A DNA stretch of 53,522 nucleotides from Candidatus Omnitrophota bacterium (GTDB lineage Bacteria; Omnitrophota; Gorgyraeia; Duberdicusellales; 4484-171), in contig CP070684.1 of NCBI GenBank assembly GCA_020352775.1, forward strand, positions 520,421 through 573,942, read 5' to 3'. Numbering within the stretch: the first letter of the stretch is position 1; every line of letters starts with the position of its first letter. The notes under the pieces are model-generated. The model was not told where the DNA came from. It saw only the letters and a program-made list of their open reading frames with translations, and ran no database searches. Made by a program: the position numbers and the translations under genes. Of the stretch, positions 1-53,522 are shown one piece after another.

Positions 1-102
1 CATGGATTTGTGTATATGGTTGGTTTTGATATGTATTGCCGTCTTCTTAAAAAAGAGATAGAATATCTGCGCCAAGCATTTAAGATAGATATGGGGGGTT
101 GA
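1..102 (+). CDS. mfd: Transcription-repair coupling factor Mfd, extreme C-terminus (partial at window start)
   Basis: The frame is open from base 1 and ends at TGA (100-102), giving 33 residues that begin HGFVYMVGFDMYCRLL. This matches the conserved end of the Mfd helicase module, where family members read roughly EQHG followed by a VGF-YCRLL segment. Mfd removes RNA polymerase stalled at lesions and recruits UvrABC. Only this tail is visible, so the full gene presumably lies upstream. Bases 1-108 are nearly identical to 3378-3485, where a second mfd tail occurs, and every difference between the two is silent. I think this is the end of the working copy because its frame is open to the window edge, but that cannot be proven here. 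Confidence 0.75.
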   Translation, partial: HGFVYMVGFDMYCRLLKKEIEYLRQAFKIDMGG

Positions 103-108
103 GATGCG
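1..108 (+). repeat. Direct repeat copy 1 (mfd 3' end)
   Basis: This stretch matches 3378-3485 with 8 mismatches in 108 bases by direct comparison. Six are silent third-position changes in sense codons and two convert TGA to TAG. It marks the left edge of an inserted or duplicated segment. Confidence 0.9.
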
Positions 109-154
109 AAAGGTTTTGATGGCTACCCTTTTATTGGTCGAGAGCGAAAAGTAA
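104..154 (+). pseudogene. Possible remnant of a surA-like gene start
   Basis: Right after the first mfd tail, ATG at 104 opens a 16-codon frame, MRKVLMATLLLVESEK, then TAA. It occupies the place where the intact surA-like gene (MRKLLIITVL) follows the second mfd tail. The first ten residues are similar, and the end resembles the VES of residues 94-96 of that protein, as if the middle were deleted. The match is short. Another frame through the same bases is also open and reads GFDGYPFIGRERKVTPQL, so this could instead be a scrap of a different gene. Bases 155-184 show nothing else recognisable. Confidence 0.25.
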
Positions 155-184
155 CACCGCAGCTTACGCAATATTTGTTAAAAC

Positions 185-892
185 ATGAAATTATCTATTA
201 TTATTCCTACCTACAACGAACAGACTACCATAAAGCATCTTATTGACTATGTTCGATCAGCTAAATATCTTATTGAGTATGAAATTATTATTGTCGATGA
301 TGCATCTATCGATAGGACATATGAGAAAGAATTATTGATTAGACTGAAAAGCAAAGCAAAGAGCGGTAATGTCAGGCTTTTTAAAAACAGAATTAATCGT
401 GGAAAAGGTTTTTCTGTTAGAAAGGGAATTAGAAGGGCAAGCGGTGATATTATCATTGTTCAAGATGCCGACACAGAATATGATCCTCGTGAAATACCAA
501 GATTGATTAGCCCCATTATAGAGGGTAAAGCAGCGGTTGTATATGGAAGCAGATTTTTAAATAAAGTTCGTCCCAAAGAAATGGCCTTTCCTAATTGGGT
601 TGCCAATAAGATTTTAACATCTTTCACAAATTTTCTTTTTAAGATCAAACTAACTGATATGGAAACATGTTACAAGGCAATTAGGGCAGATATTGCTAAA
701 GATTTAAAACTGAAAGCCAATAGGTTTACGTTTGAGCCCGAAATAACAGCATTGCTTGCGAAAAGAAAAATAGAGATTAAAGAGATGCCAATATCTTATC
801 ATGGCCGATCCGCAAAAGAAGGCAAGAAAATAAAAGCGAAAGATTTTATTTTTGCAATCTTAGTATTATTATGGCAAAGAGTAATAAAATGA
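185..892 (+). CDS. Family 2 glycosyltransferase, dolichyl/polyprenyl-phosphate sugar synthase type
   Basis: This 235-residue GT-A enzyme resembles dolichol-phosphate mannose/glucose synthases, which move a sugar from a nucleotide donor to a polyprenyl phosphate on the cytoplasmic face. Visible motifs are IIPTYNE (6-12), VDDASIDRT (about 37-45), the metal-binding DAD in QDADTEYDP (about 93-101), and the late family block DMETCYKA with FTFEPEI. No C-terminal membrane helices are present apart from a hydrophobic tail near 221-231. The next gene encodes a GT39-like membrane protein, which by family logic would use the lipid-linked sugar as donor. The pair is AT-rich and lies between two mfd tails, which suggests a laterally acquired glycosylation module. 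Sugar and acceptor are unknown. Confidence 0.85.
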   Translation: MKLSIIIPTYNEQTTIKHLIDYVRSAKYLIEYEIIIVDDASIDRTYEKELLIRLKSKAKSGNVRLFKNRINRGKGFSVRKGIRRASGDIIIVQDADTEYDPREIPRLISPIIEGKAAVVYGSRFLNKVRPKEMAFPNWVANKILTSFTNFLFKIKLTDMETCYKAIRADIAKDLKLKANRFTFEPEITALLAKRKIEIKEMPISYHGRSAKEGKKIKAKDFIFAILVLLWQRVIK

Positions 893-957
893 TTGAAGCC
901 AAGAAAACCCAATTCAATGTCTGTAATAGCCGTTAAAAAAAGGAATCATATTTAGCT

Positions 958-3102
958 ATGAATATTGGGATACTAAAACATTTTTGGCAAATGACAGTTT
1001 TTGCTATAGTTCTAATGGGTCCAGTGCCTTTTTCTTTATTTTTTATCAATTTGGATAATTATGAGACGAAAAAATATAGTTTTGCCCATAATATATTAGT
1101 ACTATTGATAAGCTGGTTTGTAATACAAACAATTATGGCGCTTGTATTTGGGGTTATTGGTTTTCTTAATCTTATTAGCGTGGTTGTGTTCCAGTTTGTT
1201 ATCTTTCTCTTGGGCATTAAATGCTATAAGTCAACAGAGCAGTTTAAACCTAGATTTTTCGTAAGAGACATAGCGAAAGTAATATCTTCTTTAAATAGTA
1301 GCGAACTATTAATTTTAGCTTCATTTTTTGCAATATGCACTACTTTTTTGTGGCGAATTATTGCTGCACCGATTATTGAATATGATAGCTTAGCCTATCA
1401 TCTTCCAGCCATGGTGGAGTGGTACCAAACGAGTTTCGTCAGATTCGGACCACGTACCTTCCCGGGCAATTTTGAATTGATAAGCACTCTATTTCTGATG
1501 CCATTTGGAGAAGATTTGTTTGCAGCTTTTCCAAATTTAATATCCTGGTTTTTATTAGCTCTTTCTGTCTTTTGTCTAGCTATCGAGATAGGGGCAAAAA
1601 AAATTTATGCTTTGGCATCAAGTATTTTTGTATTGTTTACCCCTCGAATGATAGAAACCCTTGGTGGGGCACAGGTTGATATTTACTTTGCGGCACTTTT
1701 TATGGCCAGTTTATATTTTATATATCTATACAGCAAAGGAGGCTCTTACGTTCAGCTTGCATTATTCATTGTATGCCTGGCAATGCTTCTAGGCACAAAA
1801 ACAACTGGGTTGTTGTATGGTGCGTTGCTTGGATTTATTCTTTGCATTGCTGTTTTTCAAAGAATAATTAGGCGCCAAACTACAGTGCGGTATAGAAATG
1901 AATTAAAAAAATCGGTCATTATTTTTTTTATGATAGTTCTCTTTTGTTCCTTTTTTATGGCAGGATTCTGGTATGTTCTAAATTTAATCAAATATGGTAA
2001 TCCTTTAGGAATATATGAGATAAAGCTAGGTAATTTTGTGTTGTTTGCTGGCACAAGAAGCCTTGCGACTCTAAAAGCGACCTCACTTGCAAATCTTTTT
2101 AACCCTTTGGAGTTTTCTGATTGGGTAATGCTGTTTACGGGTGTAGGTAAGAATTTTCAGCTACCTTTTTTTATAATGAGTTTAGTTTTTATGGTTTCTT
2201 TTATAAAAAGCTTAGTTTTTTCTCGAAATCAGTCTTTGGAAAAAAAATTATTGCATCCAACGCTACTGCTTCTTTTTTTAAGCATTGGTTTAATATACTG
2301 GCATATACCGTGGAGCGGTGGTCCTGGTACTACATTAGGACCAGCGGGGTGGATAGGTCAGGAGTTAAGACTTTGTTTTCCTTTGTTGGGAATTTTGGGC
2401 GTTGCAGCAGCAATAAGCCTAGACAATCTAAAGGTAAATAATAAAATTATCACAATGACTGTTATAGTATTTGGTATTTTTGAGATTGCATATACAAACT
2501 TATGGCAGAGGGTTGCGTTTAAAGATGTTTTAAGGGGGAGGGGATTAAATCAAGCCGTAGGTGAATCCATTATATTTTTAATATTATTTGCTTTAGTAAC
2601 TGCATTGCTTTTTTGGTGGAGAAAAAAGATTGATATTGTTTTGAAAGCAAATTTGAGTTTGCACAGATTATCTAAACCAATATTATTATTTGTATTTCTT
2701 TTTTTCTTTTGTGGTATAACTTTCTCCTATATTGCGCGAGAGGTGAGAAATGTTCAAAGAAAAGATGCTTACGGTGGAATTTTAGAATTTATCGAATTAT
2801 ATACTGATAAGAACCGAGCTATCGGTACCATTTTTTCACATCGCCCATATCTATTGTATGGAAAAAATCTTGATAGGAAAGTATTACACGTGGATAGAAA
2901 AACAGAAAGTTTGTCTGAATGGTTGAATTTTTTAAATAGTCATAATGTGTCTTTTGTGGGGGCGGGTCCCCTTGTGGTCGAAAAAGAGAGAGAAGAAATG
3001 AGAAAAAGAGTTGTTTCGTGGCTGGAGGATAGAAATGGTGCGTTTATTCGAGTTTTTGGAGAAGATCCCGAAAAAGAATTGGTTTTATATAAAGTGAAGT
3101 AG
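958..3102 (+). CDS. Large polytopic membrane protein, GT39/ArnT-like glycosyltransferase candidate
   Basis: A 714-residue protein with about a dozen hydrophobic segments. After the N-terminal helices comes a loop with EYDSLAYHLP (about 140-149). An acidic residue in the first large periplasmic loop followed by YHLP is typical of GT-C enzymes of the PMT/ArnT type that use polyprenyl-phosphate sugars. The C-terminal 100 residues are a soluble tail. The upstream GT2 is a plausible supplier of the donor. Bases are strongly AT-rich with many TTT and ATA codons, unlike the genes after 3480. A weak AGGA (about 941-944) precedes the ATG. It could instead be an O-antigen or exopolysaccharide membrane protein; the GT-C assignment rests on topology and the one motif. 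Confidence 0.6.
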   Translation: MNIGILKHFWQMTVFAIVLMGPVPFSLFFINLDNYETKKYSFAHNILVLLISWFVIQTIMALVFGVIGFLNLISVVVFQFVIFLLGIKCYKSTEQFKPRFFVRDIAKVISSLNSSELLILASFFAICTTFLWRIIAAPIIEYDSLAYHLPAMVEWYQTSFVRFGPRTFPGNFELISTLFLMPFGEDLFAAFPNLISWFLLALSVFCLAIEIGAKKIYALASSIFVLFTPRMIETLGGAQVDIYFAALFMASLYFIYLYSKGGSYVQLALFIVCLAMLLGTKTTGLLYGALLGFILCIAVFQRIIRRQTTVRYRNELKKSVIIFFMIVLFCSFFMAGFWYVLNLIKYGNPLGIYEIKLGNFVLFAGTRSLATLKATSLANLFNPLEFSDWVMLFTGVGKNFQLPFFIMSLVFMVSFIKSLVFSRNQSLEKKLLHPTLLLLFLSIGLIYWHIPWSGGPGTTLGPAGWIGQELRLCFPLLGILGVAAAISLDNLKVNNKIITMTVIVFGIFEIAYTNLWQRVAFKDVLRGRGLNQAVGESIIFLILFALVTALLFWWRKKIDIVLKANLSLHRLSKPILLFVFLFFFCGITFSYIAREVRNVQRKDAYGGILEFIELYTDKNRAIGTIFSHRPYLLYGKNLDRKVLHVDRKTESLSEWLNFLNSHNVSFVGAGPLVVEKEREEMRKRVVSWLEDRNGAFIRVFGEDPEKELVLYKVK

Positions 3103-3254
3103 ATAATATAGGAATAAAAAATGATAAAAAGATACCGGTACAGCCCTAGTAATAACAAAGCGCGAAGAATTAAATCTTGGTGATTGTTTCGAAAGCATTA
3201 AGCGGGCAGATGGAATCGCGATGGTAGACGCTGATATATAGATAAAACAATTGA
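3103..3254 (+). other. Gene-free debris between the membrane protein and the second mfd tail
   Basis: No intact gene is visible. One frame (about 3141-3240) reads without stops as ALVITKREELNLGDCFESI and then a further segment ending VDADI before TAG, so it may be part of a decayed gene. I do not recognise the family. Several stops follow in all frames until the mfd-like frame opens at 3255. Confidence 0.4.
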
Positions 3255-3479
3255 AATAGCGAAGCAAAAAAGCGCTTAGAGCTGATTCAGGAGTTTTCAC
3301 ATCTGGGGGCAGGGTTTGAGGTGGCAATGAGTGATTTGGAATTGCGCGAAGCTGGTAATATTTTAGGTCATGAGCAGCATGGATTTGTGTATATGGTTGG
3401 TTTTGACATGTATTGTCGTCTTCTTAAAAAAGAGATAGAATATCTGCGCCAGGCTTTCAAGATAGATATGGGAGGTTAG
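3255..3479 (+). pseudogene. mfd: Duplicate 3' fragment of mfd
   Basis: After TGA at 3252-3254 a frame of about 74 codons runs to TAG at 3477-3479. It contains KRLELIQEFSHLGAGF, the motif LELREAGNILG and the tail HGFVYMVGFDMYCRLL. These are the conserved end of the Mfd helicase domain; the usual family form of the middle motif is DLE-RGAGN-LG, so Arg-Glu replaces the common Arg-Gly. There is no start codon or upstream helicase core, so it cannot make a working Mfd. It abuts the surA-like gene with one base between stop and ATG, which is probably the ancestral mfd-surA arrangement. The terminal 108 bases duplicate 1-108. Confidence 0.8.
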
Positions 3480-3485
3480 GATGCG
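3378..3485 (+). repeat. Direct repeat copy 2 (mfd 3' end plus start of the surA-like gene)
   Basis: Second copy of the repeat at 1-108, with 8 differences in 108 bases, all silent within mfd. It marks the right edge of the inserted or duplicated segment and runs into the first codons of the intact surA-like gene. Confidence 0.9.
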
Positions 3486-4365
3486 CAAACTCTTAATAAT
3501 CACGGTGTTATCGGCTATTACATTTGCAGTAAGTGGCGAAGAAATCACCAAGATTGCTGCCAAGGTCAATAATGAGGTGATAACCTCTAAAGACCTTGAT
3601 AATCATATCAGAGCGTTGTCTCGTCGTCTTTCCCAGGATAAGATGGATGCAAAGCTCGATTCTGAGGAATTCCGCGCGGAGATTTTGCAACGGCTCATTG
3701 AAGACAAGCTTATTCTTGATGTGGCTCGACAAGATAAAATCGAAGTTCCGCCGACCTGGGTCGAGAGCAAGGTCAATCAAATGATATTAACCTATCCTTC
3801 CCGCGAAGCATTTGAGTTTTCCCTTATTACCGAAGGGCTTAATCTTCCTTACATGAGAGAGAAACTTAAAGAGCAGTATCTTTTGCAGGAGGCGATAGAT
3901 AGATACGTAAAGAGAGAACTGCGCGTATCCCCCCAAGAAATAAGTCGTTATCACAAGGAACATAAAGACGAATTTACTTTCCCTCCAAAATACTCACTTT
4001 GGATTGCTAAATTAACAGACGATAAGGATTTCAACAAATTGATGAACGTAGTCAAAAGAGACGGAATTCAAGGTGCAAAAGAAACCTGGCCTGATCTTTT
4101 CATGGACTTAGAGTTGTACCAAAATCAGCTGCGCAAAGAACTGGCAGAAGCAGTTCTGGAAATAAAAGAAGGTAAATACATTGTAAAAGACATAGATGAG
4201 ACAATACATCTTATTTATTTAGATAAAATCACCCCTCCCAGATCCGTCTCGCTACGCGAGGCAAAAGAAGAAATAAAAGTAATATTAGAAAGTGAAAAAT
4301 TTAAAAAAAGATATAGCGAATGGGTTGAGAAATTAAGAGAGGCCGCAATAATAAAAGTCTATTAA
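3481..4365 (+). CDS. SurA-like periplasmic chaperone / peptidyl-prolyl isomerase family protein
   Basis: A 294-residue protein with a short signal peptide (MRKLLIITVLSAITFAVSG, cleavage near residue 19-20). The SurA N-terminal chaperone domain follows: KVNNEVITSKDLDNHI, then LIEDKLILDVARQ, and the helical segment up to YVKRELRVSPQEISRYHKEH. The C-terminal half sits where a parvulin domain would be, but I do not see a convincing parvulin signature. It is therefore better called a SurA-type chaperone with a degenerate or absent isomerase domain. The predicted role is escorting outer-membrane proteins through the periplasm. AGGTTAGG lies just before the ATG. pdxA starts 3 bases after the stop, and the surA-pdxA-ksgA order is also familiar from Gammaproteobacteria. 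Confidence 0.8.
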   Translation: MRKLLIITVLSAITFAVSGEEITKIAAKVNNEVITSKDLDNHIRALSRRLSQDKMDAKLDSEEFRAEILQRLIEDKLILDVARQDKIEVPPTWVESKVNQMILTYPSREAFEFSLITEGLNLPYMREKLKEQYLLQEAIDRYVKRELRVSPQEISRYHKEHKDEFTFPPKYSLWIAKLTDDKDFNKLMNVVKRDGIQGAKETWPDLFMDLELYQNQLRKELAEAVLEIKEGKYIVKDIDETIHLIYLDKITPPRSVSLREAKEEIKVILESEKFKKRYSEWVEKLREAAIIKVY

Positions 4366-4368
4366 CAA

Positions 4369-5298
4369 ATGGCTGTAAAAAAAATCGTTATCACTACAGG
4401 TGACCCTGCCGGTTGCGGTCCTCTTATCACATTAGATGCTTTGAATAGCCTAAAAGACGCTAACGCGGATTTTTTCGTGGTGGGGGATGAACGAATTCTA
4501 AAAAGATTTCCCATTTATACAAGGATAAAAAAAAGATTTTGCCTTATCGGTGCAAATAGTCCTTATGTGGACAAAATTAAATCCGGATATCCATCCCGCC
4601 TTTGCGGTCAGGCTGCTTTAAATTATTTGCGTACCGGCCTAAAAACTCTTAAAAAGGAAAAAATAAAGCGACTGGTTACTGCCCCGGTATCCAAAGAAGC
4701 AATACAGAAGGTCGTTTCAGGATTTAGCGGCCATACTGAATATTTAGCCGATTATTTTGGCGTAAAGAACTTTGAAATGATGATGGTCTCTCCTGAATTA
4801 AAAGTAGTCCTTGGGACGCGCCACATTCCTTTACGAAAAGTTTGTGCTTCAATACAAACTAAAAATATAATTAAAACCTTAAATCTAGTGCATAGTTCAC
4901 TTCTTAAAATGTTTAAGATTAAAAATCCAAAAATCGCACTAGTATCAATAAATCCCCATGCCGGAATAAACACTCATCTTGAGAAAGAGGAACGCATAAT
5001 GCTTGATACCCTTAAGAGGGTGAATGCCAAAATCTTTGGTCCATTTCCAGCAGATACGATTTTTATCGAGCAAAACCTAAAAAAATATGACTGTCTTGTT
5101 TGCTTCTATCATGACCAGGCTATGATACCGTTTAAGCTTCTTTCGATAAAAGAAGGGGTGAATCTCACCCTGGGTCTTCCGATTATTCGCACATCGCCTG
5201 CCCATGGCGTAGCATTTGATGTGATGAAGGCAGGCAAAAAACCTTTTTCATCCTCAATGGTTGCTGCTATCAGGCTAGCCTTAAAATTACAGGTATAA
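4369..5298 (+). CDS. pdxA: 4-hydroxythreonine-4-phosphate dehydrogenase
   Basis: This 309-residue NAD-dependent enzyme oxidises 4-phosphohydroxy-L-threonine in the DXP-dependent pathway to pyridoxal phosphate. Family motifs are clear: TTGDPAGCGP near the start, SGHTEYLADYFG with metal ligand His122, SINPHAGIN with His197, GPFPADTIF, and FYHDQAMIPFK with His248, ending in the substrate-binding TSPAHGVAFD. The length is slightly below the usual 320-340. The first motif has Cys where many members have Ile (GDPAGIGP). The gene follows surA by 3 bases and precedes rsmA by 9 bases, matching the classic surA-pdxA-ksgA operon. Confidence 0.95.
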   Translation: MAVKKIVITTGDPAGCGPLITLDALNSLKDANADFFVVGDERILKRFPIYTRIKKRFCLIGANSPYVDKIKSGYPSRLCGQAALNYLRTGLKTLKKEKIKRLVTAPVSKEAIQKVVSGFSGHTEYLADYFGVKNFEMMMVSPELKVVLGTRHIPLRKVCASIQTKNIIKTLNLVHSSLLKMFKIKNPKIALVSINPHAGINTHLEKEERIMLDTLKRVNAKIFGPFPADTIFIEQNLKKYDCLVCFYHDQAMIPFKLLSIKEGVNLTLGLPIIRTSPAHGVAFDVMKAGKKPFSSSMVAAIRLALKLQV

Positions 5299-5307
5299 GT
5301 TAAAAAG

Positions 5308-6087
5308 ATGAAGCTTTCAAAATCTTTCGGCCAAATATTTTTACATGATAAAAAATATGTTGGAAAAATTATCGATGCTCTTGAAATTGAAGGGGAAGTG
5401 GTAGTTGAAATCGGTCCCGGCAGCGGCATCATGACCGCAAAGCTTATTAAAAAAGCTAAAAAACTTCTTTGTATTGAATATGACCCGCGCTTTTATAAAC
5501 TCCTTAACCAGCGCTACAAAGGACACCCCATTGTTGAGATTATACGAGCTGATGTTTTGAAGTTTTCACTTTCTAAGTTTAAGAAAAAAGTAGTTGTTTT
5601 TGGAAATATTCCTTATCATATAAGCAACCGCTTAATACATTACCTTATTGAAAACAGAAAAAAAATTAAGCGCGTATATCTTACTCTTCAGAAAGAATTT
5701 GCCGATAAACTTAGCGCTTCGGCTTCAACCAAGGCCTTTAGTTTTTTAAGTTGTTATTTGCAATATTACGCAAGCGTGATGAAATTATTTGATATTCCGG
5801 CTGGGGCATTTTTGCCTAAGCCTAAAGTGGATTCTTCATTTGTGAAGATAGATTTCTACGAAAAACTCCCCTTTTTGGCTAAAAATGAAGATTTCCTTTT
5901 TAATCTTATGCGCAAAGCATTCATGAACCGCCGTAAAAAAATCACAAACTCCCTGCCAGCCTTAAAAGATAAGCGTATGTTTCTTAGCTCATTAGGTATA
6001 AGTCCAGAATCTCGCCCCCAGAATCTTTCTGTTTCGGATTTTGTTGGTTTGGCCAATAAGCTTTTGCAATTATCCCCTAAAAAATAA
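5308..6087 (+). CDS. rsmA: 16S rRNA dimethyladenosine methyltransferase RsmA/KsgA
   Basis: A 259-residue SAM-dependent enzyme that dimethylates the two adjacent adenosines near the 3' end of 16S rRNA during 30S assembly. It starts with the family signature KSFGQIFLHD, has the SAM-binding loop EIGPGSGIMT (34-43), an acidic residue after strand 2 (CIEYDPRF), and the catalytic NIPYHIS (from Asn100). The C-terminal helical domain contains FLPKPKVDSSF and the arginine-rich RKAFMNRRKKI. It is the third gene of the surA-pdxA-rsmA run. No strong ribosome binding site is visible; the ATG follows TAAAAAG. Confidence 0.95.
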   Translation: MKLSKSFGQIFLHDKKYVGKIIDALEIEGEVVVEIGPGSGIMTAKLIKKAKKLLCIEYDPRFYKLLNQRYKGHPIVEIIRADVLKFSLSKFKKKVVVFGNIPYHISNRLIHYLIENRKKIKRVYLTLQKEFADKLSASASTKAFSFLSCYLQYYASVMKLFDIPAGAFLPKPKVDSSFVKIDFYEKLPFLAKNEDFLFNLMRKAFMNRRKKITNSLPALKDKRMFLSSLGISPESRPQNLSVSDFVGLANKLLQLSPKK

Positions 6088-6129
6088 TAAAATCACGTTT
6101 AAGTCCCGCCAGTTTTAACTGAATAATCA

Positions 6130-6156
6130 TTGACTTTCTTAATGTTTTGTGATAAT
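6130..6156 (+). promoter_or_regulatory. Promoter of proC, likely leaderless
   Basis: TTGACT (6130-6135), 15-base spacer, GATAAT (6151-6156). The -10 ends 10 bases before the ATG at 6167, so the transcript would have almost no leader, and no Shine-Dalgarno is seen. Confidence 0.5.
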
Positions 6157-6166
6157 TTATGGCCTC

Positions 6167-6967
6167 ATGGCAAAAAAAGATAAAATCGGCATTATCGGGT
6201 TCGGAAATATGGGTAGCGCCATCGGGTTTGCCCTTAAGGCCAAAGGGTGGCAACTCTTTATCTATGAAAAAGATAAGAAAAAGATAAAGGATCTTAAAGG
6301 CTTTAAGGTTGCTTCCAGCGCCAAAGAGCTGATTGAGAGTGTTGAGATAGTAATTCTCGCCGTAAAACCCCAAGATACCCGTCAGTTCTTGCAAACAAAT
6401 AAAGATTATTTAAAAAGAAAAGGGAACTTATTGATTACCATTGTCGCTGGAATCCCCGCAAGATTATACGAAAAATACGTTAATAATATTCGCCTACTGC
6501 GTATAATGCCTAACTTGGCTGCAAAAGTAAAAGAATCTGTTTCTTTTATGGCCTGTGGCAGATTTTGTAAGAAAAAAGATTCAGGTGTGGGAAAGAGGAT
6601 TTTTTCTTTGGTAGGGGAAGTAATTGAAATTAAAGAAGATCTTTTAGACATGGTTACTGCAATAAGCGGTAGCGGCCCTGGCTATATTTTTTATTTTATG
6701 GATTATATATATCGGTCCGCGATAAAGTTAGGATTAAACCGCGAACAAGCACAAGAGATGGTGCTTCAGGTCTTTAAGGGGGCTACCAAGCTAGCCGCGA
6801 GTTCTCAGAAGGATTTTCATCTTTTAGTCCAGGAAGTGGCTTCGCCCCGTGGAACTACTGACGCAGCCCTTGATGTTTTTAATAATGCCAATCTGGGCGG
6901 AATTATCTATAAAGGTATCGATGCTGCCTATCGACGCGCCCGGGAAATTTCTCGCCTGTTTGTCTAG
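6167..6967 (+). CDS. proC: Pyrroline-5-carboxylate reductase
   Basis: NAD(P)H-dependent reduction of pyrroline-5-carboxylate to proline, the last step of proline synthesis. The Rossmann motif GIIGFGNMGSAI lies at the N-terminus. The C-terminal dimerisation and active-site domain has AISGSGPGYIFYFMD and the signature VASPRGTTDAALDVF. I chose the ATG at 6167 (266 residues, MAKKDKIGIIG) over an in-frame GTG at 6149, because the apparent -10 box overlaps the longer form and the Rossmann strand sits at the normal distance from 6167. mtnP follows after 12 bases with its own strong ribosome site. Confidence 0.93.
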   Translation: MAKKDKIGIIGFGNMGSAIGFALKAKGWQLFIYEKDKKKIKDLKGFKVASSAKELIESVEIVILAVKPQDTRQFLQTNKDYLKRKGNLLITIVAGIPARLYEKYVNNIRLLRIMPNLAAKVKESVSFMACGRFCKKKDSGVGKRIFSLVGEVIEIKEDLLDMVTAISGSGPGYIFYFMDYIYRSAIKLGLNREQAQEMVLQVFKGATKLAASSQKDFHLLVQEVASPRGTTDAALDVFNNANLGGIIYKGIDAAYRRAREISRLFV

Positions 6968-6979
6968 AGGAGGTAACCC

Positions 6980-7840
6980 ATGGAAAGAATTGGGATTATT
7001 GGTGGAAGCGGCTTGTATCAGCTAGAAGGCGTAAAGGTTAAAAAAGAAATCTCGCTTAATACCCCTTTTGGTGATCCTTCAGATAAGTTTATCCTTGTGG
7101 AGCTAGATGGAAGAGAAGTTGTATTTTTACCCCGGCACGGTAAAGCCCATAGCATAAGCCCCTCACGCATAAACTATCGTGCAAACATTTATGGCATGAA
7201 GAAGTTGAACGTAGGCTGGATAATTTCTGTTTCTGCCTGCGGGTCTTTGAAGGAAGAGCTTAAGCCTTTAGATTTTGTAATACCGACCCAGTTTGTGGAT
7301 CGCACCAATCAGGCGCGGGCCCATACTTTTTTTGATGAAGGCATCGTAGCTCATATCGGCTTTGCCCAGCCTATATGCACAGAATTGGCAAAAGTGGTAC
7401 AAAAGGCCGCAGAAGGTGTGGGAGTAACAGTTCATTACGGTGGTACTTATCTTAATATGGAAGGGCCTCAATTTTCTACTCTGGCAGAGTCCAATCTCTA
7501 CCGAAGCTGGGGCCTGGATATTATTGGGATGACCAATATGGCGGAAGCTCGCCTTGCACGCGAGGCTGAGATTTGCTATAGTAGTCTGGCTGCAGTCACT
7601 GATTATGATTGCTGGCATCAAACTGAAGAATCGGTCTCGGTAGATATTATTCTAGATAATCTAAGAAGAAATGTAGATAATGCCAAAAAAGTCATAAAGA
7701 GCGCGATTTCAGCAATCAGTAAAGCGCGTAGCTGCTCCTGCGAGAATGCTCTTAAATATGCAATTGTCACCCAAGCTCCTGCAATACCTAAAAAAGTAAA
7801 GCAAAAACTCGATATTATCATCGGCAAATACATCACATAA
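6980..7840 (+). CDS. mtnP: S-methyl-5'-thioadenosine phosphorylase (MTAP/PNP family)
   Basis: A 286-residue member of the trimeric MTAP/PNP family, which splits methylthioadenosine or purine nucleosides with phosphate. Motifs: GIIGGSGLY at the start, the phosphate-binding PRHGKAHSISPSRINYRANI, YLNMEGPQFSTLAES, and GMTNMAEARLAREAEICY followed by TDYDCW. Asp in TDYDCW fits adenine-type (MTA) specificity in this family. AGGAGG lies 8 bases before the ATG. The next gene, a PfkB kinase, begins 1 base after the stop, implying coupled expression and a nucleoside or sugar salvage role. Confidence 0.9.
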   Translation: MERIGIIGGSGLYQLEGVKVKKEISLNTPFGDPSDKFILVELDGREVVFLPRHGKAHSISPSRINYRANIYGMKKLNVGWIISVSACGSLKEELKPLDFVIPTQFVDRTNQARAHTFFDEGIVAHIGFAQPICTELAKVVQKAAEGVGVTVHYGGTYLNMEGPQFSTLAESNLYRSWGLDIIGMTNMAEARLAREAEICYSSLAAVTDYDCWHQTEESVSVDIILDNLRRNVDNAKKVIKSAISAISKARSCSCENALKYAIVTQAPAIPKKVKQKLDIIIGKYIT

Positions 7841-7841
7841 G

Positions 7842-8741
7842 ATGAGCGTCTTAATCACTGGAACTGTAGCCCTGGATACAATAACTAGTCCGGTCGGCAA
7901 ATGCCACCAAGCGCTAGGTGGTTCTGCCAGTTATGCCTCAGTAAGCGCCAGTTTCTTTACCCCGGTTAATCTGGTTGCTACGGTCGGTAAAGATTTCCCC
8001 AAAGCTCACATCCAACTCTTTAAACGCAAAGGAATAGATACTCAAGGGTTGACCATAAAAAAGGGTAAGACCTTTCATTGGGAAGGTGAATACGGCTGGG
8101 ATTTTAGCGATGCCAGGACCTTAGCAACACACATTAATGTTTTATCGCAGTTTAACACTACCCTCCCTAAAGACTATACCAAGAGTAAGTATGTATTTCT
8201 GGCCAATATCGATCCTCAAATGCAGGCAACGGTTCTAAAACAGGTATCGAGTCCGCGCTTTGTGATATGTGATACCATGAACTACTGGATAAGTAATGCC
8301 CGCAAGCACCTCGTTAGGCTTCTTAAAAAGATAGATATGTCTTTACTTAACGAATCAGAGGCTAGACAGCTTTCCGGCCAAACCAATATCATGAAGGCTG
8401 CTAAAGCATTACTAAAGCTAGGACCCAAAATACTGGTAATCAAAAAAGGTGAACACGGAGCAATAATGTTTACAAATAATAGAGTCATTTGCGTACCGGG
8501 ATTTTTACTGGAAGATATCTCAGACCCTACCGGAGCCGGAGATACTTTTGGTGGAGCGTTGGTGGGATACCTGGCAAGCCGTAGCGGAAATAATTTAGCG
8601 AATTTAAAGAGCGCAGTGGTGTATGGCAAAATCATGGCAACATTTGCTGTGGAGGATTTTAGCCTACGTAGGCTTATTTCTCTACGTAAATCCGATATTT
8701 CAAAGCGCTTTAATGAATTTAGGAAGTTTAGTTGTTTTTAA
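7842..8741 (+). CDS. PfkB-family sugar or nucleoside kinase
   Basis: A 299-residue ribokinase/PfkB kinase. The N-terminal GGSASYASVSAS resembles the substrate-binding glycine motif and DPTGAGDTFGGALVGYLAS is the C-terminal anion-hole and catalytic-Asp motif. Members phosphorylate ribose, adenosine and other sugars or nucleosides. It lies 1 base after mtnP, so a substrate derived from methylthioadenosine or adenosine is a reasonable inference, but specificity cannot be read from the sequence. The next gene, ileS, starts 3 bases after the stop. Confidence 0.85.
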   Translation: MSVLITGTVALDTITSPVGKCHQALGGSASYASVSASFFTPVNLVATVGKDFPKAHIQLFKRKGIDTQGLTIKKGKTFHWEGEYGWDFSDARTLATHINVLSQFNTTLPKDYTKSKYVFLANIDPQMQATVLKQVSSPRFVICDTMNYWISNARKHLVRLLKKIDMSLLNESEARQLSGQTNIMKAAKALLKLGPKILVIKKGEHGAIMFTNNRVICVPGFLLEDISDPTGAGDTFGGALVGYLASRSGNNLANLKSAVVYGKIMATFAVEDFSLRRLISLRKSDISKRFNEFRKFSCF

Positions 8742-8744
8742 AAA

Positions 8745-11489
8745 ATGAATTACCGCGACACCCTTAATTTGCCGAAAACCGATTTTCCCATGAAGGCTAA
8801 TTTATCGGCGCTTGAACCGCGCATGCTTTCTAAGTGGGAGAAGATGCAGATTTATGAGCGTTTAGGAAAAGAGCGAAAAGACAATGATAAATTCATCCTT
8901 CATGACGGCCCTCCTTACGCTAACGGACTAATTCATGTGGGCACCGCCCTTAATAAACTGCTTAAAGACATCGTCCTTAAATATAAAGCATTGAGGGGGT
9001 TTAATGTTCCGTTTATTGTGGGCTGGGATTGTCACGGGCTTCCAGTGGAACACCAGTTGTTTAAGGAGTTAGAATCCAGTAAGCATGAAGTTGAAGTGGT
9101 TGATTTTCGCAAAAAAGCAAAAGAATTTGCCTTAAAGTATGTGGAATTGCAGAAGGAGGATTTTAAGAAACTGGGTGTATTTAGCGATTGGGATAATCCT
9201 TATCTTACCCTGGATCCAAAATATGAACAGACGGTAATAAAGTTGCTTGAGTTTCTGGTTCGAGAAGGGTATGTGTATCGCGGCCGAAAACCAGTAAATT
9301 GGTGCCCAACTTGCGAAACTGCTTTAGCTGAAGCAGAAGTAGAATATGCGGATAAAGAATCTGATTCGATTTATCTTCTGTTTAAGACCAAGAAAGAAAA
9401 AGAGCTTTTTGGCAAAAAAGACGTATATTTTCTTATCTGGACTACCACCCCCTGGACACTCATCTCAAACGTAGCAGTGGCAGTTCATCCTGATTATCAA
9501 TACGCCCTGGTTGATTATAAAGGAAAAATCATTCTCATCGGGCAGGATTTTGTTGACCGCCTTCAAGATAAATTCCAGGCCAAATTAACCACTCTTAAGA
9601 CCTTAACCGGTAAAGAGCTTGAAGGAATAACGCTTGAGCACCCCTTCTTAGAGCGCAACGCAACAGTTGTTTTGGCTGATTTTGTCTCTAAAGAAGAGGG
9701 TAGTGGCTGTGTTCATATTGCGCCTGGCCACGGCCAAGAGGATTTCTCCCTTACCCATAAATATCCCTTAGAGACTATTATGCCGGTTAATGAAAAGGGT
9801 GTTTTTGATGAGCCGGATAAATTTAAAGGTAAAAACATAGTTCAAGCCAATGAAGCGGTAATCAAAGCTTTAGGAGAAAACACTTTACTTATCAAGCATG
9901 AAAAAATACAGCATTCTTATCCACATTGTTGGCGTTGCAAAAACCCTATTATTTTCCGGGCGACTTTTCAATGGTTTATGAATGTGGATTATAATGATTT
10001 GCGCGATAAATTACTGGCTGAAGCTGAAAAAGTGCGCTGGGTCCCGCAAAGCGGTAAAGAGCGAATGAGGGGGATGTTAATTTTGCGGCCAGATTGGTGT
10101 CTTTCCCGCCAAAGACTTTGGGGGGTGCCGATTCCTGCCCTGAGGTGTAAACAATGCAACGAGGTTATCTTAAATAAAGATATTATTGCGCAAGTAGCTC
10201 GCGTTTTTGGTGAATGCGGTTCTGATTCATGGTTTACGCATAAACTCGATGATTTTATCCCCGCAGGGTTTAGCTGTGATAAGTGTGGCGCAAAAGATTT
10301 TGATAAAGAATACGATATTCTTGATGTCTGGTTTGAGTCCGGGGTAAGCTTTGCGGCAGTATTAAAGAACAATCCCGCACTTGATTTTCCAGCAGATATG
10401 TATTTAGAAGGGAGTGATCAACACCGGGGTTGGTTTCAGGTATCGCTTATTCCCTCGGTTGCGAAAGAGAGGCGCGCGCCTTTTAAAATCATTTTAACTC
10501 ATGGCTTTACGGTTGATGGGGAAGGTCGTAAAATGTCTAAGTCGTTAGGCAATGTCATTGCCCCCCAAGAGGTTATAAAAAAAGATGGCGCTGAGATTTT
10601 AAGGCTCTGGGCTGCTTATAGTGATTACAGTGAAGACGTAAAGATTTCAGAAGGTATTATAAAACAGCTGGTTGATATTTATCGAAAAATAAGGAATACG
10701 ATCCGTTTCATTATGGGTAACATCCATGATTTTGATATCGAAAAGCACGCGATGGACGTCAGCGCTTTGGTGGAGGTAGATCGCTACATGCTTTCGCGCA
10801 CCACCCAATTTGTAAATGAGGTTATTAATTGTTATGAGGATTTTAGTTTTTATCGTGCGGCTCAGAAAATCTTTAATTTTTGCAACCTTGATCTCAGTTC
10901 ATTTTATCTTGACATTTTAAAGGACAGACTTTATACTCTTTCCTCTAATTCAAAGGAGCGTCGCTCCTGCCAGTATGTTCTTTATTATATTTTAAAAGTT
11001 CTTTTAAAAGTGATTGCCCCCATATTATCGTTTACCGCTGAAGAGGTTTATGAGACATGGGAAAACCTTAAGGGCAGGAAGGATTCAATCTTTCTTGATA
11101 CGATCGATGAGGATCTTTCGCCGCAATTATTTGATGAAGAGTTGATGCAACGTTGGGAAAGAATCCTTTCGCTTCGCGATGAGGCCTTAAAAGAAATCGA
11201 GAAAATGCGCGAAGGGGGTCAAATCGGAAGCTCTTTGGAAGCAGAGGTCAGCCTGCATTTACCCAAAGCCGAATATAAGTTATTTTCTAACGATACTGAC
11301 ACCTTAAGAGAGGTGTTTATCGTATCGGATGTCTTGACAAAAGAGGGTGAGTTTAAGGTTGAGGTGAAAAAAGCAAGCGGAGCTAAATGCATCCGGTGCT
11401 GGAACTGGAGAAAAGACATAGGCTTAAATAAAGAATTTCCCGAAATCTGCGCACGTTGTGCGAATGCATTAAAAGGAGGAAGTAAATGA
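8745..11489 (+). CDS. ileS: Isoleucyl-tRNA synthetase
   Basis: A 914-residue class I synthetase. The HIGH element is HVGT in PPYANGLIHVGTALNK, a variant also found in other bacterial IleS. The editing domain carries WTTTPWTL, and the tRNA-selectivity region WCLSRQRLWGVPIP is present. KMSKS is exact in GRKMSKSLGNV. The C-terminal zinc ribbon is present as CIRCWNW and CARC. Length is normal. The gene overlaps the following dksA-like gene by 4 bases (ATGA), so they are translationally coupled. Confidence 0.97.
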   Translation: MNYRDTLNLPKTDFPMKANLSALEPRMLSKWEKMQIYERLGKERKDNDKFILHDGPPYANGLIHVGTALNKLLKDIVLKYKALRGFNVPFIVGWDCHGLPVEHQLFKELESSKHEVEVVDFRKKAKEFALKYVELQKEDFKKLGVFSDWDNPYLTLDPKYEQTVIKLLEFLVREGYVYRGRKPVNWCPTCETALAEAEVEYADKESDSIYLLFKTKKEKELFGKKDVYFLIWTTTPWTLISNVAVAVHPDYQYALVDYKGKIILIGQDFVDRLQDKFQAKLTTLKTLTGKELEGITLEHPFLERNATVVLADFVSKEEGSGCVHIAPGHGQEDFSLTHKYPLETIMPVNEKGVFDEPDKFKGKNIVQANEAVIKALGENTLLIKHEKIQHSYPHCWRCKNPIIFRATFQWFMNVDYNDLRDKLLAEAEKVRWVPQSGKERMRGMLILRPDWCLSRQRLWGVPIPALRCKQCNEVILNKDIIAQVARVFGECGSDSWFTHKLDDFIPAGFSCDKCGAKDFDKEYDILDVWFESGVSFAAVLKNNPALDFPADMYLEGSDQHRGWFQVSLIPSVAKERRAPFKIILTHGFTVDGEGRKMSKSLGNVIAPQEVIKKDGAEILRLWAAYSDYSEDVKISEGIIKQLVDIYRKIRNTIRFIMGNIHDFDIEKHAMDVSALVEVDRYMLSRTTQFVNEVINCYEDFSFYRAAQKIFNFCNLDLSSFYLDILKDRLYTLSSNSKERRSCQYVLYYILKVLLKVIAPILSFTAEEVYETWENLKGRKDSIFLDTIDEDLSPQLFDEELMQRWERILSLRDEALKEIEKMREGGQIGSSLEAEVSLHLPKAEYKLFSNDTDTLREVFIVSDVLTKEGEFKVEVKKASGAKCIRCWNWRKDIGLNKEFPEICARCANALKGGSK

Positions 11490-12118
11490 AGAAAGCAAAA
11501 GCCAAAAAGAGCAAAAAGAAAGCCGCAAGAAAAACAAAGAAAAAAAGCGTAAAGAAAACGGTTAGGAAAGCAAAAAAGAAAGTACTCAAAAAACGCGTAA
11601 AAAAAGCTGTAAAGAAAGTAAGAAAGAAGGTTGTTAAAAAGGCGGTAAAAAAAGCAATAAAAAAGAAAACAAAGCCAAAAGCAAAGAAGATCTTAAAGCC
11701 TATCAAGGCGAAAAAGCCCGCTAAAATAAAAACTCCTTATTCGAAAAGAGAGCTAAAGAGCTTTAGAGAGCTTTTACTGAACCTCAAAGAGGATGTCTTA
11801 GAAAGAATACGTGAGATGTCCGAGGATACGCTCATGAAATCACGCAAAGAGCTTTCCGGCGATATCTCCGGATACTCCATACATCTGGCAGATATGGCTA
11901 GTGATAACTACGAGCGAGATTTTAATCTCGGTCTTGTTTCAAACGAACGAAGGCTTTTGTTGGAAATCGACGAAGCCTTAAAGCGAATCGAAGAAGAAAC
12001 CTACGGGATATGCGTGCTTTCCGGAAAACCCATTTCCAAAACACGCCTCAAAGTAATACCCTATGCAAAGTACTGCAAAAACGTGCAGGAAAAGCTTGAA
12101 AGAGAAGGTAAACTATAA
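11486..12118 (+). CDS. Lys-rich N-terminal tail fused to a DksA/TraR-like domain
   Basis: A 210-residue protein in two parts. Residues 1-85 are almost entirely Lys, Ala, Val and Arg (KKAVKKVRKKVVKK style repeats), like the tail of histone H1-type proteins. The rest is a DksA/TraR-like domain: the coiled-coil FRELLLNLKEDVLERI, then YGICVLSGKPISKTRL and IPYAKYCKN. In DksA the zinc site is CxxC plus CxxC; here the second and fourth Cys are Ser and Val, so two of the four ligands are missing. It probably binds nucleic acid or RNA polymerase, but the zinc site looks unable to hold metal in the usual way. AGGAGGAAGTAA precedes the ATG, inside the end of ileS. lspA follows. Confidence 0.75.
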   Translation: MKKAKAKKSKKKAARKTKKKSVKKTVRKAKKKVLKKRVKKAVKKVRKKVVKKAVKKAIKKKTKPKAKKILKPIKAKKPAKIKTPYSKRELKSFRELLLNLKEDVLERIREMSEDTLMKSRKELSGDISGYSIHLADMASDNYERDFNLGLVSNERRLLLEIDEALKRIEEETYGICVLSGKPISKTRLKVIPYAKYCKNVQEKLEREGKL

Positions 12119-12129
12119 GGCATGGGGTA

Positions 12130-12561
12130 GTGTGGGGCGTTGCAGCGTTAGTCTTCTTTTGCGACCTCCTTGTTAAAGGGTATCTGAGACATAATCTTGC
12201 CTTTCAATCGATACCGGTCATAAAAAATATTTTCCATATCACGGTGGTATTTAATACCGGCGCGGCATTCGGGGTCTTGCAGGGAAAAACCACTTTTATA
12301 ATCTATATTACTGTATTATTTATTCTCTGGCTTTTCATCTTTCTCAGGAAAGAGAAACAAATCAAGCCTAAATTTGCCATTCCTTATGGCTTGATTTTTG
12401 GGGGAGCACTTTCTAATCTTTATGACCGTCTTCTTTTAGGATATGTAGTGGATTATATTGATCTAAGAGTATGGCCGGTCTTTAACCTTTCTGATACCTG
12501 TATTACAATCGGAATTGGCCTGCTTTTGATTTATTCCTTCAGACCTCAAAAACAAAGCTGA
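12130..12561 (+). CDS. lspA: Lipoprotein signal peptidase II
   Basis: A 143-residue membrane aspartyl protease that removes the signal peptide of prolipoproteins. Four hydrophobic segments are visible. Motifs: DLLVK in helix 1, FNTGAAFGVL, and the catalytic region LSNLYDRLLLGYVVDYIDL with FNLSDTCITIG. GTG at 12130 is used as start; an ATG eight bases earlier is out of frame and meets TAG at once, and no in-frame ATG lies before the upstream stop. Its substrates in this window include the lipoproteins at 32554 and 43121. It overlaps closely with rluD, as is common for lspA-rluD. Confidence 0.93.
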   Translation: MWGVAALVFFCDLLVKGYLRHNLAFQSIPVIKNIFHITVVFNTGAAFGVLQGKTTFIIYITVLFILWLFIFLRKEKQIKPKFAIPYGLIFGGALSNLYDRLLLGYVVDYIDLRVWPVFNLSDTCITIGIGLLLIYSFRPQKQS

Positions 12562-12562
12562 T

Positions 12563-13468
12563 ATGCATAAAGAACTGAGCGTGGGGCACAACGAGAACGG
12601 CGAACGCCTGGACCGGATTTTGGCCGTACATATCACGTCTTTTTCTCGCAGCAAACTGCACGACTTAATTGAAAACGGCAATGTGCTGGTGAATGGCCAG
12701 GTCAAAAAGCCCAGTTTTCATCTTAAGACCGGTGATCGTATTTTAATTAAAATCGAAAAACCCAAAGAAGAGCCCGCTCTCTATGAATGCCAAATACCTA
12801 TTATTTATGAAGATAATGACATCATTGTGGTAGATAAACCGTCTGGGTTAGTAGTACATCCTCCACATCCAGGCTATGTAGAAACATTAGTCAATGCTCT
12901 TACTTTTATGAAAAAGGAATTATCAACTGTGGATATTTCCAGAAGAGGAGTGGTACACAGGTTGGATAAAGAGACTAGCGGGGTGATGATCCTGGCAAAA
13001 AATAATGAAAGCCATAATAACCTCGTAACTCAGTTTAAAGAAAGAAAAGTTAAAAAAGAATATCAGGCAATCTGTTGGGGGCAAGTTAAAAAAGAAAGCA
13101 TCCGGCTGGATTTACCCCTAAAGCGTGATGAGAAAAAACGCCTACGAATGAAGGTGAGCTTTGTGGGGGCAAAAAGAGCTTTGACTGAAATTATACCACT
13201 TAAGAAATTTGAGGACTCAACCCTTCTTTCCATAAGACTTTATACTGGACGCATGCATCAAATAAGGGTGCATCTTAACTTTTTAGGGTATCCTATCGTG
13301 GGTGACAAGAAATACGGCAAGAAAGATAAATACGAGGAGCTTTTCCTACATTCTCATTGCTTGGGCCTGCACCACCCACGCAGCAAAAAACCCTTAGAAT
13401 TTGTTTCGCCAATACCAGAGCGTTTTAAAAAATTTGTCGAAAGTAAAAACCAATTGTATAATAAATAG
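12563..13468 (+). CDS. rluD: 23S rRNA pseudouridine synthase, RluD family
   Basis: A 301-residue enzyme with an N-terminal S4 RNA-binding domain (GERLDRILAVHI to about residue 65) and an RluA-type catalytic domain. The catalytic Asp135 lies in VVHRLDKETSGVMILAKN; the later GRMHQIRVHLNFLGYPIVGD block is also typical. RluD modifies helix 69 of 23S rRNA; RluA or RluC activity cannot be excluded, though the gene position after lspA favours RluD. The start lies 1 base after the lspA stop. Confidence 0.9.
   Translation: MHKELSVGHNENGERLDRILAVHITSFSRSKLHDLIENGNVLVNGQVKKPSFHLKTGDRILIKIEKPKEEPALYECQIPIIYEDNDIIVVDKPSGLVVHPPHPGYVETLVNALTFMKKELSTVDISRRGVVHRLDKETSGVMILAKNNESHNNLVTQFKERKVKKEYQAICWGQVKKESIRLDLPLKRDEKKRLRMKVSFVGAKRALTEIIPLKKFEDSTLLSIRLYTGRMHQIRVHLNFLGYPIVGDKKYGKKDKYEELFLHSHCLGLHHPRSKKPLEFVSPIPERFKKFVESKNQLYNK
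13457..13462 (+). promoter_or_regulatory. -10 element of aroA, likely leaderless
   Basis: TATAAT lies within the last codons of rluD and ends 10 bases before the aroA ATG (13473). No clear -35 and no Shine-Dalgarno were seen. Confidence 0.4.
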
Positions 13469-13472
13469 CAAG

Positions 13473-14789
13473 ATGAAATACGAAATAAAACCACCCCCGG
13501 CATTAAAAAAAGAAATCAAAGTTCCTCCGGATAAGTCGATCTCTCACCGTGCAGTTATGCTTTCCTCGCTATGCAAAGGAAAAACAGTAATAAAACCGTT
13601 TTTAAAAAGCGACGATACCCTGGCTACACTACATTGTATGAGCAGGCTGGGCGTGAATACCTACTTAAAGGATTATGAGCTAGTCATTGAGGGCTCAGGT
13701 CTACAATTTCCTTGTAATAACGCAGTGCGCCTTTATGCTCAGGACTCAGGTACGACCATGAGGATTTTAAGTGGTCTTTTATGTGCCCAAAAAATTCCTT
13801 CAATATTTGAGGCTTCACCTTCCCTAGAGCGCCGGCCCATGAAAAGAATAACTATTCCACTGCGAATGATGGGTGCAAATATTGAAGGGAAAAGAAAAGG
13901 CTCAAACGAGTATCCGCCACTTACCATAATACCGGTTAAAAAACTCAAAGGCATAAAATATGCGCTTGCCGTTGCCAGTGCCCAGGTTAAATCCGCAATC
14001 ATGCTCGCAGCACTATACGCTGATAAGCCTACAACGATTAGTGAGCCGTTTCAGTCCCGTGATCATACCGAGCGCATGCTAAAACTATTTAAGGCAAGGA
14101 TAAGGAAAAAAGGCAAAGCTATTATCTGCCAACCCACTAAAAACCTCATCTCTCCTAAAAAGGTTTTTATTCCGGGGGATTTCTCTTCCGCATCATTTTT
14201 TATTATTCTGGGGTTAATCTTAAAAAATAGCCAACTGCGCATTAAAAACGTAAATATTAATCCTACCCGCTGTGGCCTTCTTAAAGTATTAAAAAGAATG
14301 GGGGCCAATATCAGAATCGTAAATAAAAAGGGAGGATATGAGCCTTATGCAGATATTATTGTAAAGAGCTCTAAGCTTAAAGCAACCAAAGTGGCTGAGA
14401 AAGAAATCCCTTTAATGATTGATGAAATTCCTATTCTTTGTGTGGCAGCCGCATTTGCCAAGGGTAAAACCATTATAAATGGAGTGGAGGAGTTAGTTAT
14501 AAAAGAGACTAACCGCGTTAGTTCCATGATATTTAATTTACTTAAGGCGGGAGTAAAAGTGGGTACCTTAACCTATCCCAAGAAAAGCGCCAAGCAACAT
14601 GTAATGTTGTCAGTTGAGGGGAAAAAGCAATTTAAGGCTGCTGATTTTAAAAGTTTCAATGATCACCGTACCGCGATGAGTATGGTTATTTTTGCCATGG
14701 CAGCCCAGAAATCTTTTACTATTGACAATATTAAATGCATTAATAAATCCTTTCCAGAATTTATTCCCCTAATTAATTCGTTATACTGA
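13473..14789 (+). CDS. aroA: 3-phosphoshikimate 1-carboxyvinyltransferase (EPSP synthase)
   Basis: Sixth step of the shikimate pathway, joining shikimate-3-phosphate and phosphoenolpyruvate. The first signature appears as PPDKSISHRAVMLSSL, followed by AQDSGTTMRILSGLL. RRPMKRI and the later signature EELVIKETNRV are present, as is FNDHRTAMSM near the end. The ATG at 13473 (438 residues, MKYEIKPPP) fits the family better than an upstream in-frame start at 13401, which would add 24 residues encoded inside rluD. No Shine-Dalgarno; a TATAAT lies 10 bases upstream. Confidence 0.95.
   Translation: MKYEIKPPPALKKEIKVPPDKSISHRAVMLSSLCKGKTVIKPFLKSDDTLATLHCMSRLGVNTYLKDYELVIEGSGLQFPCNNAVRLYAQDSGTTMRILSGLLCAQKIPSIFEASPSLERRPMKRITIPLRMMGANIEGKRKGSNEYPPLTIIPVKKLKGIKYALAVASAQVKSAIMLAALYADKPTTISEPFQSRDHTERMLKLFKARIRKKGKAIICQPTKNLISPKKVFIPGDFSSASFFIILGLILKNSQLRIKNVNINPTRCGLLKVLKRMGANIRIVNKKGGYEPYADIIVKSSKLKATKVAEKEIPLMIDEIPILCVAAAFAKGKTIINGVEELVIKETNRVSSMIFNLLKAGVKVGTLTYPKKSAKQHVMLSVEGKKQFKAADFKSFNDHRTAMSMVIFAMAAQKSFTIDNIKCINKSFPEFIPLINSLY
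14782..14787 (+). promoter_or_regulatory. Possible -10 element for the FAH-family gene
   Basis: TATACT overlaps the aroA stop and ends 8 bases before the ATG at 14796. It fits the leaderless pattern seen elsewhere here, but the sequence also encodes the last residues of AroA, so it may be chance. Confidence 0.3.
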
Positions 14790-14795
14790 AAAGAT

Positions 14796-15548
14796 ATGAA
14801 AATCGTAAGGCTCCTTTATAAAAAAGAAGAATTATGGGGGATACTTAAGAATAACCACATTAATACGGTGCGCAATCACCCTTATCAACGAATAAGATTA
14901 ACTTCTAAACAAATCCTTTTTAAAAAAGTAAAGCTCCTTGCGCCTACAATTCCCACTAAGATTATACTGGCCGGGCTTAACTATAAAGATCATGCGCGGG
15001 AATTAAAGATGAAAATCCCCAAAGAACCGGTGATTTTCCTAAAGCCTCCCACCACAATTGTCGGGCATAATGAGGCAATAGTCTATCCTGAAGGAGTCAA
15101 ACGCCTGGATTATGAGGCAGAATTGGCAGTGGTCATTAAAAAAAGAGCAAGAAATATTTCAGCCCGAAACGCCAAAAAGTATATTTTGGGCTACACCTGT
15201 CTTAATGATGTTACTGCACGGGACTTACAGAAAAAAGACGGTCAATGGACGCGCGCAAAGTCATTTGATACTTTCTGTCCCATTGGGCCCTGGGTTGAGA
15301 CTGATTTTAATCCTGAAAAAGCCAACATTAAGCTTTACGTAAATGGAAAGCTAAAACAAGACTCCTGTACTTCTAATTTTATATTCTCAGTGGATTATCT
15401 TGTTTCATTTATTTCTAAGGTTATGACCCTTTTACCCGGAGACGTCATTTCTAGCGGCACCCCTGCCGGAGTGGGACCGCTTAAAAAACATAATATCGTA
15501 GAGGTTGAAATAAAGGGGATTGGCCGCCTAAGAAATAAGATTATCTGA
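14796..15548 (+). CDS. Fumarylacetoacetate hydrolase (FAH) family protein
   Basis: A 250-residue protein of the FAH/acylpyruvase family. Characteristic segments are LAGLNYKDHARELKM, FLKPPTTIVGHNEAIVYP, DYEAELAVVI with metal-binding acidic residues, GYTCLNDVTARDLQ, and SSGTPAGVGPL. Members hydrolyse acylpyruvates, decarboxylate oxaloacetate, or act in aromatic catabolism. The precise substrate is not visible; an acylpyruvase or oxaloacetate decarboxylase role is most usual for the short single-domain form. It is the last gene before the nitrogen block. Confidence 0.85.
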   Translation: MKIVRLLYKKEELWGILKNNHINTVRNHPYQRIRLTSKQILFKKVKLLAPTIPTKIILAGLNYKDHARELKMKIPKEPVIFLKPPTTIVGHNEAIVYPEGVKRLDYEAELAVVIKKRARNISARNAKKYILGYTCLNDVTARDLQKKDGQWTRAKSFDTFCPIGPWVETDFNPEKANIKLYVNGKLKQDSCTSNFIFSVDYLVSFISKVMTLLPGDVISSGTPAGVGPLKKHNIVEVEIKGIGRLRNKII

Positions 15549-15592
15549 ATGCATTCAGGGCCGCGATTATTTAAATGCTTCCATTTTCTTTC

Positions 15593-15620
15593 TTGACAAT
15601 TAGATGCGTATATATATAAT
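15593..15620 (+). promoter_or_regulatory. Strong promoter before the nfnA-like gene
   Basis: TTGACA (15593-15598), 16-base spacer, TATAAT (15615-15620). Predicted start near 15627, only a few bases before the attenuator hairpin. Confidence 0.8.
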
Positions 15621-15632
15621 AATAAAACTTTC

Positions 15633-15671
15633 AGGACAAAGGCGTCCTTATGCCAAAGGGGCGCTTTTTTT
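15633..15671 (+). promoter_or_regulatory. Attenuator A: hexaloop hairpin overlapping an intrinsic terminator
   Basis: Hairpin 1 pairs AGGAC (15633-15637) with GTCCT (15644-15648) around the six-base loop AAAGGC. A second small hairpin pairs TGCC (15651-15654) with GGCG (15660-15663) around AAAGG. The alternative fold pairs AAAGGCGTCC (15638-15647) with GGGCGCTTTT (15659-15668), followed by a T run, which is a good intrinsic terminator. The folds exclude each other. Loop A at position 1 and G at position 4 match the known ANTAR target pattern. I infer ANTAR-dependent readthrough into the gene at 15715. Confidence 0.65.
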
Positions 15672-15714
15672 ATTTTTGCTCCCTTTAAATGAACTACAAA
15701 TTGCAACGTAAACA

Positions 15715-16575
15715 ATGAAGATACTAACTAAAGAAATACTAGCTCAAACTTCCGATACAAGGATTACCAAAATCGAAATCGAAGCCCCCCTTATAGCCAA
15801 AAAAGTTCAAGCCGGACAATTCGTTCTTTTGATGGTCACTGAAAAAGGGGAAAGAATCCCTTTGACTGTTGTCGGTAACGATCCCCAACGCGAGAGTATA
15901 ACTCTTATTTTTCAGGAAGTTGGGTATTCGACAAAAATTTTAGGTACCTTAAATATCGAAGATTCTCTATATGCCCTTGTCGGTCCCCTGGGACATCCTA
16001 CCCCCATAAAGAATTACGGCAGGATTCTGGTGATTGGAGGCGGGGTAGGAATTGCAGAAATCCTTCCGGTAGCTAAAGCGCTTAAGGAAGCAGGTAATGT
16101 GGTTTATTCGATTCTGGGCGCGCGGACAAAAGAATTACTGATTTTAAAAAATGAAATCAAGAGCTATTCCGATAACCTATATATAGCCACTGATGACGGC
16201 AGTTTAGGGCAAAAAGGATTTGTCAGTAATATTTTAGAAAAAATACTAAAAGAGGATAAGGATTTTCAATTGGTTTACTGCGTGGGTCCGGTTCCGATGA
16301 TGAAAGTCGTTTCTAATGTAACACGGCCTTATAAAATAAAAACATTAGTGTGTTTAAACGCCATTATGCTTGATGCAACAGGAATGTGCGGCGGTTGCCG
16401 TCTCATTGAAGGAGGAAAGGTCAAATTTTGCTGTGTCGACGGGCCGGAGTTTAATGGTCATGAGGTTGATTTTGATGAACTGATGCACCGACAGGGTCGG
16501 TTCATTAATGAAGAGAAAGTATCGTTACGTAAACTCAAACATAAATGCAAACTGGATTCGGGTAAAAAGAAATGA
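15715..16575 (+). CDS. NfnA-like / sulfide dehydrogenase subunit-type FAD-[2Fe-2S] reductase
   Basis: A 286-residue protein of the family that includes the small subunit of NADH-dependent ferredoxin:NADP oxidoreductase, sulfide dehydrogenase beta subunit and dihydroorotate dehydrogenase electron-transfer subunit. Domains: ferredoxin-reductase-like FAD barrel (about 1-95), NAD-binding domain with VIGGGVGIAEILPVAK, and a C-terminal [2Fe-2S] site with ATGMCGGCR and FCCVDGPEFNGHEVDFDEL. It overlaps the next gene by 4 bases, the usual NfnA-NfnB arrangement. No Shine-Dalgarno is seen before the ATG. Expression is probably set by attenuator A. In this nitrogen context the pair may supply reductant to glutamate synthesis. 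Confidence 0.88.
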   Translation: MKILTKEILAQTSDTRITKIEIEAPLIAKKVQAGQFVLLMVTEKGERIPLTVVGNDPQRESITLIFQEVGYSTKILGTLNIEDSLYALVGPLGHPTPIKNYGRILVIGGGVGIAEILPVAKALKEAGNVVYSILGARTKELLILKNEIKSYSDNLYIATDDGSLGQKGFVSNILEKILKEDKDFQLVYCVGPVPMMKVVSNVTRPYKIKTLVCLNAIMLDATGMCGGCRLIEGGKVKFCCVDGPEFNGHEVDFDELMHRQGRFINEEKVSLRKLKHKCKLDSGKKK

Positions 16576-17969
16576 AAAGAAAAAAGCCTGAAGGACAAAT
16601 AACAAAAATCCCCTTAAAGCAAAGGAGACGTACGTTTACGGAAGTCTCCAGGGGTTTTAGCCTCCCGGAGGCACTTAAGGAAGCATGCCGCTGTCTTCAA
16701 TGTAAAGAGCCAATGTGTAAGGCGGGTTGTCCGGCAGGCATTGACATTAAAGAATTTATCAGACTAATCCAGGAAAAAAACTATATGGGTGCAGTTAAGA
16801 AAATAAAAGAGACTAATAATTTGCCGGGAGTATGTGGCCGGGTGTGCCCCCAGGAAGAACAATGCCAGCTTTACTGTATCTTAAAGAATAAAGGCAATGC
16901 TATCAAAATCGGGTACCTGGAAAGGTTTGTGGCTGATTGGGAGCTTGAGCACGCAGTGCAATATAGAGTGGCACATATTCAGCAGCAAAAACCAACTAAG
17001 GTTGCAGTAATTGGTTCAGGGCCAGCTGGCCTTACCTGCGCAGCGGATTTAGTCCAAGAAGGATTTGAAGTTCATTTATTTGAAGCATTGCACAAACCCG
17101 GTGGAGTTCTTGTGTATGGCATCCCAGAATTCAGACTTCCTAAACATATCGTTAACGAAGAGGTAGATTATATTGAAAGTCTGGGGGTTGCGGTTCATAA
17201 AAACTTTTTGGTCGGCAGAACTAAAACTATTGATGAGTTAAAAAATGAAGGGTTTAAAGCTTTTTTTATCGGAGTAGGAGCCGGGGCACCTAAATTTTTA
17301 GGGATTCCGGGTGAGATTTTAAATGGGGTTTATTCGGCAAATGAATTCCTTACCCGGGTTAATTTAATGAAAGGTTATCGTTTTCCGGAATATGATACCC
17401 CGGTAACAGTGGGTAAAATAGTCGGCGTATTTGGGGGAGGAAACGTTGCTTTTGACTGCGCGCGTTCAGCATTACGTTTAGGTGCAGCTAAAGTTTGTAT
17501 GATTTATCGCCGTACTGAAACGGAAATGCCGGCACGGGATGAAGAAATAGAAAATGCAAAAGAAGAAGGTATAAAACTTCGCCTTTTAGTTTCACCTAAA
17601 GAGTTTATTGCCGATAAAAAAGGTAATATAAAAGGAGTGCGCTGTATTAAAAATAAGCTTGGTGAACCGGATTCATCCGGCAGGCGCTCACCTGTTCCTA
17701 TTCAAGGCTCGAAATTTACCATTAAAATTGATACCGCCATTGTAGCCATCGGCACCATGGCGAATCCGCTCCTGCTTCAGACAATCCCAGGGTTAGAGTT
17801 AACCTCAAAAGGTTACATTAATGTGAATGATAATTACCAGACTTCGGTTCCGGATATTTTTGCCGGGGGAGATATTGTAAGCGGTTCGGCAACTGTAATA
17901 AGCGCAATCCAGCAGGCAAAGCTTGCTGCCAAATCCATAAAAGATTATCTTAGCGCCAGCGGCGCTTAA
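16572..17969 (+). CDS. NfnB / GltD-like NADPH-dependent flavoprotein with two Fe-S clusters
   Basis: A 465-residue member of the glutamate synthase small-subunit family. The N-terminal Cys-rich domain shows CLQCKEPMCKAGCP and VCGRVCPQEEQCQLYC, the ligands of two [4Fe-4S] clusters. The FAD-binding VIGSGPAGLTCAADLV, the YGIPEFRLPK segment, NADPH-binding VFGGGNVAFDCARSA and the late FAGGDIVSGSATVI follow. It is either the NfnB subunit, given the NfnA-like partner overlapping by 4 bases, or a GltD acting with the GltB-like protein at 19722. Both are compatible. A perfect hairpin AGCGCC-AGC-GGCGCT (17952-17966) lies at the end of the gene. Confidence 0.88.
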   Translation: MKRKKPEGQITKIPLKQRRRTFTEVSRGFSLPEALKEACRCLQCKEPMCKAGCPAGIDIKEFIRLIQEKNYMGAVKKIKETNNLPGVCGRVCPQEEQCQLYCILKNKGNAIKIGYLERFVADWELEHAVQYRVAHIQQQKPTKVAVIGSGPAGLTCAADLVQEGFEVHLFEALHKPGGVLVYGIPEFRLPKHIVNEEVDYIESLGVAVHKNFLVGRTKTIDELKNEGFKAFFIGVGAGAPKFLGIPGEILNGVYSANEFLTRVNLMKGYRFPEYDTPVTVGKIVGVFGGGNVAFDCARSALRLGAAKVCMIYRRTETEMPARDEEIENAKEEGIKLRLLVSPKEFIADKKGNIKGVRCIKNKLGEPDSSGRRSPVPIQGSKFTIKIDTAIVAIGTMANPLLLQTIPGLELTSKGYINVNDNYQTSVPDIFAGGDIVSGSATVISAIQQAKLAAKSIKDYLSASGA

Positions 17970-17984
17970 GCGATTTCTATACGG

Positions 17985-18005
17985 CGACAGCATTTGTCGG
18001 TTTTA
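17985..18005 (+). terminator. Weak intrinsic terminator after the nfnAB-like pair
   Basis: CGACA (17985-17989) pairs with TGTCG (17995-17999), followed by GTTTTAATT. The stem is only 5 bp and the T run is broken, so it may be weak or only partial. Confidence 0.35.
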
Positions 18006-18027
18006 ATTGTTGAGTAGTAATATCTAA

Positions 18028-19371
<1,344 letters not shown>

Positions 19372-19410
19372 GGCAAAAAGGGATTAAAAATTTAAGAGAT
19401 GTAAAAGAAC

Positions 19411-19439
19411 TTGACAAATTTAAAATAGTGTGTTATATT
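19411..19439 (+). promoter_or_regulatory. Strong promoter before the gltB-like gene
   Basis: TTGACA (19411-19416), 17-base spacer, TATATT (19434-19439). Predicted start near 19446, followed by about 275 bases of leader holding three attenuator-like elements. This fills the 350-base gap between gdhA and the gltB-like gene. Confidence 0.75.
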
Positions 19440-19447
19440 TCTTCTAC

Positions 19448-19509
19448 GAAACACAAAGGTTGTGTTTCTTGGAAAGGACAAGGACGTTAAAAAAAGACGT
19501 CCTTTTTTT
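19448..19509 (+). promoter_or_regulatory. Attenuator B1: stem-loop plus terminator
   Basis: GAAACAC (19448-19454) pairs with GTGTTTC (19462-19468) around AAAGGTT. Then a weak hairpin, GAC (19477-19479) with GTT (19486-19488), shows the six-base loop AAGGAC. The terminator pairs AAGGACGT (19480-19487) with ACGTCCTT (19497-19504), ending in a T run. The weak hairpin and the terminator share bases 19480-19487 and so exclude each other. Both loops have A first and G fourth, as in ANTAR targets. Confidence 0.55.
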
Positions 19510-19543
19510 ATTTTTAGGTCCTTTCATTCAAAGTTAGAAAACC

Positions 19544-19593
19544 GGATAATGGCGTCCTTTTTGACAGCAAAGACTGTTGGGGGGCGTTTTTTT
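19544..19593 (+). promoter_or_regulatory. Attenuator B2: hexaloop hairpin overlapping a terminator
   Basis: GGAT (19544-19547) pairs with GTCC (19554-19557) around loop AATGGC. A second hairpin pairs TGACAG (19562-19567) with CTGTTG (19574-19579) around CAAAGA. The alternative terminator pairs GGCGTCC (19551-19557) with GGGGCGTT (19582-19588 plus wobble) and ends in seven Ts. It has the same layout as attenuator A. Confidence 0.55.
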
Positions 19594-19639
19594 ATTTAGT
19601 CAATAACTTGCGTTTTTAAGGCGGGTTATTGACACGTTA

Positions 19640-19692
19640 TAGGACGATGGCGTTCTAAGCCTGAACCAAAGGCATGGAACGCTATTTTTTTT
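19640..19692 (+). promoter_or_regulatory. Attenuator B3: hexaloop hairpin overlapping a terminator
   Basis: TAGGAC (19640-19645) pairs with GTTCTA (19652-19657) around loop GATGGC. GCCT (19659-19662) pairs with AGGC (19670-19673). The alternative terminator pairs GCGTTC (19650-19655) with GAACGC (19677-19682), with flanking pairs, and ends in eight Ts. The ribosome site AGGAGG lies only about 20 bases beyond, so this is the last gate before translation of the gltB-like gene. Confidence 0.6.
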
Positions 19693-19721
19693 GAGTCGAT
19701 ATACAGCAAAAGGAGGTAAAA

Positions 19722-21344
19722 ATGAATTTACAACAACCAAACGCAAACGAGGCATTACAAACTGCCAACCGCTCCAGGAGCGTATCGCCCCTATCGGGAA
19801 TTTGCACGCGTTGCATCGACGGCTGCCGGGGAAATTGTGATATTTTCAAGGCAACATTTAGGGGCCGGGAAGTGATTTATCCTGGGCCTTATGGCGCGGT
19901 GACTGCCGGCGGGGATAAGAATTATCCTCTGGATTACTCTCATCTTAACATTCAGGGCTATGCGATGGATGCTAAGGGTCTTCCTGAAGGGGTTGAGGCT
20001 AATCCTGATACTGCTACGTTCCCTGCGGTTGATACCGAAACTGATTATGGCTGGAATAAAAAGGTAAAAATGTGCGTACCTATTTTTACTGGTGCCCTTG
20101 GTTCTACGGAAATTGCACGAAGAAACTGGGAGCATTTTGCAGTGGGTGCTGCGATTTCAGGAATTACTCTGGTTTGCGGAGAAAATGTTTGTGGAATCGA
20201 CCCTAAATTAGAGCTAGATTCCAACGGAAAAATAAAAAAAGCACCTGATATGGATCGTAGAATTGAAGTTTATAAAAGATTCCACGAAGGCTATGGAGAG
20301 ATTTTGGTCCAGATGAACGTTGAAGATACCCGTTTAGGTGTTGCGGAATACGTAAGAAAAAAACATAATCTGGAAACCATTGAACTTAAATGGGGCCAGG
20401 GCGCAAAGTGCATCGGTGGTGAGATTAAGGTTAACACCATTGAACGAGCCCGGGAACTTAAAAAACGCGGTTACATTGTCACCCCCGACCCTACCTTGCA
20501 TTCGGTTCAAGAAGCATACCGGGTAGGGGAAATCAAAGAGTTTGAGCGTCATTCCCGTTTGGGATTTGTAACCGAAGGGGCTTTCTTCGATGAAATCCAA
20601 CGGTTAAGAGATTTAGGCTTTAAGCGCATAACCTTAAAAACCGGAGCTTATCCGATGCGCGAATTAGCCATGGCAATTAAATATTCATCACTTGCAGGAA
20701 TTGATCTTCTTACAGTTGATGGTGCAGGGGGCGGAACAGGAATGAGTCCCTGGAGAATGATGCAAGAGTGGGGTGTGCCTACTTTTTATCTGCAATCCAT
20801 GACTTATGAAATCTGCGAGAAACTTAAGAAAAAAGGCATGCGTGTTCCGGATATTGCCATTGCCGGCGGCTTTTCATCGGAAGACCATGTGTTTAAAGTG
20901 CTTGCAATGGGAGCTCCTTACGTAAAAGCAGTTTGTATGGGGCGCGCACTTATGATTCCGGGTATGGTTGGTAAAAATATCGGGGAATGGATTAAAAACA
21001 ATGATTTGCCTAAAACAGTTTCAACCTATGGCAGCACCCCCGAGGAAATCTTTATCGGATATGAAGAATTAATAGATAAATACGGTAAAGAAATGAAAAA
21101 TATCCCTCTGGGTGCAGTGGGAGTTTACTGCTTCACTCAGAAAATAAAGGTCGGCTTGCAGCAACTTATGGCCGGCAGCAGAAATTTTAGGATAAACAGT
21201 ATTTCAAGAAAAGACCTGATGTGTCTCACTGAAGAAGCAGCAAAGGTATCCGGGATACCTTATGTAATGGATGCTTACCGCAAAGAGGCAGAACAAATTT
21301 TGGACAGCGAAGTGAAAGCTCGGTTTAAAGCTGTAAAACACTAA
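19722..21344 (+). CDS. GltB-like FMN-binding glutamate synthase domain protein
   Basis: A 540-residue protein related to the central FMN domain of glutamate synthase. The FMN/substrate region shows TVDGAGGGTGMSPWRMM and IAGGFSSEDHVFKVLAMGA. It lacks the N-terminal glutaminase domain, and the [3Fe-4S] cysteine cluster that follows the FMN region in classical GltB is not seen. Instead the N-terminus carries CTRCIDGCRGNC (Cys 28, 31, 35, 39), a possible metal or Fe-S site. It may take ammonia from a separate amidotransferase and electrons from the NfnB/GltD-like protein, or do a related reaction. AAAAGGAGGTAAAA precedes the ATG. The long leader with three attenuators suggests tight control. Confidence 0.8.
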   Translation: MNLQQPNANEALQTANRSRSVSPLSGICTRCIDGCRGNCDIFKATFRGREVIYPGPYGAVTAGGDKNYPLDYSHLNIQGYAMDAKGLPEGVEANPDTATFPAVDTETDYGWNKKVKMCVPIFTGALGSTEIARRNWEHFAVGAAISGITLVCGENVCGIDPKLELDSNGKIKKAPDMDRRIEVYKRFHEGYGEILVQMNVEDTRLGVAEYVRKKHNLETIELKWGQGAKCIGGEIKVNTIERARELKKRGYIVTPDPTLHSVQEAYRVGEIKEFERHSRLGFVTEGAFFDEIQRLRDLGFKRITLKTGAYPMRELAMAIKYSSLAGIDLLTVDGAGGGTGMSPWRMMQEWGVPTFYLQSMTYEICEKLKKKGMRVPDIAIAGGFSSEDHVFKVLAMGAPYVKAVCMGRALMIPGMVGKNIGEWIKNNDLPKTVSTYGSTPEEIFIGYEELIDKYGKEMKNIPLGAVGVYCFTQKIKVGLQQLMAGSRNFRINSISRKDLMCLTEEAAKVSGIPYVMDAYRKEAEQILDSEVKARFKAVKH

Positions 21345-21400
21345 ATATTCCTACACCCCTTCTTGATAAAGAAGGGGAGCGTGCAAACAGGAGGCGAAGC

Positions 21401-21559
21401 ATGAATGACAAAGGTCTGTGTCTAACATGTGCATATGATAAACGCTGCTTTTTCCCGCGAAAATACCCTGTATTTGAATGTACTGAGTTTTCAGCGGTAA
21501 AAGTCAAGCCAGCAGCGCTGAAACGAAAGAAAATCAAAAGAAAACATCCATCCTGTTAA
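21401..21559 (+). CDS. Small four-cysteine protein, function unknown
   Basis: A 52-residue protein, MNDKGLCLTCAYDKRCFF at the start, with Cys at 7, 10, 16 and 27 and a very basic C-terminal third (KRKKIKRKHPSC). CAGGAGGCGAAGC directly before the ATG makes translation likely. Four spaced cysteines suggest a small zinc or iron site, and the basic tail suggests nucleic-acid contact. It lies between the GltB-like gene and glnA and is probably cotranscribed with the former. I do not recognise a named family. Confidence 0.65.
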   Translation: MNDKGLCLTCAYDKRCFFPRKYPVFECTEFSAVKVKPAALKRKKIKRKHPSC

Positions 21560-21606
21560 GCAATAGGCAAGCCCCCAGACCCCTTAATCATCCGTAAAAA
21601 GGATTC

Positions 21607-21634
21607 TTGATTTAATAAAAAACCCTGTTAAAAT
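21607..21634 (+). promoter_or_regulatory. Promoter of glnA
   Basis: TTGATT (21607-21612), 16-base spacer, TAAAAT (21629-21634) preceded by TG. No hexaloop attenuator was found between it and the glnA start; the leader of about 45 bases ends in CGGAGGAAATAGA. Confidence 0.5.
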
Positions 21635-21686
21635 ATCTTTCTTGATAAGCGTATGATTACTTACGATAAAATTCGGAGGAAATAGA

Positions 21687-23006
21687 ATGACACGGCAAAT
21701 GCTGCTAAAAACTGTAAAAAGCAAAAAGGTAGGGTTTGTGCGTCTCTGGTTTACGGATGTGTTAGGGTTTTTAAAAAGCTTTGATATGCCTGTCGAAGAG
21801 CTGGCCGGAGCACTGAAGGACGGTATGGGCTTTGATGGTTCATCTATCGAAGGTTTTTCGCGGATCGAAGAATCAGATATGGTGGTAAAGCCTGACCCGA
21901 ACACCTTTCAACTTCTGCCCTGGATTGAAGAAGATAGGCCTGTGGCGAGAATGTTTTGCGATGTGGTGGAGCCGGGAGGAAAGCCCTTTACCGGTGATCC
22001 GCGCTATGTCTTAAAAAGAAATTTAGAAGAAGCTAAACGTATGGGGTTTACTTTTTACGTAGGGCCGGAACTGGAATATTTTTATTTTCGCAATAAAGGT
22101 GGGACCCAGATTCTTGATCGCGGAGGTTATTTTGATCTTACTCCTATGGATATTGGACAAGATTTGAGGCGTCAAACCGTGGTGATGCTTGAGAAAATGG
22201 GCATTGATGTTGAATATTGGCATCATGAAGTAGCGTCGTCGCAACACGAAATCGATTTGCGCTACAACGACGCGCTTGCTATGGCCGATGGTGTTATGAC
22301 CTATCGTATGATAGTAAAAGAAGTAGCAATGCAGAACAATCTTTATGCTACATTTATGCCAAAACCGATATACGGGATAAATGGAAGCGGCATGCACACG
22401 CATATGTCATTGTTTAAAGGAAACCGAAATGCTTTCTTCGATCCGAACGATAAATATCATCTCTCAAAAATAGCTAAATACTTTATTGCCGGATTATTGA
22501 AACATGCCCGGGAAATTTGTTCAGTTTGCTGTCAGTGGGTAAATTCCTATAAGCGATTAGTTCCCGGCCATGAAGCTCCGGTTTATGTCTCTTGGGCGCA
22601 AAAAAACCGCTCGGCCCTTGTCCGTGTCCCTGTATATAAACCAGGAAAAGAAAAAGCAACACGCGTTGAATTGCGCAATCCAGATCCTGCCTGCAATCCC
22701 TATCTGGCGTTTGCGGTGATGCTGGCGGCAGGGTTAGAAGGCATCAAAAGAAAATACCCTTTAGCGAAAGAGGTGTCCAGCAATATTTACGAAATGACTG
22801 AAAATGAAAGGAAAAATGTCGGAATAGAATCTTTGCCCGATGATTTATTTGAAGCAATCAATATCACTGAAAAAAGTGCGTTGGTGAGAAAAGCTTTAGG
22901 AGATAAAGTCTTTGAATTCTTTATCCGCAACAAGAAGGATGAATGGAGTGACTATCGAAAGCAAATTACGAAGTATGAGCTGGATAAATATCTCCCGATT
23001 CTGTAA
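21687..23006 (+). CDS. glnA: Glutamine synthetase, type I
   Basis: ATP-dependent synthesis of glutamine from glutamate and ammonia. A 439-residue GSI-type enzyme with DGMGFDGSSIEGF, the metal and glutamate site around GPELEYFYF, NGSGMHTHMSLFKG, and the ATP region VELRNPDPACNPYLAFA. The length fits the shorter GSI-alpha type, which generally lacks the adenylylation tyrosine; I did not see the classic NLYDLPPEE-type site. CGGAGGAAATAG precedes the ATG. It is followed by the GAF-ANTAR gene, so the regulator and this nitrogen enzyme are neighbours. Confidence 0.96.
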   Translation: MTRQMLLKTVKSKKVGFVRLWFTDVLGFLKSFDMPVEELAGALKDGMGFDGSSIEGFSRIEESDMVVKPDPNTFQLLPWIEEDRPVARMFCDVVEPGGKPFTGDPRYVLKRNLEEAKRMGFTFYVGPELEYFYFRNKGGTQILDRGGYFDLTPMDIGQDLRRQTVVMLEKMGIDVEYWHHEVASSQHEIDLRYNDALAMADGVMTYRMIVKEVAMQNNLYATFMPKPIYGINGSGMHTHMSLFKGNRNAFFDPNDKYHLSKIAKYFIAGLLKHAREICSVCCQWVNSYKRLVPGHEAPVYVSWAQKNRSALVRVPVYKPGKEKATRVELRNPDPACNPYLAFAVMLAAGLEGIKRKYPLAKEVSSNIYEMTENERKNVGIESLPDDLFEAINITEKSALVRKALGDKVFEFFIRNKKDEWSDYRKQITKYELDKYLPIL

Positions 23007-23033
23007 ACTTACACCTTGAGATTAAAATTATTG

Positions 23034-23039
23034 TATACT
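23034..23039 (+). promoter_or_regulatory. -10 element for the GAF-ANTAR gene and leader hairpin
   Basis: TATACT (23034-23039); no clean -35. The short leader can form TGTAG (23046-23050) with CTACA (23059-23063), ending 5 bases before the ATG at 23069. No Shine-Dalgarno is visible, so the hairpin might affect initiation. Confidence 0.35.
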
Positions 23040-23068
23040 CACTCCTGTAGCCTTAAATCTACAAAAAC

Positions 23069-23773
23069 ATGCCAAAGGCATCTTACAAAGAATATATCAA
23101 TACTCTAAGCAAAATCAGCAAAGCGATCACCTCTGAGCTATACCTGGAGGATGTGCTTAAGCTAATTGTTACCCTTACTGCGAATGTAATGAAGGCCAAG
23201 ATCTGCTCACTCTGGCTTCTGGATAAAAATACAAAAGAACTGAAAATAAGAGCCACTCAAGCCATGGGGCAGGAGTATTTAAAAGAACGCAGCCTCAGAT
23301 TAGGAGAGGGTATCGTGGGATTGGTCGCAAAAGAAAAAAAACCAATTGTGATTCTTGATGTTGTAAAGGATCTTAAATACAAAGAGAAACAGCTTGCAAA
23401 AAAAGAAGGTCTGATTTCGATGTTGAGTGTACCGATGATGGTAAAGAAAAAAGTGGTCGGAGTAATAAACCTTTACACCACCACTCCTTATAAATTCAGC
23501 AAAAGCGATATCGATCTTTTAAGTGCTGTTGCCAATCAGGCTGCGGTGGCAATTGAAAATACTGAGCTGATGGTTAAAACTAGAATTATCCAGGAGGAGC
23601 TAGATACCAGAAAGAAGGTAGAGCGGGCAAAGGGAATATTGATGAACGAGCAAAGCCTGACCGAAGAAGAGGCTTATAATCTTATTCGTAAATCCAGCAT
23701 GAACAAACGTGTTCCTATGAAAGATATTGCCGAGGCCATAATTCTTTCTCATGAAATTAAAGGTAATAAATAA
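23069..23773 (+). CDS. GAF-ANTAR transcription antitermination regulator
   Basis: A 234-residue two-domain protein. Residues about 13-165 form a GAF sensor domain (AKICSLWLLDKNTKELKI, RLGEGIVGLVAKEKKPIVI, SAVANQAAVAIENTELM). Residues about 175-229 form an ANTAR RNA-binding domain, with RKKVERAKGILMNEQSL, EEAYNLIRKSSM and MKDIAEAII. ANTAR proteins such as EutV, AmiR and NasR bind paired hexaloop hairpins and stop terminators from forming. Here no receiver domain or kinase is adjacent, so a small molecule bound by GAF is the likely signal. The nearby leaders at 15633, 19448-19692 and 24084-24246 are candidate targets, linking it to nitrogen control. The ligand is unknown. Confidence 0.9.
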   Translation: MPKASYKEYINTLSKISKAITSELYLEDVLKLIVTLTANVMKAKICSLWLLDKNTKELKIRATQAMGQEYLKERSLRLGEGIVGLVAKEKKPIVILDVVKDLKYKEKQLAKKEGLISMLSVPMMVKKKVVGVINLYTTTPYKFSKSDIDLLSAVANQAAVAIENTELMVKTRIIQEELDTRKKVERAKGILMNEQSLTEEEAYNLIRKSSMNKRVPMKDIAEAIILSHEIKGNK

Positions 23774-23784
23774 AGGAGGGTAAG

Positions 23785-24021
23785 ATGCCTTACAATCAGC
23801 AACTAGACGAGTGTTTGTTTACCAAAGCCTGGGAAGGTGAAGCAACAAGGTTAACCGTTAGTGTTTACTCTTACAATAAAGGACCTAAAAAGCTACAAAT
23901 TGTAAGGGAGAATAAAGACACCGAAGGCAATTTTAGGTTTACCCGCTTGGGCAGAATCAGCAAAGAGGAGCTTGAGGCTATTCTTCCTTTGATTAAGGAA
24001 GCGCAAGGTAACTTGGAGTAG
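23785..24021 (+). CDS. Small conserved-looking protein of unknown function
   Basis: A 78-residue soluble protein starting MPYNQQLDECLFTKAW. The middle looks like short beta strands (RLTVSVYSYN, KLQIVRE, FRFTRLGRI) and the end is a helix (EELEAILPLIKEA). GGAGGGTAAG precedes the ATG, and only 11 bases separate it from the GAF-ANTAR stop, so it is probably cotranscribed with the regulator. I do not recognise the family. It may be a partner or modulator, but that is only position-based. Confidence 0.7.
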   Translation: MPYNQQLDECLFTKAWEGEATRLTVSVYSYNKGPKKLQIVRENKDTEGNFRFTRLGRISKEELEAILPLIKEAQGNLE

Positions 24022-24049
24022 ATTTCTACCATCGGTTTTCGGAAAATTA

Positions 24050-24077
24050 TTGACAAGTAATTTTTTTGTGGTATAGT
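24050..24077 (+). promoter_or_regulatory. Strong promoter before carB
   Basis: TTGACA (24050-24055), 16-base spacer, TATAGT (24072-24077). Predicted start near 24084, giving a leader of about 200 bases with two attenuator-like elements. Confidence 0.75.
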
Positions 24078-24083
24078 TCCTTT

Positions 24084-24160
24084 GAAATATCGTGAATTTC
24101 TACAAAGACAGTGGAAGAAAAAGGCAAAGAAGCCCCCGGTAAAATGACGGGGGTTTTTTT
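24084..24160 (+). promoter_or_regulatory. Attenuator C1: hairpins plus strong intrinsic terminator
   Basis: GAAAT (24084-24088) pairs with ATTTC (24096-24100) around ATCGTGA; TAC (24101-24103) pairs with GTG (24111-24113) around AAAGACA. GGC (24123-24125) pairs with GCC (24132-24134) around the six-base loop AAAGAA. The terminator pairs CCCCCG (24133-24138) with CGGGGG (24148-24153) and ends in seven Ts. The AAAGAA hairpin shares bases with the terminator stem. All three loops have A first and G fourth. Confidence 0.6.
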
Positions 24161-24197
24161 CTGTCAATAAGCATTAGAGTGGATTGATGCATTGAGT

Positions 24198-24246
24198 AGG
24201 ACGATGGCGTCCTTCTTGCTACGGCGCAGTAGAGGGACGCTTTATT
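24198..24246 (+). promoter_or_regulatory. Attenuator C2: hexaloop hairpin overlapping a terminator
   Basis: AGGAC (24198-24202) pairs with GTCCT (24209-24213) around loop GATGGC. CTAC (24219-24222) pairs with GTAG (24229-24232) around GGCGCA. The alternative stem pairs GCGTCC (24207-24212) with GGACGC (24235-24240), followed by TTTATT. The T run is weaker than in the other elements. The AGGAC-GATGGC core is identical to B3. Confidence 0.55.
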
Positions 24247-24283
24247 CTTATCTGAGAGTTTTTATTAATGAAGGAGAGCGGTA

Positions 24284-27200
24284 ATGCCAAGACGCAAAGA
24301 TATTAAAAAGGTATTGATTATCGGTTCCGGGCCGATCATTATCGGACAGGCCTGTGAATTTGATTATTCCGGTACTCAGGCTTGTAAGGCATTAAAAGAA
24401 GAAGGCTATGAGGTCGTGTTGGTCAATTCCAACCCCGCTACGATCATGACTGACCCTGGTATGGCTCACAAAACATATATCGCGCCCCTTACGGTTGAAA
24501 GCCTTGAAAAAATCATCGAAAAAGAAAAACCTGATGCTCTTCTTCCTAATCTAGGCGGCCAGACCGGTCTTAATCTAGCCTCGAACCTCTATAAGGCTGG
24601 GATTTTAGATAAATACAAGGTGGAGGTTATTGGGGTTAAGGCAGATGCGATTGAGCGCGGCGAAGACCGTCTTATTTTTAAAGAAACCATGAATAAGTTG
24701 GGGATTCCTTTGCCTAAATCTGAGATTAGCCGCTCAATCCAGGAGGCAGAGGCTATCGCGGAGAGGTTAAAATACCCAGTGGTATTGCGCCCTGCCTATA
24801 CTCTGGGCGGAACCGGCGGAGGAATTGCTTACAACATCGAAGAACTAAGAACTATTGTCAGCAGGGGTCTTTCCGCAAGCATTGTTAATCAAGTCTTGGT
24901 AGAAGAGGCGGTGATTGGCTGGGAAGAGTTAGAACTTGAAGTAGTGCGTGATGAAAAAAATCAAAAGATAACGGTCTGCTTTATTGAAAACATCGATGCG
25001 ATGGGTGTACATACCGGTGACAGTTTCTGTGCGGCACCGATGCTTACCGTGCCTGAAAAATTACAGAAAAAGATGCAGGAATATTCCTATAAGATTGTCG
25101 ATGCCATTGGAGTGGTGGGCGGAACAAATATCCAATTTGCTCACAATTTAGAAGATGATCGATTGGTGGTAATTGAAATCAATCCTCGTACTTCCCGTTC
25201 GTCAGCTCTTGCTTCTAAAGCAACCGGCTTTCCTATTGCAAGAATTTCAACTAAGCTTGCCGCAGGTTTAAGTATGGATGAAATCCCTTATTGGCGAAAA
25301 GGTACGCTTGAGAAATACGAACCCTGGGGAGATTATGTGGTTATTAAGTTTGCGCGTTGGGCTTTTGAGAAATTCCCCAAAGCCAAAGACATCCTCGGAA
25401 CCCAAATGAAGGCTGTGGGGGAGGTAATGAGTATTGGTAAGAATTTTAAGGAAGCTTTCCAGAAGGCTATTCGTTCTTTGGAGATAAAACGTTATGGTTT
25501 AGGGCTGTCTAAATTTAAAGAGCTTGACTTTGCAGAGCTTCAAGCAAGGCTTACTTTTCCTTCCAGCGAACGCATATTTTTGGTATACGAAGCTTTGCGC
25601 AGAGGTATATCCGTAGAAGAACTCTATAAGGTGACCCATATCGGACGCTGGTTCATCAATGAAATGAAGGAGCTGGTCGAACTTGAAGAATACCTGCTAA
25701 CCAAGAGCTGGAATGATTTGCCAGCTAAAGATTTAGCTAAAGCAAAAGAATGGGGTTTTTCAGACCGGTGCCTGGCAGATATTTTTGGCATCGCCGAGGC
25801 GCAAATAAGAAACAGAAGGATTGAGATCGGTAAAGCCGGCTGCTTTGATGCAGTGCCGGTAAGCGGAGTGGAAAACGCCGCTTATTATTATTCCACTTAT
25901 AATGGTGAGGATAAGGTGCCGGTATCATCCAATAAAAAGATAATGATTTTAGGAGGGGGGCCTAACCGTATTGGTCAGGGTATTGAGTTTGACTATACCT
26001 GTGTTCATGCGGCATTTGCTTTGCGCGATGAAGGCTATGAATCCATCATGATAAACTGTAATCCTGAAACGGTCTCAACTGACTATGATACATCAAATAA
26101 GCTTTATTTTGAACCGTTAACAGTAGAAGATGTCTTGACCATCTATGAAAAAGAAAAGCCCGAAGGTGTGATTGTACAATTCGGGGGACAAACCCCGTTA
26201 AATATCGCTCAAGAGTTAAAAGATAACGGGGTAAATATTTTAGGAACCTCTCCCGAAAGTATTCGTTTAGCAGAAGACCGGGAATATTTTCGAAAGAGGA
26301 TGCTTGAATTAAATGTCCCTCAGCCTGAAGGTGGCACTGCTCGTTCACTCCATGAGGCGATCGAGATTGCCAACAAAATAGGGTACCCACTTATGGTGCG
26401 GCCATCATTTGTTTTGGGCGGTCGAGGAATGGAGATTATTTACGATGAGATAATGTTAAAAAGATATGCTCAAGAAGCTATTCAGGTCAGCCCTGAATAC
26501 CCCATGCTCATTGACCGCTTTCTGGAGCAGGCAATCGAGGCTGAAGTTGATGCTCTTTCAGACGGCCAAGATATTTTTATTGCTGCGGTTATGGAACATA
26601 TCGAATTAGCAGGTGTACATTCTGGTGATTCCGCATGTGCGATTCCACCCCGGACCCTTAAAGAAAAACACCTGAGTGATATTAAAAAGTATACTGCTCA
26701 AATCGCTAAAGAACTTAAAGTTGTGGGGCTTATGAATATTCAATATGCGATACACGAAAACAAAGTGTACATCCTAGAAGCGAATCCGCGGGCTTCACGT
26801 ACGGTTCCTTTAGTATCCAAGGTGACCGGAGCACCGATTGCACGCATTGCTACTCAGATTATGCTCGGAAAAAAAATAAAAGATTTTCCGGAATTAAAAA
26901 AGTGCACCCCTCGTTTCGTGGGGGTTAAAGAGGCAGTATTTCCGTTTAATATGTTTCCGGAGGTCGACCCCTTATTGGGTCCGGAAATGCGAGCAACCGG
27001 TGAAGTTATGGGTATGGCTGATACTTTTGGCCTTGCGTTTTATCTTGCTGAAGAAGCTGCCGGCTCAAAACTACCCATTGAAGGAAATGCGCTTCTTACT
27101 GTAGCTGATAAAGATAAAAAGTTTTTACTTCCCATTGCGCAGCGTCTTAAGAAGCTGGGATTTAATATTTATGCTACTGAAAGAACTAGCAAGTTCTTGA

Positions 27201-27520
27201 AAGAAAACAAGATTGAAAACACCGAAATCAAGAAAGTACACGAAGGACGCCCCAATATCGTTGATGCTATTAAAAACAAGGATATCAATCTTATTATCAA
27301 CACGCCTGTGGGGCGCAGCTCCAAATACGACGACAGCCACATCCGTATTATGGCCATACAACACAAAGTTCCCTACATTACATCAATGGCCGCTGCCCAA
27401 GCTAGTGTGGAAGGGATCGAGGTAACAAAAAAAGGTAAAATCTTGCCCAAAGCACTGCAAGATTATTATAAAGATAACTCATTTGCCGAAAAAAGTCAAA
27501 AAGCATGTAAGAAATCGTGA
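24284..27520 (+). CDS. carB: Carbamoyl-phosphate synthase large subunit
   Basis: A 1078-residue enzyme making carbamoyl phosphate for pyrimidines and arginine from bicarbonate, ATP and ammonia delivered by CarA. Two homologous ATP-grasp halves are visible: IGSGPIIIGQACEFDYSG opens the first and LGGGPNRIGQGIEFDYTC (about residue 560) the second. Each carries the conserved ATP-grasp blocks, such as PAYTLGGTGGGIAYN and PSFVLGGRGMEI, and the C-terminal allosteric domain follows from about 930. The start follows GAAGGAGAGCGGTA. No carA is adjacent. The leader with two attenuators suggests nitrogen-linked control rather than the PyrR control common for carB. Confidence 0.97.
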   Translation: MPRRKDIKKVLIIGSGPIIIGQACEFDYSGTQACKALKEEGYEVVLVNSNPATIMTDPGMAHKTYIAPLTVESLEKIIEKEKPDALLPNLGGQTGLNLASNLYKAGILDKYKVEVIGVKADAIERGEDRLIFKETMNKLGIPLPKSEISRSIQEAEAIAERLKYPVVLRPAYTLGGTGGGIAYNIEELRTIVSRGLSASIVNQVLVEEAVIGWEELELEVVRDEKNQKITVCFIENIDAMGVHTGDSFCAAPMLTVPEKLQKKMQEYSYKIVDAIGVVGGTNIQFAHNLEDDRLVVIEINPRTSRSSALASKATGFPIARISTKLAAGLSMDEIPYWRKGTLEKYEPWGDYVVIKFARWAFEKFPKAKDILGTQMKAVGEVMSIGKNFKEAFQKAIRSLEIKRYGLGLSKFKELDFAELQARLTFPSSERIFLVYEALRRGISVEELYKVTHIGRWFINEMKELVELEEYLLTKSWNDLPAKDLAKAKEWGFSDRCLADIFGIAEAQIRNRRIEIGKAGCFDAVPVSGVENAAYYYSTYNGEDKVPVSSNKKIMILGGGPNRIGQGIEFDYTCVHAAFALRDEGYESIMINCNPETVSTDYDTSNKLYFEPLTVEDVLTIYEKEKPEGVIVQFGGQTPLNIAQELKDNGVNILGTSPESIRLAEDREYFRKRMLELNVPQPEGGTARSLHEAIEIANKIGYPLMVRPSFVLGGRGMEIIYDEIMLKRYAQEAIQVSPEYPMLIDRFLEQAIEAEVDALSDGQDIFIAAVMEHIELAGVHSGDSACAIPPRTLKEKHLSDIKKYTAQIAKELKVVGLMNIQYAIHENKVYILEANPRASRTVPLVSKVTGAPIARIATQIMLGKKIKDFPELKKCTPRFVGVKEAVFPFNMFPEVDPLLGPEMRATGEVMGMADTFGLAFYLAEEAAGSKLPIEGNALLTVADKDKKFLLPIAQRLKKLGFNIYATERTSKFLKENKIENTEIKKVHEGRPNIVDAIKNKDINLIINTPVGRSSKYDDSHIRIMAIQHKVPYITSMAAAQASVEGIEVTKKGKILPKALQDYYKDNSFAEKSQKACKKS

Positions 27521-27574
27521 TCGCACAACAAAATATGATACCAAGATTGGATAGATCCTAAACGGAGGATAGAT

Positions 27575-29086
27575 ATGAAGATAGGATTTGATAATGAGAA
27601 ATATTTAAAAGAACAGACTCATGCGATCCTTGAAAGAGTTAAAAAATTCAACAATAAATTATACTTAGAGTTCGGCGGTAAAATTATCTTTGATTATCAT
27701 GCCTCGCGCGTTTTGCCCGGTTTTGACCCCAATGTGAAGATGAGGTTATTACAGAAACTCAAAGATAAGGCAGATATCATTCTGTGCATTTACTCCGGCG
27801 ACATTGAAAGACGAAAAGTAAGAGCAGATTTCGGCATCACTTATGACGTTGATGCCATGAAGTTGATTGATGATTTGCGGGATTGGGGCATTGATGTTCG
27901 GGCAGTGGTAATAACCCGCTTTGATGATCAGCCCTCAGCCATAATATTTAAAAACAAGCTGGAACGCCGGGGCGTAAAAGTATATACCCACCGCTTTACA
28001 AAAGGATATCCCACCGACATCGATACAATTGTAAGCGATGAAGGCTATGGCGCCAATGCTTATATTGAGACCACTAACCCTTTAGTTATTGTTACTGCGC
28101 CCGGTCCCGGAAGCGGAAAGCTGGCCACCTGCCTTTCACAGTTATACCACGAGAACAAACACGGCATAAAAGCCGGATATGCAAAATTTGAGACTTTTCC
28201 CATTTGGAACCTGGCGCTTAAGCATCCGGTGAATGTGGCATATGAGGCCGCTACTGCCGATATCAGAGATTTTAATATGATTGATCCCTTTCACCTTACG
28301 GCCTACAAAAAGACAACTGTTAACTATAACCGTGATGTGGAGGTATTCCCAGTACTTAAACGAATACTTGAAAAAATAACTGGTTCAGAATCAATATACA
28401 AATCTCCCACTGATATGGGGGTAAATCGTGCTGGATTTGGCATCGTTGACGATAAAAGGGTGCAGCTAGCCGCAAAACAAGAAGTAATCCGAAGGTATTT
28501 CCGGTATCAATGCGAATACATGATGGGGTTTGTGGATAAGGAAACTGTTCAGCGTGCCGAGCTTATAATGGAGGAATTGGGCGTAAAACCTGCTGACCGA
28601 ACCACCGTAGAGCAGGCACGCCAGGCCGCAAGCGAGGCTCAAGAAAAAGGCAAGGGAAACAATGGTATTTTCTGTGGGGCAGCAATAGAGCTAAAAAACG
28701 GCACAATTATAACCGGAAAAAATTCTACACTCATGCATGCCACCTCCAGTCTTATCTTAAATGCTATAAAGCAATTGGCTGATATCCCGGATAAAATACA
28801 CCTTCTTTCACCCAATATAATTGATTCCATAGGGGTCCTCAAAAAGGATACCTTGTCCTCAAAAAGCGTAAGTTTAGATTTGGAGGAAACCCTCATCGCT
28901 TTAAGCATCAGCGCTGCCACAAATCCATCAGCACAGCTTGCGATGCAAGGTCTAAAAGAACTTAGCGGTTGCGAGGTACATATTACGCATATTCCTACGC
29001 CAGGAGATGAGGCTGGCCTAAGAAGCCTGGGCGTTAACTTAACCAGCGATCCGCAGTTTTCCAGTCACAGTCTATTTGTGGGGTAG
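27575..29086 (+). CDS. DUF1846 (UPF0371) family protein
   Basis: A 503-residue protein recognisable as DUF1846 by [53 protein letters not shown] and [15 protein letters not shown]. The P-loop-like GPGSGK suggests nucleotide binding. Structures exist for the family but its cellular role is not settled. Length is normal at about 500. ACGGAGGATAGAT precedes the ATG. It lies between carB and an FAD oxidoreductase with no obvious functional link. Confidence 0.9.
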
Positions 29087-29118
29087 AGAGCTTTGTTGAT
29101 ATTGTTTGACGGCATGAA

Positions 29119-30234
29119 ATGATCGACAACGAGATTACGATAATCGGTGCTGGGGTAATCGGGCTGGCGATTGCCGATAAGCTTTCCGAGAGCGGCAAAA
29201 ATATTGTCGTGCTCGATAAAGAACCCACTTTCGGGCAAGAAATAAGCTCCAGAAATTCCGAGGTAATTCATGCTGGCCTCTATTACCCTCCTAATTCCTT
29301 AAAAGCCAAAACCTGTATTAGAGGAAGAGAGCTATTGTATGACTTGTGTCAAACGCATAATATCGGACACAAAAAACTGGGTAAATTAGTGGTAGCATCA
29401 AATGATGCTGAAATTGAAAAAATAGAAAAGATTTATGAAAATGCCACTCAATGCGGTGTTAAGAATCTAAGATTACTGAAGGAAAAAGAAATCAGTGAGC
29501 TTGAACCAGCGGTTTGTGCAAAAGAAGCCATATTTTCACCGGACTCAGGGATAATAGATACTCACGCTCTTATGGATTTCTTCTTTCATAAAGCCAAAGA
29601 AAAAGGGGTAATGTTTTCCTTTTCTACAGAGGTAATTGGTGTAAAAAAACAAAATAATGATTACGAAATAACAGTAAAAGAACCCTCTGGGGAGACTTTT
29701 GCGTTTATAACTCCTACTGTTATAAATTCAGCCGGGCTATACGCTGACAAAATTGCGCAAATGCCCGGTATAAACATCGAGGATGCAGCTTATAAGCTTC
29801 ACTATTGCAAAGGACAGTATTTTCGAATCGCCCATCCTAAAAAATTTTCTATAAATCATCTTGTATACCCCCCCGCAACTAAAATTGATTTAGGCATACA
29901 TCTAACACTGGATTTAGGCGGAGGTCTACGGCTTGGGCCGGATGCTAAATATATACCCAGTATTGATTACAATATTAATGAAGCAGACAGCGCTTATTTT
30001 TATGAGTCAGTACAGAAATTCTTACCTTCCTTAAGCCAGGATGATTTAATACCTGATACCGCCGGTATTAGGCCCAAATTGCAGAAAGAAACAGAAGATT
30101 TCAGGGATTTTGTGATAAACGAGGAGAGTGATAAAGGCTTTGGGAGATTTATTAATCTTATTGGCATTGAATCGCCCGGACTCACAGGATGTTTAGCTAT
30201 CGCAGAAATCGTTGAGAAGCTCGCCAATACCTAA
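29119..30234 (+). CDS. FAD-dependent oxidoreductase, L-2-hydroxyglutarate oxidase-like
   Basis: A 371-residue DAO-family flavoprotein. The FAD motif ITIIGAGVIGLAIADKLSES is at the start, followed by the family block SSRNSEVIHAGLYYPPNSLK, in which the His is conserved in LhgO. GIIDTHALMDFF and, near the end, IGIESPGLTGCLAIAEIV complete the fold. LhgO oxidises L-2-hydroxyglutarate to 2-oxoglutarate, passing electrons to quinones. That would connect with nearby glutamate metabolism, but the substrate is inferred from family resemblance. Upstream ATG at 29114 meets a stop at once, so 29119 is the start. Confidence 0.85.
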   Translation: MIDNEITIIGAGVIGLAIADKLSESGKNIVVLDKEPTFGQEISSRNSEVIHAGLYYPPNSLKAKTCIRGRELLYDLCQTHNIGHKKLGKLVVASNDAEIEKIEKIYENATQCGVKNLRLLKEKEISELEPAVCAKEAIFSPDSGIIDTHALMDFFFHKAKEKGVMFSFSTEVIGVKKQNNDYEITVKEPSGETFAFITPTVINSAGLYADKIAQMPGINIEDAAYKLHYCKGQYFRIAHPKKFSINHLVYPPATKIDLGIHLTLDLGGGLRLGPDAKYIPSIDYNINEADSAYFYESVQKFLPSLSQDDLIPDTAGIRPKLQKETEDFRDFVINEESDKGFGRFINLIGIESPGLTGCLAIAEIVEKLANT

Positions 30235-30277
30235 GATAAAAAAATCTATATATATAGTGGTAGCATCCAGGTTTTTA

Positions 30278-30286
30278 TGATATAAT
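30278..30286 (+). promoter_or_regulatory. Extended -10 promoter of the TPR gene
   Basis: TGATATAAT, an extended -10 form; no convincing -35. The predicted transcript has a leader of about 50 bases ending in GGAGGTGGAGA before ATG 30341. Confidence 0.5.
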
Positions 30287-30340
30287 TCATAATTGAAAGC
30301 TGTAATTAGCCAAGCGCCTAATATCCTATGGAGGTGGAGA

Positions 30341-32557
30341 ATGAAAGATAAACTAATAAAGAGTTTGCTTTATGCCTATATCTTTACATTTGTTTTATTC
30401 TTTCCACCGTTTTTAGCAAACGCCCAGGAACCCGTCAGCGCGCGCATAGATTTTATATATGAACAAGCTGTTGTTTCCTTTACAAAGCAAGATTATGACG
30501 TCGCCCAACAACTTTTTAAAGAGATTCTTGATCTGGATCCCACCCATAGAGAAGCGCGAGACTATCTTCAAAACAGGATCCCCGCAGAGCTAGAAATAAT
30601 AAAAAGAGAGAAAATAAAACCTCTTCAGCGGGAAGCATTCAAGACCTTTAAAAACAAAGAGTATGAAATATCACGGGAATATTTTCTTAAAATACTTGAG
30701 ATCGACCCTGAGCACCAAAAGGCTGCTCAATATGCCAACGATATAATCCCCAAACTAATCACCGAGGGGAAAATAAAATCTTTATACCGCAACGCAATAC
30801 AATCTTATAAAGAAAAGGATTCAGAAACCGCTTCCCAGTTTTTTGAAGAAATACTCACTTTAGATCCTGAACAGAAAAAAGCACGCGTCTATCTTGATAA
30901 ATATATCCCCCGTCAAGTAAGGGTGGTGCAGAAGAACAAGATAAAATCTTTATACCGACAAGCTTTTAACTTGTATTATCAAAGAAAATACGATGAAGCA
31001 CGCCAAATGTTTTTAAAAGTCCTTGAGTTAGACCCCGAAAAGAAAGAAGCTAAGTTCTATGCTTACGAGAAAATACCCTTTGTAAGCACCCGCCTTAAAA
31101 TAAAATCTCTCTATGAGGAGGCATTAGGGGCTTATGCGGACAAAGACTATGAGCGTGCCAGTGTTATTTTTAAGGAAATACTTGAGTTAGAACCGCAGCA
31201 TCCAGAGGCAAGCGTTTATCTTACAAAACGAATCCCGCGCATGGTGCGCCGCCTCACGCACGAAAAAATAGCTCTCCTCGAGAAGGAAGCCCAAAAGCTT
31301 TACTATCGCAAAAAATACGAAGAATCAAAAGATCTTTTTGAACAGATACTGACTGTTGACCCCGACAACAGAAAAGCGCGTCTTTATCTTGAGAAAAAAC
31401 TTCCTGATAAGTTTATCGCAATGAAAAAAGGGGAAATTCGTACTCTTTCCAAAGAAGCGTTTCGTTCCTTCTATAAAAAGCGCTACCGGGAAGCCCAGGA
31501 GTTATTTTTACAAATAATTGAGCTGGACCCGGAACACGCAAGGGCAAGGCGCTATGCCCAGGGTATAATTCCCCGCCTAATAAACAAGGATAAAATAAAA
31601 TCTCTCTACATAGAAGGCGTAAGAGCCTTTCGTGACGGCCGCTATGAGGAAGCCAATGATCTTTTCGAGAAAATTTTACAACTTGATCCTTACCATAATA
31701 AAGCAAAGCTCTATGTTAACAAAAAGCTTCCCCGCAAATTAGGGATGGATAAAGATAAAAAAATAAGAGGATTATATCGCGATGCGCTTGCGCAACTTTC
31801 CGCGAAAAATTATGAAGCGGCCAATAAAATATTTAAAGAAATACTTTATTTAGACCCTACTGAAAGAAAAGCAAGGTATTATTTGACCGAGAAAATGCCT
31901 TCCCTTCTGGGCGAAGATAGAATAAAGGTTCTTTACGATGAGGCTTATCGACTTTATGATATTCAAGACTATGAAGGAGCTCGCCAAGTTTTTAAGGAAA
32001 TTCTTGCGATTGATCCTGGCCAGAAAACAGCGCGCACCTACCTTGCGAAAGAAATCCCTGCAGAAAGAGTAGAACGAAAGGGCCGTATCGATCTTTTATA
32101 TGATGACGCCTTAGCATATTTCGATGAGGGCCGTTACAGAAGAGCCGAAGCAGTATTTAAAGAAATACTGGCTCTTGACCCTACCCAGGATAAGGCGCGC
32201 ACCTATATCGAGGCAATAATTCCTGATAAATTAGCCGTAACAGCGGCAGTTCCACCTGCGGTGAGAGCAATTGAAGCTTATCCTCGAGCAGCAAGGCGAC
32301 CCGAGGTTTCTCCCAAATTATATATTGCGCCGTGTCCTGAAGTAGGGCCGGCGAGACTACCGGGAGAGTTGGCGCGACCCACTGCCAAAGGTATTGGTTT
32401 TCTTTACGATCAAGCCTTTGCGTACTATAACCGCAGAGAATATACTAATGCTCACAACTATTTTGAAAAGATTCTTGCCCTGGATCCGGAACAAGGTGTA
32501 GCGAGAACCTATTTAGGCTTAATAAAAGAACGCGCGGCATTAGAGCGCGAACAATGA
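30341..32557 (+). CDS. Secreted TPR protein with 12 tandem repeats
   Basis: A 738-residue protein with a signal peptide (hydrophobic core LLYAYIFTFVLFF, cleavage after ANA near residue 28). The mature chain is built of 12 repeats of about 53-56 residues. Each reads roughly K-I-K-x-L-Y, then a helix, then KxYExAxxxFxEILxLDPxxxKAR and YLxxxIP. Repeat 11 is followed by a Pro/Ala-rich insert of about 45 residues before the last repeat. TPR arrays mediate protein contacts, so a periplasmic scaffold is likely. ATG at 30341 is chosen because GGAGGTGGAGA precedes it and it yields a proper signal peptide; the in-frame ATG at 30293 would put 16 extra residues before it. The stop overlaps the next start (ATGA). 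Confidence 0.85.
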   Translation: MKDKLIKSLLYAYIFTFVLFFPPFLANAQEPVSARIDFIYEQAVVSFTKQDYDVAQQLFKEILDLDPTHREARDYLQNRIPAELEIIKREKIKPLQREAFKTFKNKEYEISREYFLKILEIDPEHQKAAQYANDIIPKLITEGKIKSLYRNAIQSYKEKDSETASQFFEEILTLDPEQKKARVYLDKYIPRQVRVVQKNKIKSLYRQAFNLYYQRKYDEARQMFLKVLELDPEKKEAKFYAYEKIPFVSTRLKIKSLYEEALGAYADKDYERASVIFKEILELEPQHPEASVYLTKRIPRMVRRLTHEKIALLEKEAQKLYYRKKYEESKDLFEQILTVDPDNRKARLYLEKKLPDKFIAMKKGEIRTLSKEAFRSFYKKRYREAQELFLQIIELDPEHARARRYAQGIIPRLINKDKIKSLYIEGVRAFRDGRYEEANDLFEKILQLDPYHNKAKLYVNKKLPRKLGMDKDKKIRGLYRDALAQLSAKNYEAANKIFKEILYLDPTERKARYYLTEKMPSLLGEDRIKVLYDEAYRLYDIQDYEGARQVFKEILAIDPGQKTARTYLAKEIPAERVERKGRIDLLYDDALAYFDEGRYRRAEAVFKEILALDPTQDKARTYIEAIIPDKLAVTAAVPPAVRAIEAYPRAARRPEVSPKLYIAPCPEVGPARLPGELARPTAKGIGFLYDQAFAYYNRREYTNAHNYFEKILALDPEQGVARTYLGLIKERAALEREQ

Positions 32558-32928
32558 TGCTGAAAGTAAAAAATTCTATTTTCTTTATCCTTCTGGGTTT
32601 CTTCTTTCTGACAGCATGTTCCCCACAACCTACTACCCCCAAGTCAAAAGTTTCCGAGCCAAAAGATGGAGTATATTTAGGTTATTCCCGCCTCGTGGAT
32701 GTCAAAGTAACAATCAAGGGCGGTAAAATCGCCGCAATTGAAATAGTCGAACATCGCGGAGGCGGCAAAAAATATGAAAACATGATATTGCCACTTGCTA
32801 AAGAAATAGTCAAGACTCAATCTTTAGAGGTAGATACGATTTCCGGCGCAACTGCTAGCAGCAACTACCTTATAAATGCTGTCAAAGAGGCATTAGATAA
32901 AGCGACTGTGAGCCCGGCCCGAAAATAA
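32554..32928 (+). CDS. FMN-binding domain lipoprotein (RnfG/NqrC-type domain)
   Basis: A 124-residue predicted lipoprotein. The signal peptide ends in a lipobox, FFFLTAC, with the modified Cys near residue 22. The mature part is a single FMN-binding domain: DGVYLGYSRLVDVKVTIKGG, IVEHRGGGKKYENMI and DTISGATASS, where the SGAT threonine is the covalent FMN site in RnfG and NqrC. It may carry electrons in the periplasm or cell envelope. Its start overlaps the TPR stop by 4 bases. I see no ApbE flavin transferase in the window. Confidence 0.85.
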   Translation: MMLKVKNSIFFILLGFFFLTACSPQPTTPKSKVSEPKDGVYLGYSRLVDVKVTIKGGKIAAIEIVEHRGGGKKYENMILPLAKEIVKTQSLEVDTISGATASSNYLINAVKEALDKATVSPARK

Positions 32929-32964
32929 TTACCCCTTTAACCCATTTTTTACGACTTATTTAAT

Positions 32965-33915
32965 ATGAAGCGCTATATTTTAACTGTCACCTTAAACCCC
33001 GCAGTAGATAAAACTGTTTATGTGCCTGATTTTCGTATCGGAAAGGACTTTAGAGAAACTCAGCTGCATCTAAGCGCGGGAGGTAAGGGTTTAAACGTTT
33101 CAAGAACATTAAAGCATCTTGGGCATCGCGCACTTGCTACTGGCTTTATTGGTGGCGGTAGCGGATCATATATCGGGCGGCAATTAGATAAAGAAAAAAT
33201 AAAACACAGGTTTACTCCCATTGAAGGTAATACCCGAACAAGCCTTACTATTATTGATTCCCAAACCAAAAAAATAACCCGGGTATTAGAGAGAGGTCCA
33301 AAAATCAGCCCGCGAGAGCTCAAGGCATTCAAGAAAGCCTTTACTTCTCATTTGTCGCGCGCAAGTTTCGTTTTATTCTGCGGCAGAAATATTCCTGGCG
33401 CAGGGGATTCGATTTATGCCGGGCTGATTGCAATCGCAAAAAAAAGAGGGGTCAAAACCTTACTTGATACCAGTGGCAAGGCGCTCATTCTGGGATTAAA
33501 AAAGAAACCCTTCATGGTAAAGCCAAACCTCCAAGAAGCCGAGCATGTTGTAAGAAAAAAGTTAAAGTCTTTCTCAGACATCAAAAAAGCCCTAAGGCAC
33601 TTTCACAATCTTGGTATCGAAGTTGTTGCGATCACCATGGGTTCAAAAGGAGCAGTGGTCTCAGATAAAAATGAGGTGATATTTGCCCGACCCCCTGAAA
33701 TAACACGAAAAAACCCGGTAGGGTGCGGGGATGCCTTTTTAGCTGGGTTTGTGCTCTCAGTGGTACGCAAAAAAAGCCTTAAAGAATCCCTGACCTTAGG
33801 GGTTGCTTGCGGTGCAGCAAATGCCGCAAGTATTAGCCCGGGATTTATAAAAAGGGAATCTTTGGGCGGTATAATCAAGAAAATACAACTCAAAAGAATT
33901 AATTCTTGCGTTTAA
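32965..33915 (+). CDS. 1-phosphofructokinase-type hexose-phosphate kinase
   Basis: A 316-residue PfkB-family kinase of the FruK/LacC/PfkB branch. LTVTLNPAVDKTVYV at the start and LSAGGKGLNVSRTLKHLG are diagnostic for that branch, and NPVGCGDAFLAGF holds the catalytic Asp. Cys replaces the usual Ala of GAGD, a variant seen in several PfkB members. The likely reaction is ATP-dependent phosphorylation of fructose-1-phosphate, or of tagatose- or fructose-6-phosphate. No PTS genes are adjacent, so a glycolytic phosphofructokinase role is possible. No clear Shine-Dalgarno lies before the ATG. Confidence 0.85.
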   Translation: MKRYILTVTLNPAVDKTVYVPDFRIGKDFRETQLHLSAGGKGLNVSRTLKHLGHRALATGFIGGGSGSYIGRQLDKEKIKHRFTPIEGNTRTSLTIIDSQTKKITRVLERGPKISPRELKAFKKAFTSHLSRASFVLFCGRNIPGAGDSIYAGLIAIAKKRGVKTLLDTSGKALILGLKKKPFMVKPNLQEAEHVVRKKLKSFSDIKKALRHFHNLGIEVVAITMGSKGAVVSDKNEVIFARPPEITRKNPVGCGDAFLAGFVLSVVRKKSLKESLTLGVACGAANAASISPGFIKRESLGGIIKKIQLKRINSCV

Positions 33916-33963
33916 TTCTGCCGGTATTGATAACGTTTTCCTTCCTGCCTGCGGTAACTAAAC

Positions 33964-33992
33964 TTGAACCAAAGCTTTCTCTGTGATATTAT
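33964..33992 (+). promoter_or_regulatory. Promoter of the coiled-coil membrane protein gene
   Basis: TTGAAC (33964-33969), 17-base spacer, TATTAT (33987-33992). The leader of about 50 bases ends in AAAGGAGGTAAAT before ATG 34050. Confidence 0.5.
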
Positions 33993-34049
33993 AACTAAGG
34001 CACTTCGTGACCCCTAGTCGCTCAGTGCTAATCATTAAAGGAGGTAAAT

Positions 34050-34598
34050 ATGATCAGTATAATGCTTTTTTTCATGCTTATCGCCATTGGGTTAGTAGTA
34101 ATGGCGTTTTTTCTACCGTCTAAAAAGGCACCCACCGTAAAAAAAGAGGCAGCGGTCAAAGAAATAGCCAAAGATACAATTGACCAATTAGAAACTGAAC
34201 TTAGTTCTTTAAAGATGGAACTAGAGAAAGAACAACTAAAAACTTCCGCACTCCAGGGCGAAGTAAATGCCGCTAAAGAATCTGAGAGCGCTGTACGCCA
34301 GGAATTGGAAAAACTACAGTCCAAAGCCGCCGCACCTAAGGAAACTGAAAAAATTGCTGCGCTAAGTAAAGAGCTGGAAGAAAAAAATAAACAAATTCAG
34401 TCGCTTAATTCCCAGATTCAGGATCATAAGAAAAAAATCGAAGAAATGAGTAAGGCAGCTGCAAAAGAAGAACAACCCGCACCCCCGAAAGAGAAGCCAG
34501 CTGAACCGGCGCCTGAAAAACCAAAAGAAGAGTCTGCGGAAGGTAAAGAAGAAAACAAAGAAGGTGGAACGCAAGAATCCGGCGAAACAAAAGAATAA
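34050..34598 (+). CDS. Membrane-anchored coiled-coil protein with Glu/Pro/Lys-rich tail
   Basis: A 182-residue protein. One N-terminal hydrophobic helix (MLFFMLIAIGLVVMAFFLP) anchors it. Residues about 45-135 are a long heptad-rich coiled coil (LETELSSLKMELEKEQ and similar), and the last 45 residues are rich in Glu, Lys, Pro and Ala, probably unstructured. AAAGGAGGTAAAT precedes the ATG. No enzymatic motif is present. The composition is low complexity, so database similarity would be hard to interpret. A structural or tethering role is plausible. Confidence 0.7.
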   Translation: MISIMLFFMLIAIGLVVMAFFLPSKKAPTVKKEAAVKEIAKDTIDQLETELSSLKMELEKEQLKTSALQGEVNAAKESESAVRQELEKLQSKAAAPKETEKIAALSKELEEKNKQIQSLNSQIQDHKKKIEEMSKAAAKEEQPAPPKEKPAEPAPEKPKEESAEGKEENKEGGTQESGETKE

Positions 34599-34604
34599 AA
34601 ATCA

Positions 34605-36317
34605 ATGAGTCCGCAACGTTTTTCAAAGCCATCCGGCGCAAGAATACGAAAAAAAGAAAAAAGGATTGCCTATTTCTCCATGGAAATAGGTATTGACCCT
34701 AAAATCCCTACTTACAGCGGAGGATTAGGGATTTTGGCAGGCGACACCATAAAATCCTGCGCAGACCTCCATGTACCCCTGGTCGCAGTTACTCTTCTTT
34801 ATAAGAAAGGTTATTTCTATCAAAAACTGGATGAGGAGGGTCAACAAACCGAACTTCCTCATGATTGGAAGCCAAAAAAGCATCTAACGCTCCTGCCTAA
34901 AAAAGTAAAAGTAACGATCGAAGGCCGCAGTGTGACAGTGGGGGCCTGGATTTTAAAAGTAGCCGGAATTAAAGGATATAGTATTCCGGTCATATTTCTT
35001 GATACGGATTTCGAAGAAAACAGCGAATACGACCGTAGCCTTTCATATTACCTTTACACTGGCGACAGAAAATACCGCTTGGCACAAGAAATCGTACTTG
35101 GAATCGGCGGAGTGAGAATGCTTAAAGAACTGGGGTTTCACCGCCTAAGCCGCTACCATATGAATGAAGGCCACGCCAGTCTCCTGACTTTAGAGCTTCT
35201 GCGTGAAAGAAGAAAGGGTAATAACGATTGGGATATTGAAGGAGTAAGGCGACTTTGTGTATTTACTACCCATACTCCGGTTCCCGTCGGCCATGACCAA
35301 TTTGAATATGACTTAGTAAAAAAAGTTTTAGGTGAGTTTGTTCCTAGGGATTTATTAAAACAGTTATCAGGGGGCGAAACGCATCTTAACATGACTCTTC
35401 TTGCCTTAAACTTAAGTGACTATGTTAACGGGGTAGCCAAGCAGCACGGCAAAGTATCCCGCGAGATGTTTCCGGGTTATCATATCGATTCAATTACCAA
35501 CGGAGTCCATATCACTACCTGGACCTGTAAGAGTTTTCGCCAACTGTATAAGGCCTACATGCCGGGCTGGAAAACCGATCCTTCCAGTTTGCGCTACGCC
35601 TTAAGTATTCCACGGGAGGAATTATGGAATGCGCACATAGAAGCAAAAACCATCCTGATTAATTATGTAAACAGTAAGACCAATATCGGCATGGATTATG
35701 ATGCTTTAACTATTGGTTTTGCCAGAAGAGCCACGGCCTATAAACGCGCAGATTTGGTATTTCATAACCCCCCACGCCTGGAAGAGGTGGCAAGAAAAGC
35801 CGGAAAGATACAATTTATCTTTGCCGGAAAAGCGCATCCGCAGGATAATCCTGGTAAGGAAATGATAAAGCGAATAGTTTCAATGTCGAAGAAGCTCGAT
35901 AGCAACATAAAAATCGCTTATCTGGATAATTACGATATTGATCTTGCCAAAATTCTCGTTGCCGGAGTTGATTTATGGCTTAACACTCCCCGTAAGCCCC
36001 AGGAAGCCTCGGGAACTTCAGGCATGAAAGCTGCCCTTAATGGGGTGCCCAGCTTTAGTATCCTTGACGGCTGGTGGATTGAAGGCTGCATCGAAGGTCT
36101 TACTGGTTGGGCAATAGATTCCGCATCAGACCGTGAAAGCAATGATGAGGACAATGCTCACGCGCTATATCGTAAGCTTGCAGAGGTAATTATACCCCTT
36201 TTCTATCGTGATCGACAGCGCTGGATTGATATTATGCGCCATACAATTGCAATCAACGGCTCTTTTTTCACTACCCACCGCATGATACAGCAATACGTGT
36301 TGCTTGCGTATCTCTAA
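34605..36317 (+). CDS. Alpha-glucan phosphorylase, short form
   Basis: A 570-residue glycogen/maltodextrin phosphorylase of the short bacterial type (TIGR02094-like). It has the opening AYFSMEIGIDPKIPTYSGGLG, HMNEGHASLL, TTHTPVPVGHDQF, NGVHITTW, and the PLP region RKPQEASGTSGMKAALNG, where the Lys is expected to bind pyridoxal phosphate. It releases glucose-1-phosphate from alpha-1,4-glucans. No DUF3417 N-terminal domain is present, so it is near the minimal size. It starts 6 bases after the previous stop and has no clear Shine-Dalgarno. With the upstream phosphofructokinase-type kinase it suggests use of stored glycogen. Confidence 0.9.
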   Translation: MSPQRFSKPSGARIRKKEKRIAYFSMEIGIDPKIPTYSGGLGILAGDTIKSCADLHVPLVAVTLLYKKGYFYQKLDEEGQQTELPHDWKPKKHLTLLPKKVKVTIEGRSVTVGAWILKVAGIKGYSIPVIFLDTDFEENSEYDRSLSYYLYTGDRKYRLAQEIVLGIGGVRMLKELGFHRLSRYHMNEGHASLLTLELLRERRKGNNDWDIEGVRRLCVFTTHTPVPVGHDQFEYDLVKKVLGEFVPRDLLKQLSGGETHLNMTLLALNLSDYVNGVAKQHGKVSREMFPGYHIDSITNGVHITTWTCKSFRQLYKAYMPGWKTDPSSLRYALSIPREELWNAHIEAKTILINYVNSKTNIGMDYDALTIGFARRATAYKRADLVFHNPPRLEEVARKAGKIQFIFAGKAHPQDNPGKEMIKRIVSMSKKLDSNIKIAYLDNYDIDLAKILVAGVDLWLNTPRKPQEASGTSGMKAALNGVPSFSILDGWWIEGCIEGLTGWAIDSASDRESNDEDNAHALYRKLAEVIIPLFYRDRQRWIDIMRHTIAINGSFFTTHRMIQQYVLLAYL

Positions 36318-36355
36318 GCCCTATTTTACCTTAAAATCAGTACCCATTATTCACC

Positions 36356-36385
36356 TTGACAGATCTTACCAAGGAGGCGTAAAAT
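36356..36385 (+). promoter_or_regulatory. Promoter of the Asn/Tyr-rich secreted protein
   Basis: TTGACA (36356-36361), 18-base spacer, TAAAAT (36380-36385). Confidence 0.5.
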
Positions 36386-36411
36386 ATCATGAGCCACGGG
36401 AGAGGTCAGCT

Positions 36412-36425
36412 AAACCGGGTGGTTT
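36412..36425 (+). other. Small hairpin just before a start codon
   Basis: AAACC (36412-36416) pairs with GGTTT (36421-36425) around GGGT, ending 5 bases before the ATG at 36431. It may shade the ribosome site; no strong Shine-Dalgarno is present. Confidence 0.35.
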
Positions 36426-36430
36426 AAAAG

Positions 36431-36892
36431 ATGGATAAAAGGCTTACCAAATCCGTGGGTATCTTTAAATTCCTGTTTTTATGCTGCGTTTTTATTGTCG
36501 CCCCCCTTGGTGCGAGAGCCTACCAGAATCCCGATTATTTTGATACAAACTACCCCAATTCTTACGATCGCAACAACTATTATTCAAATACATACCCCCT
36601 CCACAGCCAGACATTACATAATCAAGCCGACATTGAACCGTCAAATATAGATTATTATACCAGCAATTATATATTACCAAGCAATATGGGTTATTATAGC
36701 GGCGCATCTTCACCGCACGATGATATAAGCTACTGCAATGATGTGTATTTTGCAACTACTGTTAATGCCTACCATCGCGAGGTAGAAGAAAACTTAAATG
36801 ACTACCGCGAAAAAATTCAGGAAACAACCGAACGCATCAAATCCTACCAGAATGATTTAAAAAGCTTGGAGCAGACTGAAACCGTGCCCTAG
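36431..36892 (+). CDS. Secreted Asn/Tyr/Ser-rich protein with C-terminal coiled coil
   Basis: A 153-residue protein with a signal peptide (FKFLFLCCVFIVAPLGARA, cleavage near residue 31). The mature N-terminal 75 residues are rich in Tyr, Asn, Ser and Asp (YDRNNYYSNTYP, NIDYYTSNYI), and the last 40 residues form a helix or coiled coil (EVEENLNDYREKIQETTERI). I recognise no family. The composition resembles surface or matrix proteins. It has its own promoter and lies alone between glgP and a small membrane protein. Confidence 0.65.
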   Translation: MDKRLTKSVGIFKFLFLCCVFIVAPLGARAYQNPDYFDTNYPNSYDRNNYYSNTYPLHSQTLHNQADIEPSNIDYYTSNYILPSNMGYYSGASSPHDDISYCNDVYFATTVNAYHREVEENLNDYREKIQETTERIKSYQNDLKSLEQTETVP

Positions 36893-36951
36893 CTAAAGTG
36901 TTTCTAAGCCGGACCCGAAGATAATCTTACATTTTTAACCTTGAATTTGGG

Positions 36952-36979
36952 TTGGCTTTTTAGTGGCGTCTGGTATAAT
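36952..36979 (+). promoter_or_regulatory. Leaderless promoter of a small membrane protein gene
   Basis: TTGGCT (36952-36957), 16-base spacer, TATAAT (36974-36979) preceded by TGG (extended -10). The -10 ends 9 bases before ATG 36989; no Shine-Dalgarno. Confidence 0.6.
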
Positions 36980-36988
36980 AATAAAGCT

Positions 36989-37327
36989 ATGAACGCTAAT
37001 TCTGCACCAACCATGAATAGAGGCGAGAAATTTCTATTCGGTATCGGCATGTCATTGCTTGTATTTTTAATCATTGATAGTTACCTTATCCATCTTTGGA
37101 CAGTGCTAATCGCTTATGATTTTGGAGGATTTGGGCCGGCCCTTATCACCTTTTTATTGCCGTTCTTTGCGCAGGTTTTCTGGGCAACATATCACATCAT
37201 GTACTTGCGAACAATTTTAGATCCGTATCTTCTGGGGATTATTTTTTATCTGCTTTTTCTCCTTTTAATGATGTTATGCCTGATTCTATCTAGCGCACGC
37301 TCAAGTTGCGAAATCAGTAAACGCTAA
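36989..37327 (+). CDS. Small membrane protein with three predicted helices
   Basis: A 112-residue protein starting MNANSAPTMNRGEKFLFG. Hydrophobic segments are FGIGMSLLVFLIIDSYLI, FGPALITFLLPFFAQVFW and LLGIIFYLLFLLLMMLCLI. No motif or named family is recognised. ATG 36989 is chosen over an in-frame ATG at 36941 because a TGGTATAAT promoter element lies between them, within the longer form. The HD-domain gene follows after 12 bases and could be cotranscribed. Confidence 0.7.
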   Translation: MNANSAPTMNRGEKFLFGIGMSLLVFLIIDSYLIHLWTVLIAYDFGGFGPALITFLLPFFAQVFWATYHIMYLRTILDPYLLGIIFYLLFLLLMMLCLILSSARSSCEISKR

Positions 37328-37339
37328 CACACGACAGAC

Positions 37340-38461
37340 ATGATCAGAAAGCCTTTCCTTTTAAAAATTTATGAATCCGCCAGTATGCAGCGCTGGAATG
37401 ATCAGATAAGGCCGGTGGAGCTGACCGAGCTTGACAAGCAGGCGCATAAAATGATAATTGCCTACGTCTTAGGCAAATGTGAGGAGCAAAATAAAAACAA
37501 AGACCTTAACTGGATTGAAATTATCGAAGCGGGCCTGTTTGAATACCTGCAACGTACTATCCTTACCGATCTTAAGCCCCCCCTTTTTCACAGAATAAAG
37601 GAAGACTGGGGACAATATATTCAACTTAATGAATGGGCTTATGAAAAAATACGGCAAGTCATTGAGCCCCTCGGGAAAGATTTTTGCAGCCGTTTTCGCC
37701 AATATCTTACCGATAAAGAACGCAATGTTAACCGCCGGATTATAAGCGCTGCTCATTTTTATGCCACCAAATGGGAATTTGATATTATTGAACGCGCCAA
37801 TCCTAACGGCTATGAAATCGATGAAATCAGAGAAGACATCCGCTCCAAACAGGGAAAATATCATGATTTAGAAAGTATGCGCTGGCTCTTAAGCTCCCCA
37901 CAGCTAAACGATTTTGTTAATATCTGCGGGCAGCTGCGTTTTCAGATACGATGGAGTCACCTGCACCGGGTACCCAAAACTTCAGTTCTGGGGCATATGC
38001 TGATTGTGGCCATGATTTCTTATCTTCTCTCTCTGGAGGCCGGGGCCAGCCCTGCGCGCTGTATTAATAATTATTTTACAGCTCTTTTTCATGATCTTCC
38101 GGAAGTCCTTACGCGTGATGTGATTAACCCTGTTAAACGCGCCGTAGAGGGCCTTAAGGAATTAATCCAGGATTATGAACGCCAGGAAATGCAGCGCCGG
38201 ATTTATAAACTCTTGCCTAAAGAATGGCATGAACAAATGAAGATGTTTACTGAAAATGAATTTACTAACCTTCCCAATAGAGACGGAGGGCTGATTAAGG
38301 CCGTGGATGATTTAGCTGCTTTTATCGAGGTATATTTAGCCTTTAAAAACGGTATCCAAAATGAAGACCTAGAAGGAGCTAAGTTTTCACTCCTTGAAAC
38401 ATACAACGCAAAAACAATAGCGGGCATTAATTTTGACCAGATTTACGCGGATTTCGATTAA
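37340..38461 (+). CDS. HD-domain phosphohydrolase
   Basis: A 373-residue protein. The second half carries an HD metal-dependent hydrolase domain resembling YfbR-type 5'-nucleotidases: RVPKTSVLGHMLIVAM supplies the first His, FHDLPEVLTRDVINPVK the HD pair and downstream Asp, and DDLAAFIEVYLAF the later conserved Asp. The first 200 residues are mostly helical with charged residues and have no motif I know. The substrate is unknown, nucleotides being the usual class. It is followed by a desulforedoxin-like small protein 16 bases downstream. Confidence 0.8.
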   Translation: MIRKPFLLKIYESASMQRWNDQIRPVELTELDKQAHKMIIAYVLGKCEEQNKNKDLNWIEIIEAGLFEYLQRTILTDLKPPLFHRIKEDWGQYIQLNEWAYEKIRQVIEPLGKDFCSRFRQYLTDKERNVNRRIISAAHFYATKWEFDIIERANPNGYEIDEIREDIRSKQGKYHDLESMRWLLSSPQLNDFVNICGQLRFQIRWSHLHRVPKTSVLGHMLIVAMISYLLSLEAGASPARCINNYFTALFHDLPEVLTRDVINPVKRAVEGLKELIQDYERQEMQRRIYKLLPKEWHEQMKMFTENEFTNLPNRDGGLIKAVDDLAAFIEVYLAFKNGIQNEDLEGAKFSLLETYNAKTIAGINFDQIYADFD

Positions 38462-38477
38462 ATTAAAAGGAGGTTAT

Positions 38478-38603
38478 ATGAATGTAGAAAACATTGGTGA
38501 AAATTATCGTTGCAATGTATGCGGCAATGAAGTGACCGTAACCAAGGTAGGCGGCGGAGAGCTTGTCTGTTGCAATCAACCCATGGAAAGAATAAGCGAA
38601 TAA
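38478..38603 (+). CDS. Desulforedoxin-like small iron protein
   Basis: A 41-residue protein, with Cys in YRCNVCGNEV (CxxC) and in LVCCNQPM (adjacent CC). This is the four-Cys pattern of desulforedoxin and of the N-terminal domain of desulfoferrodoxin, which bind one iron. The superoxide-reductase domain of desulfoferrodoxin is absent. AAAAGGAGGTTAT precedes the ATG, which makes it a real gene despite its size. The expected role is electron transfer in an anaerobe. Confidence 0.85.
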   Translation: MNVENIGENYRCNVCGNEVTVTKVGGGELVCCNQPMERISE

Positions 38604-38616
38604 AAGGGAGGGAGAC

Positions 38617-39729
38617 ATGAAAACTTTAAGGATTTGCTTTTTGGTTTTGGTTTGCTCGGTAATAGCTCCTTCGATAGGTGTCTATGCTCAAAGAATAGGG
38701 AGCCCTTACAGAATGCCGCCACGCATCCAGACACAACAGACCCAACAAACACAAGAGACAAAACAATCACAGCAAACAAAAAGTACTGAAACCAAACCCG
38801 CATACGAATCACCCCGCTATAAACGCCCGAGAGCAGAACCGCGCCATACCAGAGAAAGAAGGCGGACCAGCAGGGAAGTACAGGGTTCATTACGCCAAAG
38901 AGGAAAAAAATTGTATTTACGTACTAACCAAAGCGTAAAAAAAGTAGAAGTTTTTTCGGGAAATAAAAAATTAGGAGAATTAAAAAGAGGCAGAAACTTT
39001 GATATCACGAACTATCTTTCCCAGGCGCAACGCAACCAATTAAAATTTATCTACCATGACCCAAAAGGTAAAACTTATCTTCAAAGCTTAAGCACCCATA
39101 AATATAAATCTCTTGCAATGCCTCCGGAACCGTTAGGTAAAATTTCCAGGGCTGGAATGCCTGTTGATCCTTTAGGAAAGATTTCTGAGCCTGTAGATCC
39201 TTTAAAGCGAGGCTCTCGCGGAATGCCCGTTGATCCTTATGGGAGAGGTGGCAGGGCAATGCCTCCCGATCCTTTAGATAGAGGGTCTAGAATTAAATCC
39301 GACCTCGAACCTTTCCCTGGCACTGACGCATCGGTTATGACTGGGCCAAGACGCGGTCGTGGCGGCCGTGTAGGACCAGGTGCGGTTGGTGGATTGCGCG
39401 GCCGGGGTGGCGTTTCAATGGATGAGGAGGAAGAAGAGGAGGAAGAAGAACCAATACAGGCACGGCCAAATCCAATGCAACGGCTGCTCAATTTCTTTAG
39501 AGGACGGCGTGGTGTAGCACAACAAGGAGTAAGCAGCATGGGCCGCGGTAGTGCCGCTTACGGTGAAGAGGAAGAAGAACCAGAACCTCCTAGTCCTGTA
39601 AGCCGGATGGGAAGAGGCGCTACATCAAGTGGAGAGCCTACCGGAACAGTTCCTGGTAGAGGCCCTGTATCATGGGATCCAGGTGAAATGCCTCAAAGCA
39701 TGGAAGAAATGGAACAGATGGGTAGATAA
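38617..39729 (+). CDS. Secreted Arg/Pro/Gly-rich low-complexity protein with PDPLG-type repeats
   Basis: A 370-residue protein with a signal peptide (FLVLVCSVIAPSIGVYA, cleavage near residue 24). A Gln/Thr-rich stretch follows, then a possible small domain (RGKKLYLRTNQSVKKVEVFSG to about residue 165). Next come degenerate repeats of the form MPxDPLGxISRG (about 167-230), a Gly/Arg-rich stretch, an acidic run of Glu (about 270-285) and a Met/Glu/Gly-rich end. No family is recognised. AAGGGAGGGAGAC precedes the ATG. Probably an envelope or extracellular protein; frequent low complexity makes homology searches unreliable. Confidence 0.65.
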   Translation: MKTLRICFLVLVCSVIAPSIGVYAQRIGSPYRMPPRIQTQQTQQTQETKQSQQTKSTETKPAYESPRYKRPRAEPRHTRERRRTSREVQGSLRQRGKKLYLRTNQSVKKVEVFSGNKKLGELKRGRNFDITNYLSQAQRNQLKFIYHDPKGKTYLQSLSTHKYKSLAMPPEPLGKISRAGMPVDPLGKISEPVDPLKRGSRGMPVDPYGRGGRAMPPDPLDRGSRIKSDLEPFPGTDASVMTGPRRGRGGRVGPGAVGGLRGRGGVSMDEEEEEEEEEPIQARPNPMQRLLNFFRGRRGVAQQGVSSMGRGSAAYGEEEEEPEPPSPVSRMGRGATSSGEPTGTVPGRGPVSWDPGEMPQSMEEMEQMGR

Positions 39730-39737
39730 ACCAAGAT

Positions 39738-41066
39738 TTAGCGGACTAATTTACGAGAAATAAAATATACCGGGATTCCGCTTAATGCCAGAAGTATCCC
39801 CACTACAGACTGGAAAGGGTAAATACGCACGGTATTGATTACCAGCCAGGCACAGGCGAGAATAAAAATAAAAGGTATGAAAGGATAGCCCCACACTTTG
39901 TAAGGACGATCTAGGTTGGGGTATTTGCGTCGCAGCACATAAATTCCGATCACAATCAGGCCAAAATATAACCACATCAGCACTCCGGTAAAAAATAATA
40001 GTCTTGTAAAAGTACCCCAGATAATTAAAACAACAGTCCAGAGTCCATTGATGACGATGGAACGTGCCGGGGTGCTAAAACGGGGACCTACCCTACCCAA
40101 ATATTGAAAAATAGGGTGGTCTTTTCCTAAAGCATAGGTGATTCTACCGCTGGTTATAATCATTCCATTAATCGCCCCAAACGCTGAAATTACAACCAAA
40201 GCCTCTACCATTTTTTGGGCTGGCGCACCAAATAAAACATGCATTACGTTTGAGGCGATTAAGTTTGTCTGGGCAATTTCAGCAGCAGGCATAAGGTAGA
40301 TATAAACCAAATTCAGTAAAATATAAAGAACTGTAATTATTAATGTGCCAACAATCAATGCCCGTGGGAGCACGCGTTGGGCATTACGGGTTTCACCCGT
40401 AACATAAGTGCCTTCATGCCAGCCGCCATAAGTCCAAAGCACTGGGATCAGTGCTAATCCCAACAGAGAAATTAGACCTTCTGTGCCTCCCAAAAAAGTT
40501 AAAGGAGTAAAATTAGAAATATCCCCTTTACCCGAAAAAATACCCAGAATAATAATTGCAAGCAAAGTCAGCACTTTGGCAATGGTTGATATGTTTTGCA
40601 AAGTCTTTCCCTGCCGTAAACCCAAGATATTTACAAAAGAAAGAAGCGCAACAGCTGCGATTGCAGTCACTTTGACTAGTCCTGCATCTAACGCTAAAAA
40701 GGAAAGCAAATATTCCGCAAAGATAAATGAAATCGCAGCGATTGATCCGGTGCGCAGCACCAAAAGTGATGTCCAGCCATAAAGAAAGCCCATTAAAGGG
40801 CCGTAGCTTTTGCTAAGATAGACATAGTCTCCGCCAGTCTCGGGGATTGAGGAGGAAAGCTCAGCATAGCAACTTGCTCCGATCAGGGAAATTAAGCCTC
40901 CTAAAAACCAAACAAAAATTATAAGCTCTGGGGAAGTAAGATATTGGGCTACTTCAGCCGGGACCCTGAATATCCCCACTCCGATTACGATTCCCACTGC
41001 AATCGCAACCGAATCCCAAAAGCCTAAAGCTTGCAATAATGCTGGCTTAGAGTTATTTTTATCCAT
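39738..41066 (-). CDS. APC-superfamily amino acid permease
   Basis: A 442-residue transporter with about 12 hydrophobic segments, convergent with the previous gene. The family signature at the first helix, VAIAVGIVIGVGIFRVPAEV, and SIPETGGDYVYLSKSYGPLMGFLYG are typical of the LAT/APC type. The substrate could be amino acids, possibly by exchange, and is not predictable from sequence. The start lies 7 bases after an extended -10 on the minus strand, without a Shine-Dalgarno. Confidence 0.88.
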   Translation of the reverse strand: MDKNNSKPALLQALGFWDSVAIAVGIVIGVGIFRVPAEVAQYLTSPELIIFVWFLGGLISLIGASCYAELSSSIPETGGDYVYLSKSYGPLMGFLYGWTSLLVLRTGSIAAISFIFAEYLLSFLALDAGLVKVTAIAAVALLSFVNILGLRQGKTLQNISTIAKVLTLLAIIILGIFSGKGDISNFTPLTFLGGTEGLISLLGLALIPVLWTYGGWHEGTYVTGETRNAQRVLPRALIVGTLIITVLYILLNLVYIYLMPAAEIAQTNLIASNVMHVLFGAPAQKMVEALVVISAFGAINGMIITSGRITYALGKDHPIFQYLGRVGPRFSTPARSIVINGLWTVVLIIWGTFTRLLFFTGVLMWLYFGLIVIGIYVLRRKYPNLDRPYKVWGYPFIPFIFILACAWLVINTVRIYPFQSVVGILLALSGIPVYFISRKLVR

Positions 41067-41073
41067 AGCGCTT

Positions 41074-41082
41074 ATTATACCA
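41074..41082 (-). promoter_or_regulatory. Leaderless promoter of the APC permease gene
   Basis: On the minus strand TGGTATAAT (extended -10) is followed by 7 bases and then the ATG at 41066. Confidence 0.55.
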
Positions 41083-41102
41083 CGCTTAGAAGAGGAATCG
41101 AG

Positions 41103-41130
41103 TTACATATTGCGATTTTTTTGCTATAAT
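41103..41130 (+). promoter_or_regulatory. Leaderless promoter of the ABC-F gene
   Basis: TTACAT (41103-41108), 16-base spacer, TATAAT (41125-41130) preceded by TGC (extended -10). The ATG at 41139 follows 8 bases later, with no Shine-Dalgarno. Confidence 0.6.
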
Positions 41131-41138
41131 TATACCTT

Positions 41139-43046
41139 ATGATTACGATAACTAACCTATCCAAGACTTTCGGTAAAAAAGACCTTTTTTCCAAATTCAA
41201 TTTAACGATCAATAAAGGAGAGAAGATCGGACTGGTAGGACCTAACGGCTCTGGCAAATCTACTCTTTTTTATATGATCCTGGAAAAACTTGAACCCTCA
41301 AGCGGCCGCATCCAGATAAATAAAGGCGTGCGCATCGGCTATCTGGCCCAAGAAGCAAATTTTACCTCACAGCGAAAAGTCCTTCAGGAAGTAATTGAAG
41401 GCGATGAGGCGATTATGCGCCTTAACAAAGAAAAGGAAGAACTTGAAACTAAAGGCGAGGCAGCCTCAGCACGCTACGGAAAAATCCTTCATGATTTAGA
41501 ATTCTTAGGATATTTTGAGATGGAGCATAAAGCTAAAAAAGTTTTAAGCGGGCTGGGGTTTAAAGAAGAGGAATTCAATAGGCCCATAAACCAGATGAGC
41601 GGCGGCTGGCAGATGCGCGTTCTCCTGGCCAAGCTTTTGGTGTGTCACTATGACCTGCTGTTACTGGATGAACCTACTAATTTTCTTGATTTAGGCGCGG
41701 CGCTGTGGCTTAAGGATTACCTCGCTTTTTTTAAGGGGGCGTTTGTGATGATTTCACACGATAAGGATTTCCTGGATGAAGTTACCAATTACACCCTGGT
41801 ATTGGAACACGGCACAATCGAGAAAGTTAAAGGTAATTATGAGCATTACCGCAAGATAAAAGATGAGAAGCGCCGGCACCTATTAAAGCAATTCAAAGAG
41901 CAGGAAAAGAAGCGCCAGCAGTTGGAGCGATTTATCAGTCGTTTCCACGGCCAGCCCAATAAAGCAGCTCAAGTGCGCGCCAAACGCACGCAGCTGGAGA
42001 AAATGGCAGAAATCATAGTACCCTTGGACCGCAAAGAAAGTATCCGGGAGTTTAAATTCCCTGAAACTCAAAGGAGCGGGTATCGTGTGATCGGACTTGA
42101 AAAAATATCCAAGTCTTACGGCGATATTAAGGTATATAAAGATTTTGATTTTGAAATAATAAAAGGCGAACGCGCGGTCCTGACAGGTCCCAATGGAGCT
42201 GGTAAATCAACACTTTTAAAGATCTTAGCCGGCGTGGTTGATATCGACAGTGGTAAACGCGCCCTGGGCCATAACGTTGAAGCCGGATATTTTTCCCAGA
42301 TGCGCCTGGAAGTATTAAATCCGCACCACACTGTATTTGAAGAAGCCTATGGGGTAAGTGGGGGAAAGTTAACCGGGGAAGCAATCCGCACTATTTTAGG
42401 GATGTTTTTCTTTGTGGGAGACGATGTTGAAAAAAAGGTAAGTGTTTTAAGCGGGGGAGAGAAAAGCCGCCTTATTTTAGCTAAACTGCTGATTAAGCCT
42501 CCAAATTTTCTGCTTCTGGATGAGCCTACCACACACTTAGATGTTGATGCCGTAGAAGCACTAATAAAGGCTCTTAGCGATTATGAGGGGACACTGGTCT
42601 GCATTAGTCATGATATACACTTTGTGCGTTCTATCGCCAATACGGTGTTTGAAGTTAATCCCGGCGGCAGAGTAAGGAAATTCCCGGGTAATTTCGATTA
42701 TTACCTGCACAAGATAAAAGAAAAACCTGGTGCAAAGCCGGCCTTGGCAAAAACTAAAGTAAAAGTATCGAAGGGGTTTAAGGAAGCAGAAAAGAAAGCG
42801 GCGCCTGAAAAAGAGGAAAAGCTCAAAGAACACAATAAGAAAATAGCAAAAAGAATTCGCAAGCTTCGAACTGAAAAGGAAAAAATCGAGGTTGAGCGCT
42901 CGGTTAAAAAAGAGATTCTATCTAGTCCTGGTAGAATCCCCAGTGAAGAAATCGCTAAAAAATACCGTCAGCGGCTTACGCAAATCGAAAAAAGAGCCCA
43001 CCAAATCGATAAGGAAATCGTGAAGCTCAAACATTCATTTCTTTAA
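41139..43046 (+). CDS. ABC-F family ATPase, Uup/EttA-like
   Basis: A 635-residue protein with two ABC domains and no membrane segments. Walker A motifs are GPNGSGKS (first) and GPNGAGKS (second); signature motifs are MSGGWQMR and LSGGEKSR; Walker B regions are LLLLDEPTNFLDL and FLLLDEPTTHLDV. The ABC-F linker with a charged helix (KQFKEQEKKRQQLERF) lies between the domains, and a Lys/Glu-rich coiled C-terminal extension of about 100 residues resembles Uup. ABC-F proteins act on the ribosome, for example in translation control or stalled-ribosome rescue. The exact subgroup is uncertain. Confidence 0.92.
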   Translation: MITITNLSKTFGKKDLFSKFNLTINKGEKIGLVGPNGSGKSTLFYMILEKLEPSSGRIQINKGVRIGYLAQEANFTSQRKVLQEVIEGDEAIMRLNKEKEELETKGEAASARYGKILHDLEFLGYFEMEHKAKKVLSGLGFKEEEFNRPINQMSGGWQMRVLLAKLLVCHYDLLLLDEPTNFLDLGAALWLKDYLAFFKGAFVMISHDKDFLDEVTNYTLVLEHGTIEKVKGNYEHYRKIKDEKRRHLLKQFKEQEKKRQQLERFISRFHGQPNKAAQVRAKRTQLEKMAEIIVPLDRKESIREFKFPETQRSGYRVIGLEKISKSYGDIKVYKDFDFEIIKGERAVLTGPNGAGKSTLLKILAGVVDIDSGKRALGHNVEAGYFSQMRLEVLNPHHTVFEEAYGVSGGKLTGEAIRTILGMFFFVGDDVEKKVSVLSGGEKSRLILAKLLIKPPNFLLLDEPTTHLDVDAVEALIKALSDYEGTLVCISHDIHFVRSIANTVFEVNPGGRVRKFPGNFDYYLHKIKEKPGAKPALAKTKVKVSKGFKEAEKKAAPEKEEKLKEHNKKIAKRIRKLRTEKEKIEVERSVKKEILSSPGRIPSEEIAKKYRQRLTQIEKRAHQIDKEIVKLKHSFL

Positions 43047-43103
43047 AAAAATAAAGACAGCTGGCTTTATGGGGATATTGCGCTCGACTAACGCCGGCGA
43101 TTC

Positions 43104-43112
43104 TGCTATAAT
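43104..43112 (+). promoter_or_regulatory. Leaderless promoter of the BamE-like gene
   Basis: TGCTATAAT, an extended -10, ends 8 bases before ATG 43121. The other in-frame ATG at 43115 is only 2 bases after it and cannot be downstream of the start site, which argues for 43121. Confidence 0.6.
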
Positions 43113-43120
43113 CTATGGAT

Positions 43121-43384
43121 ATGAAAATTAAACTGGTCCCGATAGTTTTGTTATTGCTCATACTCTGCGCCTGTGTTGGACCGAAAAAAGGAGTCTATCA
43201 GACTACGGCCGGCACAATTAAGAAAGGCTATACCAAGGAGCAGGTTGTAAAAGTGCTGGGCCAGCCTCATCATATGCGTTCCCGGGGAGGGGTTGTTGCC
43301 TGGTATTATTCCTTCGGCAAAAACAAAAGCCTGTTTGTGTATTTTATCGATGATAAACTGACCGATGTGTGGCAGAAAAGCTAA
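43121..43384 (+). CDS. Small BamE/SmpA-like lipoprotein
   Basis: An 87-residue predicted lipoprotein starting MKIKLVPIVLLLLILCAC, with a lipobox giving Cys near residue 18. The mature domain has the BamE/SmpA/OmlA pattern: IKKGYTKEQVVKVLGQPHH and VAWYYSFGKN with LFVYFIDDKLTDVW. Such proteins bind envelope partners, and BamE itself stabilises the BAM complex. Whether this is true BamE or a general member is not decidable from one domain. The start at 43121 is chosen from promoter position. Confidence 0.8.
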   Translation: MKIKLVPIVLLLLILCACVGPKKGVYQTTAGTIKKGYTKEQVVKVLGQPHHMRSRGGVVAWYYSFGKNKSLFVYFIDDKLTDVWQKS

Positions 43385-43398
43385 ATCAGGAGGTATCC

Positions 43399-43596
43399 AT
43401 GAAATTAACTAAAGGTGAAAGGACAATTTTTTCCGGAGCACCTTTGTTTTTCGGAATGGTTTTGATCGTGGGGGGCTGGTGGAGTGCGCTCACAAACCCC
43501 AGGCTGCCGCAGGGAATGATTATGATCGGGGCGGGATTAATTTGCGTCAGCCTTTACTGCGTGGCGGCGCTTTTGATAAGGCTTATCGAAAAATAA
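43399..43596 (+). CDS. Small membrane protein with two predicted helices
   Basis: A 65-residue protein starting MKLTKGERTIFSGAPLFFG. Two hydrophobic segments are visible (FFGMVLIVGGWWSALT and MIMIGAGLICVSLYCVAALL). CAGGAGGTATCC directly before the ATG supports the start and rules out the longer in-frame version from 43369, which would overlap the previous gene. No family known. Confidence 0.65.
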   Translation: MKLTKGERTIFSGAPLFFGMVLIVGGWWSALTNPRLPQGMIMIGAGLICVSLYCVAALLIRLIEK

Positions 43597-43604
43597 TCAA
43601 TACC

Positions 43605-43712
43605 ATGGGCTGTTGTGGACAATCAAAATCTTCAAAATGGATTTGGATTGGGGCTTTAGTTCTTCTTGCAATACTTCTTTTGATCGGAGTCTCTACCGGA
43701 GCGTTTAAGTAA
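43605..43712 (+). CDS. Very small single-helix membrane protein
   Basis: A 35-residue protein, MGCCGQSKSSKWIWIGALV and then a hydrophobic helix ending in TGAFK. A CC near the N-terminus may be acylated or metal-binding. It lies 8 bases after the previous stop in a run of small membrane-protein genes. There is no strong Shine-Dalgarno, so it is less certain than its neighbours. Confidence 0.45.
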   Translation: MGCCGQSKSSKWIWIGALVLLAILLLIGVSTGAFK

Positions 43713-43745
43713 GATTTTTCAGCAAGAAGAAAAGGGAGACAAAAA

Positions 43746-43946
43746 ATGAAAGAATTCCTGGTAGGTCTTATTTTTATCTTTGCGGCTTTAGTACTTTTAG
43801 GCATCGGAGTGCTGCTTTACCCTTTTCTTCTGGCATTGGCATTGTTTTTACGACTGCTTGTAATTTTTGCTCTGGGCATTTTTGCGATCTGGCTTCTGGG
43901 AAAATTTATAATTCTAGTCTGGGAAAGAATGCGAAAGAAAGAATAA
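43746..43946 (+). CDS. Small hydrophobic membrane protein
   Basis: A 66-residue protein, almost wholly hydrophobic, with two or three helices (FLVGLIFIFAALVLLGIGVL, FLLALALFLRLLVIFALGIF) and a basic end (ERMRKKE). AAAAGGGAGACAAAAA precedes the ATG. Family unknown. It ends 12 bases before the alpha/beta hydrolase. Confidence 0.65.
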   Translation: MKEFLVGLIFIFAALVLLGIGVLLYPFLLALALFLRLLVIFALGIFAIWLLGKFIILVWERMRKKE

Positions 43947-43958
43947 AAGGAATGAGCC

Positions 43959-44762
43959 TTGGTTAAAACTTTCCTGCACATACTTGGCTGGCTAATTGTT
44001 TTCTTTTTGTATATAAAATTCCTGGAGCACCGCAGTGTATTTTTCCCCACCCGGGCCATTGAGATAACCCCCCAGGCAGTTAATCTGGAATATGAGGATG
44101 TTAATTTCTTAACCGCTGATGGAATTAGCCTGCATGGCTGGTTTGTCCCTTACCCTAAGGAAGAGCTTACATTTCTTCTTTTTCACGGAAATGCCGGAAA
44201 CGTCTCGCACCGCATTGATAAAATCCTTTTATTTAACGAAGCAAAAGTCAATGTCTTTATCTTTGATTACCGCGGCTATGGAAACAGCCAGGGAAAACCA
44301 AGTGAAAAAGGTATTTATATTGATGCCAGAGCCGCCTATGGTTACCTAGTTAAAGAGCGCAAGGTAGCCCCAGAGCATATTATTTTGCATGGCACCTCTT
44401 TAGGATGTGCGGCAGCAATTGATCTAGCTTACAAAGAAGAAGTCGGAGGACTTATTATGGAGGGTGCCTTCAGTAAAGGCAGAGACGTCGCTAAAAGGCT
44501 ATATCCATTCCTACCTTCATTTATCTTCTCCAATAGCTTTAATTCCATGTCCAAAATCAAAGAAATAACCGCACCCAAGCTTTTTATCCACTCCAAAAAC
44601 GATGAAATAATTCCTTTTAAATTAGGAAAAAAGCTTTATGCTGCTAGTCTGGAACCCAAGAAGCTGGTTACGATATACGGCGGTCATAATACTGCATTTC
44701 TGGATTCTCGCCAGCATTACCTTGCGGCAGTAAAAGAGTTTATAAAAGAAGTAAAAAAATGA
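43959..44762 (+). CDS. Membrane-anchored alpha/beta hydrolase (BEM46/ABHD13-like)
   Basis: A 267-residue hydrolase. TTG at 43959 is the apparent start; no ATG lies in frame nearby, and AAAGGA sits upstream. The N-terminal hydrophobic helix ([15 protein letters not shown]) anchors it. The fold shows the oxyanion LFHGNAGN, the nucleophile elbow [11 protein letters not shown] with Ser in GTSLG, and the late catalytic Asp (KNDEIIP) and His (YGGHNTAFL). The substrate is unknown. It overlaps the YjbQ gene by 4 bases. Confidence 0.85.
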
Positions 44763-45175
44763 AGTCTTTAACTGAACAGCTGTGGTTTAATACAAAAACC
44801 AGACGCGCCTTTATAAATATCACCCCTAAAATAGAAGAGCTGGTTAAAAAAAGTGGCGTAAAAGAAGGGCTTTGCCTTGTAAATGCAATGCATATTACGG
44901 CCAGTGTCTTTATCAATGATGATGAGTCCGGACTGCATCGCGATTTTGACCGCTGGCTTGAAAAATTAGCCCCTTATGCACCTACCTCTCAATATGACCA
45001 CAATAATGGGGAAGATAATGCTGATGCCCACCTAAAACGCACGATTATGGGCAGAGAGGTAGCAGTAGCAATAACAAATAATGCGCTTGACTTTGGCCCC
45101 TGGGAGCAGATTTTTTACGGTGAGTTTGACGGCAGACGACGTAAACGGGTGCTGGTTAAAATAATAGGGGAATAA
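44759..45175 (+). CDS. YjbQ/UPF0047 family protein
   Basis: A 138-residue protein of the YjbQ family. The conserved elements are [19 protein letters not shown], a segment with [17 protein letters not shown], and near the end LGPW-like [20 protein letters not shown]. Members have thiamine-phosphate synthase-like activity in vitro, and a conserved His and acidic residues are visible. The biological role is unclear. It starts within the end of the hydrolase gene and ends adjacent to the convergent SulP gene. Confidence 0.85.
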
Positions 45176-46849
45176 TTAGCGGCCCTGCCTTGCGCGCACA
45201 ATCTCGGCGGCCCTTAACGCTGCTTGCTCAAATCTGAGAAAGAAATTCTCCTCCCCAAGAATATCCATAAACTTCATCTTTCGCAAAAACGCCTTTGGCT
45301 CTTCCCCTAAGCCGGTAATAAAAAGAAACTTTTTCTCAGTCCCAAACATTTCTGCCAGCTCCTCCAGAGCATAGGCACCGGTAGTATCAATTTCCGGAAC
45401 GCGGTGCATACGTAAAATAAGTCCGGCAAAATCTCCGTGTTTCTCGGCAGATTTAAGGAAGTTACTTGAAGCTCCGAAGAAAAGCGGCCCATTCATCTGG
45501 AATACAAGAATTTTACTCTTCTCCTCAGTAGTAAGGGCGCTACGCCAGGATTCATCCGCTACCCAGGACTTTCCAATATCATTAAGATTAATAACATCAA
45601 TCGCAAGCAAATCTCCCATACGCTTTACAAAAAGAATGCAGGCCAAAAGAAGCCCAATACCTACTGCAACCATAATATTGATTGAAACCGTAAGGGCAAA
45701 CACGACCAGCAGTACCACCTCATCAAAGAACGGAATCTTAACTAACTGCTTAAGGCTCTTAAAATGAATAATATCTATGGCCGCTTTAAAAAGAACTGCT
45801 GCCAAACAGGCCATGGGCACTTCCTTAAGCCATTGACCTAAAAAGACCATGGAAGCTAGAATCAAAAGGGAATAGCTTACTCCGGAAAGAGGGGTTCTTC
45901 CGCCGGTATTGATATTGATTTCAGTACGAATCGTTGCACCAGCACCGGGTAGTCCCCCAAAAAGACCAGCCACACAATTACCCAGGCCCTGGCCGATGAG
46001 TTCGCGATTGCTTTCATGTTTGTGCTTGGTGAGTCGATCTGCGACCAACGAAGTAAGAAGGGAATCAACCAACCCTATTACCGCCAAAGTCATTGCCGGA
46101 GCAATCATTATCTTTAATATTTGCCAATCAAAAGGAAAGGGACGAAATGCAGGCAATCCTTTTGGGATGTCTCCGATAAGAGCCAAATCTAAGTTTAAAG
46201 CTTTTGCGAGGGCGGTTCCTAAAATTATGGCCACAATGGCACTGGGAATGGCGCGGTGAATGCGCGGAAAAACATAGATTGAAAGTAAGGTTATGCTGCC
46301 TACTGCTATTGCTGCCCAGTTGATATTCATAAAAGAATAAGGCAAAGCCTCAAAAAAAGCCTCAACGCTTCCTATGGTAGGTAGGCCCATAAACGGATTG
46401 AGCTGGGTAATAAGGATTATAATTCCGATTCCACTCATAAACCCGGAAACTACCGGATAGGGCATATACTGGATGTATTTTCCGATTTTGGTTAACCCGA
46501 AAATGATTTGAAATACCCCGGCTAAAACAATGACCCCGAACACAACCAGAGGATTACCAGTATGCTGCATCACGACGGCAGCCATAATAATTGTCATCGG
46601 AGCAGTGGGACCGCTTACCTGCGAAGGGGTGCCGCCAAACAAAGCTGCTAATAACCCTAAGATTATTGCTCCGATAAGGCCGGCTTTGGCGCCTAACCCA
46701 GAGGAGACGCCGAATGCAAGCGCAAGGGGGAGTGCGACCACACCGGTAGTAATCCCGCCCATAATATCGCCCTTAAGGTTTGAGCCCAGCATTCTGAAAT
46801 TGGAGGCGGGGCTGAATTCCTTGAAATAGTCTTTAATTTCGTTCCACAT
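45176..46849 (-). CDS. SulP-family anion transporter with STAS domain
   Basis: A 557-residue SulP/SLC26-type protein. The transmembrane region begins with GDIMGGITTGVVALPLALAF and contains VSGPTAPMTIIMAAVV and LPGAGATIRTEININTGGRT, and a cytoplasmic C-terminal STAS domain follows from about residue 440. Substrates may be sulfate, bicarbonate or carboxylates. Bacterial SulP proteins of this length with GGTPSQVSGPTAP are often bicarbonate or sulfate transporters. The start has a nearby TATACT and no Shine-Dalgarno. Confidence 0.88.
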   Translation of the reverse strand: MWNEIKDYFKEFSPASNFRMLGSNLKGDIMGGITTGVVALPLALAFGVSSGLGAKAGLIGAIILGLLAALFGGTPSQVSGPTAPMTIIMAAVVMQHTGNPLVVFGVIVLAGVFQIIFGLTKIGKYIQYMPYPVVSGFMSGIGIIILITQLNPFMGLPTIGSVEAFFEALPYSFMNINWAAIAVGSITLLSIYVFPRIHRAIPSAIVAIILGTALAKALNLDLALIGDIPKGLPAFRPFPFDWQILKIMIAPAMTLAVIGLVDSLLTSLVADRLTKHKHESNRELIGQGLGNCVAGLFGGLPGAGATIRTEININTGGRTPLSGVSYSLLILASMVFLGQWLKEVPMACLAAVLFKAAIDIIHFKSLKQLVKIPFFDEVVLLVVFALTVSINIMVAVGIGLLLACILFVKRMGDLLAIDVINLNDIGKSWVADESWRSALTTEEKSKILVFQMNGPLFFGASSNFLKSAEKHGDFAGLILRMHRVPEIDTTGAYALEELAEMFGTEKKFLFITGLGEEPKAFLRKMKFMDILGEENFFLRFEQAALRAAEIVRARQGR

Positions 46850-46858
46850 CTTATATTT

Positions 46859-46864
46859 AGTATA
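46859..46864 (-). promoter_or_regulatory. -10 element of the SulP gene, likely leaderless
   Basis: On the minus strand TATACT ends 9 bases before the ATG at 46849; no Shine-Dalgarno. Confidence 0.4.
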
Positions 46865-46918
46865 TAGCTAATCGGGGGGTTTTTCAAAAGCTTTTTAAGA
46901 TTTTTACTCAATTAAGTA

Positions 46919-46946
46919 TTGTAATTTTTACGCGATATTATATAAT
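46919..46946 (+). promoter_or_regulatory. Promoter of valS, likely leaderless
   Basis: TTGTAA (46919-46924), 16-base spacer, TATAAT (46941-46946). The -10 ends 10 bases before the valS ATG, with no Shine-Dalgarno. Confidence 0.55.
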
Positions 46947-46956
46947 CTGATTAATT

Positions 46957-49653
46957 ATGGAAATACCTTCGAAATACGACCCCAAACCAGTTGAAGAGAA
47001 AATCTATCAAAAGTGGCTTAACGAAAAAAAATTCGCTGCCCGTGCTAACCCGTCTAAAAGGCCGTTTTGTATTGTTATCCCGCCGCCCAATGTAACCGGG
47101 ATTTTACATATGGGCCATGCCCTTAATAATACTATCCAGGACGTGCTAATTCGGTTCAGGAGAATGCAAGGGTATGAATCTTTATGGATGCCCGGCACTG
47201 ACCATGCTGGAATCGCAACCCAGAATGTAGTTGAGAAGGAACTGGCCAAAGAGCGCCTTAAAAAAGAGGATATCGGCAGAGAGAAGTTTTTAGAACGGCT
47301 CTGGGACTGGACTGATAAGCACGGCTCTACAATCATTGAGCAGCTTAAAAAGCTGGGCGCAAGCTGTGACTGGGACCGCACCCGCTTTACCATGGATAAG
47401 GAGTACAGTGAGGCAGTAAAAGAAGTCTTTATTAAGCTTTATGAAAAGGAATTGATTTATCGGGGAAATTATATTATCAACTGGTGCCCGCGCTGCGAGA
47501 CTGCACTGAGCGATGAAGAATCCCCCCATAAAGAAATCGACGGCTGGCTTTATTACATCCGCTATCCCGTAGAGCAAGGGGGAGGAAAAATTCCTTCAAA
47601 ATTCAGGATAAACTATATTATCGTAGCAACCACCCGGCCGGAAACAATGCTGGGTGATACTGCAGTTGCAATTAATCCCAGAGACACCCGCTATCAATAC
47701 CTTAAAAACGCAAAAGTAATCCTTCCTATTGTGGAACGGGAGTTAAAAGTGGTAGAAGATGAAGCAGTAGACCCGGAATTTGGAACCGGGGTCGTGAAAG
47801 TTACTCCCGCACATGACCCGGCAGACTTTCAGATGGGTAAAAAACACAACTTAGAGTTTATTAATATCATGAATCCTGACAGCACCCTAAACCAGAATGT
47901 TCCCGAAGACTTCATTGGCATGGATCGATTTGAAGCACGCCAGGCGATTCTAGAAGTGCTCCAAGAGAAAAAATTAATCGAGAAAAGAGAACCCTATCGC
48001 ATCAGTGCCGGACATTGCTATCGTTGCCATACTATTATTGAGCCACGCGTCAGCCCCCAATGGTTTGTGAGGATGCGGCCCTTAGCCCAAGGTGCAATTA
48101 AAGTCGTGGAAGAGGACAAAGTCACTTTCCTTCCGCAACGCTGGAAAAAAGTATATCTTAACTGGGTCCACAATATCCAGGATTGGTGTATCTCGCGCCA
48201 GATCTGGTGGGGACACCGGCTTCCGGTTTATTATTGCAAGGATTGCCGCGAGGGCGTGGAGGAAGAAAGCAAAAAGGGCGTAATTGTTGCCAAAGAAAAA
48301 CCCCCAACTTGTCCCGCGTGTGGCTCAAGTACAATTACCCAGGATAACGATGTGCTGGATACCTGGTTTTCATCGTGGCTGTGGCCGTTTGCGACCTTTC
48401 ACTGGCCACAATCAGAGCATGGCGAGGAGAAAGCAAAGGCTGACCTTGACTATTTTTATCCCACCAATGTGCTGGTTACTGCCTCAGAGATTTTATTTTT
48501 CTGGGTGGCGCGCATGATTATGGCCGGAATGGAATTTATGAACCAGATTCCTTTTGATAAAGTCCTTATCCACGGGACAGTGCGCGATGCCAAGGGGATT
48601 AAGATGTCAAAGTCCCTGGGTAATATCATCGATCCTTTAGATATTATTGAGAAATTCGGCGCTGATGCCCTGCGCTTTTCCCTTATGCTTTTGGCGGCAA
48701 GCGGCTCTGACGTATATCTATCGGATGAGAAGTTTTTAGTGGGTAGAAATTTCTGTAACAAAATCTGGAATGCCACCCGGCTTTGCCTTCTTAAGATAAA
48801 AGAAAACAAGATCAAAGTCAGTGATTTAGAACTTAAAGAACTTGAGGATATCGATAAGTGGTGCTTGCAACAACTTGATGAAACCATAAACCAGGCGACT
48901 AAAAGCCTCCAAGATCTTTCCATTAACGATGCCACCAAAAAAGCATATGACTTCTTCTGGCACACTTTTTGTGACTGGTATCTTGAAATCATAAAAGATA
49001 ATTTTACTGCGGCCAAAACCAAAGTGCTCCTGCATTCGTTAGTTACTTCGATGAAACTGCTGCATCCGGTGATGCCGTTTATAACGCAGGAGGTATTTAC
49101 TCTTATCAAAGAGCACAGCTCTTTAAAACTAGAAGATTCCCTGGTTAGCGCAAGCTGGCCCAAACCCTCTAATATCGCACCTAAAGAATCTGAAGCCGCC
49201 AAGCTCAATTTGTTGGTTGAGACAATTCGCCAAATCCGTAACATCAAAACCGATCTTGGTCTGGGCGCAAAAAAGTTACACCTCGAAATCAAAGCCGGCC
49301 CCAAGGCGGAAGAATTCCTGAGAGCTAATGCGACCTGGATTATGCGCCTCAGTGCCTCGCAATCTCTCGATATCAAACCAAAACTGGCCCGCACCCTTTA
49401 TAAAAACGCTTTATGGGAGATTAACCTCGGCATTGAAGATATCGATGCGGAAAGCTTTGTCACTTCTCTGGAGAAAAAAATAAGTAAAATTCAAACTATA
49501 TTTGAGAAAGCCTCAGTAAGACTGACTGATCAACGGTTCTTGGATAATGCTTCCCCTGATACGGTAGAGAACGAAAAGGCTAAATTTGAAGAAATTTCCC
49601 TGCAGCTTAAACGACTGCAGGAGCTAAGAAAGGCTTTTATGGACCAGAAATAA
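46957..49653 (+). CDS. valS: Valyl-tRNA synthetase
   Basis: An 898-residue class I synthetase. HIGH is HMGH in PPPNVTGILHMGHALNN, and KMSKS is exact in GIKMSKSLGNI. The editing domain holds TTRPETMLGDTAVA, the catalytic core has DWCISRQIWWGHRLPVYYC, and CPACGSS may form a small zinc knuckle. The C-terminal coiled-coil arm (from about 830) ends the chain. Length is normal. It begins a run with nadC. Confidence 0.97.
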   Translation: MEIPSKYDPKPVEEKIYQKWLNEKKFAARANPSKRPFCIVIPPPNVTGILHMGHALNNTIQDVLIRFRRMQGYESLWMPGTDHAGIATQNVVEKELAKERLKKEDIGREKFLERLWDWTDKHGSTIIEQLKKLGASCDWDRTRFTMDKEYSEAVKEVFIKLYEKELIYRGNYIINWCPRCETALSDEESPHKEIDGWLYYIRYPVEQGGGKIPSKFRINYIIVATTRPETMLGDTAVAINPRDTRYQYLKNAKVILPIVERELKVVEDEAVDPEFGTGVVKVTPAHDPADFQMGKKHNLEFINIMNPDSTLNQNVPEDFIGMDRFEARQAILEVLQEKKLIEKREPYRISAGHCYRCHTIIEPRVSPQWFVRMRPLAQGAIKVVEEDKVTFLPQRWKKVYLNWVHNIQDWCISRQIWWGHRLPVYYCKDCREGVEEESKKGVIVAKEKPPTCPACGSSTITQDNDVLDTWFSSWLWPFATFHWPQSEHGEEKAKADLDYFYPTNVLVTASEILFFWVARMIMAGMEFMNQIPFDKVLIHGTVRDAKGIKMSKSLGNIIDPLDIIEKFGADALRFSLMLLAASGSDVYLSDEKFLVGRNFCNKIWNATRLCLLKIKENKIKVSDLELKELEDIDKWCLQQLDETINQATKSLQDLSINDATKKAYDFFWHTFCDWYLEIIKDNFTAAKTKVLLHSLVTSMKLLHPVMPFITQEVFTLIKEHSSLKLEDSLVSASWPKPSNIAPKESEAAKLNLLVETIRQIRNIKTDLGLGAKKLHLEIKAGPKAEEFLRANATWIMRLSASQSLDIKPKLARTLYKNALWEINLGIEDIDAESFVTSLEKKISKIQTIFEKASVRLTDQRFLDNASPDTVENEKAKFEEISLQLKRLQELRKAFMDQK

Positions 49654-49666
49654 AATTAAATAAGAA

Positions 49667-50548
49667 ATGGAAAAGTTAAATAGAGAAAAAATAACCGAAA
49701 TCGTAAGACAGGCCCTGAGGGAAGACATTGGAAAAAGAGATATCACCACCTCTTTTACTATCGCGGCCCTGGCTAAAGGCGAGGCAGCAATTATTGCCAA
49801 AGAAAAGGGCATATTGTGCGGGATTAAAATCGCAAAAGAGGTTTTTGAAGAACTGGATCCCCATCATAGCTTTAAATCATTCTTAAAAGACGGCCAGAAA
49901 TTCATTAAGGGTAAAAAAATCGCCCTTATAAAGGGGAGGTTACGCGCCATCCTTACCGCGGAAAGAGTAGCCCTTAATCTGCTTGCGCTTCTCTCCGGCA
50001 TTGCTACTGCAACCGGAGAGCTCGTGGAAAAAATAGAAGCCACGAAAGTAAAACTCCTTGATACCCGGAAAACCACCCCGCTCTTAAGAGACCTAGAAAA
50101 GTATGCGGTAAGGATTGGAGGAGGGTACAATCATCGCAGCAGTCTTTCCGACGCCATTATCATCAAAGACAACCATTTGCGCGCATCAAAATGCACAGAA
50201 AAAGGAAAGCTAAACGAAAAAGAGCTTGCTAAGACAATACAGCTCATTAAAAAGAAAACTCACATAAGAATCGAGGTCGAAGTTGAAAACTTAACTGAAT
50301 TTAAAGCTGTTCTAAGCTGTAAGCCCCAGGTCATAATGTTAGATAATTTTTCGCCTGCCCAATTAAAAGAAGCAGTGGCGTTACGAAACAAACAATTCCC
50401 AAGCGTAAAACTTGAGGCCTCCGGAGGAATCACTGCTGCCAACATACATACCGTGGCACACACTGGCGTGGATTTTATTTCCGCAGGAAGCATTACCCAC
50501 TCTCCCAAGGCAATTGACTTTTCCCTTGAGATCACAAAGACAGATTGA
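49667..50548 (+). CDS. nadC: Nicotinate-nucleotide pyrophosphorylase (quinolinate phosphoribosyltransferase)
   Basis: A 293-residue enzyme converting quinolinate and PRPP to nicotinate mononucleotide in NAD synthesis. Motifs: DITT near residue 24, LNLLALLSGIATATGELVE, LLDTRKTTPLLRDLEKYAV, GGYNHRSSLSDAIIIKDNHL, IMLDNFSPAQ, and EASGGITAANI. The length fits. It is followed by an AT-rich gene that splits it from uvrB. Confidence 0.95.
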   Translation: MEKLNREKITEIVRQALREDIGKRDITTSFTIAALAKGEAAIIAKEKGILCGIKIAKEVFEELDPHHSFKSFLKDGQKFIKGKKIALIKGRLRAILTAERVALNLLALLSGIATATGELVEKIEATKVKLLDTRKTTPLLRDLEKYAVRIGGGYNHRSSLSDAIIIKDNHLRASKCTEKGKLNEKELAKTIQLIKKKTHIRIEVEVENLTEFKAVLSCKPQVIMLDNFSPAQLKEAVALRNKQFPSVKLEASGGITAANIHTVAHTGVDFISAGSITHSPKAIDFSLEITKTD

Positions 50549-50592
50549 AAAAGTATTATTGAAAAGCCAGCTGTGAAGAATTAAAGTAATAT

Positions 50593-51636
50593 ATGAAAAA
50601 AATAATATTGATAAATATATATATTGGAAAATTGCCCAACTGGATAAATCTTTTTCTGCAAACATGCAAAAATAATCCCACGATCGACTGGCTTATTTTT
50701 TCAAATGATAAAACACCAAACAATACCCCCCCAAATGTTAAAATTGTTAATACGGATTTAAATCGTATTGTTTCTTTAGCTAGAAAAAAAACAGATACAA
50801 AAGTGCGCATCTTTGAAACTAGAGCGATTTGCAACCTCAAACCAGCCTATGGTGTAATTTTTGAAGATTACTTGCATGACTATGATTTTTGGGGACATTG
50901 CGACTTAGATATTATGTGTGGAGATATACGCAAATTTATCACCGAAAAGATGCTAGATCAATATGATGTTATTTCCTCGTGCATCCTACATATTGCAGGG
51001 CCTTTTACAATTTACAGAAATTGCGCAAAGATAAACTATCTTTTTAAAGAAAACCCAAAATACAAAGAAGCTTTTGAAAAAGGAAAAAATGTAGGTTTTG
51101 ATGAGGTAGGGTTCGGAAAAGAATATTTTGGCTTTGATTTAACCGTTACGCAAGCGCAAGAAAAAGGGTTAATAAAAGTGGCGATGCAAAAAGTGGCTTT
51201 AAGAGATAAAAATAATAAAAAATGGCTAAAAAACCTGATAAAGAAAGTCAAGCCAATAAAGAAACACATAAAGTTCGAACGAGAAAAAGCAGGGATATGT
51301 TATTATAAAAACGGAAAGATTTTTCACAAGAAAACCAATGAAGAATTCATGTATTTTCATTTCCTAAAATGGAAAAAGCGTATGTTTCTTCCACTCATGA
51401 TTGAATGGGATGACTCAATAAAATATTGGGAGATGCGAAAAAGAGGAATAAAATTATTCTTCAATTCAAAGCGAGATTTATTTAAATATTATACAGGAAA
51501 CTTCTTAAAATTTCCTGCTATTGTTAACATAGCACTATATCTTTTAAAAATTCCAATAAATAAGGTTAACTGGTTTTTTAGGGGTTTGACAAGAAAGGGC
51601 AAGCGCTGTTATCGATGGATAAATTCAAACTGGTAA
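50593..51636 (+). CDS. Glycosyltransferase-like protein (DUF6625-type), probable recent insert
   Basis: A 347-residue protein with a GT-A-like N-terminal region. A DxD-type motif lies in DYDFWGHCDLDIMCGDIRKF (about residue 98-117), and KKIILINIYIGKLPNW opens the chain. This pattern fits the DUF6625 family of predicted polysaccharide enzymes. The C-terminal 130 residues are basic and Lys/Ile/Phe-rich. It is much more AT-rich than nadC and uvrB on either side, suggesting transfer. Its end overlaps the uvrB start by 22 bases in another frame. Donor and acceptor are unknown. Confidence 0.7.
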   Translation: MKKIILINIYIGKLPNWINLFLQTCKNNPTIDWLIFSNDKTPNNTPPNVKIVNTDLNRIVSLARKKTDTKVRIFETRAICNLKPAYGVIFEDYLHDYDFWGHCDLDIMCGDIRKFITEKMLDQYDVISSCILHIAGPFTIYRNCAKINYLFKENPKYKEAFEKGKNVGFDEVGFGKEYFGFDLTVTQAQEKGLIKVAMQKVALRDKNNKKWLKNLIKKVKPIKKHIKFEREKAGICYYKNGKIFHKKTNEEFMYFHFLKWKKRMFLPLMIEWDDSIKYWEMRKRGIKLFFNSKRDLFKYYTGNFLKFPAIVNIALYLLKIPINKVNWFFRGLTRKGKRCYRWINSNW

Positions 51637-53522
51637 GTAAATTTAAGCCTACCGGTGACCAGCCCCAGGCAATTGAGAAATTAGTAAACGGAGTCAAAGA
51701 AGCCAAGCAATTTCAAACTCTTCTGGGCGTAACTGGCTCTGGGAAAACATTTACTCTTGCCGCTGCAATTGAAAAGATAAACCGTCCGGTTCTAGTTATT
51801 TCCCACAATAAAACTCTTGCCAGCCAGCTTTACGCTGAGTTTAAAGAATTTTTCCCGCACAATGCCGTGGAATATTTCGTAAGCTACTATGATTATTATC
51901 AACCGGAAAGCTATATTCCCCAGACCGATACCTATATTGAAAAGGATGCCTCCATAAATGAGAGACTGGATCGATTGCGCCTTTCAACTACAAGCTCGCT
52001 GGTGGCGCGCCGTGATGTTATTGTGGTAGCCTCCGTATCCTGTATTTATAATCTGGGTTCACCCCAAGATTACCAGGAACTTATTCTTTATGTGAAAAAA
52101 AGCGATACTACTCCACGGGAGGCGCTTTTAAAAAGACTGGTATCATTACAGTATGAGCGCAATGATTTTGATTTTAGAAGAGGAGTATTTCGGGTAAAAG
52201 GAGATACTGTAGATATTTTCCCGACCTATAAAGAGCGTGCACTACGTATTGAGTTTTTCGCTGATACCGTTGAGGGTATTTATGAAATTGATCCCTTAAA
52301 AGGAGAAAGAATAGAGGAATTAAACGCAGTGGGAATATATCCGGCCAAGCACTTTATTATTGGAGAAGAAAAAATAAACCCCGCTCTTGAGACAATTAAG
52401 TGGGAATTGGAAGACAGACTCAACTATTTTAAAAAAGAAGCTAAGCCCCTGGAGGAGGAACGCCTTCGCATGCGCACCCACTATGACATGGAGATGCTCA
52501 AGGAAATGGGGTATTGCCATGGTATTGAGAATTACTCCCGTCATCTCTCCGGCCGGCCCCCTGGCTCACGGCCCTATTGTTTGCTGGATTACTTTCCCAA
52601 AGATTTCATTACGGTGATTGATGAAAGCCATGTCACGATCCCCCAAATAAGAGGAATGTATGAAGGGGATAAATCACGCAAAGAGACTTTGGTAAAATAT
52701 GGCTTTAGGCTTCCTTCCTGCCTAGACAACCGGCCCTTAAAATTTGATGAATTTATGGAACTTACGGACCAGACAATTAATATCTCTGCTACCCCTTCTG
52801 ATTATGAGATAAGACTATCGAAAGGTGAGGTTACCGAGCAGATTATCAGGCCTACTGGCTTGCCTGACCCTGAAATAGAAGTACGGCCCACTAAAAATCA
52901 GATTGATGATTTAGTCAAAGAAATCGAGGCCCGCGCTAAGAAGAAAGAGCGCACTTTGGTTACTACCTTAACCAAAAGAATGTCAGAAGAACTAAGCGCC
53001 TACTTAAAAAATGAAGGGCTGGCAGTGACTTATCTTCACTCTGAAATCGATACCATCCAAAGAGCTAAAATCTTTAAAGAGCTAAGACTTAAAAAGTTTG
53101 TCTGTGTGGTAGGGATAAATCTTTTACGGGAAGGTATGGTTTTACCCGAGGTATCATTGGTTGCGATTTTAGATGCTGATAAGGAAGGGTTTTTGCGCTC
53201 TGCCACATCTTTAATTCAGGTTGCTGGAAGATGCGCCCGTAATATAAATGGCAGGGTATTAATGTATGGTGATACCGTGACAAAATCCATGGCAAAAGCA
53301 ATAAGGGAAAGCAGCCGACGCCGCAAAATCCAACTGGAATATAATGAAAAACATAATATCACGCCCACCACCATCCAGAAAGCAATCCGGGAAGGAATTG
53401 AAGTTTATATGCAGGAAGAGGAACGCTTAGAGGAGAGACTAGAGCTGCATGCCAAAGATATCGAGCTAAAAGATATCATTGCCCAATTAGAAAAAGAGAT
53501 GTTTATTGCTGCGAAAAACTTA
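51615..53522 (+). CDS. uvrB: Excinuclease ABC subunit B (partial at window end)
   Basis: The frame runs from ATG 51615 to the last base, 636 residues, with no stop in the window. UvrB is the damage-verifying helicase subunit of nucleotide excision repair. Seen: FKPTGDQPQAIEKLV, Walker A GVTGSGKTFTLA, the beta-hairpin YYDYYQPESYIPQTDTYIEKD, the Walker B VIDESHVTIPQ, and QLEYNEKHNITP. The C-terminal UVR domain would lie beyond the window. Motif V reads REGMVLPEVS, where the family has REGLDLPEVS: the Asp is Val (about residue 509), and GRAARN is GRCARN. The gene overlaps the preceding glycosyltransferase by 22 bases. Confidence 0.95.
   Translation, partial: MDKFKLVSKFKPTGDQPQAIEKLVNGVKEAKQFQTLLGVTGSGKTFTLAAAIEKINRPVLVISHNKTLASQLYAEFKEFFPHNAVEYFVSYYDYYQPESYIPQTDTYIEKDASINERLDRLRLSTTSSLVARRDVIVVASVSCIYNLGSPQDYQELILYVKKSDTTPREALLKRLVSLQYERNDFDFRRGVFRVKGDTVDIFPTYKERALRIEFFADTVEGIYEIDPLKGERIEELNAVGIYPAKHFIIGEEKINPALETIKWELEDRLNYFKKEAKPLEEERLRMRTHYDMEMLKEMGYCHGIENYSRHLSGRPPGSRPYCLLDYFPKDFITVIDESHVTIPQIRGMYEGDKSRKETLVKYGFRLPSCLDNRPLKFDEFMELTDQTINISATPSDYEIRLSKGEVTEQIIRPTGLPDPEIEVRPTKNQIDDLVKEIEARAKKKERTLVTTLTKRMSEELSAYLKNEGLAVTYLHSEIDTIQRAKIFKELRLKKFVCVVGINLLREGMVLPEVSLVAILDADKEGFLRSATSLIQVAGRCARNINGRVLMYGDTVTKSMAKAIRESSRRRKIQLEYNEKHNITPTTIQKAIREGIEVYMQEEERLEERLELHAKDIELKDIIAQLEKEMFIAAKNL

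Follow-up and report, generated by a model that had tools for sequence, protein, structure and literature searches.

RNAs targeted by ANTAR proteins carry recognizable signs, namely A at position 1 (A1) and G at position 4 (G4) of the hairpin loop, tiny stems, a similar but optional hairpin further upstream and an overlap with a terminator (PMC3369931, PMC8934654). EutV requires the upstream hairpin, P1 (PMC3369931), and the minimal ANTAR motif has been reduced to a single hexaloop (PMC8934654). The open-access literature describes ANTAR RNAs as pairs of six-base loops, and a 2021 actinobacterial survey kept dual six-base-loop ANTAR RNAs only (PMC8164766). The ANTAR regulon predicted for Desulfotomaculum acetoxidans comprises 13 attenuators over 6 transcription units (PMC3369931). 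Among RNA-sensing systems, the natural triple-tandem c-di-GMP riboswitch of B. thuringiensis has the lowest background, the largest fold change and the most digital response curve when compared with one or two copies (PMC4759541).

The leader of a gltB-like gene of a Candidatus Omnitrophota bacterium resembles the E. faecalis eut leaders controlled by EutV in having A1/G4 loop hairpins, a second hairpin (P2) lying over an intrinsic terminator and, in the candidate regulator, the same ANTAR RNA-contact residues. In contrast to E. faecalis, P1 mostly has a seven-base loop, three gates stand before one gene, the last gate is without P1, and a GAF domain takes the place of the receiver domain of EutV. 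As in the D. acetoxidans regulon, attenuators outnumber transcription units and nitrogen-metabolism genes are affected, but that regulon belongs to a different phylum and was predicted from dual hexaloops only, and the text consulted describes neither a serial order nor a P1-less gate. The triple riboswitch and the thrZ and trpE tandem T-boxes likewise place two or three complete attenuators before one transcript, but there the RNA itself senses the ligand or tRNA, whereas the candidate effector here is a protein. Serial attenuators, ANTAR attenuation, multiple ANTAR attenuators per transcript and tandem T-boxes are thus already known. Relative to the open-access literature, the seven-base P1 loops, the position-fixed P1-less last gate and the conservation of the entire order of three gates in several families of a single phylum appear to be new.

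Anatomy of the gltB leader

The window, a stretch of 53,522 nucleotides, contains a leader of 282 bases (19440–19721) between a promoter-like site and the start of the gltB-like gene, whose 540-residue product has the synthase domain only. The promoter-like site, a strong one, lies just 3' of gdhA, which ends at 19371, and judging from this site all three gates are probably downstream of a single start. The leader ORFs are merely short overlapping frames, and a leader peptide was rejected as a candidate. The features are as follows.

19411–19439, + strand: promoter-like TTGACA-17-TATATT (11 of 12 matches, extended TG)
19448–19468, + strand: B1 P1, gaaacac[AAAGGTT]gtgtttc, seven-base loop with A1 and G4; stem covaries in homologues
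19477–19488, + strand: B1 P2, gac[AAGGAC]gtt, weak 3-bp stem, overlapping terminator 1; the covariance model includes the B1 sequence
19480–19509, + strand: terminator 1, T run 19503–19509 (−10.9 kcal/mol, z −3.1)
19527–19539, + strand: B2 P1, ttc[AAAGTTA]gaa, weak 3-bp stem, seven-base loop; AAGGTTA in relative G001, with positions 1 and 4 kept
19544–19557, + strand: B2 P2, ggat[AATGGC]gtcc, overlaps terminator 2
19551–19593, + strand: terminator 2, T run 19587–19593 (−15.1 kcal/mol, z −3.5)
19599–19633, + strand: spacer hairpin, long and unlike an ANTAR hairpin, separating gate 2 from gate 3; almost the same in G001
19640–19657, + strand: B3 P2, taggac[GATGGC]gttcta, without an ANTAR-like P1
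19646–19692, + strand: terminator 3, T run 19685–19692 (−22.6 kcal/mol, z −6.9)
19722–21344, + strand: gated gene, GltB-type glutamate synthase, 540 aa (Pfam PF01645, 2.1e-14)

The three hairpin-and-T-run terminators that the initial annotation had seen before the gltB-like gene are therefore present at the positions it gave; their z scores were obtained by folding each hairpin alone against dinucleotide shuffles. The 5' arm of every terminator is also part of an upstream [A/G]xxGxx hexaloop hairpin, P2. P1 is found upstream in B1 and B2, with linkers to P2 of 8 and 4 nucleotides, respectively. A search for an ANTAR-type P1 of B3 met only the 35-nucleotide spacer hairpin, which has no A1/G4 loop. 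Since the third gate lacks P1, the three gates are not equivalent.

Some of these hairpins are weak. B1 P2 is not predicted to form when folded alone, and an alternative P2 could form, ttg[GAAAGGA]caa, though with no space for a linker. When folded as a whole, the B2 region is about as stable as its shuffles (z −0.8).

Related units and the candidate regulator

Comparable units precede two other operons or genes of the window, and an ANTAR gene lies nearby.

15633–15673, + strand: leader A, a lone P1-less unit, aggac[AAAGGC]gtcct with terminator, before nfnAB–gdhA
23069–23773, + strand: GAF-ANTAR regulator, 234 aa (Pfam ANTAR PF03861, 1.7e-20; EutV match, 3.7e-11)
24097–24160, + strand: unit C1, P1 tttctac[AAAGACA]gtggaag, P2 ggc[AAAGAA]gcc, terminator, before carB
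24171–24245, + strand: unit C2, P1 gcattag[AGTGGA]ttgatgc, P2 aggac[GATGGC]gtcct, terminator, before carB

The unit of leader A is directly behind its own promoter, and carB is preceded by two serial dual-hairpin ANTAR-type gates, C1 and C2 (24078–24245), directly behind the ANTAR gene. An intrinsic terminator overlaps P2 in all units, and P2 overlaps and excludes the terminator in each of B1, B2, B3, A, C1 and C2. A six-base P2 loop with A1 and G4 on a stem of at least 3 bp is present in B1 (AAGGAC), B2 (AATGGC), A (AAAGGC) and C1 (AAAGAA). In B3 and C2 (GATGGC), G4 is present and position 1 is G, not A; G1 and C6 could pair and so close the loop down to four bases. P1 loops with A1/G4 have seven bases in B1, B2 and C1 and six in C2, and P1 is missing from B3 and A. 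The P1–P2 linkers are 4–8 nucleotides long, as against 5–12 in the dual-hexaloop description. The likeness of B2 and B3 to A and C2 that had been proposed from the letters holds: all four match GGAYRAWGGCGTYC, a pattern written from these four units themselves, and are its sole exact matches in the 1.275-Mb genome. The companion proposal that B1 is closer to C1 is borne out by the AAAGxxx P1 loop and the 3-bp P2 common to both.

The GAF-ANTAR protein is the only ANTAR protein in the genome (a single genome match). Its gene sits between glnA and the carB leader, 3 kb downstream of the gltB leader. Nine of the 11 EutV RNA contacts are kept (R142, K143, K149, E160, Y164, R168, M172, N173 and R175), and two are altered (K147 to R and R177 to P). 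The evidence points to this protein as the effector of the three gltB gates. In sequence, its GAF domain comes closest to the GAF domains of EI-Ntr (PtsP) and of NifA-like proteins. Since GAF domains of EI-Ntr bind glutamine (PMC4848567), a nitrogen ligand for the GAF-ANTAR protein is a reasonable guess, no more.

Conservation, covariation and chance controls

The GltB protein has its closest named relatives in Candidatus Omnitrophota metagenome-assembled genomes. G001, from another genus of the same family, has the whole three-gate leader with 89% identity, followed by a second ANTAR gene (63% identical to that of the window) and then gltB. In each P1 and P2 loop, positions 1 and 4 are the same in the two leaders and other loop bases vary. 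On the minus strand of the G001 locus L076 (8236–10875), where the ANTAR gene lies between the three-gate leader and gltB, the gltB DNA is about 87% identical to that of the window. The ANTAR–gltB gene order is found in many relatives, and the position of an ANTAR gene behind an ANTAR-type leader may imply autoregulation.

Among 67 distinct leaders of gltB or ANTAR–gltB, mostly from Omnitrophota, an automatic caller detected units in 44, of which 24 have a single unit, 12 have two and 8 have three, and manual reading of the leader sequences turns several two-unit calls into three. About 18 Omnitrophota (ANTAR–)gltB leaders show the same succession of two or three units, and five or more families of the class have multi-gate leaders. 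The gates always follow one order, with a strong P1 in gate 1 (consensus gcac[AAnGTTA]gtgc), a weak tttc..gaaa P1 near P2 in gate 2, and P2 alone in gate 3. In 14 of 18 leaders, only 0–7 nucleotides separate the last-gate P2 from the T run before it, leaving no room for a P1 at the last gate; longer spacers precede the last gate in the window, G001, L115 and L214. Many single-gate Omnitrophota gltB leaders (L095, L102, L105, L108, L209, L218 and others) carry 3' of the T run, between the attenuator and the gltB start, a recurrent segment like TGCCTAAAAATAAGGCAAAAATTGCATAAAA...AACAA, which is absent from the window leader.

The P1 stems are paired in 90% of cells and contain 36 two-sided changes against 10.9 in shuffled sets, and the P2 stems contain 22 against 3.9. 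Since the stem sets were picked by their stem and loop G4, pairing and the invariance of G4 within them are partly built in, and fairer tests are the two-sided changes and an unconstrained loop census. In this census of six-base loops overlapping terminators, made without any letter constraint, A1 and G4 are each found in 33 of 34 loops. G1 loops of the B3 and C2 type appear there as four-base loops because G1 and C6 can pair.

The native leader contains three units of P2 plus terminator; of 400 dinucleotide shuffles, 382 contain none, 18 contain one and none contains more. Under a stricter overlap rule, which leaves B1 P2 one base outside, the native leader has two units, a number reached by 2 of 300 shuffles. 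A stricter scan for P2 plus terminator over 1.37 Mb of related loci gave 55 units, not all distinct since the loci partly overlap, against 1.5 per shuffled set, with 2-mer block shuffles as an approximate control. Over 246 genomes the pattern GGACAAWGRCGTYC was just modestly more frequent than its reversed control, and it was dropped as evidence. The anatomy, the shuffles and the conservation across families together uphold the description of this leader as three attenuators in series before one gene.

A dual-hairpin covariance model of the gate-1 type, R1, has B1 in its training set, so that its match to B1 is not independent. Outside the training set, R1 matches in relatives lie before glnA (five), gdhA, gltB, carA, carB, purF, pyrG and ANTAR genes, and also before a recurring gene for a small sigma/LuxR-like regulator. 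This small regulator, with a weak sigma-70 region 2 and a LuxR-type HTH, stands behind two- or three-gate ANTAR leaders in L268, L274, L275, L291 and L294 and is a candidate downstream nitrogen regulator. Two or three gates are also present in relatives before pyrG, the sigma-like gene and a second gltB type, and one gate is seen in their glnA, carA, purF and gdhA leaders. CarA, PurF, PyrG and GltB-type enzymes carry out glutamine-using reactions. In the genome of the window, R1 found no other clear site, the next match having an E value of 0.28, and B2 and C1/C2 were not detected by the R1-type model at a significant E value. A search for P-II proteins (GlnB/GlnK) found none in this genome (G000, assembly 84.6% complete) or in G001; P-II is present in 44 of the 58 genomes searched, the window's own being one of the 58.

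Possible mechanism and alternative explanations

The gltB leader is very probably a series of three transcription attenuators under ANTAR control. This reading draws on the observed anatomy, mutual overlap, conservation, covariation, gene context and presence of a regulator, and from these we infer protein binding, the direction of control, the ligand and the steepness of the gltB gates. Transcription would start near 19446, and at each gate the nascent RNA would fold into either the terminator or the short P2 that shares the terminator 5' arm, the terminator winning by default. Nitrogen status, with glutamine or 2-oxoglutarate as candidate ligands, would activate the GAF-ANTAR protein, and a dimer of it would bind the hairpin loops, P1 first where present and P2 next. 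With P2 held by the ANTAR dimer, RNA polymerase would pass the terminator. Full-length gltB mRNA would take three such passes, and leakage would therefore multiply down from gate to gate; by analogy with the triple c-di-GMP riboswitch, the very low background and steep response proposed for three gates are plausible. Leaders A (nfnAB–gdhA) and C (carB) would be under the same GAF-ANTAR protein.

Since no other terminator lies between the end of gdhA and B1, the leader must presumably also stop readthrough of the gdhA transcript. This arrangement, together with the weakness of B1 P2 and B2 P1, favours the view that regulation is limited to one or two of the units, the rest being plain terminators that insulate gltB from nfnAB–gdhA readthrough. 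However, a hairpin obeying the ANTAR loop rule overlaps each terminator, loop positions 1 and 4 are kept in all three units of G001 while other bases change, and the units stand in the same order in other families, which makes plain insulation by some of the units rather unlikely. Serial riboswitches and tandem T-boxes with such gate logic are known (PMC4759541, PMC2494555), and the leader could in principle be an array of metabolite riboswitches or a T-box or leader-peptide attenuator instead of a protein-binding RNA. Such a leader would be extremely unlikely here: no Rfam family matches anywhere in the window at E values up to 1, the two tiny hairpins that are conserved fall short of the size of a usual aptamer, and an ANTAR gene travels with the leaders.

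The direction of control is not readable from sequence alone, and some ANTAR RNAs are located at ribosome binding sites (PMC3369931). ANTAR binding might accordingly promote termination or act by another route such as translation, but the first two gates lie well 5' of the gltB ribosome binding site, and P2 and the terminator have bases in common, so that holding P2 must prevent the terminator. An effect other than antitermination is therefore very unlikely. Within the preferred reading of three serial ANTAR-controlled attenuators, a further, doubtful possibility is a relay, in which a dimer that has loaded at gate 1, on its strong P1, would be handed on to the next gate whenever a new P2 emerges. 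A relay would account for a last gate that can do without P1 and that, in 14 of 18 homologous leaders, immediately follows the gate-2 T run; the window leader is outside these 14 and has the spacer hairpin there instead. If true, ANTAR antitermination would be processive along one transcript rather than a set of independent switches.

These gates are phylogenetically conserved serial ANTAR-type gates in a phylum without cultured models, and the three-gate layout provides a natural test case for ANTAR proteins acting in series. Comparison of the gates within one leader makes the sufficiency of a single hexaloop directly testable, and likewise the passing of a terminator by a dimer that holds one loop at a time. 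To judge from the genes behind these leaders, RNA antitermination may run a nitrogen regulon that comprises ammonium assimilation and enzymes using glutamine.
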